A stretch of 34,243 nt of DNA from Bacteroidota bacterium (GTDB taxonomy: Bacteria > Bacteroidota > Ignavibacteria > Palsa-1295): contig JAKAIL010000005.1 in the NCBI GenBank assembly GCA_021825235.1, forward strand, positions 1,887-36,129, in the 5' to 3' direction. Of the stretch, positions 1 through 34,243 are shown piece after piece. Within the stretch, counting starts at the first letter, position 1. Each line of letters begins with the position of its first letter. The notes under the pieces are model-generated. The model did not search any database and was not told the origin of the DNA. It saw nothing but the letters and a program-made list of their open reading frames with translations. Position numbers and translations under genes: made by a program.

Positions 1-956
1 AGAACGGTTGCTTCGAGTCCCTCCGCAAGGAAAACTGTGGGTTGCCACCCCAATTCGTTGTGTGATGCCGACCAGTCCAGCGCATACCGCCGATCATGGC
101 CGGGGCGATCCGCTACATTTCTAATGAGTTTGGCGAACTCGGATACATCCCGCCCCAAGCCTTGCGCAAGGACCTTCAGGATAAGATGGACCAATTCCAG
201 GTTGGATATTCCGACTTCATTTCCTTCCATCCCAGGACCGCCGAATTGATAAATTTGTCCCGCCTTTCCCCGTTCGAGCGCCGAGAGAATCCCAGCACAA
301 TGATCTTCCACGAAAATCCAATCGCGGACTTGCCGGCCATCGCCATAAACCGGAATGGGAGTTCCGGCCAGGGCATTGGAAACCACAGTGGGAATGAACT
401 TCTCGGGGTGCTGAAAACGGCCATAGTTATTCGTGCAGCGCGTTACGCGAATGTCGTACCCATGGGTATGGTGGTAGGAAAGCAGCAGATGATCGGCCGC
501 GGCTTTCGAGGCAGAATAGGCGCTCGATGGGTGAAGATTCGAATGTACGGTAAATTTCCCAATTCCTTCGATGGAACCATAGACTTCGTCCGTGGAAATC
601 TGGATAAAATGTTCCACGCCGTTTCGCCGAGCCGATTCCAACAGGGTTACCGCTCCAAGCACATTGGTTTCAACGAATGGGATGGCGTGAGAAATAGAAC
701 GGTCCACATGGGACTCCGCCGCGAAATTGATCACCGCATCGAATGGCTGGCCCTCCATGCCATTCAGGAATACCTTATCGAGCTTCGCCGCATCACGAAT
801 ATCGCCTTGCACAAAAGGCCGTAGTCCTTCGATATTCTTTGGGTTCCCGGCATACGTCATACGGTCATAAACCAAAACCCGGTGGCCATGACGCGCGGCA
901 TAGTGCGCAAAATTGGCGCCGATAAATCCGGCCCCGCCGGAAAGGAAAAGATTCAT
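1..956 (-). CDS. rfbB: dTDP-glucose 4,6-dehydratase, 3' end cut by the window edge
   Basis: Extended short-chain dehydrogenase that converts dTDP-glucose to dTDP-4-keto-6-deoxyglucose, the second step of dTDP-rhamnose-type sugar synthesis in the cytoplasm. Translating the minus strand from the ATG at 954-956 gives 318 codons open to position 1. Visible motifs are the NAD-binding glycine loop GGAGFIG (residues 7-13), AAESHVDRS (79-87), TDEVYG (122-127) and the catalytic pair YSASK (Y147, K151). The family is about 320-350 residues long, so only the last few residues are missing. The start codon shares one base with the stop of the upstream rfbA gene (TAATG), implying one transcript and translational coupling. 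Family assignment is firm; the final sugar product cannot be told from this window. Confidence 0.95.
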   Translation of the reverse strand, partial: MNLFLSGGAGFIGANFAHYAARHGHRVLVYDRMTYAGNPKNIEGLRPFVQGDIRDAAKLDKVFLNGMEGQPFDAVINFAAESHVDRSISHAIPFVETNVLGAVTLLESARRNGVEHFIQISTDEVYGSIEGIGKFTVHSNLHPSSAYSASKAAADHLLLSYHHTHGYDIRVTRCTNNYGRFQHPEKFIPTVVSNALAGTPIPVYGDGRQVRDWIFVEDHCAGILSALERGKAGQIYQFGGPGMEGNEVGISNLELVHLILKVLAQGLGRDVSEFAKLIRNVADRPGHDRRYALDWSASHNELGWQPTVFLAEGLEATV

Positions 957-1717
957 TAGGCTTCGGGGGGAGATTGACGGACTAACTCGTTCGCTCTCGC
1001 CAGGGATGGGAAGGTTCCGGCGTCGGACCAGTAGCCATCGAGCATTGCAGCGCGCAGGCGGCCCTGAGCCAGATAGGCATTATTCACGTCGGTAATTTCC
1101 AGTTCTCCACGTTCCGAAGGCTCGAGCGTGCGAATGATGTCGAATACATCCGACGGGTAGCAATAGACACCGGTTACTGCAAAATTGGAGGGCGGCAATT
1201 CCGGTTTTTCGATGATCCGAATTACGTTCGTTCCATCCAGTTCCGCAACGCCAAAGCGTTCGGCATCCGGAACTTCCTTAATAAGGATACGGGCAATGCC
1301 CGGCTCGGCAAGAAACTCCGTAATGAGCGGCGTAATGGGGTTCTCAAAAATATTATCGCCTAACATAACGCACATCGGCTGCCCACCGGTAAAGCGTTCC
1401 GCCAGTGCAAGGGCCTGCGCAATACCACCCGCTTCATCCTGCACGCGATAGGTAAGCGCGCAGTGGAAATCCTTTCCGGAGCCGAGCAGCGAAATAAAAT
1501 CGCCCATGTGTTCGGTGCCAGTGACGATTAGAATATCCTCGATGCCGGCAGCCACCAGCTTTTGGATCGGATAAAAGATCATTGGCATTTCGCCAATGGG
1601 CAGGAGATGCTTATTCGTGACCGTGGTACAGGGATACAGCCGGGAGCCTGAGCCTCCGGCCAGAATTATACCAACGCAATGGATGGAAGATCGAGAACGC
1701 AAGCGCGAAAACTCCAA
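956..1717 (-). CDS. rfbA: glucose-1-phosphate thymidylyltransferase
   Basis: Nucleotidyltransferase that makes dTDP-glucose from glucose-1-phosphate and dTTP, feeding the rfbB enzyme encoded next to it. The nucleotide-binding loop GGSGSRL is at residues 21-27, followed by NKHLLPI, then VMLGDNIF and an IIEKPELPPSN segment typical of the family. Length (253 aa) is slightly short of the usual 290, matching the shorter sugar-nucleotidyltransferase forms. The start is uncertain: the only upstream option is TTG at 1715-1717, an in-frame stop lies two codons before it, and homologues normally begin right before VGIILAGG, so about 13 leading residues are probably not conserved. Gene order rfbA-rfbB with a one-base overlap supports a dTDP-sugar operon. 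Confidence 0.92.
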   Translation of the reverse strand: MEFSRLRSRSSIHCVGIILAGGSGSRLYPCTTVTNKHLLPIGEMPMIFYPIQKLVAAGIEDILIVTGTEHMGDFISLLGSGKDFHCALTYRVQDEAGGIAQALALAERFTGGQPMCVMLGDNIFENPITPLITEFLAEPGIARILIKEVPDAERFGVAELDGTNVIRIIEKPELPPSNFAVTGVYCYPSDVFDIIRTLEPSERGELEITDVNNAYLAQGRLRAAMLDGYWSDAGTFPSLARANELVRQSPPEA

Positions 1718-1818
1718 ATGTTAGCCTCAAAACACTCATATTTGGAATCCGTTCAGTACGAATCGCTTCTTCCGTTCCTTGCTGAAACGAAGGCAGGTAT
1801 GTCGCCGTAACTCATCTC

Positions 1819-2454
1819 ATGCCTAATCTTCGGAATGTCTATTTCCTGGCCTTACTGCTTCTGCTAATAGTCGGCTCCTGCACGCCTAAATCGGATGCAG
1901 CAAAACTCGTTGCAATGACTTCCGACTCCACAACCCAACACGCTACGTTTGCGATGGGATGTTTCTGGCATTCCGAAGAAATCTTCCTGGAAATTAAAGG
2001 GGTCAAAAATGCCCTTCCCGGCTACTGCGGAGGAACAGAACCCGATCCATCTTACGAAATGGTTGGATCCGGTACAACGCGGTATGCCGAATCGGTGGAC
2101 GTGGAATACGATCCTTCCCAAATCAGCTACGCGGAACTACTGCGAGTTTTTTTCGCCGAGCACGATCCCACCACGCCGGACCGCGAAGGGCCCGACGAAG
2201 GCCCGCAATATCGCTCGGCTATCTTCTACCACAATTCCGAGCAACAGGCAGAAGCAGAACACTACATGAAGCAAATTGCTGGAAAATATTCTTCACCGAT
2301 CATTACCGAACTTGCCCCGTTTACGAAATTTTATCGTGCGGAATCCTACCATCTGCGTTACTATCGACATCACCCAGACAACCCCTACATCGCCGAAGTC
2401 ACGCGCCCGGAAGTCGAGAAATTTCGGCACGATTTTCCGCAATTATTGAAATGA
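1819..2454 (+). CDS. msrA: peptide methionine sulfoxide reductase MsrA, predicted lipoprotein
   Basis: Reduces methionine-S-sulfoxide residues in oxidised proteins. The catalytic signature GCFW is at residues 47-50 (nucleophile Cys48), followed by the family segments GYCGG, YESVDVEYDP-like (AESVDVEYDP), QYRSAIFYH and FYRAESYHLRYY. The N-terminus is a lipoprotein signal: a short basic start, a leucine-rich stretch (residues 9-18) and a lipobox ending GSC with Cys21. The enzyme should therefore be exported and anchored in the envelope, unlike the cytosolic form. No MsrB domain is fused. It is transcribed divergently from rfbA (101-bp gap holding both promoters) and convergently with the heptosyltransferase gene, 23 bp away, with no obvious terminator between. 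Confidence 0.93.
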   Translation: MPNLRNVYFLALLLLLIVGSCTPKSDAAKLVAMTSDSTTQHATFAMGCFWHSEEIFLEIKGVKNALPGYCGGTEPDPSYEMVGSGTTRYAESVDVEYDPSQISYAELLRVFFAEHDPTTPDREGPDEGPQYRSAIFYHNSEQQAEAEHYMKQIAGKYSSPIITELAPFTKFYRAESYHLRYYRHHPDNPYIAEVTRPEVEKFRHDFPQLLK

Positions 2455-2477
2455 GGCCATAGGATAGTTTTGAGTTA

Positions 2478-3485
2478 TTACGCCTTCTCCAATAGCATTT
2501 CGGTAACTTTTGAGAGGACAGTGCCTACTTCTATCCGCTCCATACATTCATGAGTATGGACCGGGCAGGTGTGGCCCCCGTGCGGAGTGCAGGGGCGACA
2601 CCAAAGACCCAGCAGTTCCATAACTTCCCCACAACCCAACGGCGGAGCGAAGCCAAACGCTGGGACTGTCGGGCCGAACATCGTTAACACTTTCGTACCT
2701 ACAGCAACGGCCCCGTGCGCCGGAGCGCTATCGTTCGAGACCAACAACTTCGAACGCCGAACGGCGTCCATCGCTGCGATGAAACTTACCACTCCGGCAA
2801 GATTCAGAACAGTCCCTTCTGCACAGACAGCAACCACCTCGCGCCCAATTTCCACGTCCTCGGAACCGCCAATAACTACGACCCCCATTCCCTGCTGTGT
2901 AAGGCGCTTCGCCAATTCGAGAAATTTCGAATTGCCCCATTTCTTCGTTTCCCATACACTGCCCGGTGCAAGCGCTATAACGATTTCGAATTCGCTAAAG
3001 AAAAAATCCCACTGCAAAATGGGCGATGGGCAAAGCCGCGGCAACAACGTTATTTCAACAGTTGGAAAAACTGCTTCGAGTGGTACGATGGCGCGTTCGT
3101 AACGATTTTGCCAGTTTGCATCTATTATAGTATGAGTAAGACCGGCGTGCTTCATCGCCTCGAATCCAATTTTCGCGTTGCACTCGACTAACGAAGCCAG
3201 GCGTTGGGAGCGGACCGAAGCATGCAACAGAAAGAGCGTATCGAATCCACAGGCATTCAATTCCGCAGCCTTTTTCCTGATTCCTTCCGTGCCGGATTCC
3301 GAGCCATGTTTGTCAAAGGTCAGAACAGAATCGACATCGGGTGAAGCAGCGATCACTTCGTTTACACCCGGGCGAACTAGGTAGGTTACACGAGAATCCC
3401 GCTCAGCAGTTTTTATTGCATGAGCGAGCGAAAGCGAGATAATCGCATCGCCCAAAAACGCGGTTTCAATGACAAGCGCGTTCAT
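2478..3485 (-). CDS. GT9-family (ADP-heptose:LPS heptosyltransferase-like) glycosyltransferase
   Basis: Glycosyltransferase of family GT9, which adds heptose-like sugars to the inner core of lipopolysaccharide on the cytoplasmic side of the inner membrane. The N-terminal Rossmann half begins NALVIETAFLGD, and the C-terminal half has the family features LAPGSVWETKKW and a nucleotide-sugar site SNDSAPAHGAVAVGTKVLTMFGPT. A Cys-rich segment near the C-terminus (LWCRPCTPHGGHTCPVH) occurs in a subset of GT9 proteins. I start at the ATG at 3483-3485, which overlaps the stop of the upstream acyltransferase gene (ATGA); an in-frame start 39 bases further upstream is less likely. Last gene of a three-gene overlapping envelope operon. 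Whether the acceptor is true LPS cannot be decided here. Confidence 0.9.
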   Translation of the reverse strand: MNALVIETAFLGDAIISLSLAHAIKTAERDSRVTYLVRPGVNEVIAASPDVDSVLTFDKHGSESGTEGIRKKAAELNACGFDTLFLLHASVRSQRLASLVECNAKIGFEAMKHAGLTHTIIDANWQNRYERAIVPLEAVFPTVEITLLPRLCPSPILQWDFFFSEFEIVIALAPGSVWETKKWGNSKFLELAKRLTQQGMGVVVIGGSEDVEIGREVVAVCAEGTVLNLAGVVSFIAAMDAVRRSKLLVSNDSAPAHGAVAVGTKVLTMFGPTVPAFGFAPPLGCGEVMELLGLWCRPCTPHGGHTCPVHTHECMERIEVGTVLSKVTEMLLEKA

Positions 3486-4294
3486 TCTTTCGCGTGTTTC
3501 CAACGGCGGTGTTGCCACAGCCAAAACTCCGGCTTTTCCCGAATGGCATCTTCCAATACATTCGTATGGCGCGCCGTTAGCTCACGAACGCTCTCTGCAG
3601 TGGTCTCCGTTAGGTCATCGAACGGAACCTGCATAAAACGGCAACGATATCCCTGGGAAGTGATTTCAAACGGCTGAAGAAAAAGAATCGGGGCACGCGT
3701 TGCGAGCGCCAGACGAGCCGTCCCTTCAAAGGTTGGGACATCCCGCCCAAAGAACGGAACCCGAACGTCCTCCGGTGACGCTGTTTGGTCACCCAGAATC
3801 GCAAGGAGTTCCCTATTTCGCAAGGCGCGATAGATCGCGCGGACGTTCCCGGCATCGAGCATTCTATTGCCGAAGCGACTCCGCATCGCAACGAGAAATC
3901 GTTCGGCAATCGTGGAACGCTGGTTCTTTATGATGACATCGAGCGGTTGCCCGACTCGAAGTGCACACCCTAATGCGAGCCATTCCCAATTTGCCAGATG
4001 GCCCGATAGCAGAATCGCGCCCTGCGAAGCTTGGATCAGTGGCAAGAATTCCTCGATATTCACAATGTCCAGACCTGCGCGGACCTTCTCGTTTCGTGCA
4101 TAGCGCAGAAAGAGAAATTCGAAAAATACCCGGCCTAAATTGGAATAACTGCGCGCGGCAATACTTCGCCGGCGGTGCTCGCTATAGTCCGGGAATGCCC
4201 GATCAAGATTTTGAGTGGTGACCGTTCGGCGGATTCCGATCCAGAACGCAATCCGCCCCAGCATGGCACCCACCGCACGAAGCACCAACAACAT
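3482..4294 (-). CDS. LpxL/HtrB-like lipid A biosynthesis acyltransferase
   Basis: Lysophospholipid-acyltransferase-fold enzyme of the lauroyl/myristoyl acyltransferase family that adds secondary acyl chains to lipid A at the inner membrane. A hydrophobic N-terminal stretch (about residues 1-20) is the membrane anchor. The catalytic HX4E motif is visible as HLANWE (His99, Glu104), followed by later family segments ILGDQTAS, VPFFGRDVPTFEGTARLA and an FWLWQHRRWK end. I choose the ATG at 4292-4294, whose first base overlaps the stop of the GWxTD gene (TAATG); a TTG 36 bases upstream is the alternative. The gene overlaps the GT9 gene by four bases, so acylation and core glycosylation are co-expressed. 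Length (270 aa) is normal to slightly short. Confidence 0.88.
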   Translation of the reverse strand: MLLVLRAVGAMLGRIAFWIGIRRTVTTQNLDRAFPDYSEHRRRSIAARSYSNLGRVFFEFLFLRYARNEKVRAGLDIVNIEEFLPLIQASQGAILLSGHLANWEWLALGCALRVGQPLDVIIKNQRSTIAERFLVAMRSRFGNRMLDAGNVRAIYRALRNRELLAILGDQTASPEDVRVPFFGRDVPTFEGTARLALATRAPILFLQPFEITSQGYRCRFMQVPFDDLTETTAESVRELTARHTNVLEDAIREKPEFWLWQHRRWKHAKE

Positions 4295-5736
4295 TAGTGG
4301 GCAAGGCGCAGGGCCTCGGTGGTCAGCCAATTGGGATCGTAGGTTTGACCAATCACATTCGAACTGACGAGGGAATAATTCCCGCCTCCCATGCGGTCCA
4401 CAAAATCGAATTCCGGGAAATTGCCACTACCCGGTTGAAGGTGAATCGTAGGATCAGGATCATATTGCCAAATGGTATAAGGCTTGTATCCTGCCGTATA
4501 ATACTCATCATCTACTCGCACCGGCGGTCCATATACAATCAGCACCTTACCTCGGCCGGTTTTCCACCCGGGTGTTTTTTCAAACGTGTACTTGGTATTA
4601 GCTTCGTTCAGGCGCTTCATAAATGTGCGATAGGCATCGAGCGGACGAACAGAATTTCGCTTTGCATCCTGAGCCAGCCAGAACGCATACAGAAAATGCT
4701 GCTTATCTACTAACGTTTTTTCTTTCCGAGCGAGGTTCCTGTCGTTATCGTTGCCCCAGTACATGGATTGTTCTATCAGCAGGTCCGCACCAGCCTCGTC
4801 GAGTTTGGCAAAATCGGTCGCATCGAAGGGTACCGAATCCGTGGATAAGCCTGCAGGCGCGGGTGGCGGCGCTTGCTGAAGGGTGAGATCCGAAGCATAA
4901 TAAAAAGTCTTTCCCGTTTCGGCCACTACCGCGTCCTGTGATTTCACTTGCACGCGCAGACGGTAGGAATCGGATGCGAGCCCATCGATATCCAACCCGA
5001 GAATAAGCGGTATCACGGCGCCGGCAAGAGGAACTTTATCCGTACTGGTCAGGATGACCCTCCCGGTTCCATCGACAACGGACGTAATAACATCCGCGCT
5101 CTGGGCCGGGTCCACCGCCGATTGTGGAACGTAAAGCTCGGTATAATAGTACAGTTTGGTATAATTCTCGCCAAAAATTCCCGACGGATTGGGGGTTACG
5201 ATATACCCCGCCTTTTCGAAGGGACTGGTAACTCCATTTGCTGGGGCAACCTGAGAGGAAAGCTCGATGCCAGCCAGCACGAATTTTTGCGTGTCTCGAT
5301 CGGGTAGCCGAAGTGGAATTACAATCGTGTCATAGACCGCATTCCCATTCTTCTCACCAGCCCTCCAAAGAAACGCTGCGGTTGTCGTATCACCGTAAGG
5401 CACCGCAAACGCGGTGGCTCCGAGAAGCTTATTCGCTCCGGCAGAATCGAACTGGGCTTGCGTACAGGGACACTGGACGGTATCGTGTATATCCTTGGTT
5501 TGAGCGATAGCGCCATTCTGCCATATCTCCGCTTTGGCATGCGTTATGGCCGTCCAAACGCCATTGGTCTGTTTGAAGGCCAGCGCGCGCTGAAGTACGC
5601 CGTAGTCAATCTCCACTTCTGCATGGTTCGTATCGTATCGAAAGGCGGCCGCATCCGCCTCCAGAGGGCTCTGCGCAAAAGCGCACAGAGGCACCGAGAG
5701 GAGTAGCGCGCAGAGAAAAACAAGGCGGTGTTTCAT
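4294..5736 (-). CDS. GWxTD-domain secreted protein
   Basis: A 480-residue exported protein with a clear signal peptide (MKHRLVFLCALLL..., cleavage after AFAQ). The C-terminal region contains the GWxTD-type domain: QSMYWGNDNDRNLARKEKT, then PGWKTGRGKVLIVYGPPVRVDD (Gly390-Trp391), then IWQYDP and an FEF/FVD strand, the usual ending. This domain is found mainly in Bacteroidota, Acidobacteriota and relatives and has no established biochemical role. The region before it (about 25-290) looks like beta-sandwich material. It is the first gene of the envelope operon leading into lipid A acyltransferase and GT9 genes; the one-base stop/start overlap argues for coupling. A 131-bp gap separates it from the PorV-like gene upstream. 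The link to envelope assembly is inferred only from context. Confidence 0.85.
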   Translation of the reverse strand: MKHRLVFLCALLLSVPLCAFAQSPLEADAAAFRYDTNHAEVEIDYGVLQRALAFKQTNGVWTAITHAKAEIWQNGAIAQTKDIHDTVQCPCTQAQFDSAGANKLLGATAFAVPYGDTTTAAFLWRAGEKNGNAVYDTIVIPLRLPDRDTQKFVLAGIELSSQVAPANGVTSPFEKAGYIVTPNPSGIFGENYTKLYYYTELYVPQSAVDPAQSADVITSVVDGTGRVILTSTDKVPLAGAVIPLILGLDIDGLASDSYRLRVQVKSQDAVVAETGKTFYYASDLTLQQAPPPAPAGLSTDSVPFDATDFAKLDEAGADLLIEQSMYWGNDNDRNLARKEKTLVDKQHFLYAFWLAQDAKRNSVRPLDAYRTFMKRLNEANTKYTFEKTPGWKTGRGKVLIVYGPPVRVDDEYYTAGYKPYTIWQYDPDPTIHLQPGSGNFPEFDFVDRMGGGNYSLVSSNVIGQTYDPNWLTTEALRLAH

Positions 5737-5867
5737 ATTCAGAGTATTATGTATCGCTACGGCCGGGGTTTGGTTTCAGCAGCATGAACCGTTGAAAAAA
5801 CTCCGAACGGCAGTAACAATCCCCGTCGCGGCTATTCACGCGCCACTCCGCCAGCGGCGAAGCCGTC

Positions 5868-6989
5868 TTACTGGAACGTCGCGCTAAGGGATATACGGTT
5901 GATCCCCCCTAAGGTCCTCGTGGTGTTATAGGAATAATCCACTACGCCAGAGAAATTTTCCGTTTTGAAATGGAACCCGGCCCCTACACCAAGTCCTAAC
6001 TGGTCCTGATTGAATGCATAGCCGGCGCGGAAGGCCGCCATATCGTTCCAAACATATTCGGCGCCAAGATTATATTGCTCCGGACCGTCGGAATGGGTGG
6101 AAAAATCGAAGTCCGCATTAAGCTGTTGGTTCTCCACCTTCCCCTGCAATAGATCGGTTGCCAGGCCAATACGGAAAATGAGTGGCAACGGAAAGTTACC
6201 CGTAAGCAAGGCGCCCGAGAGAGAATCCCGATAGGCATTCGTGTAGGGATTGTTCGCAATAAAATCGAGGCTATTGCCGGTGAAATTCCGGTCGGCCCCC
6301 AAGTTCGAAAGGTCCATCGAGATCGTCATGTGATAGAAATCCGTCAGGTATAGCGAACCGGCGTCGAAGGCCAGGCCATCGGCGCTCATATCCAGAATGG
6401 AACTCCGCAGATATTTCACGCTCGCCCCGAAGCTGAATCGGTCGGTGAGCGAACCGGCCACCGTAGCAGAGAAGGAAAGGTCATTGGCATTGAACGTCCC
6501 GGCATTTGCATCCTGCTGAATGGTTGCTTTCGACAAATTGCCGTAGTCCACCATGGTTAGCGCAAAGCCGGCGCGATACCGTTCGCTAATGGGTAGCGTG
6601 GCCGCAATGAAGTTCTCCGTCACACCCGCGAACCAACTCGTGTACGATGCGCCGACATTAATTCCCGGCAAATTCGCAATCCCGGCGGGATTCCAATACA
6701 GCGCGGTAATGTCCTTGGCCAGTGCGCTATAGGCGCCGGCCATACCCGAGGCGCGCGCTCCAATCCAAAGTTTCGTGAAGGTCGATCCCGAAGCACCTGC
6801 ATTGGTAAAGTTTGCCGCCGTTGTGGACGTGGTAACTCCGCCCTGTGCAAACGCCGGAATGGAGACGAACAGGAGCAGGACAAGAGCGAGTATCCCTCGC
6901 ACGTAGGTGCCTCGCTCGCGACGTTGGTTCAAAGAGTTCATAGTCATTAGTTGCCGTTTCACTATAATGATCGTTGTTGTTCGTTCCAT
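5868..6989 (-). CDS. PorV/PorQ-family outer-membrane beta-barrel protein
   Basis: Predicted outer-membrane barrel of the PorV/PorQ (UPF0164-like) family, whose characterised member PorV shuttles type IX secretion substrates at the cell surface. After a long basic N-region, a signal peptide (GILALVLLLFVSIPAFAQ, ending near residue 49) is followed by the hallmark sequence FTKLWIGARASGMAGAYSALAKDITALYWNPAGIA. The remaining amphipathic strands end in an aromatic C-terminus (ISLSATFQ). The ATG at 6987-6989 overlaps the stop of the 1305-aa gene by one base (TAATG), which supports this start; Met15 or Met17 would give a more standard signal peptide. Third gene of an operon with a TonB-type receptor and the 1305-aa protein, suggesting a shared surface or secretion function. 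Confidence 0.88.
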   Translation of the reverse strand: MERTTTIIIVKRQLMTMNSLNQRRERGTYVRGILALVLLLFVSIPAFAQGGVTTSTTAANFTNAGASGSTFTKLWIGARASGMAGAYSALAKDITALYWNPAGIANLPGINVGASYTSWFAGVTENFIAATLPISERYRAGFALTMVDYGNLSKATIQQDANAGTFNANDLSFSATVAGSLTDRFSFGASVKYLRSSILDMSADGLAFDAGSLYLTDFYHMTISMDLSNLGADRNFTGNSLDFIANNPYTNAYRDSLSGALLTGNFPLPLIFRIGLATDLLQGKVENQQLNADFDFSTHSDGPEQYNLGAEYVWNDMAAFRAGYAFNQDQLGLGVGAGFHFKTENFSGVVDYSYNTTRTLGGINRISLSATFQ

Positions 6990-9900
6990 TATTTCGATTG
7001 AGCTACGACCACTGCGAACTTCGTTGTCGTCTCGCCGATCTCCGCTCCGGTAATGGGATCCTTTGCGATGATTCGCGCAAAGAGTACCTGGCTGCCAACG
7101 CGCTGCTTACCACTCGTCAGCAGGTTCCACGTCTCGGTCGATGACTGATCGGCTAATTGGCTATAGTCATAGGTCGTTGTTGTCTGAGCCGGATCGTTTG
7201 GATTCTGAGTGGTCGTGGACTGATATCCGATATGCTCGATCGTGTTTACCAGCGTTCCATCGAGCGCATAAATCTCGATGGTACACCGCGGTGGAAGCCG
7301 AGTAAAGAATATCTTGGCGTTATCGGTCGAAGTCTGACCGAGATGCGTTACCACGTACGGGTTCGGCACGACCTGCACCTGCGAAAGCATGGAATTGGTG
7401 TAGTTGCTTAGATTCGAGAAATCGACTTTTGGCCCACTCTCGGTTATAATTGAGAACTTCGCTCCTGGGAACGGAAGATTTTTCGCCAACCCCGTGAACG
7501 ATAACAGAATCTTATCACCCGGCTTGAAATCGTTGGTATGCGGGGCTGTGTGACCCGGAGCGATTCCCCCAATGGTGTCACCAATAAGCGAACCACCCTG
7601 ATCGACAATTTCCGGAGCATTGAAGATGATCTCCGCTCCGCCGACACTCAGTTTATGAACCGCGTAGTGATAGAGACCGTTATAGCTCACATTCTCCATC
7701 GGGAAGTAATACGGTCCTACCGTTGCGCCCTGAGCAGGGCCCTGACCATCAAAGCCGGCATTGACATGCGATTGGCTTGGTGCCACCATATCGTGGTAAT
7801 GGAACGCTACCATTTGATACCAGCCGGGGTTCGGCACGCGCATCGTATCCGGATCATTGAAGGCCGGGTAATCGGGTTTTACATTCGGATTGATATTCGA
7901 ATAATACCGATAATCGTATTCCACCGTCATATTCTGCGTGGAATCTGCGGCGGTGGGCTGCACTTCCCGCAGAATCGAATTCGGACAAATAGTATCGGCG
8001 AGACGGACTGTAATTGGCAGCACCGTCGGGTAGATTGGAGTGGTGGCGCCATTGAGGTAAATCGGCACCGGCCCCGGTGAAATCGAATCGCCGAAATCCA
8101 CTTCGTAGGTCGTCTGTCCTAAAGCACCTAAGAACGAGGGACGTGTACTTCCCTGGCCATTATGCAGTACCGAATCGGTGGGCAGATTATATATAGTTTG
8201 GTTCGAATCGCCGTCGCTGCCATTATTGGTACGCCGCGAAAGCCGCAGAATATTGGGGTCTCCTTGCCCCTCCACCCTTACGGAACTTAAGCGGTACGGC
8301 GTGTTCAGTTGCTCGAGATTGACATCGGCCAGCACTTTGAAGGCATTGTCCACCGATTGATTCGGCGCGAACGCCGTATTATCCGTGGTGAATGCTGCCA
8401 CGAATACGGAATCAGGCGATAAGCTGCCCATCACATGTTTTACAATCGTACCCGGTAGCACCGTGGGGAAATAATATGCCGTCGTATGATTAGCAGGATT
8501 TTGCAACTTTGCATAGGTATTCTGGATACCGTTTCGGGTATCGGTAACATCCACATACAAGTACATGGGACTTTGATCCAATGCATTATCGACATATTCG
8601 GTCCATCGAGGCTGGAAGCTTACGTTAATCGTGTCATCCGTAAATAACTTCGCGAAAATGCCGGTATCGACAATATCCAGCCGAACGTCTAATACCCCAC
8701 CGGCATTTGGATTTCCACTTCCGGCTTCGCAATTGCCAGCAATATTCGAGGCGGTGTCCCCATTGAACGGAACCAGGTATGGAGGCCGATTTGGTATGCC
8801 CACCACGAAATTCTTCGGCGCAACGACCGCCGTGTACAGCGGGCCAATACGATTGGTGGAATCATACTCGTCGTACGCGATTAGATAGTAGTAATAGGAT
8901 ACCCCATTGTAAAGACCTTCATTTCCCGTCAGAATTCCATCGTGATTATCATCCCCGATATCGAGGTACGAATGTGGGATCGGATGGGGAGTCGTGTTAA
9001 TCCTCGTATAATGGAAGTGATTAAAATGCCCTTGCGCATCGAAGACCGAATCGGTCCGGTAATCGTAGAGCTGCCATTGCCCCAGCATCACATCCGGGTT
9101 AATCCCGTCTGGGCGAATTGTGCTGTCATGGTCTGCCCGCGTGCTCCTCCAGAGTTGGTAACCAAGAAACGGAAGTGTTGCGTTAGGAGTAGCTACCGAA
9201 CCAGGTACACCGCTGACGAGGTCTACGCTACGCTCAGCGGTGCTATCCCACGTAAGGAGTACACTACGGTCCAGCGCGGTCGCTTTCAGGTTCGGAATAT
9301 TGGGTGGAACCGGCGAGAGAAAATGATTTACGGAGTAACCATACGTGGTATCTGGCTTGCCGGTAGAATCGACATTCACTGCGAGCACGGAAGAATCCAC
9401 CTCGCCAAAGACCTGATGCGCAAAATCGGTAAGCAGCAAGAGTGCCCCAAAATTCTTGCGATAGTCCTTATCATCCACCTGAGCGATCGTAATCCCAACG
9501 ACGGTTTCAACCGATTTACCAGGAGGAAGCGTAAAAGGACCGGTTGCCATCATCAATCGTTGATCGTTGTACGCACCGTTAAATCCATCTTTTGCACCGG
9601 AGGAAACGAAGTCATATCGCAAGTCCTCGGTTGAAGGATCATTTGTGATTACCCAATCTTTAAACGTCACCAGACCACGTTGATTCTTCTGGAACAGGCT
9701 GTTCGGACCGTAACCGTGCAAAGCCGCACTATCGTCATTGGCAACAATATTACCAGCCGAATCGATGACGGGGCTTTCCAGGAAGCTGAATCCGATCCAT
9801 CCGTACTGGATACCATTGGGGGGTGAATTGTAATTGGTCCATTGAACTCCCATATTCAACTTCGTGGGATCCGAACGATAGGGCTCACGCAAGGCGGCAA

Positions 9901-10906
9901 TCGAGGCCGCATCCGCTGTGTTCTTCACCATGCTATCGGTAACATAGCTGTTGCCATCTTCACGGGCCGCCGTTTGGGCATACGCCAGATCGGGATCGAA
10001 CGCCGGAGCCATCCAGCAATCGATCAGAGAATCCGGTGAGGAGTTCGTTACCTTCTGACGGAGGAACAGCATATCGCGGTACCGTCCGAAACTCCAGGAA
10101 TAAATTGCTTCGGTCACGTCGATTCCGAACGGATATCCGGTTCCCGGCTGAAATTCCGGATTATTGGATGGATCTTCATCCGTATATTCATTGACAATAT
10201 CTTCTTCGGAAAGCATAGCCGGCTTGACGTTCGTCGGGCCATTCTTCACCTCTGCGGAAAGCTTCGCGCGCTCATTTACATCCGAGATGTAATCGCCAAA
10301 GTAAAAGTTATGATCGAGCTTTTTTGTCGTGGAAGTATCCCAGATCGGCCAGATATAGTAGGGTGAAGGGACCACTGTGGACGATCCCGGTATATAGGTG
10401 CCATTTGTTTTATCGTACCTCGGGCTAACATAGGAGATGTACTTTGCATCCGGATTGGCACCATCGGTCGTCTGCTTTTCAACCGAAGCATATTCGCCTT
10501 CCTTGTACCAACCGGCTCCCGAATTCGGGTTGTACCCCAACTCGCACAGCTTTCGGAGCTTGCCATTAATTTCCTTTTTGGTGGCGAACCAAAGCCCTTC
10601 ACCAAAAATATAGCTATTGCCGGAACCACGTGGCCAAAAGCAGCCTTCGCCCGTGCCACCGCTATTGAATAGGATTCCGCGGTTCGTATAGTAAAACTCG
10701 ATATTACTATAGACGTTGGTCTGGCGCAAAAACGACAGGGATTCTGCGGCGCCTTTCTTGCTTTTCGGAGAGGGGCGTGCCTGCGCGATGGAGCCGTAGG
10801 CTACCACGCCGCCCAGCAAAACCAGCAGAACGACCGATCGTCGCCCGTTGGCGCCGGTCCGGAAAAAGTCAGATGCTTTCATGCGATTCATTGATCTAAA
10901 AATCAT
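6989..10906 (-). CDS. very large secreted protein with fibronectin-like region and C-terminal sorting-like domain
   Basis: I do not recognise a named function. The 1305-residue product begins with a signal peptide (...VVLLVLLGGVVAYGSIAQA, ending about residue 44) and is rich in Tyr, Asn, Asp and Thr, as in surface proteins. A fibronectin-III-like segment begins near residue 535 (PNIPNLKATALDRSVLLTWD). A calcium-loop motif DDNHDGILTGNE, fitting DxNxDGxxxxxE, lies near residue 650. The last about 140 residues (VQVVPNPYVV..., then IEIYALDGTLVNTIEH) resemble the PNP-type beta-sandwich used as a sorting domain. A good ribosome-binding site (AGGA) precedes the ATG at 10904-10906. The gene lies 32 bp after the TonB-receptor gene and overlaps the PorV-like gene. 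Likely a cell-surface partner of the receptor, by inference. Confidence 0.8.
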   Translation of the reverse strand: MIFRSMNRMKASDFFRTGANGRRSVVLLVLLGGVVAYGSIAQARPSPKSKKGAAESLSFLRQTNVYSNIEFYYTNRGILFNSGGTGEGCFWPRGSGNSYIFGEGLWFATKKEINGKLRKLCELGYNPNSGAGWYKEGEYASVEKQTTDGANPDAKYISYVSPRYDKTNGTYIPGSSTVVPSPYYIWPIWDTSTTKKLDHNFYFGDYISDVNERAKLSAEVKNGPTNVKPAMLSEEDIVNEYTDEDPSNNPEFQPGTGYPFGIDVTEAIYSWSFGRYRDMLFLRQKVTNSSPDSLIDCWMAPAFDPDLAYAQTAAREDGNSYVTDSMVKNTADAASIAALREPYRSDPTKLNMGVQWTNYNSPPNGIQYGWIGFSFLESPVIDSAGNIVANDDSAALHGYGPNSLFQKNQRGLVTFKDWVITNDPSTEDLRYDFVSSGAKDGFNGAYNDQRLMMATGPFTLPPGKSVETVVGITIAQVDDKDYRKNFGALLLLTDFAHQVFGEVDSSVLAVNVDSTGKPDTTYGYSVNHFLSPVPPNIPNLKATALDRSVLLTWDSTAERSVDLVSGVPGSVATPNATLPFLGYQLWRSTRADHDSTIRPDGINPDVMLGQWQLYDYRTDSVFDAQGHFNHFHYTRINTTPHPIPHSYLDIGDDNHDGILTGNEGLYNGVSYYYYLIAYDEYDSTNRIGPLYTAVVAPKNFVVGIPNRPPYLVPFNGDTASNIAGNCEAGSGNPNAGGVLDVRLDIVDTGIFAKLFTDDTINVSFQPRWTEYVDNALDQSPMYLYVDVTDTRNGIQNTYAKLQNPANHTTAYYFPTVLPGTIVKHVMGSLSPDSVFVAAFTTDNTAFAPNQSVDNAFKVLADVNLEQLNTPYRLSSVRVEGQGDPNILRLSRRTNNGSDGDSNQTIYNLPTDSVLHNGQGSTRPSFLGALGQTTYEVDFGDSISPGPVPIYLNGATTPIYPTVLPITVRLADTICPNSILREVQPTAADSTQNMTVEYDYRYYSNINPNVKPDYPAFNDPDTMRVPNPGWYQMVAFHYHDMVAPSQSHVNAGFDGQGPAQGATVGPYYFPMENVSYNGLYHYAVHKLSVGGAEIIFNAPEIVDQGGSLIGDTIGGIAPGHTAPHTNDFKPGDKILLSFTGLAKNLPFPGAKFSIITESGPKVDFSNLSNYTNSMLSQVQVVPNPYVVTHLGQTSTDNAKIFFTRLPPRCTIEIYALDGTLVNTIEHIGYQSTTTQNPNDPAQTTTTYDYSQLADQSSTETWNLLTSGKQRVGSQVLFARIIAKDPITGAEIGETTTKFAVVVAQSK

Positions 10907-10938
10907 ACTTTCCTAAGTCCTGTAAAGAGTGCGAATGC

Positions 10939-13900
10939 TCAGAATCGGAGAGTGAAGTTCAAATAGACTTTCCGTGGAATTTGATAAAGAACGCGTTGAT
11001 TGAATAAGTCTGTCCTATATTGCGTGTACGCAATTTGCTGTTCGGCTAAGCTTACACGGCCATCGTGATTCAGGTCGATCCGCGGGTTGTAATAGAGGTT
11101 CCCGAACGCATCAAGCGAATTTCCATGTATATTGGTCGGATCGTTGTAGTATTCCTGGGTTGCATTGTATTGTCCGGAACTTCCATCGTTATTACCTTGC
11201 CCGGTGGCGGGATACACATAAAGTGGCGTCGTCCGGTTAAAGACGTTGGTAACTTCCAATTGTAAATCGAGAAAGAGATCGCTAACGCTGGAACCGAAAA
11301 TGTCGCTAAGCGGAATGGTACGCGTCAGTGTCGCATCCGTCTCGAATTCATCCGGCTCGCGATCCCCATTGACCGATCCAATCTGGTCGCCTTTGAGGTT
11401 CGTTGCCGTGTATGGCGTACCCGAATAGTACCAGGAGGTTGTCTGGAGGCTGAACCATTCGAGTAGCTTTTTACCGAAGATGGTCGGGCCTTCTCCCTGA
11501 TTGTAGTTAATATTGAAAAGCAAATCGGCAACGTGTGTGCGATCGAAGCTTAAGGGGAATGGCGTCAACGGAAGAACCGCCTGTTGCGAACTGGGGTCCT
11601 GATTAATCAGGGCAGCGTACGCTTCCGTCGCCGAAGAGGAAGTTCCCATCGCGGATTGATACGTGTAATTAAACTTCAAAGACCAATTATCGGCCATTGC
11701 CTTTTCGAGGATCACTTCAACGGCACGGTCACTTCCGTATTCATCATCGGTGAAGATCGTATAGGCATTCGATAGCAGCGGACTCGAAATGTATTGGAGG
11801 CCCGCCTGATTGCGCAAATCCTTGTAAATGCCGTTAATCTTAAAGGCAAAGACGTCCGAAAGTTGCGTGCTGAAGCCAACATCCACTTCTTTGGATCGCT
11901 CGGCCTGCAATCCAGCATTCCCCAGTATCTGATTGCCACGTTGTAGGGCAAGAAGAATTTGCTGTAAATTACCGCCCGCCGTACTTTGTAATACATCCTG
12001 AAGCACCGGTTCCTTGAAGTACCAGTTATAACCAAAGTTAAAGGTCGTTTGGTCGGTCACCGCGTAGGTGATTGCGATGCGCGGCGAAACCTGTGTTTGT
12101 AAAGCCGTTGGAGTTAGCGAGCCGGTAGCGCCCGGATTATATAAGTCCGGGATCTGTTTCGAATCCGGCTGATACATATCGAATCGAAGACCCGGATCGA
12201 ATGTTATGTCGCTGAATTCCATCTTGTCCTCTATATAGGCATCTGCGGTGTAGGGATGAACCAGGAACGAATCTTTGAACGGATTCGCGTCCCACGGAAG
12301 CTGATTATCATATTTATACACGGACATCAAATTACCATCTACGCCCGCAATAATCAAATGGGAACCAACCTGAAGATTGTAACTGGCCTGGATCTGCGAC
12401 TGGCCCGTGTTTTCAATGGAGAAGCCACTTACATTGCCGGCCACGGGGAACGCACCCACCAGACCATACGCATTCGCGCTGGAGGCCATAATCGGCGGCC
12501 CTTCTATGTGCCCGGTAAATGGATTGAGTCCCGGGACCTGAGAGCTAAAGACTTTCGTCGGATCGGCTGGATCCGGTATCTGCTTCGTTACCGGCGTATA
12601 AATATCGATAATCCCATCCGGCTTATTCGTGATCGAGCCATCAATCGAATTGTACGTGTAGTTATCCGCAACGGAGAGGAATTGAGGCAAATGGGTGGCA
12701 TCGACTGGCAGTGAGTGATCGTATTTGCCGAGCTGAATATCTTGCACGGTATAGGATCCCGTCGCTTCGAGGACACCACTGCCAATCTGGCCGCGCGCGT
12801 TCAGAGAATACACATTGTTCGTCTGTTCTTCCGCCGGCACATAGTATGGATCTTCATACAACGTTGTCCAGGAATTCAACAAATCACTCTCGCCGCTGAG
12901 GGCCGCGTTGGCGGTCAAAGAAAATCCGAAGAGATCGAAGGCCAATTGACCGGTTGCAACACGGCGATAACGTTCCGTCAACGGAAGTTCCCCCAGGTTA
13001 TTACCGAGCGGATCGATAACCCCCAGACCATTATTGGAAAAGGTCGGGTCGGAGAACGTATTATAATACTGGAACGAATTCAATTTGCCGGTGAGGAAAA
13101 ACTTAAGATCTTGTGTAATCAGAGGACCACCCAGTGAAAATTCATATATCTTATCTCCTTCGGGCATTTGCTGGATACCATTATCAGCATAACCAAACAG
13201 CGAAGGAATCTCTGTCCGATAGTGTGCCGTAAAATCGAGCCGGTTACCACCGGAACGTGTCTGCGTGTTGATTTCACCTCCGGTAAACCCGCCTTTGGAA
13301 GCATCGGCAGAGCCGGTAACTATGTCCACTTCGGAAATCGCTAATCTGGACATTCCCTGTTCGAGCGATCCGGCGCGCCCCGTAAGCGGGTCCGTTATTT
13401 CTACGCCATTCAGCCGAACGGAATTCGAAGTTCCTCGGCTGCCGTGAAAACTGATGCCGCCATTCGCATTGTCCTGCACGGCCCCTGGAGTGAGTTGAAT
13501 AATTTGATCGATACGCTGCCGGCCGGCAATGGAAGCAAATTCCGTGGTATTGAATTTCGTCGAAATGTCCGTCTTCGTTTTTTCCACCAGCGGCGCCTGC
13601 GCCGTGACGATTACGACATGGGCCTTTGTGCCAAGTTTGAAGGTAAGCGGCGTGGTGATATCGGACTCTACATGAACATGGAAGGCGGTGTCCGGCAAAT
13701 AGCCTGCGTATTTCGCAATAATGGTATAGTTCTCCGAGGGCGGAACGTTAATAATCGTGGCCACTCCGTTCTCCTGGCTTAGCGCGCCCATGCGGTTTTG
13801 GGCGATAAGGCAGACGGCGTGAATCAGCGGCTCGCCCGTCTTGGCATCTATGATCTTCGCGCTGATCTTGCCGTATTGCGCCTGCGCGCTCGTGGCGGCA

Positions 13901-14004
13901 AGGGTAAGAACCGCGAAGAAAAAGCCCAGCAACCGCCCCCGGCGGGCGAATGCACTACGATTATGTCGGTTCCGTTTCATGACTCCGCTTCGAAAAAAAA
14001 TCAT
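10939..14004 (-). CDS. TonB-dependent receptor with carboxypeptidase-regulatory-like N-terminal domain
   Basis: Outer-membrane gated channel for import of an unknown ligand, energised through TonB. Order of parts: signal peptide (about 1-43, ending SAQAQ), a carboxypeptidase-regulatory-like beta-sandwich (44-130: KISAKIIDAKTGEPLIHA), a TonB-box-like stretch VVIVTAQAPLVEKTKTDIS, the plug domain (about 135-250, with FHGSRGTSNSVRLNGVEITDP) and a long barrel ending in the aromatic strand KVYLNFTLRF. Near residue 975 is an EF-hand-like loop DLNHDGRVSLAE, unusual for this family. The first ATG lacks a clear ribosome-binding site; the ATG eight codons later (13980) is preceded by GGAG and could be the true start. 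It heads the operon with the 1305-aa protein and PorV-like barrel, an arrangement recalling SusC-like receptors with a surface partner, but no SusD is present. Confidence 0.9.
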   Translation of the reverse strand: MIFFRSGVMKRNRHNRSAFARRGRLLGFFFAVLTLAATSAQAQYGKISAKIIDAKTGEPLIHAVCLIAQNRMGALSQENGVATIINVPPSENYTIIAKYAGYLPDTAFHVHVESDITTPLTFKLGTKAHVVIVTAQAPLVEKTKTDISTKFNTTEFASIAGRQRIDQIIQLTPGAVQDNANGGISFHGSRGTSNSVRLNGVEITDPLTGRAGSLEQGMSRLAISEVDIVTGSADASKGGFTGGEINTQTRSGGNRLDFTAHYRTEIPSLFGYADNGIQQMPEGDKIYEFSLGGPLITQDLKFFLTGKLNSFQYYNTFSDPTFSNNGLGVIDPLGNNLGELPLTERYRRVATGQLAFDLFGFSLTANAALSGESDLLNSWTTLYEDPYYVPAEEQTNNVYSLNARGQIGSGVLEATGSYTVQDIQLGKYDHSLPVDATHLPQFLSVADNYTYNSIDGSITNKPDGIIDIYTPVTKQIPDPADPTKVFSSQVPGLNPFTGHIEGPPIMASSANAYGLVGAFPVAGNVSGFSIENTGQSQIQASYNLQVGSHLIIAGVDGNLMSVYKYDNQLPWDANPFKDSFLVHPYTADAYIEDKMEFSDITFDPGLRFDMYQPDSKQIPDLYNPGATGSLTPTALQTQVSPRIAITYAVTDQTTFNFGYNWYFKEPVLQDVLQSTAGGNLQQILLALQRGNQILGNAGLQAERSKEVDVGFSTQLSDVFAFKINGIYKDLRNQAGLQYISSPLLSNAYTIFTDDEYGSDRAVEVILEKAMADNWSLKFNYTYQSAMGTSSSATEAYAALINQDPSSQQAVLPLTPFPLSFDRTHVADLLFNINYNQGEGPTIFGKKLLEWFSLQTTSWYYSGTPYTATNLKGDQIGSVNGDREPDEFETDATLTRTIPLSDIFGSSVSDLFLDLQLEVTNVFNRTTPLYVYPATGQGNNDGSSGQYNATQEYYNDPTNIHGNSLDAFGNLYYNPRIDLNHDGRVSLAEQQIAYTQYRTDLFNQRVLYQIPRKVYLNFTLRF

Positions 14005-14193
14005 CTATTGATTAAAAAAACGGTATGGAAAGCAACTCGGCTTCGTTTCGCGGTTCCCGATCCTTCCTCGGCCTGCTGTATTCGGTGCAGCATAACCGTT
14101 CCTTGTTCTGGTCCAGGAACACATGAAAGGGCTTCGAGTAGCGCGTGTTCTAAAAAAATTTGTGGCGAGTGCGAAGAACGTGGAAAACTGCCT

Positions 14194-14220
14194 GCTTGCG
14201 CCGCATGGTCCGGCGCAAGC
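14194..14220 (-). terminator. hairpin downstream of the BNR gene, possible weak terminator
   Basis: A perfect 9-bp inverted repeat (GCTTGCGCC / GGCGCAAGC) with a 9-base loop starts 18 bases past the stop of the minus-strand BNR gene. Read on the minus strand it is followed by AGGCAGTTTTCC, only a short T-run, so it may be a weak rho-independent terminator or simply a stabilising 3' hairpin. It also lies in the 233-bp region upstream of the TonB-receptor gene, in which I see no gene and no confident promoter. Confidence 0.45.
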
Positions 14221-14237
14221 CGTTCGCGAAAAACGAA

Positions 14238-16250
14238 TTATCTAAGTAATGTCATGCTCTTCGTAACGCTTTGGCCCTCCGCCTGAAGCGTGTAGCGATA
14301 CACCCCATTCGGAAAATCGGCGGCGTTAAACACAGCCTCATGCACTCCGGCTCCCAGTACGCCATTGGCCAGCGTCGCAACCGTGCGGCCAAGCTGGTCA
14401 CTGACGGTGAGCAACACATTGCTCGCCACGGGGAGCACATACGAAACCTTCGTTGAGGTCTTGAATGGGTTGGGGTAATCCACGACCGAGAAATTCGGAG
14501 CGGCATTCCCTTGAACTCCGAGCTGCGTGGCAGCCAGGGTGTCGTGGAAAAAGTTAACCACGTCCCAGTCCGGCGCTCCATTTTTCGCATTGGAACCCGC
14601 AGCGGTATCGGCACCATACATAAGCGTGGGCACGAAGGAAAAGGGATTCCCGATTGCGCCATTCCAATCCGAAGTCTCCGGCCAGCGATAATCTGTTTTC
14701 CCGAAGGTGTTTGGCGTGCTGGGATTCGCATGCAGCGGGGCCGGTGCGGACCATGTCGCGCCGCCATCCGAGGTGGTCTGGTAATAAATCGTCCCGTATA
14801 GCTTCACCACCGTATCGTTCAGGTTCACCGAATCGGTATTTACGAACGTCTGGTAAAACACCGCGAAATTATCACCGTGAATGCTTGGCGCAAGGACGGG
14901 ATAGGACAACCAGTTGTCGGATTCCGAGATGTGCGATCCTACGGGGTATGGCGAAAGGGAGTCGTTCATGTTATGGAAATTGTACTGCGAGGTATCCGGA
15001 TTCTGTGCGGTTCCAACGATATTGCTCACCAGCTCGTAATCGTTGCCGCTCGCGACGTCATAAAGGTGGAGGCTCATTACGGAGGGATAGTAGAAGTTCG
15101 TATCGTTACTGAACGATTCCTGCGTATTAGACCATAAGATCTTGGCGTTCTCCCCGGAATAGAAGAAGTCCATCCCTTCCCACGGTCCGCTGTAAATTTG
15201 TGTGCTACCCGAGGTCCCCAGAGGAACGATTGTTTGAATCGGCTCGAAATTCTGGGGCCACGTTGTGCCACCGTCGGTCGATTCGATAAAGTATAAATCC
15301 GCATCGGGGGTCTGGGCATCGGCGCTACGCCAGAGCAGCCCCAGTTTGCCCGAGGGCGAAACGCGGAGGACATAATCTCCCGTCTGGACGAACCCGGCGA
15401 AGGGGTGGTTCCCATTGTGATCCCCGATCTGAGTATTCCATCCATTCCAGGTGGCATGACCGGTTGCATCGAGTGAAAACGTTCCAAACTTCAGATAATC
15501 CGACGTCAGAGTGTTCGTGTACGACACGGAGCCCACCATATACACCGTCGAGCCATCCGGCGAGACGGCAATATACGGCCACAGGATTCCGCTTGACTGG
15601 GGCTGTAGCGCACCGTAGGTGCCGGAGGTTCCGCACTCCGTCATTTCAAAATTGCCATCGCCCGGGTTCCCTTTTTCGACCCATAGCGCACATTCCCATG
15701 GAGTGTTGTTCGTGTCCGGCGTTCGTATTGGCGGCATGAGCCGGTGGGCCGCAATGATCGGTACGTATTGCCCATTCCGTTTGTAGAGCACCATGCACGG
15801 GAATCCGGTCTTCACATCGGTTAGCATTTCCGGAGTTTTCCAGGTCTTTCCACCGTCGCTGCTGAATGTATAGTAGACGCGGCGCGAAAGCAAATTAGAG
15901 TCTTTTACATAGTCGCTCGATAGCTCCATGATCACCGCATGGACGTTCATCGGATTACTCGGATCGACCTGAATATTGTGCAGCGCGCGCCCGTCACTTT
16001 GCGGCTGCTGCAAATGCCCGCTGACCGGGATCAAGTCCGCACCTGGCACCGAAACAGAGGCCGGCAACGGATCGCCAACCTGCCACACCGATTCATTTTG
16101 CACGACGAAGCCATTGCCCCAATCGCCATGCGCGAGCGCACTTCTCATTTCTTGCATTTGCATCGGATGCGAAACAGTTTGGGCTCGCACCGAGAACGAG
16201 AGAGTAAAAGCGAGGGTAAGAAAGGTGAGTTGTAGCAAAATTCTCTTCAT
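14238..16250 (-). CDS. secreted BNR/Asp-box (sialidase-fold) protein with C-terminal type IX sorting domain
   Basis: Predicted exported beta-propeller protein of 670 residues. A signal peptide starts at the ATG at 16248-16250 (MKRILLQLTFLTLAFTL..., cleavage after RAQ), preceded by AAGGA four bases away; this is a better start than an in-frame one 63 bases upstream. Several Asp-boxes are visible: SSDGGKTWK, STDGGTTW and TSDGGATW, the turn motif of sialidase-like propellers. The C-terminal about 80 residues (DYPNPFKTSTKVSYVLP ... LGRTVATL ... FPNGVYRYTLQAEGQ) form a type A sorting domain as used by type IX secretion. No sialidase catalytic set is recognised, so an enzymatic role is not claimed. 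It stands alone between the TonB-receptor operon and ysxC. Confidence 0.87.
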   Translation of the reverse strand: MKRILLQLTFLTLAFTLSFSVRAQTVSHPMQMQEMRSALAHGDWGNGFVVQNESVWQVGDPLPASVSVPGADLIPVSGHLQQPQSDGRALHNIQVDPSNPMNVHAVIMELSSDYVKDSNLLSRRVYYTFSSDGGKTWKTPEMLTDVKTGFPCMVLYKRNGQYVPIIAAHRLMPPIRTPDTNNTPWECALWVEKGNPGDGNFEMTECGTSGTYGALQPQSSGILWPYIAVSPDGSTVYMVGSVSYTNTLTSDYLKFGTFSLDATGHATWNGWNTQIGDHNGNHPFAGFVQTGDYVLRVSPSGKLGLLWRSADAQTPDADLYFIESTDGGTTWPQNFEPIQTIVPLGTSGSTQIYSGPWEGMDFFYSGENAKILWSNTQESFSNDTNFYYPSVMSLHLYDVASGNDYELVSNIVGTAQNPDTSQYNFHNMNDSLSPYPVGSHISESDNWLSYPVLAPSIHGDNFAVFYQTFVNTDSVNLNDTVVKLYGTIYYQTTSDGGATWSAPAPLHANPSTPNTFGKTDYRWPETSDWNGAIGNPFSFVPTLMYGADTAAGSNAKNGAPDWDVVNFFHDTLAATQLGVQGNAAPNFSVVDYPNPFKTSTKVSYVLPVASNVLLTVSDQLGRTVATLANGVLGAGVHEAVFNAADFPNGVYRYTLQAEGQSVTKSMTLLR

Positions 16251-16323
16251 AAGTCCTTCTGTTGATGGTTTTGTAAATTCACGCCGTGCCGCGCAACGGT
16301 TACGACATGGCATAATTTAGCCT

Positions 16324-16331
16324 GCAAAAAT
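16324..16331 (-). promoter_or_regulatory. candidate Bacteroidota-type -7 element upstream of the BNR gene
   Basis: On the minus strand this reads TATTTTTG, matching the Bacteroidota -7 consensus TAnnTTTG, about 75 bases before the BNR gene start. No good TTTG -33 element is seen at the usual distance, so support is weak. The rest of the 158-bp gap between this gene and ysxC shows nothing else. Confidence 0.3.
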
Positions 16332-16408
16332 AACAAATTATTCTGCCCGGCTCGTGGAATCCGTGTTTTTAGCGCCAGAATTCACGGAGGCAGGAACACA
16401 TATCGGCC

Positions 16409-16993
16409 CTACGCGTCGCGCGAAAAAGCGGCTTCCAACATGAATTTTCGTAGTTCAGAAAACCCCCGGCTTTCTGCGCTCGAAGTGATGAAAATTCGGG
16501 CTTCGGAATGAATTTCGGAAAGTAGTCGGGTGTGCCGGGAAATTTCCTGCTGACGAGCCTTATCCGCTTTGGTTAGTACAAGGAAGCAGGAAATTTCATT
16601 ATCGCGGAACCACTGGAGTACCATTTCGTCGCTTTCGAGTTTCGGGTGGCGGGAATCGACCAAAATTCCGACTGCTTTTAGCTCTTCGCGTTTCAGAAAA
16701 TACTGCTCCGCCACACGTGCCCATTCTATACGCTCGGATTTCGCCTGCTTTGCATAGCCATAGCCCGGCATATCAACCACGTAAAACTTCCTGTTGATGA
16801 GGTAATAATTGAGCGTCCGCGTTTTTCCGGGGGTGGCGCTGGTTTTAGCGAGATCACGCCGTTCGGCCAGCGCATTGATGAGGGAGGATTTCCCCACGTT
16901 CGACCGGCCAATAAGCGCAATCTCCGGGAGCCCTTCCTTTGGCAGGCTCCCGATCGAAGCAAAGCTGGAATGAAACGCGGCCTCGAATTTCAT
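16409..16993 (-). CDS. ysxC: ribosome biogenesis GTP-binding protein YsxC/EngB
   Basis: Essential small GTPase needed for large-subunit assembly. All G motifs are visible: G1 GRSNVGKS (residues 29-36), the conserved TSATPGKTRTLNYY switch I segment, G3 DMPGYG (74-79), G4 TKAD (141-144) and a G5-like SSAES near the C-terminus. The length of 194 residues is typical. The ATG start gives MKFEAAF, where homologues also begin a few residues before the first beta strand. It lies 20 bases downstream of rplI on the same strand, so it probably shares the ribosomal-protein transcript, a sensible functional coupling. Confidence 0.96.
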   Translation of the reverse strand: MKFEAAFHSSFASIGSLPKEGLPEIALIGRSNVGKSSLINALAERRDLAKTSATPGKTRTLNYYLINRKFYVVDMPGYGYAKQAKSERIEWARVAEQYFLKREELKAVGILVDSRHPKLESDEMVLQWFRDNEISCFLVLTKADKARQQEISRHTRLLSEIHSEARIFITSSAESRGFSELRKFMLEAAFSRDA

Positions 16994-17013
16994 CGGGACC
17001 TAAATTACTGGAT

Positions 17014-17457
17014 TTATTCCGCCACCACGTTCACCCGGAACTTGCCCGTTACGCCGTGCTTGAGTCGCGCCGAGACCTCGTGGGAACCCAGCGTGCGAAT
17101 CGGCTCCTCCAGCACGATCGTGCGGCGGTCCACATCATAGCCCTGGCGTTCGAGGTTGTCGGAGATCATCTGCGCGGTGACGGAGCCATAGAGCCGCTCT
17201 TCCTCGCCCACGCGCATAGGAATGGTTACCGTCACCGTTTCGAGGCGCTTCGCGAATTCCTCGGCGGTTAACTTCTCGCGCTCGATGACACGAGCACGCT
17301 GGCGCATTTCGTGCTCGATTTTCTTGAGCGCGCCGGCCGTCGCAACATAGGCGAGCTGACGCGGAACCAAATAATTGCGCGCGAAGCCATCGCGCACGGT
17401 TACCGCCTCACCCGCAGTTCCAAGCTTTGCGACATCGTCGCGCAAGATCACTTTCAT
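17014..17457 (-). CDS. rplI: 50S ribosomal protein L9
   Basis: Large-subunit protein that binds 23S rRNA at the base of the L1 stalk. The product starts MKVILRDDVAKLGTAG and contains the family signature VTVRDGFARNYLVPR, a central charged helix (residues about 50-75) and a C-terminal domain ending FRVNVVAE. I start at the ATG at 17455-17457, giving 147 aa (L9 is normally about 148). An in-frame start 90 bases upstream would translate part of the palindromic repeat and is rejected. Normally preceded by rpsR; here the gene directly upstream is ssb, separated by a palindromic repeat. Confidence 0.96.
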   Translation of the reverse strand: MKVILRDDVAKLGTAGEAVTVRDGFARNYLVPRQLAYVATAGALKKIEHEMRQRARVIEREKLTAEEFAKRLETVTVTIPMRVGEEERLYGSVTAQMISDNLERQGYDVDRRTIVLEEPIRTLGSHEVSARLKHGVTGKFRVNVVAE

Positions 17458-17494
17458 ATAATCGTACCTCGAATAGTTACTGTCTTCTCTAAAG

Positions 17495-17577
17495 CCCCTC
17501 CTAAAGAAGGAGGGGTTTGGGGTGGTACTTCGGAGCGCCGAAACCACCCCCCTGCCCCCTCCTTCTATAGGAGGGGG
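17495..17577. repeat. triple-hairpin palindromic repeat between ssb and rplI
   Basis: Three consecutive inverted repeats fill the 127-bp gap. The first is CCCCTCCT / AGGAGGGG (17495-17502 with 17508-17515). The second is a nested hairpin GGGGTGGT...ACCACCCC (17519-17526 with 17543-17550) with an inner TTCGG/CCGAA. The third is CCCCCTCCT / AGGAGGGGG (17555-17563 with 17569-17577). The flanking arms resemble each other, so the element as a whole is also roughly palindromic. This looks like a REP/MITE-type dispersed element rather than a simple terminator, although it could attenuate readthrough from ssb into rplI. It occupies the position where rpsR is usually found. Confidence 0.8.
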
Positions 17578-17584
17578 AGAAAAA

Positions 17585-18169
17585 TTATACTAAGCCGTTT
17601 CTAAGTTTCAGTTCCAACGGCCCGCGCACACCATCCTCCGAGAAAATTTCCCGCGCGCCGGCGGGATCGAACCCGACGGCGTACGCCGGTTCGGGTTCGT
17701 GCTCACGCGGCACGGAGGTATAATCGAAATCCTCTGTGAATGGCGCTTCGGCGCACTCCGCACAATTTTCGGCTTCGTGCGTTTCGGCAAATTCGTCGCC
17801 CGGCACACCGTACTCGGAATATTCCTGCTTGTTCAGGAATTGAATCCGGTGGGCCTTCACTTCGACCACGGTCCGCGGTCCGGTACTTCCCTCGTGCCAG
17901 GTCCGGCTTTGGAGCTCGCCATCCACCAGCACGGCGCTTCCCTTCTTAAGCTTCGCCATGCAGCTATCGGCCAGCTTGTTCCAGGCCACCACGCCGACAT
18001 AGCACACGTCCTCCGCCCATTGGTTGCTGCCATCGCGGTAGCGATGGTTCGAGGCCAGGCAAAAATTAATTACCGGCGCTCCGTTGGACGTTTTGCGTAC
18101 CACCGGGTCCTTCGTAAGGTTCCCGGCAATGAGCACATGATTGACTTCCGGCATTTTCAGATACGCCAT
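17585..18169 (-). CDS. ssb: single-stranded DNA-binding protein
   Basis: OB-fold protein that coats single-stranded DNA during replication and repair. The OB domain covers about residues 6-115: MPEVNHVLIAGNLTKDPVVR, then FCLASNHRYRD, VAWNKLADSCMAKLKKGSAVLVDGELQSRTW and VEVKAHRIQFL. A long acidic tail follows (two EDxDYTS/EHEPEP-like stretches), but the protein ends LELKLRNGLV and lacks the usual DDDIPF-like tip that recruits partner proteins. The stop codon sits only seven bases from the palindromic repeat. Met6 is an equally plausible start, because homologues begin near MPEVNHV. Part of the rpsF-ssb-rplI operon, 29 bp after rpsF. Confidence 0.94.
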   Translation of the reverse strand: MAYLKMPEVNHVLIAGNLTKDPVVRKTSNGAPVINFCLASNHRYRDGSNQWAEDVCYVGVVAWNKLADSCMAKLKKGSAVLVDGELQSRTWHEGSTGPRTVVEVKAHRIQFLNKQEYSEYGVPGDEFAETHEAENCAECAEAPFTEDFDYTSVPREHEPEPAYAVGFDPAGAREIFSEDGVRGPLELKLRNGLV

Positions 18170-18198
18170 AGCCGACCAGAAAATTAGTTAAGGGAAAA

Positions 18199-18588
18199 TT
18201 AGATACTTACTTCCGCCGTTTGTTCGGCAGCCTCACGTTTCATTGCAACTTCATCCGCGCGTTTCTTCATTGCGACGCGGCCTTTGACTGCGGCCTCCGG
18301 CATAAGGAGCGTCAGATACCGCATGATGTTCTCATCGAGCGAGAACATGCGTTCCAGCCGGCTGACGACCGCACCCGGGGCCCGGAAATGCGCCGAGACG
18401 TAAAAGCCCTGCGTCTCGTGGCCGATGGTATAAGCAAGCTTTCGGCGGCCCCAGCGCTCCATCTCGATGATGCTGCCGCCGTTCTTCTGGATAAAGTCCT
18501 CCGCTTTCGCGACGACAGGATCGATGTCCTTATCCTCCAGCGATCCCTTTATAATGAATGTCGATTCGTATCGTTTGTTGTCAGCCAT
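18199..18588 (-). CDS. rpsF: 30S ribosomal protein S6
   Basis: Small-subunit protein that binds 16S rRNA as a heterodimer with S18. The 129-residue product has the expected ferredoxin-like pattern: RYESTFIIKGSLED, a helix with VVAKAEDFIQKNGG, ERWGRRKLAYTIGHETQGFYVSAHF, and SRLERMFSLDENIMRYLTLL, then a basic/Ala-rich tail. First gene of the operon; its 5' leader of about 260 bases contains several hairpins (annotated separately). Its normal partner gene rpsR is not in this operon. Confidence 0.95.
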   Translation of the reverse strand: MADNKRYESTFIIKGSLEDKDIDPVVAKAEDFIQKNGGSIIEMERWGRRKLAYTIGHETQGFYVSAHFRAPGAVVSRLERMFSLDENIMRYLTLLMPEAAVKGRVAMKKRADEVAMKREAAEQTAEVSI

Positions 18589-18620
18589 TAAAGTTTCCTA
18601 TGGATACCGTTTCTCCGGCA

Positions 18621-18646
18621 GCCCCCGGCGCATTAGGCCCGGGAGC
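18621..18646 (-). promoter_or_regulatory. rpsF: GC-rich hairpin in the rpsF leader, possible S6:S18-type autoregulatory element
   Basis: On the minus strand an 8-bp stem (GCTCCCGG with CCGGGGGC, one G-U pair) encloses a 10-base loop, ending 33 bases before the rpsF start codon; it is followed by GCTGCCGGAGAAACGG. Leaders of rpsF operons in many bacteria carry a structure bound by the S6:S18 complex, featuring an exposed CCG. Position and CCG content fit, but I have not shown the consensus fold, so this is a candidate only. Confidence 0.35.
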
Positions 18647-18648
18647 AG

Positions 18649-18689
18649 AAAAAACACGCAAACGGAGCTATATTACGCTATCGTTTGCG
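18649..18689 (-). terminator. terminator-like hairpin upstream of rpsF (attenuator candidate)
   Basis: Read on the minus strand, an 8-bp stem CGCAAACG / CGTTTGCG (18682-18689 with 18657-18664) with a 17-base loop is followed by TGTTTTTTCT. This has the form of a rho-independent terminator. There is no minus-strand gene upstream for it to terminate within the next 3 kb, so it more likely acts as an attenuator in the rpsF leader, or ends transcription from a distal promoter. Confidence 0.5.
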
Positions 18690-18751
18690 GCGAAGGGTGC
18701 AAAACAATATTCGGGAAAAGAGGTTTCAAAAATCTTCGGGAGATGTTGTGT

Positions 18752-18772
18752 GCCGGGAAGCTGCTTCCCGGC
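18752..18772. repeat. perfect short palindrome in the rpsF / DUF4160 intergenic region
   Basis: A 10-bp perfect inverted repeat, GCCGGGAAGC / GCTTCCCGGC, with a single base between arms. It lies in the 268-bp gap between the divergent rpsF and DUF4160 genes, about 85 bases before the latter. It could be an operator for the divergent pair or a hairpin in the rpsF leader; the sequence alone does not decide. Confidence 0.5.
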
Positions 18773-18856
18773 AAGCGGGCACCCTTGCAGCCATACCATG
18801 TTTAGGTCGCACCTCTTACAAAGGACGATCTTAATTCTCACTAACACAGGACTTCA

Positions 18857-19126
18857 ATGCCAGAGATCTCTCGATTTTTCGGAATAGTCATCACTATGTT
18901 TAAGGAAATTGGTGGACGACACAACCTTCCCCACTTCCATGCTCGATATGCTGGCAAACAAGCAAGTTTCAGCATCGACCCTGTCGAATTGATTGCGGGC
19001 TCTCTCCCGCGCAAGGAACAGCGGTTTGTCGAGGCATGGGCAGAGCTCCACCGGGAGGAACTTAACAAGAATTGGGAGTCCTTAGAGAAAGGAGTTTTAC
19101 CAGCTCCGATACAGCCACTCCAATGA
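18857..19126 (+). CDS. DUF4160 protein (copy 1), toxin-antitoxin-like pair with DUF2442
   Basis: Small 89-residue protein of the DUF4160 family. The family's N-terminal signature is clear: MPEISRFFGIVITMF followed by the HFHARY motif. No activity is established; the family is repeatedly found next to DUF2442 and the pair is often treated as a putative toxin-antitoxin module. Here the stop overlaps the DUF2442 start by four bases (ATGA), showing translational coupling. A nearly identical gene pair lies at 27230-27810. First gene of the accessory region, just across a leader/promoter region from rpsF. Confidence 0.85.
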   Translation: MPEISRFFGIVITMFKEIGGRHNLPHFHARYAGKQASFSIDPVELIAGSLPRKEQRFVEAWAELHREELNKNWESLEKGVLPAPIQPLQ

Positions 19127-19425
19127 TAGGGCACGAATTACACGATATTAAATCGGTCGAGGTGATCGGCCCCCATTCGTTGCGGCTTCGGTTCGAAGAT
19201 GGAGTTGTGCGCGAGGTCGATCTGAGTAGCATAACTGTGGGCGAAATGTATGGCCCGTTGCGCGACCCGGCGTTTTTTGCACGGGTCCGGCTCAATCCCG
19301 AAATCGAGACCATCGAATGGCCCAACGGTGCCGATTTCGATCCCGAAACGCTCTACCATTGGGATAGATACCGCGAGGCATGGCAAAGAGAGGCACAAAA
19401 GCTGGCGACGCAGAACCTGTCCTGA
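19123..19425 (+). CDS. DUF2442 protein (copy 1)
   Basis: Small protein of the DUF2442 family: ELHDIKSVEVIGPHSLRLRFEDGVVREVDL, then GPLRDPAFFARVRLN and the typical end EWPNGADFDPETLYHWD. The ATG at 19123 overlaps the DUF4160 stop (ATGA) and starts MIGHELHD; an in-frame start 51 bases upstream is rejected because it lies inside the DUF4160 gene. The product is acidic, as expected for an antitoxin-like partner, but function is inferred only from pairing. Downstream the N-leader repeat begins after about 30 bases. Confidence 0.85.
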   Translation: MIGHELHDIKSVEVIGPHSLRLRFEDGVVREVDLSSITVGEMYGPLRDPAFFARVRLNPEIETIEWPNGADFDPETLYHWDRYREAWQREAQKLATQNLS

Positions 19426-19456
19426 GGTTGCCGAAGAGTTCGGTCACTCCAATTTC

Positions 19457-19551
19457 CCTTTCCCACGGGCACTTTCAACCCGCGCCGGCGTTTGAACCGG
19501 CGAACAGCTATGCTCCCGAAACGGCTTCTGGCGATTATTCTCCTTCCCTGA
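19457..19551 (+). repeat. N-leader repeat copy a (upstream block plus 13-codon leader ORF)
   Basis: First copy of the conserved upstream block (CGGGCACTTTC...CGCGCCGGCGTTTGAA...GCGAACAGCT) followed by ATG at 19510 and a truncated signal-peptide start, MLPKRLLAIILLP, ending in TGA at 19549-19551. Equivalent blocks occur near 27068, 27828 and 32166. The leader stop is one base before the ATG of the DUF4258 gene, so ribosomes finishing the leader could restart there. The upstream block contains an imperfect hairpin (TTCGC/GCGAA-type arms in the other copies). Confidence 0.75.
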
Positions 19552-19552
19552 A

Positions 19553-19804
19553 ATGAACCTTCAGTATTCCGCACATGCTCGTGATGCAATCATTGAGCGT
19601 GAAATTGATCCCGATTGGGTGATGCGAACCGTCGAAAAACCCGCCAGAACCGAACCAGACCGCGAAGATCCAGAATTGACGCATTTTCTCGCACGAATTC
19701 CCGAAAACGGAAACCGCGTATTGCGGGTTGTGGTAAATGAGAAGGTAACCCCACCGATTATTGTATCGGCATTTTTCGACCGGAGGCTGAAGAATAAATT
19801 ATGA
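19553..19804 (+). CDS. DUF4258 protein (RelE/ParE-like toxin candidate), copy 1
   Basis: 83-residue protein with the DUF4258 start YSAHARDAIIEREID and a middle beta-strand pattern (RVLRVVVNEKVTPPIIVSAFFD). DUF4258 is related to RelE/ParE-type toxins and is commonly paired with DUF2283. Its stop overlaps the DUF2283 start by four bases (ATGA). It begins one base after the stop of the leader ORF, so translation may depend on that leader. The toxin role is inferred from family and pairing. Confidence 0.8.
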   Translation: MNLQYSAHARDAIIEREIDPDWVMRTVEKPARTEPDREDPELTHFLARIPENGNRVLRVVVNEKVTPPIIVSAFFDRRLKNKL

Positions 19805-20001
19805 GACTCAAGATTGACCGCGAAAGTGATGCGCTATACCTTCGGCTGGACGAATCCAAAATCGTCGAGTCCGAAGAAGTCACGCCCGGCGTGGTGCTCG
19901 ATTTCAACGAGCAGGAAGAGGTCGTCGGCGTGGAAATCCTCCGGCTTTCGAAGCGCGTCTCGAAGGAAAGCCTTGCAAAAGTCTCGCTCGAAACAGCATA
20001 A
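19801..20001 (+). CDS. DUF2283 protein (antitoxin candidate), copy 1
   Basis: 66-residue acidic protein matching DUF2283: IDRESDALYLRLDESKIVESEEVTPGVVLDFNEQEEVVGVEILRLSKR in pieces (A-LYLRL, then G-VLDF, VGVEIL). Paired by an ATGA overlap with the DUF4258 gene before it. Twelve bases later the second N-leader and the BNR gene begin, so the pair sits between two N-leader copies. Confidence 0.83.
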   Translation: MRLKIDRESDALYLRLDESKIVESEEVTPGVVLDFNEQEEVVGVEILRLSKRVSKESLAKVSLETA

Positions 20002-20034
20002 AAACGTCTGATCATGCTTTCGAAACGGCTTCTC

Positions 20035-20109
20035 CGACGGTGTGGCGCATGCTTAAGCTTGCGCCAGGGAATCTTATGGTGCAAGCTGAAGCATGCACCA
20101 CACCTTCTC
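20035..20109. mobile_element. in-frame palindromic insertion element (REP/MITE-like) within a signal peptide
   Basis: After codon 7 of the BNR gene a 75-bp segment interrupts the signal peptide. It is bounded by a direct repeat CTTCTC (20029-20034 and 20104-20109), as expected for a target-site duplication. Inside, arms 20039-20065 and 20078-20104 are inverted repeats of 27 bases with 24 matches (GGTGTGG-GCATGCTT-AGCTTG-CC). The length is a multiple of three and there is no stop, so the gene frame is kept; the inserted residues are RRCGACLSL...KLKHAPH. No transposase is encoded, so it must be mobilised in trans. In behaviour it resembles the Rickettsia palindromic elements that insert in-frame into genes. 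Confidence 0.75.
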
Positions 20110-22142
20110 ATCCTCGCCGCCGCGCTCGCTGCGATGGGCGGGCGTGTTGCGCGCGCGCAGTGGGTGCAGATGAATGGGCCGTATGGAGGCGAAGTATACT
20201 GTTTGGCAGTAATCGGCACGAATCTTTTTGCAAGTGTTAACGGCTCCAATATCGGTCATCTCGGAAATAGGGGCATTTTTCGCACGACGGACAACGGAAA
20301 TTATTGGACCGCAGTACGCCTTTCAAAAAAAGAATCCATTGCGCAGTTAATCGCTGTCGGAACAAATCTTTTTGCAGTGCTATATCAAGATTCAGGAGGG
20401 GTGGTTATATTGTTCGCTCCACGGATAGCGGGACGAGTTGGATTACTGCAAGTGTGGGGCTGCCTTCGAACATCGATCTGCGGCTGGAAATTCAAGGGTC
20501 GAATCTCTTAGCTTTCACTTCCAGCGGTTTTTACATTTCCGAAGATAGTGGTAATAGCTGGCTATTGCGAAGTATCTTGCTACGTTCGGCTGAAGATTTT
20601 GTGTTTCTGGATACAAATTTCTTCATGTTTGGAGATAGTAGTATTTTTCGTTCCACCGATAGTGGTCGAACATGGACTAACGCCGGGGAAGGCCTGTCTT
20701 GGATTGGTCAGCCGCCTTGCTTTGGAACGATGGGGAAGGTGCTTCTTGCTGGAACTTGTTATGGTAGTATCTATCGGTCAACAGATGCAGGAAGAAACTG
20801 GGAACATGTCGATTCGAATATTAATTACAATGGATACAGTACGTGTGTCTCGACTCTTAGGGCGGTCGGTTCGATATTATTCGCAGTAACCAATTGTGGA
20901 TATTTGCTCCGTTCCATGGACACCGGTGAGACGTGGAATCCTCTTGATTCATTGTTTTATACAGATGGCCCATTCGCTTTAATTGATACAGAGATATTTG
21001 TTGGCGGCGGAGGGGTCTCTCTCTCAACTAATAATGGAAAAAGTTGGTCTTCTACATCAATGGGAGGTGGAGTTGCTTTTGTTAACATGGCTGTCATCGA
21101 CACGAATATTTTCATAATAGGAGGCGGGTTGTATCTATCAACAGATAATGGTGAAAGTTGGAAGATTTTAAGTAATCCGCCTTCCCGATACGCGCTCTTT
21201 GCAAAAGCAATAGATTCAAATCTCTTTGTGTGGGACGATGATAGCATTTTTCGGTCGAAAGACGGCGGGAAAAGTTGGACTCCTGCGTGCGCCGGTCATC
21301 CACGTATGCATTGTGAAACAAGCGGATGGGGGCTTTCACAAGAAGGCACAAATCTTATTGCAGGAACGGGGGTGGATGGATTGTTTCTCTCTACTAATGA
21401 TGGAACGAGCTGGTCGCCAATTAACACCGGTTTTCCAACAGTTCAAACGGTATGTGATACAACGGGAAACTTCTACAGAGTTAGAAACCTTAGCAATGTT
21501 GCAATAATGGGAACGAAACTTTTTACTGTCGTCGAGGATCAGGGAATTTATGTGTCGACAAATGATGGCTCCAATTGGTCAGCCGCTGCAAATAATAATC
21601 TACTTGATAGTCTTGTTGGGCCTCTTGCCGTGTGTAATGGGAATCTTTTTGCTGGGGTCGATTTGCACGGTATCTATAAATCGACAAATAACGGCGATAG
21701 CTGGGTAAATGTAAACAATGGATTAGCGGGTAATACATGCGATGATTTTTTGGTGATTGGAAACGATATTTTTGCCTCAATGCAAGACAGCGGAATTTTC
21801 CTATCAACGGATGGTGGTAAAAGCTGGACATTCACTGGCCTTGCTTACGGTGGTGGTTGGGGTTGTTTTGCAATAGCGAATAATAACCTATCTATCTTAA
21901 CCTTATCTCATGGCATTTGGCGCCGCCCGCTCTCCGATTTCGGCATTAGTGCGGTGAACGAGCCCCGGCCGCCGAGTGCAGTAACTGTTCGAGCTTGGCC
22001 CAACCCATTCTCGCAATCCACCACCATCGACTTCACCGCCCGCACCGCTGGATACGCGAGCGTCTCCATCGTAAACCCTTTGGGAACCGAAGTAGCCCAC
22101 CTCTTCTCCGGCGAGCTTTCGCCCGGCGAGCACCGCTTCACT

Positions 22143-22235
22143 TGGAGCAACCCCTCCGTGCCAGATGGCATGTACGAGTGCGTCGTGCGGATGAATGGGC
22201 AGGTGCAGCAGGCGGGGGTGGTGCTGATGCGGTAG
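22143..22235 (+). repeat. C-tail repeat copy A (intact 3' end of the BNR gene)
   Basis: The last 31 codons of the BNR gene (WSNPSVPDG, then MYECVVRMNG to VLMR-stop). Nearly identical segments recur as relics without a gene body at 23019-23093, 31348-31440 and 32072-32158. Copy C has exactly the same 93-base length and stays in register, so these are duplicated gene ends, not chance similarity. Confidence 0.8.
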
Positions 22236-22245
22236 AACTTAGACT

Positions 22246-22461
22246 TCACACTTCGGCGAACTCGTCCTGCTCGATTTCGTATTTGTACAACGTATCGATG
22301 GAAATTTTTTTTGAGGCATCGAGGATTTCGATCCCAACAATGTGTTTTTCTGCCGTGAGGTCGATATTGATTCCATCGCCAGCCTCGATCGCGGCAAGCG
22401 GCCGCTCATCGGATAGCTGAATGTATGCCGCATCGGCTTCTTTATCGTACGATATCTTCAT
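22246..22461 (-). CDS. DUF2283 protein (antitoxin candidate), copy 2
   Basis: 71-residue acidic protein: KISYDKEADAAYIQLSDERP, then GDGINIDLTAEKHIVGIEILDASKK, the classic DUF2283 layout. It is only distantly similar to the plus-strand copy at 19801. Its start overlaps the end of the DUF4258 gene by 20 bases. Only 10 bp separate its stop from the stop of the BNR gene, with which it converges. Confidence 0.85.
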   Translation of the reverse strand: MKISYDKEADAAYIQLSDERPLAAIEAGDGINIDLTAEKHIVGIEILDASKKISIDTLYKYEIEQDEFAEV

Positions 22462-22702
22462 ATTTCGTGTGCCTGTCTAACGGATACACCGTTTTAACGA
22501 CCACCCGGTTTCCTTCGCGAACGAACGCGATCTTGAGTGGAAAACCAATCGTCCCAACAAATGCATCCGAAACGAGTTCCCGGCTTTCGCCTTCCGGCTC
22601 CCGGTCCGCCGCTCTCTCTACCAAAATGTTTTCGACCTCTTTTCGCTCGATGCGATATAACTTAAGCCTCTGTCGCGCGTGGCGGGTAAAATATATTTGC
22701 AT
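22442..22702 (-). CDS. DUF4258 protein (RelE/ParE-like toxin candidate), copy 2
   Basis: 86-residue protein starting MQIYFTRHARQRLKLYRIERKEVE, the DUF4258 signature, and ending with a strand pattern KIAFVREGNRVVVKTVYP. Middle gene of a minus-strand trio: addiction-module antitoxin, DUF4258, DUF2283. Toxin role is inferred from family; either or both small acidic neighbours could be the cognate antitoxin. The trio lies between two direct copies of the BNR C-tail. Confidence 0.82.
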   Translation of the reverse strand: MQIYFTRHARQRLKLYRIERKEVENILVERAADREPEGESRELVSDAFVGTIGFPLKIAFVREGNRVVVKTVYPLDRHTKYEDIVR

Positions 22703-22744
22703 TTATGCGAAAACTTAGCCAACCGGCTGGATCGAGACGGAGCT

Positions 22745-22969
22745 TCATCGCCCGGAGTGATTGCGGAGTCCGCGGATAACGTCGGCGCCATCGACGCCGT
22801 TAAGGAGGCCCGCATCCCATGGGGACTTCCTGCGCTCTGCTTCGTCAAGCCACGCGCTCAGAACTTTTTCTTCCCGCAGGCTTTCAAAGAGTCGCTCGGC
22901 CACTCGGAGCCGCTCTTCGTCTGGCAACTGGAGCGCATCACGTAAAAGGCTTTCGGTTTCTCTGAACAT
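22745..22969 (-). CDS. addiction-module antitoxin component (TIGR02574-like)
   Basis: 74-residue helical protein: LLRDALQLPDEERLRVAERLFESLREE, then a SAWLDEAERR helix and a C-terminal region ending DVIRGLR, as in the 'putative addiction module component' family. The usual RelE-type partner is not next to it; instead a DUF4258 gene follows 42 bases downstream on the same strand. It may be an orphan antitoxin or have been recruited to the DUF4258-DUF2283 pair. Confidence 0.75.
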   Translation of the reverse strand: MFRETESLLRDALQLPDEERLRVAERLFESLREEKVLSAWLDEAERRKSPWDAGLLNGVDGADVIRGLRNHSGR

Positions 22970-23018
22970 ACAAATTGAACTCTTTCGAAGTTAACTTTAG
23001 TGCCAGACGATCCCGCGT

Positions 23019-23093
23019 GCGGATGGGATGTACGAGTGCGTGGTGCGGATGAATGGGCGGGTGCAGCAGGCAGGGTCGGTGCTGATGCGGTAA
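23019..23093 (+). repeat. C-tail repeat copy B (relic of a BNR gene 3' end)
   Basis: Twenty-four codons plus TAA (ADGMYECVV ... GRVQQAGSVLMR) match the end of the intact BNR gene, but no body precedes it; the DNA upstream is the promoter side of the minus-strand addiction-module gene. With copy A it forms a direct repeat bracketing the three-gene toxin-antitoxin cluster. It shares a stretch of about 50 identical bases with copy D at 32 kb. Confidence 0.8.
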
Positions 23094-23094
23094 T

Positions 23095-23206
23095 CTGAAC
23101 TCTGATTTATGTGATTCTTGTGATTCGTCTGATTACTCCAAGATAAGAATGAATCGACGCAGGAAAATCATACTCAATCAGATAAATCAAACGAATCAGG
23201 GTTCAG
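23095..23206. repeat. palindromic intergenic repeat with degenerate 'TGATT' arms
   Basis: The outer arms are CTGAACTCTGATT (23095-23107) and AATCAGGGTTCAG (23194-23206), complementary at 12 of 13 positions. Inside are further spaced TGATT and AATCA words (about five per arm) that extend the imperfect palindrome. It begins two bases after the stop of C-tail B and lies in the 344-bp stretch before the MATE gene, which otherwise shows only this and the C-tail relic. Typical of non-coding palindromic repeats in Bacteroidota-like genomes. Confidence 0.6.
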
Positions 23207-23313
23207 AGAATTTTTCACAAACACTTCTCACTTTTGACCAATCTTCATAACCATTTACCACTGTTCTGAATTCCGGCACGGACTTAGCATTGGCACGGTT
23301 TGACGGTGCTTCT

Positions 23314-24777
23314 ATGCCGTCACCTACCCAAAACGCTCGGTTACAAGCTCGTCATACCCAGCTCGTTCAGGGGCCGATTCTGCGTTCCCTTATTACGCTT
23401 GCCGTTCCGCTCATTCTCGCGAACGTTCTGCAAGCCGCGTATCAGTTGATCGATGCCTTCTGGGTCGGGCGCTTGGGCGGTACGGCCGTGGCCGCGGTTT
23501 CCGTATCGTTCCCGATCATGTTCCTCACAATCTCGCTCGGCATTGGCTTCGCCGTAGCGGGTTCGACGCTCATCGCGCAATACTTTGGCGCCGGCGAGCA
23601 CGACAGTGTTAATCATATTGCCGCGCAGACCATTCTGATGATTGTGCTCATCTCCGTCGTGCTGGGCATCATCGGTTACATTCTCACGCCCGTTTTTCTC
23701 GATGCGCTCGGCGTTGCACCCGATGTGTATGACGGCGCGCTCGGCTTCATGCGCGTGAGCTTTATCGGACTCACCTTCAACTTCGCGTTCTTCATGTTCC
23801 AGTCCATTTTGCGGGGCGTGGGCGAAGTTAAGATTCCGGTCTATATCGTTCTGGGAACCGTCATCCTGAATTTCGGGCTCGATCCCCTCTTCATTTATGG
23901 CTGGGGACCCATTCCGGCAAACGGTGTTGCCGGCGCTGCCATCGCTACCGTGGGAACGCAAAGCATTGCGGCGATCATCGGCATCACGATTTTACTCAAA
24001 GGCAAGTACCACGTTCGGCTGCACATTCACGATCTCGCTCCCGATTGGAAATACGTAAAGCGCGCGTTCTTCCTTGGCTTCCCGGCTTCGATCGAGCAAT
24101 CCGCCCGCGCGCTGGGACTTACTGTGATGACCTTCCTTATCACGAGCTTCGGCACGGTGAGCATGGCAGCCTACGGCGTGGGATCGAATATTCTGCAAGT
24201 GGTGATGATCCCTGCGATGGGGCTTGCAATGGCTACGGCCACGCTGGTCGGGCAAAACATTGGGGCGGGCAATATGGAGCGGGCCGCGAAAATCGCACGG
24301 CTTGCCACGTGGATTGGATTCGCCGCGCTGGAAATATTCGGAATTATTGTCTTCTTCACCGCCCGGTATCTCGTCGCCTTTTTCGTTCCGAACGATCCGG
24401 CCGTTATTCAGTCCGGAGGAATATTCCTTCGGATCATGGCGCTTTCCTGGGGATTCATCGGCGTGCAATTTTGCCTCTCCGGCGTCTTCCGGGCCTCCGG
24501 CAACATGGTGCTCACGATGATGCTCACGCTCATTTCACAATGGGTCCTGCAGTTCCCTGTCGCATACGTACTCTCGAAACATACGGCGCTGGCAATCACG
24601 GGTATCTGGTGGTCTGTGCCGATTGCCAACGGAATTATGGGAATCGTTACCATCCTCATCTACATGAAAGGCGACTGGAAAAAGAAGCGCCTCATCGAAC
24701 CCGCCCAGGCGAAGGAGGAAGCCCTCCTCGCTGAAACCTATCAGGAGGTGATGGTGGACGACCCCGCACGAACGTAA
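23314..24777 (+). CDS. MATE-family multidrug/cation antiporter
   Basis: Inner-membrane exporter of the MATE family (NorM/DinF-like), with 12 hydrophobic segments in two similar halves. The first half begins GPILRSLITLAVPLILANVLQAAYQLIDAFWVGRLG in pieces, including the typical 'D-FWVG-LG' helix-2 motif; the second begins LGFPASIEQSARALG and has AAYGVGSNILQV. Length of 487 aa is slightly above the family's 440-470 because of a C-terminal charged tail. I use the ATG at 23314; a TTG eight codons upstream is possible. It is followed six bases later by the flavoprotein gene, suggesting co-transcription. Substrate cannot be told. Confidence 0.93.
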   Translation: MPSPTQNARLQARHTQLVQGPILRSLITLAVPLILANVLQAAYQLIDAFWVGRLGGTAVAAVSVSFPIMFLTISLGIGFAVAGSTLIAQYFGAGEHDSVNHIAAQTILMIVLISVVLGIIGYILTPVFLDALGVAPDVYDGALGFMRVSFIGLTFNFAFFMFQSILRGVGEVKIPVYIVLGTVILNFGLDPLFIYGWGPIPANGVAGAAIATVGTQSIAAIIGITILLKGKYHVRLHIHDLAPDWKYVKRAFFLGFPASIEQSARALGLTVMTFLITSFGTVSMAAYGVGSNILQVVMIPAMGLAMATATLVGQNIGAGNMERAAKIARLATWIGFAALEIFGIIVFFTARYLVAFFVPNDPAVIQSGGIFLRIMALSWGFIGVQFCLSGVFRASGNMVLTMMLTLISQWVLQFPVAYVLSKHTALAITGIWWSVPIANGIMGIVTILIYMKGDWKKKRLIEPAQAKEEALLAETYQEVMVDDPART

Positions 24778-24783
24778 CCGAAC

Positions 24784-26109
24784 GTGAGCGGATCATCCAT
24801 CGCAATCGTGGGCGGCGGCGCAGGCGGTATCTTCGCCGCGCTGGCGGCCTGTGGCATGGCAAAACGCGAGTCCCTGCCAAACACGGTACACTTGTTCGAA
24901 CGGAATCCGCGGCTTGGAATTAAGATTCTTATCTCGGGCGGAGGCAAGTGCAATATCACTCATGCCGGGCCCGTTGAAACCATGCTCCACGAAGGGTTCC
25001 CGCGCGTGCTGGAACAACGGTTTTTGAGGAGCGCGATGTATCGCTATACGAACGACGATGTTCTTGCATTGCTCGCGCGCCATCACCTGGAGTGTTACAC
25101 GCGAGAGAATGGGCGCGTTTTCCCGAAATCGGGTCGGGCAGAACATGTGCTGGAGGTGTTGGAAAAAGAACTCCATTCCGAAGGCGTTATCCTACACACA
25201 CATTCTCGGATCGAATCGACTGCATTCGTCGGGAACGAATGCCTGCTCACGTGCCAGGGCAAAACGTTTGCGGCCCGGGCGCTCATCCTTGCGACCGGCG
25301 GCACCAGTTATTCCAAGACCGGCACGACTGGCGATGGCATCCATTACGCCGCCGAACTGGGACACTCCATCGTTCCACTTCGGGCGGCGCTCGCCCCAAT
25401 ATATTTGAAGCAGCCGCCAACGCAGGCAACGATTGGAATATCGTTCCGAGATGCGGAACTGTATGTTACGCGAACAGATGCTCCCTCCCCCGCCCAAAAG
25501 ATTTTAGCACGCGCAAGAGGCGATATCCTCCTCACACATCGCGGACTTTCGGGACCGGCGGTACTCGGCATCAGCAATGAGGCAGCGAAGCGGATGGAAT
25601 CCGGACCGATATCCATCGAAGTCAATCTCCTCGGTATTGCGGAAGATGCGTTACGCGAACGGCTGATAGGAGAGCAGCAGGCGAGGCCGCAGCAGCAGGT
25701 GAGCCGATGGCTCGAAGAGATGCTTCCCAACTCTTTTGTGCCGGTCGTCCTTGAGAGTGCAAATATTCCAAAGGAGCGACGATGGAATGCCCTGACGCGT
25801 GAAGAGCGTCAGCGGATTGGCGTAACGCTGCTTCGATATCCGTTCGGAGCCGTTTCCGAAATTCCGCTCGAACGCGGCGAAGTCACTTCCGGCGGAGTAG
25901 CGCTCGATGAAGTCGATCCCAAAACAATGATGTCGCGCCTTCGTCCGGGACTTTTCTTCGCCGGCGAAATGCTGGACTTGGCCGGCGAAATCGGCGGCTA
26001 CAACCTGCAGGCTGCCTACTCGACCGGATGGATTGCTGGGGAGGAGGCGGTGAGGTTTCTTTCGGGATCTGGAGGATTGAGGGGACACTTTACCGGCCTT
26101 CTGGCGTGA
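24784..26109 (+). CDS. BaiN/HI0933-family NAD(P)/FAD-dependent oxidoreductase
   Basis: Flavoprotein of the HI0933/BaiN family, whose biochemical role in most bacteria is unknown. FAD-binding loop GGGAGG (residues 10-15), the family-specific ISGGGKCNITH, the TGGTSYSKTGTTGDG segment, and near the C-terminus FFAGEMLDLAGEIGGYNLQ with AYSTG. Length (441 aa) is normal. The start is GTG at 24784, directly before the FAD-binding beta strand, and is preferred because of its position six bases after the MATE stop. The last about 20 residues are Gly-rich and past the conserved end. This gene and the MATE transporter look like ordinary chromosomal genes between two halves of the accessory array. Confidence 0.92.
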   Translation: MSGSSIAIVGGGAGGIFAALAACGMAKRESLPNTVHLFERNPRLGIKILISGGGKCNITHAGPVETMLHEGFPRVLEQRFLRSAMYRYTNDDVLALLARHHLECYTRENGRVFPKSGRAEHVLEVLEKELHSEGVILHTHSRIESTAFVGNECLLTCQGKTFAARALILATGGTSYSKTGTTGDGIHYAAELGHSIVPLRAALAPIYLKQPPTQATIGISFRDAELYVTRTDAPSPAQKILARARGDILLTHRGLSGPAVLGISNEAAKRMESGPISIEVNLLGIAEDALRERLIGEQQARPQQQVSRWLEEMLPNSFVPVVLESANIPKERRWNALTREERQRIGVTLLRYPFGAVSEIPLERGEVTSGGVALDEVDPKTMMSRLRPGLFFAGEMLDLAGEIGGYNLQAAYSTGWIAGEEAVRFLSGSGGLRGHFTGLLA

Positions 26110-26119
26110 TATACGCATT

Positions 26120-26242
26120 ATGTTCCTGAAACGGCTTCTCGCGATTGTGTTCGCCGCCGCGCTCGCGGCGATGGGCGGGGCCAGAGCAGGAATTCGTTCA
26201 CATAATTTGTCGGTCGAAATCTCATGGGAATTACTGCAATGA
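26120..26242 (+). repeat. N-leader repeat copy c (40-codon leader ORF with truncated signal peptide)
   Basis: ATG at 26120 opens MFLKRLLAI..., matching the BNR signal peptide through GGARAG (to about 26188), then diverges and ends in TGA at 26240-26242. That stop overlaps the ATG at 26239 of the AbrB-like gene (ATGA). Unlike copies a, d, e and f, the conserved 50-bp upstream block is absent, because the flavoprotein gene ends 11 bases earlier. Confidence 0.7.
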
Positions 26243-26460
26243 ATGCCGGCGGCTACGTCCTGATACCGGAGGATATTCGACTTCGGCATCGGCTGACTTC
26301 GGAGACGAAATTCGCCATCGACGAAGCCGACGAGAAAATCGTGCTGAAGCCGCTCTCGAAACTCGCATTGGAAAAGGCTATTGGCTTTTTGGGAACGGAA
26401 GGAAAAGCGCTGGATTTCGTCATGGCCGAACGCGCGAACGACCGCGAGCGCGGTAAATAA
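26239..26460 (+). CDS. AbrB/SpoVT-like (VapB-type) antitoxin, apparently without a toxin partner
   Basis: 73-residue protein with the swapped-hairpin AbrB pattern: GGYVLIPEDIRLRHRLTSETKFAIDEADEKIVLKP in pieces, followed by a C-terminal helix and ALDFVMAERANDRERGK, an ending typical of VapB antitoxins whose PIN-toxin gene follows. Here no PIN gene follows; the next gene, 15 bp on, is on the opposite strand. The start is either ATG 26224 (five residues longer) or ATG 26239, which overlaps the leader-ORF stop. Probably an orphan antitoxin or DNA-binding autoregulator. Confidence 0.68.
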   Translation: MNAGGYVLIPEDIRLRHRLTSETKFAIDEADEKIVLKPLSKLALEKAIGFLGTEGKALDFVMAERANDRERGK

Positions 26461-26475
26461 TACTTCCCGGCCTTC

Positions 26476-26805
26476 CTATTCTCCTAAGTTTGCAAGCAGT
26501 TGGCGTAACTCCGAGTCGGAAAGGGAACCTCTCTCCGATTTATCGTAGATGGCAATCAGGCGAACCGATTGTTTGATTATTCTTACATTCGTGATGACCC
26601 GCCCGCCGCTGGATTTCCCTTTGCCTTTCGAGGTGAACGCGAGGCGAACCTTGAAACAATGATGACCGAGCGCCACACCAATCTCTGGCTGGGTCTCCAA
26701 TTGAGAGATAAGCGCTTCAAGGTCTCATTTCAGCGAACGATGCTTCTTCGCCAGCGCTTTGGCCTGGCGATCGAAGGTGGGCGTGGTGGTGACGTTAAAG
26801 CTCAC
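26476..26805 (-). pseudogene. RelE/HigB-type toxin with one in-frame TGA
   Basis: Reading the minus strand from GTG (26803-26805) gives SFNVTTTPTFDRQAKALAKKHRSLK, then TGA at codon 27 (26725-26727), then DLEALISQLETQPEIG and on in the same frame through KVRLAFTSKGKGKSSGGRVIT and LIAIYDKSERGSLSDSELRQLL. This is a standard RelE-superfamily toxin layout; without the stop it would be 109 residues, a normal length. The nonsense codon is the only visible lesion, so the loss is recent or the C-terminal part (from about 26700) is made from an internal start. It overlaps the antitoxin gene by 11 bases. Confidence 0.75.
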
Positions 26806-27001
26806 GAAGCAATTCTCGGGCGGGGCGCAAGGTGGTTGCGCCAAGTTCGGCGGACTTCACCTCTTCGATCGACTGCTTAATTTCTCGCATTAGCCGATTC
26901 TTCTCGGGTGAAATCCGTTCGATCTTCACCCGCTGAATGTTCTTCATGAGCTCGAGAAAGGACGGAGCCAACCGGTCGTCCACGGTAACTAAAAAGTTCA
27001 T
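26795..27001 (-). CDS. antitoxin partner of the RelE-type toxin
   Basis: 68-residue protein MNFLVTVDDRLAPSFLELMKN, then VKIERISPEKNRLMREIKQSIEEVKSAELG and RPARELLREL. This helical layout (N-terminal strand plus a C-terminal 'ARELL-EL' helix) is common in antitoxins encoded just before RelE toxins in Bacteroidota. The ATG is at 26999-27001; a longer in-frame reading to 27190 crosses the N-leader repeat and is rejected. It overlaps the start of the toxin gene by 11 bases, typical of such pairs. Confidence 0.75.
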   Translation of the reverse strand: MNFLVTVDDRLAPSFLELMKNIQRVKIERISPEKNRLMREIKQSIEEVKSAELGATTLRPARELLREL

Positions 27002-27067
27002 ACCTGTTACAACGCGCTTCGGAAGGGAAAGTTCGAGAGTTGTGCGGCGAATGCCGCCCCGATTTCC

Positions 27068-27200
27068 CCCTACCGCGTCGGGCACTTTCGCACCCCGCCG
27101 GCGTTTGAACGGGCGAACGGCTATGCTTATGAAACGGCTTCTCACGATAACCCTCTTTGCGTCAATTGCGGCGCTGGCGGGACGCGCCATGCGCTCATAG
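27068..27200 (+). repeat. N-leader repeat copy d (upstream block plus 25-codon leader ORF)
   Basis: The conserved upstream block (GTCGGGCACTTTCGC ... CCGGCGTTTGAACGGGCGAA) leads to ATG at 27123 and the leader MLMKRLLTI...AALAGRAMRS, ending TAG at 27198-27200. The DUF4160 gene starts 29 bases later. On the other side it borders the minus-strand toxin-antitoxin pair, so the two modules are separated by this copy. Confidence 0.78.
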
Positions 27201-27229
27201 AGAATTCGATTTCTATTTAAAAACTTTCA

Positions 27230-27499
27230 ATGCCAGAAATCAGTAGATTTTTCGGAATCGTTATTACTATGTATAAGGAGTCGGAAGGACCGCATCACCG
27301 CGCGCATTTCCACGCGCGATATGCTGGGAAAAAAGCGAGTTTCAGTATCGATCCCGTTGAATTGATTGCCGGCTCGCTCCCTCGCAAGGAGCAGCGGTTT
27401 GTCGAGGCATGGGCCGAACTTCACCGGAAGGAACTTAAAGAAAATTGGGCCTCGTTAGAACAGGGAATTTTACCCGCTCCGATTACTCCACTCCAATGA
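27230..27499 (+). CDS. DUF4160 protein (copy 2)
   Basis: 89 residues, the same length as copy 1 at 18857 and differing at only about a dozen or so positions (MPEISRFFGIVITMYKE..., HFHARYAGKKASFSIDP, AWAELHRKELKENW). Paired by an ATGA overlap with a DUF2442 gene. The pair as a whole is a duplicate of 18857-19425. It sits between N-leader copies d and e. Confidence 0.86.
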   Translation: MPEISRFFGIVITMYKESEGPHHRAHFHARYAGKKASFSIDPVELIAGSLPRKEQRFVEAWAELHRKELKENWASLEQGILPAPITPLQ

Positions 27500-27810
27500 T
27501 TGGACACGAATTGCACGATATCAAAGCCGTCGAGGTCATTGGCCCTCATGCGCTACGGCTTCGGTTTGAAGATGGCGTCGTGCGCGAAGTCGATCTGAGT
27601 GGCATCACGGAAGGCGCAATGTACGGCCCGCTGCGCGACCCGGAGTTTTTTGCGCAAGTCCGGCTCAATCCCGAAATTGAAACCATCGAGTGGCCCAACG
27701 GCGCCGATTTCGATCCCGAGACGCTGTATAACTGGGATATGTACTGCGTCTCATGGCGTGAAGCCGCACAAAAGCTGGCAGCCAAGCAGCGATTCGCCGC
27801 GCACAATTAG
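27496..27810 (+). CDS. DUF2442 protein (copy 2)
   Basis: 104 residues: MIGHELHDIKAVEVIGPHALRLRF, GPLRDPEFFAQVRLNPEIETIEW and DFDPETLYNWD, closely matching copy 1. The start at 27496 overlaps the DUF4160 stop (ATGA). The C-terminal extension after YNWD differs from copy 1 (MYCVSWREAAQ...). Followed within about 20 bases by the next N-leader upstream block. Confidence 0.86.
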   Translation: MIGHELHDIKAVEVIGPHALRLRFEDGVVREVDLSGITEGAMYGPLRDPEFFAQVRLNPEIETIEWPNGADFDPETLYNWDMYCVSWREAAQKLAAKQRFAAHN

Positions 27811-27827
27811 AGCACTCGGATTTTCCC

Positions 27828-27955
27828 CTCCCGCGTCGGGCACGTTCGCTCCGCGCCGGCGTTTGAACGGGGGAACAGCTATGCTTTCGAAACGGCTTCT
27901 CGCGATTGGTCTTGGCGCCGCGCTTCCGGCAGTGAGGCTGCCGACCTGTAACTGA
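27828..27955 (+). repeat. N-leader repeat copy e (upstream block plus 24-codon leader ORF)
   Basis: Upstream block (GTCGGGCACGTTCGCTCC ... CGGCGTTTGAACGG) then ATG at 27881 and the leader MLSKRLLAIGLGAALPAVR..., stopping at TGA 27953-27955. The 207-aa gene starts five bases later, so the leader and payload are close enough for translational coupling. The leader is cut mid-signal peptide, and the matching C-tail appears only after 3.4 kb (copy C), as if the payload replaced the protein body. Confidence 0.78.
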
Positions 27956-27960
27956 CAATC

Positions 27961-28584
27961 ATGTACGAAGAGCAGTTATCACAACTATCACCTCAGGAAC
28001 GCGAGCTTTTCCGAGCCCTACAAAAGGAAAAGTACCCCCGTCTCGCCGAGATGTACCTCGGTGCTAAACTTTGCTGGCTGGACGAAGCAAATCCGGAACG
28101 GGTGCACACCACAGCGCATTGCCTCAGAGAATTGGCAGAAAAAATCGGCTTTAAGGTGAATCATCCCGCGATGGGAACTGTGTTGAGGGAGGCGATGGAG
28201 AAGTATGAAAAGTTCCGCAAAGAATGGATATTTGCCTTTGACCTGAGAGAGTTTTCACCGCACACAGAAACAGCAATTCAGATTTTCGAGGATATCGGGA
28301 GCTATAACGAGCAATACAACAAAAAGAGAAAAGAAAGATTTACCGAGGTCATAAGTCAAAGGCGTTCAATAAATGACGCTTCGAACACCTACATTGCAAG
28401 CGAGATCACGAATATTTGGAGCTTTTTTACCGATGTTTGCCATCACGGGAAGACAGCAGTGACGGAGGATCTTATGGAGATTTATATTGCCCAGTTAGAA
28501 AGGCTTTTGCTGCCGCTTGTCAAGCCGCAAGCCGCGACGAACATCAATGAAATGCTTCGACTGATTGAGGAGGCGGAAAAATGA
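27961..28584 (+). CDS. unknown helical protein (207 aa), partner of the 916-aa protein; possible HEPN-like domain
   Basis: Not a family I can name with certainty. The sequence is predicted all-helical: an N-terminal charged region (LSPQERELFRALQKEKYP), then ANPERVHTTAHCLRELAEKIG, where R-x5-H resembles the HEPN ribonuclease motif, and a C-terminal part with ASEITNIWSFFTDVCHHGKTAV, a His-His-Gly arrangement I associate with helical proteins in defence regions. No signal peptide or membrane segment. The stop overlaps the start of the 916-aa gene by four bases (ATGA), so the two are made together. Base composition is lower in GC than the leader before it. Function is inference; an ordinary helical adaptor is equally possible. 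Confidence 0.75.
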   Translation: MYEEQLSQLSPQERELFRALQKEKYPRLAEMYLGAKLCWLDEANPERVHTTAHCLRELAEKIGFKVNHPAMGTVLREAMEKYEKFRKEWIFAFDLREFSPHTETAIQIFEDIGSYNEQYNKKRKERFTEVISQRRSINDASNTYIASEITNIWSFFTDVCHHGKTAVTEDLMEIYIAQLERLLLPLVKPQAATNINEMLRLIEEAEK

Positions 28585-31331
28585 TCTCCAAGAAGAAGCT
28601 GGATGAAGTACGCGCGTTTATAAACTCTGAGGCGGCGAACGATGCTTTTTATAAAGCGCTGACGAAAACGGACTGGATACCCGCTTTAATCGAAGTCGAT
28701 GGTTTTGGCCAGCCGGAGCCGGTAAAAATCGAACCCACAGACTTTTTCGGGGCAGAGTCGAAAGCAATAAGCTTCCCAAATTGGGAGCCATCTCGGTATT
28801 TAGCACGCATGGGTTCCACGAAGGATTCCATCGTGATTCAGGCATTGACGACAATTCCTGAAACCGATAATATCGCAGTCAGAGCAGATATTATTGATGC
28901 GGTGCTGAATTTTCCTGTCTCAGAAACAGCGGAATTAATTCGGCGCGAAATTCAATGGCTGAAAAAGCAGCGATCTCTCTACACTTTTTATCCGCAAAAG
29001 CTTTTTGCGCTCATACACGCTGTAAGTAACGAGGACGCATCGTTAGCAATCGAGCTGATCGATGCTGTATTCAAACTGGATATTTTAGAAGAGGATACGT
29101 TTTTCGGACAATCATCCCGAAAAAAGGACGCTACAAAATTTGACGGTTGGCTTTATTGCGACCAGCTCGTGAGATTATCGAAAGAATTTATCGCCCTCAA
29201 AAGCCTCGACTTTCTTCAATGGACGGTCAGCGAGCTAACGAGGGCGCTCTCGGCAATCGCACCGCAGCCACAAATGATTGCGGGCCTCAAAGATGACTTC
29301 TCGTGGATTTGGCGACAAACTATAGAGGAATCTGACGATTACCACAGCTGGGATGGGAAGAATGGACTCGTCGCGGCCATTAGAGAGACGGGTGTTGCGA
29401 TCCTTGCTCAGTGGCCCGAGAAGGCCTTAACACTGATCGAGCTCCTCGAAAAACAGGATTGGCTGGTCTTCAAACGACTAACGTTTTTTATGATTGGCAT
29501 GAAGCCAGAACAATTTATTCCAAAGATCAAGGCTTACGCCGTAGATCGCGAGGTTTTTTCCTCGAAGCCATTGCGCCGGGAGTACATAGGGTTGGTTCGC
29601 GCCGCGTATGAATTTCTCGAACCCGCAGAAAAAACAACGTTTTGGGGATTCGTGGACGCTGAAAAGGCTGAAGATCGGGTTCAGTGGTATTCTGAGTTTG
29701 AAAGTTTACTAACCTCAGAACAGAAACGGCATTTTCAGGAGCTAAGCCAGCATTACACACCGAATGAATTTTTTAAATCTCCGTTCACCCATCCTATAAT
29801 TTCGGGAACCATAAGTCCCATAGATGCCACGGAACTGCTACGCAAAGACGATGGCGAACTGATCGGCTTCTTGAGTTCCTGGCAAGGTTCCGGGCAGTTC
29901 GGGGAGCCCGATGTCGAGGGTCTCGCTGATGTGCTTGGGGTGGCAGCGACTATCGACCCCGATCGGATTGCCAATCTGCTTCATGCAATTAACGGGATTA
30001 ACGAGCCCACTTATCTAAGAATCGCGCTGTTTGGCCTCTCTCAAGCGTTACAGAACAATGCGGACTTTCAGCCTACTGCCATTCTAAGAGCTTGCCTTGG
30101 CATCGATTTCGAAAACCGCAAAATTCGTCAAAGAAGTCTTCAACCCGGAGAAGACCTCGACCTTGATTGGACCGGCCCAGCAAACAATGCAATGGGGTGT
30201 TTACGAAACGCCATTTACCATGGTAGAATACAGTTAGCGGACGTACCGTTTGCATTACAATTGATTCGAAAATTTATAGGCTACCCAAACCCCACCGATG
30301 AAGAGGAGAAGGAACGACTGCCCATCGAGGATCCGCTAACCTTAGCGATTAACACGGTTAAAGGAATGGCAGCAGATTCGCTTCTTGCTTTGGCGCGCTG
30401 GCTTGCTTCAAAAGAAGCGCTGGACTCATATCGTGACGATATTGAGGCTTTGCTATCCGCAAATATTTCCCAAACCCAAAGCTCACTCTCAGTTCGGGCA
30501 ATTTATGGCTCCAACCTTATCGCTCTAGAATCACTGTTCCCAGATTGGTGCACGCGGTTTATAAACGACATCTTCCCTGATGATGTCGTTCGATTCCTAG
30601 CTGCGTGGCAGACCTACATTGTTTATTCTGGCCCAGACTTGCGGCATCTTCCAATATTACGGAAATTCTATTATCGCTATCTGGAACTTTATAAAAACGA
30701 TGCGCCCGTGGATTTATGGAGAACTGTTGCTAATCCTGGCGCGCGTTTAGCCCAGCATTTTGTCGGTTTAACTATCAATTCAAGCTGGGAACCCGACGAA
30801 CCATTCCTTGTCAACTTTTTTGATTCCGTCAATTCAGAGATCCGGTCTGAATTCTGGAGACACTTAGGGCGCAGCTTGTCTACGGTAGGTGATAGATGGC
30901 CGAAACAAGTTCTAACTCGATTGTCTCGTATTTGGACGGCGCGCCGCGAGAGTGGAAACATATCAATCCCAGAGGCAAAGGCATTCGGGTGGTGGGTCAA
31001 GTGCTCCTCTTTTGATAGGTTGTGGGTTTTAGAGGAATTCGATAGTGCTCTCGAAATTGCAAAATCAAGTGAGATGGAACGATTTAATGACTCTATCGAA
31101 GCTTTCGCTGAGGACTCAAAAGCGTACCCCGAGAAGACGCTCTCGATTTTGTCGAAGTACTTGCAATTTGCAAAAAATGGTTACGAGGCGGCCTATTTGG
31201 AGCAATTTATTAAGCAGATAATTATGAACGCTCACCAATTTCCGGAGCAAGTGGATGAAGCTGTAGATTCTCTGGTTAGTCTCGGTCTTTTGGAATTCAG
31301 GCGTTTTTCAAGCTCTTCAGGCATAAGCTAG
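28581..31331 (+). CDS. unknown 916-aa helical-repeat protein, defence-island-like
   Basis: A cytoplasmic, all-helical solenoid-type protein; no signal peptide, membrane segment, P-loop or nuclease motif is seen. The N-terminal stretch (residues about 18-80: FYKALTKTDWIPALIEVDGF ... ISFPNWEPSRYLARM) and later segments (INTVKGMAADSLLALARWLA near 595 and SSLSVRAIYGSNLIALESLFPDW near 630) resemble the helical C-terminal halves of very large STAND-type ATPases found near anti-phage genes, but here the ATPase part is absent. Coupled by an ATGA overlap to the 207-aa gene. Visibly AT-richer than flanking DNA, suggesting transfer. Directly followed by BNR C-tail copy C. Family similarity is from memory and unverified. 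Confidence 0.78.
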   Translation: MISKKKLDEVRAFINSEAANDAFYKALTKTDWIPALIEVDGFGQPEPVKIEPTDFFGAESKAISFPNWEPSRYLARMGSTKDSIVIQALTTIPETDNIAVRADIIDAVLNFPVSETAELIRREIQWLKKQRSLYTFYPQKLFALIHAVSNEDASLAIELIDAVFKLDILEEDTFFGQSSRKKDATKFDGWLYCDQLVRLSKEFIALKSLDFLQWTVSELTRALSAIAPQPQMIAGLKDDFSWIWRQTIEESDDYHSWDGKNGLVAAIRETGVAILAQWPEKALTLIELLEKQDWLVFKRLTFFMIGMKPEQFIPKIKAYAVDREVFSSKPLRREYIGLVRAAYEFLEPAEKTTFWGFVDAEKAEDRVQWYSEFESLLTSEQKRHFQELSQHYTPNEFFKSPFTHPIISGTISPIDATELLRKDDGELIGFLSSWQGSGQFGEPDVEGLADVLGVAATIDPDRIANLLHAINGINEPTYLRIALFGLSQALQNNADFQPTAILRACLGIDFENRKIRQRSLQPGEDLDLDWTGPANNAMGCLRNAIYHGRIQLADVPFALQLIRKFIGYPNPTDEEEKERLPIEDPLTLAINTVKGMAADSLLALARWLASKEALDSYRDDIEALLSANISQTQSSLSVRAIYGSNLIALESLFPDWCTRFINDIFPDDVVRFLAAWQTYIVYSGPDLRHLPILRKFYYRYLELYKNDAPVDLWRTVANPGARLAQHFVGLTINSSWEPDEPFLVNFFDSVNSEIRSEFWRHLGRSLSTVGDRWPKQVLTRLSRIWTARRESGNISIPEAKAFGWWVKCSSFDRLWVLEEFDSALEIAKSSEMERFNDSIEAFAEDSKAYPEKTLSILSKYLQFAKNGYEAAYLEQFIKQIIMNAHQFPEQVDEAVDSLVSLGLLEFRRFSSSSGIS

Positions 31332-31347
31332 TTTCTAGAATTGCCAC

Positions 31348-31440
31348 TGGAACGATCCCTCGGTGCCGGATGGGATGTACGAGTGCCTTGTGCGGATGAA
31401 CGCGCAGGTGCAGCAGGCGGGGTTGGTGGTGATGCGGTAG
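31348..31440 (+). repeat. C-tail repeat copy C (relic of a BNR gene 3' end)
   Basis: Thirty-one codons including TAG (WNDPSVPDG, MYECLVRMNA to VVMR) match the BNR gene end at exactly the same length (93 bases) and frame, starting 16 bases after the 916-aa gene stop. No BNR body is left between N-leader e and this tail. It forms a direct repeat with copy D about 0.7 kb on. Confidence 0.82.
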
Positions 31441-31472
31441 GAACCCCTCTTGCGAGGCTGTGTTTTACTTTT

Positions 31473-31691
31473 ATGAGCGCGCGAGAATTAGCCGAATTAT
31501 TCGAAGAACTGCCAGCCGAGGCCCGGTCGCAAATCGAGCGGTTGGCGGAAAAGCTGCGCGCGGCTCGGCGTGCCCCAAGCGCGAATGACGATTATTCCTT
31601 CGATTGGGCCGGAGGGCTTAAGGAATTTCGCGACCAATACACATCGGTCGAACTTCAGCATAAAGCAAGCGAGTGGCGGCTCGAGTCCTGA
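31473..31691 (+). CDS. VapB-type antitoxin (DUF2281-like)
   Basis: 72-residue protein MSARELAELFEELPAEARSQI, a hydrophilic middle, and the hallmark C-terminus FDWAGGLKEFRDQYTSVELQHKASEWR found in VapB antitoxins partnered with PIN toxins. It overlaps the following PIN-domain gene by 19 bases. I use the ATG at 31473; a longer in-frame reading from 31341 runs through the C-tail relic in a non-native frame and is rejected. Confidence 0.85.
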   Translation: MSARELAELFEELPAEARSQIERLAEKLRAARRAPSANDDYSFDWAGGLKEFRDQYTSVELQHKASEWRLES

Positions 31692-32065
31692 TCGATACCA
31701 ATATTTTCCTCGAAGTTCTGCTGGAGCAAGAGCGTTGGAGGGAGTGCGAGGATCTCTTACGAGCATATCGGGGTGTCTCGGCGCTCACCGATTTCGCTCT
31801 ACACTCCATCGGCGTTACATTACTCGGCCTTAAAAACGCGCCGCTCTTTCAGCGGTTTGCGAATGATGTCCTCGTTCGGAACGATTTGTTGACATTGCAT
31901 CCATCCGAGTTTCCGCTGCTGATTGCGATCCATGAACAGCACCGTTTGGGGTTCGACGACGCGTATCAACTCGCCGTAGCGGAGCATTTCGGTCTTGAAT
32001 TCTTTACCATCGATCGTCACTTTCGAGGGATTGAATCGCCAATCAAAATAACCGTGCTGGAGTAA
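31673..32065 (+). CDS. PIN-domain toxin (VapC-like ribonuclease)
   Basis: PIN-domain endoribonuclease, toxin of the VapBC pair. The first metal-binding Asp is in VLIDTNIFLEVLL (Asp8), with later acidic residues in GFDDAYQL (Asp95/96) and FFTIDRHF (Asp114). The 130-residue length is typical. The start is GTG at 31673, inside the VapB gene end. Only six bases after its stop the C-tail copy D begins, so the VapBC pair is precisely bracketed by C-tail copies C and D. Confidence 0.88.
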   Translation: MAARVLIDTNIFLEVLLEQERWRECEDLLRAYRGVSALTDFALHSIGVTLLGLKNAPLFQRFANDVLVRNDLLTLHPSEFPLLIAIHEQHRLGFDDAYQLAVAEHFGLEFFTIDRHFRGIESPIKITVLE

Positions 32066-32071
32066 TCCGGC

Positions 32072-32158
32072 AATCCCACCGTGCCAGATGGGATGTACGA
32101 GTGCGTGGTGCGGATGAATGGGCGGGTGCAGCAGGCGGGGTTGGTGGTGATGCGGTAG
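32072..32158 (+). repeat. C-tail repeat copy D (relic of a BNR gene 3' end)
   Basis: Twenty-nine codons including TAG (NPTVPDG, MYECVVRMNG to VVMR) matching the BNR 3' end in frame, starting six bases after the VapC stop. It differs from copy C at about six positions. The next N-leader upstream block starts within ten bases, preserving what looks like the original tail-to-leader junction of tandem BNR genes. Confidence 0.82.
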
Positions 32159-32165
32159 GGACTTC

Positions 32166-32315
32166 CCCTTCCCCGCGGGCACTTTCGCTCCGCGCCGGCG
32201 TTTGAACGGGCGAAGGGATATGCTTTCGAAACGGCTTCTCGCGATTGCTTTTGCCGCCGCGCTTGCGGCGGTGGGCGGGCGTGGTGCACGCGCGCAATGG
32301 GTGCAGACGAATGGA
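32166..32315 (+). repeat. N-leader repeat copy f (complete signal peptide plus QWVQTNG)
   Basis: Upstream block (CGGGCACTTTCGCTCC ... CGTTTGAACGGGCGAA) then ATG at 32220 and the full signal peptide MLSKRLLAI...GGRGARAQWVQTNG, the longest leader relic. The match to BNR proteins stops at 32315; the frame then runs on antisense to the DUF2158-like gene and stops at 32420. The junction falls one base before the stop codon of that minus-strand gene. Confidence 0.8.
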
Positions 32316-32316
32316 T

Positions 32317-32508
32317 TTAATCCGTCGCAGAGCTTTCCATTAGCTCATTTTCTGAAAAGATGTCTTCCTTATACTCGCCAGTTGCTGGGTCAGTCCAAGA
32401 ACATGCCCAGGATCGCATAACACCGTTGAACAAGACTCCTTGCGTTACGACTCTCATCGCCACGCCATCTTTTTTACGATAAATTGTTGTTCCGATTTCT
32501 AGACCCAT
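32317..32508 (-). CDS. small DUF2158-like protein
   Basis: 63 residues: IGTTIYRKKDGVAMRVVTQGV, then MRSWACSWTDPATGEYKEDIFSENELM. The pattern 'G...KKDG..M.V....V.C.W.D..TG....IF...EL' fits the DUF2158 (YodC-like) family, a small beta-barrel of unknown function. It lies inside the array on the opposite strand, between N-leader f and the next BNR gene. Start ATG at 32506-32508. Because it is short, a chance reading frame cannot be fully excluded, but the family-like pattern argues for a real gene. Confidence 0.55.
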   Translation of the reverse strand: MGLEIGTTIYRKKDGVAMRVVTQGVLFNGVMRSWACSWTDPATGEYKEDIFSENELMESSATD

Positions 32509-32576
32509 AATGCGGTAATCATTCGCGGAAGAAAATAGTTCAGGGGTAAGAAAACTTTTTCCGATTCAAGATCAAA

Positions 32577-34243
32577 ATGCTAAAACATCTCCCTTCTTTA
32601 CTGGCTTTACTAATGCTAATAGCCGCGGCAGACGCCCGTTCACAATGGGTACAGACTAATGGTCCGAACCAGGGAACCGTTTCAAGTTTGGGCGTCGATG
32701 GCCAGAACCTTGTTGCGGGAAGTTCGGCAGGGGGAATTTTCTTCTCAACTAATAATGGCATGAATTGGAAGGAAGCTTTCGGGTCAAGAAGCTTCGAGGC
32801 AACAGCCATTGCCACTGCCGGAACGAATATATTTGCCGCAGGCGGGGGTGTGCTTCTTTCAATTGACAGCGGTGTAAGCTGGGTCGAGAGGAGCGATGGG
32901 CTGCCCCATAATGCTATCTCGTCCATGCTTGCGAATGGGACTGATCTGTTCGTGGGGACTAAAGGAGCCGGCATTTTTCATTCCACTAATAATGGTCTAA
33001 CGTGGTCCCCCTCGAATCATGGTTTTCCGACGATCGAATCGGTAAATTGTTTAGCGACGAGCGGGACACGCATGTTTGCATGTACAAGTGATAGCGGCAT
33101 GTACTCGAGTAGTGACAATGGAGCTGATTGGCGTCGATCCAGCTCGGGCCTCCCTTACGACACAATGTATCATAGTTATCGACCCATTTTTGCTTCCATT
33201 TCAGAGGGTACCAACCTACTGACTGGGACGGCAAATGGGGTTTTTATTTCCACGGACGACGGCACTCACTGGTCGGCAAGTAGCGACGGTTTACCGAGCA
33301 GCTTGAAATGTTATGCCCTGCTGACTTCTGGCGGCAGTATTTATCTTGGCACCACAGAGGGGGCTTTTCGTTCACTTGACAGTGGCTCGACCTGGTCCCT
33401 GAGCGATTCGGGCATTACAGGTGGGGTGACGGAGCTAACTGTGATATCAACGAATCTCATTGCGGGATCGACAGATGGTCTTTACCTTTCATCGGACGGG
33501 GGCTTCTCCTGGCGAACTATCACGACAGGCCTTCCAGCTAATGCCGATGTCTATAATATGGCAATAATTGGAAACGATCTTTTTGCTCTCGGCTACGGCG
33601 ATCTCGGCTCAGAATTTTATCGATCAAGCGACCAGGGCAAACATTGGGAAGGGCAATTCATTGACCCCCATGATGGAAACCTTATTTCGCTCGCCACGGA
33701 TAGCTCGCATCTTTATGCAGCGACCTTTGATCCATTTATTGGCGCTGATATTTTTCGCTCAAGCGACATGGGTTCCACCTGGATTTCGGCTGGGAATGGT
33801 CTACCACGAACTTATTTGGCCAGCACAGGCCTCGAAGAAGGCTCTGTGGCTAAGGCCGTTGCCGCGGTTGGCACCAACCTGTTTGCAGGGACAGATAGTG
33901 GCGTTTGTATTTCGCCGGATTCGGGAAATAATTGGTTTCCAGTGTTCGCGCCATTCCCAGGGGTGTTTCTGTTTGCTGTCAGCGGCGTGAACTTATTTGC
34001 AGTCGCTAATTCCGATGGTTTGCAGTACATCGCGGTTACAACCAATAATGGGAACAGTTGGTCGGTTATCAATTCTTCTCTTTCTGCGGAAGTGGGTGCA
34101 TTCGCTTTGAGCGATAGGGGCATCCTTGTTGGTGATGGATTTTTCGGAACTGGAGTTTTTTCTTCGTCAAATAATGGAGCTTCCTGGATTTCTCTCGATA
34201 GCGGGTTGCCCTATGATAGTCTTACGGGGCGCTACCCATTATG
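32577..34243 (+). CDS. secreted Asp-box/YCF48-like repeat protein, 3' end beyond the window
   Basis: Reading from ATG 32577 the frame is open for 555 codons to the window edge. A signal peptide (MLKHLPSLLALLMLIAAADARSQ) is followed by WVQTNGPNQGTVSSLGV, the same mature start as the other BNR proteins. About ten blades follow, each with a 'G-N-LFAG' strand and an Asp-box such as STNNGMNW, SIDSGVSW, SSDGGFSW and SPDSGNNW. No frameshift is seen. The signal peptide differs from the MLSKRLLAI type and the conserved upstream block is absent, so this is a second subfamily. A C-terminal sorting domain is expected beyond the edge. Probably an exported beta-propeller; ligand unknown. Confidence 0.88.
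   Translation, partial: MLKHLPSLLALLMLIAAADARSQWVQTNGPNQGTVSSLGVDGQNLVAGSSAGGIFFSTNNGMNWKEAFGSRSFEATAIATAGTNIFAAGGGVLLSIDSGVSWVERSDGLPHNAISSMLANGTDLFVGTKGAGIFHSTNNGLTWSPSNHGFPTIESVNCLATSGTRMFACTSDSGMYSSSDNGADWRRSSSGLPYDTMYHSYRPIFASISEGTNLLTGTANGVFISTDDGTHWSASSDGLPSSLKCYALLTSGGSIYLGTTEGAFRSLDSGSTWSLSDSGITGGVTELTVISTNLIAGSTDGLYLSSDGGFSWRTITTGLPANADVYNMAIIGNDLFALGYGDLGSEFYRSSDQGKHWEGQFIDPHDGNLISLATDSSHLYAATFDPFIGADIFRSSDMGSTWISAGNGLPRTYLASTGLEEGSVAKAVAAVGTNLFAGTDSGVCISPDSGNNWFPVFAPFPGVFLFAVSGVNLFAVANSDGLQYIAVTTNNGNSWSVINSSLSAEVGAFALSDRGILVGDGFFGTGVFSSSNNGASWISLDSGLPYDSLTGRYPL

Follow-up and report, generated by a model that had tools for sequence, protein, structure and literature searches.

The locus examined here raises the question of whether two overlapping genes, lying between remnants of a secreted-protein family and among toxin-antitoxin-type genes, form a phage-defence system, and if so, which of the two proteins would sense the phage and which would act on the cell. 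A sequence-only reading of the window (i.e., the whole stretch of 34,243 nucleotides that was analysed) had proposed an undescribed defence-type system made of a large helical sensor and a small HEPN-like effector. Our answer is that the pair is a likely candidate for a two-component phage-defence module of the abortive-infection type, in which the sensor belongs to a known family and the effector does not appear to be a canonical HEPN protein.

The gene pair and its surroundings

The first gene, P0001 (27961–28584), encodes a 207-aa all-helical protein, the proposed effector, while the second, P0002 (28581–31331), encodes a 916-aa DSR1-like solenoid, the proposed sensor. Both ORFs are intact and, like their junction and the leader and tail copies that bracket them, lie on the forward strand; they overlap by the ATGA at 28581–28584. 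The second ORF is not a chance frame, since it consists of 916 open codons and has homologues at E-values down to 6e-75. The earlier description of the surroundings also holds: the pair is AT-richer than its neighbours (GC about 0.47, vs. 0.50–0.58 in neighbouring genes) and is bracketed by a leader copy (27837–27940, repeat families D3/D4) upstream and a tail copy (31352–31440, repeat family D2) downstream, both of one secreted-protein family. Toxin-antitoxin-type genes are indeed found on both sides, with DUF4160 and DUF2442 at 27230–27807 and DUF2281 and PIN at 31473–32062, while a RelE match at 26479–26700 is weak and falls under Pfam's own cut-off. In an attempted empty-site comparison, synteny with congeners stopped at a flavoprotein gene.

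The bracketing copies belong to a wider pattern. Within the window, the 89-nt tail occurs at 22147–22235, 23005–23093, 31352–31440 and 32070–32158, and the leader at 26119–26179, 27079–27176, 27837–27934 and 32176–32273. All derive from one secreted BNR/sortilin-type family, and they bracket small toxin-antitoxin or defence modules. Genome-wide, there are 15 tail matches, four of them clustered on contig C330 in a stretch of about 3 kb, where they accompany DUF2283-like and PIN-type modules resembling those of the window. It appears that cargo has been inserted several times into, or next to, members of a single multicopy gene family.

A DSR1-like solenoid with several partners

P0002 matches the PADLOC Dsr1 profile (PDLC04166) at an E-value of 3.5e-14, with residues 94–690 covering profile positions 414–1006 of 1227, and the NCBIfam Dsr1 model (NF041818) at 1.5e-6, the latter with 26.3 bits, i.e., under the curated cut-off of 1400 bits; a Pfam search yielded no match for this protein. 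Relatives were sought in plasmids (by tblastn), in genomes of the same phylum and class, and across 85,000 species. From about residue 15 to its end, P0002 shares 20–27% identity with single-chain proteins of about 1,100 aa from many phyla. Because its residues 15–907 align to residues 189–1127 of one of them, the 1132-aa L038 (27% identity, E-value 6e-75), P0002 corresponds to a fused protein minus its first ~187 residues. Judged from these alignments, P0002 is a diverged DSR1-type helical sensor solenoid, in line with the suggestion that the larger gene product supplies the helical, sensing portion of a defence system. Solved structures related to the solenoid by sequence were not found, and single-protein scans with P0002 returned nothing from genome contigs or viral contigs; the latter were also scanned with the alignments, with P0001 and with the N-terminal domain of L030 (see below), to no effect.

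The pair itself carries neither of the modules that accompany this solenoid elsewhere. As previously noted, P0002 has no ATPase motif (Walker A is absent), and no Pfam NTPase model matches either protein. Likewise, Pfam, PADLOC and NCBIfam returned no SIR2 domain (GxGxS and TTNxD motifs) in P0001 or P0002, and a pattern search of P0001 found no sirtuin motif. Plasmid searches by tblastn with P0002 retrieved a Streptomyces protein and archaeal proteins, and in the archaeal ones a P-loop STAND module precedes a DSR1-like solenoid, which bears out the suggestion that parts of P0002 resemble the helical halves of STAND-type defence proteins. The haloarchaeal plasmid loci showing this junction are L009, L010 and L011.

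Two other architectures are recurrent. In the fused one (L036–L050), single proteins of about 1,100–1,180 aa begin with a helical domain of ~185 aa, in which HLVAHLLREIES..R and AHR are invariant or near-invariant. In the split SIR2 architecture, a SIR2 gene of 306–341 aa is followed, with a short overlap or gap, by a solenoid gene of 922–980 aa (L025, L026, L028, L029, L035, L108 and L109); SIR2_2 was confirmed in four of these seven pairs, and sirtuin motifs were recognised by pattern in the other three. In a further locus of the SIR2 type (L031:9545–10500), two short ORFs stand in place of the first gene, which is apparently disrupted. Yet another N-terminal domain, the third kind (SANSFREIL ... 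NLFGFFSDLSHH), is devoid of library matches and precedes the DSR1-like solenoid of a 1141-aa protein (L030:6342–9767); the matches of this domain in L079 and L080 were rejected, as they fall in repeat-type proteins resembling TPR. Finally, L051:7965–8441 is a stand-alone, probably truncated 158-aa copy of the fused helical domain, after which no solenoid was found.

These architectures bear on whether the window holds two genes at all. P0001 and P0002 join end to end like their single-chain relatives, and the sequence read directly at the junction (28567–28584) shows a five-A run beside a GAGGAGG ribosome-binding-like stretch and the ATGA overlap, as might be expected of one fused gene whose frame was interrupted there, whether through miscalled bases, a mutation of recent date or slippage of the ribosome; the two-gene layout would then be unimportant. 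We regard this as quite unlikely, since SIR2-type relatives in other genomes are split at the same boundary with an ATGA-type overlap (4 nt in L028 and L029) and the P0002 gene carries its own ribosome-binding-like stretch and ATG. The split helical version was nevertheless found in a single genome, that of the window.

In its order, the family occurs in 1/13 genomes, again the window's own, and in 10/395 genomes of the phylum sample, DSR1-type proteins included. When the neighbours of homologues were inspected for defence genes, as the sequence-only reading had advised, type I restriction genes were recognised by Pfam beside L037, L038, L048 and L050 (a raw count), and an N6 methylase near the SIR2-type L028. 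These four fused proteins of about 1,100 aa, lying in or beside type I restriction-modification operons, form an apparently unnamed defence family. Given the homology of P0002 to DSR1, this restriction-modification setting and the patchy distribution, it is very improbable that the pair has nothing to do with phage defence, i.e., that it serves a housekeeping role or is a toxin-antitoxin-like unit travelling with the toxin-antitoxin-type genes that stand on both of its sides.

The small helical protein and the HEPN question

The relationship of P0001 to the fused helical domain is more difficult to establish. By BLAST, it matches the domain of L050 (34% over 53 aa, E-value 2e-5, 18 sequences) and, collinearly, that of L037 (23% over 179 aa, E-value 3e-4), and in a shuffle control 0/1000 shuffles reached 29.6 bits, the observed score being 33.1. 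Using a profile of the N-terminal half, P0001 was the best non-member row among about 1,160 ORFs, yet with an E-value of 0.24, and hhalign gave a probability of 35 against the fused domain. P0001 also matches the N-terminus of the same-class protein L030 (E-value 2e-4), where FFTDVCHH faces FFSDLSHH (14 aa, 43%). At the residue level, R56-E57 (codons 28126–28131) aligns with the RE pair that is invariant in fused helical domains, whereas the histidines H161-H162 (28441–28446), although aligned to L030 in the above segment, were matched to AHR by eye only, the automatic alignment having gaps there. Taken together, these sequence comparisons make it probable that P0001 is homologous to the fused helical domain. 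Other candidates were discarded: matches of P0001 to Anoct_dimer, Cas12i and phosphoserine phosphatase in Pfam, PADLOC and NCBIfam were judged to be due to chance (E-values 0.004–0.05), as were those in L032 (DUF5686), L033 (DUF58) and L034 (a 51-aa frame with stops).

The small protein had been regarded as a HEPN-like effector on account of an R-x5-H motif and of a segment with two histidines. Both exist, as R47-x5-H53 (28099–28119) and H161-H162-G163, but the alignment reveals that the fused relatives do not conserve R47, and among the aligned rows only L037 and L042 have an R-x5-H whose last residue is the invariant histidine of AHR. This lack of conservation, which had been named beforehand as grounds for refutation, counts against the HEPN part of the proposal only. 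The AlphaFold2 model of P0001 is unreliable (mean pLDDT 58), and Foldseek returned nothing usable from it. In comparison, the N-terminal domain of L042, taken to represent the fused helical domain, is modelled well as a helical bundle (pLDDT 85). HepT/HEPN chains (6m6w, 6m6u, 7bxo and 7ae6) recur among its weak PDB matches (best TM 0.45/0.60, E-value 3.1), while none of its PDB matches has an E-value <0.5, nothing usable came from the viral structure library, and solved structures related to the domain by sequence were not found. Thus, the models make a HEPN fold possible for the fused domain, and its invariant RE and AHR residues resemble a polar site. That P0001-type proteins are HEPN-type RNase effectors activated by the solenoid is nonetheless doubtful, in view of the non-significant structural matches, the lack of conservation of R-x4-6-H and the failure of all HEPN models in Pfam, PADLOC and NCBIfam to match.

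Exchange of effector modules on a shared sensor

To place P0002 among its relatives, two sensor trees were computed, both with long branches. In the first one, inferred from 27 sensors, P0002 groups with the fused-helical sensors (support 99/97), apart from the SIR2-type and STAND-type sensors. In the second one, for which five sensors were added and two rows removed, P0002 again falls with the fused clade (97/96), but the partners no longer follow the sensors: the SIR2-bearing L108 lies inside the fused-helical sensor clade (97/96), and the helical-bearing L110 inside the SIR2 sensor clade (100/100). A topology that keeps the fused helical rows and P0002 together is rejected by the AU test (p 7.5e-9, a descriptive value, as the group was chosen after the tree had been seen), and a single clade of helical-bearing sensors was also rejected, with the same reservation, when the longest rows and P0002 were left out. 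Even so, the direction seems firm: the best BLAST matches of L108 are all fused-helical sensors, with up to 546 bits, and that of L110 is the SIR2-type L028 (171 bits), its other matches being mixed. SIR2 and helical modules are thus present on both sensor branches and therefore replace one another on a DSR1-like sensor, which is the strongest argument for the helical module being an effector. Consequently, the most plausible reading of these sequence data is that one sensor type is shared and that the helical domain serves it as an alternative effector. The split into a sensor and a small effector envisaged by the sequence-only reading draws support both from this exchange and from the SIR2 and solenoid gene pairs found elsewhere.

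Immune proteins often contain helical adaptors of the death type, and the fused relatives are located within type I restriction-modification operons, which could supply an output of their own. Hence, P0001 might be a non-catalytic adaptor or assembly module, either linking the sensor to another system (e.g., restriction-modification) or driving oligomerisation. Such a role appears unlikely, because the helical module alternates on the same sensors with SIR2, which in DSR2 acts as a catalytic effector (PMC10973363), and because no restriction gene adjoins the pair in the window, where toxin-antitoxin-type genes are the nearest neighbours.

We return to the split sensor/effector defence module, which we consider likely. 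In the resting state, P0002 would hold P0001 inactive, both proteins being made from the same translationally coupled transcript. The solenoid of P0002 would recognise a phage product, the binding of which would release or activate P0001, and active P0001 would then attack some constituent of the cell, possibly RNA, and so halt the infection. That the pair protects against phage and that P0001 is its toxic output are inferred, as are the nature of the trigger and the chemistry of P0001. The scheme follows the analogy of DSR2, in which the C-terminal region detects the tail tube protein of the phage, after which the SIR2 part depletes NAD+ (PMC10973363); such a trigger is known for DSR2 only. 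Since DSR1 is reported to block phage in cells that survive (PMC10952713), cell death is not a required outcome.

As for novelty, the term "undescribed" suits the helical effector and not the sensor, which belongs to the known DSR1 family. In the literature searched, within the scope of one library, no DSR1 relative with a helical effector and no split DSR1 is described, so that the replacement of SIR2 by a helical effector is probably undescribed. DSR1 is a single SIR2 protein in the papers found, whereas in the loci reported here its sensor family is seen with three or more different partners. In a broader, more tentative interpretation, the DSR1 sensor may be a general exchangeable scaffold for phage detection, repeatedly coupled, fused or as a separate gene, to three kinds of partner: SIR2, STAND NTPases and an all-helical effector enzyme, so far undescribed, whose site would be RE...AHR/CHH and which would be neither SIR2, TIR nor canonical HEPN; the window pair would then be the split helical form. 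Module exchange predicts an unrecognised effector class in many phyla and makes the roles of sensor and effector separable by domain swaps.

Compared with known systems, the pair shares with HEPN toxins (e.g., HepT of MntA-HepT) the presence of a small all-helical protein, the structural resemblance of the fused domain being weak, but differs by the unconserved R-x4-6-H in the relatives of P0001 and the lack of a significant match. With DSR2, it would share a way of working, in which the effector at the N-terminus is restrained by a helical sensor at the C-terminus and this sensor binds a phage protein (PMC10973363), even though no sequence relation between the two was detected; the C-terminal regions of DSR1 and DSR2 themselves share little (PMC10973363). 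The STAND/AVAST-type NTPases of the archaeal plasmids (P0006–P0008) have a homologous solenoid behind the NTPase, yet their N-terminal segments are long and they carry a Walker A motif (GxGGVGKS), which P0002 does not have. DSR1 resembles P0002 in its C-terminal solenoid, over the part of the PADLOC profile given above, while the window pair is devoid of a SIR2 domain, consists of two genes instead of one and scores far under the NCBIfam cut-off. Finally, the fused family of about 1,100 aa (L036–L050 and L110) has sensors that group with P0002 and a solenoid homologous over its full length, P0001 taking the place of the helical N-terminal domain, but very diverged and with a longer middle. What is one gene there is two in the window, so that effector and sensor come naturally as separate genes, each of which can be expressed and mutated independently of the other.
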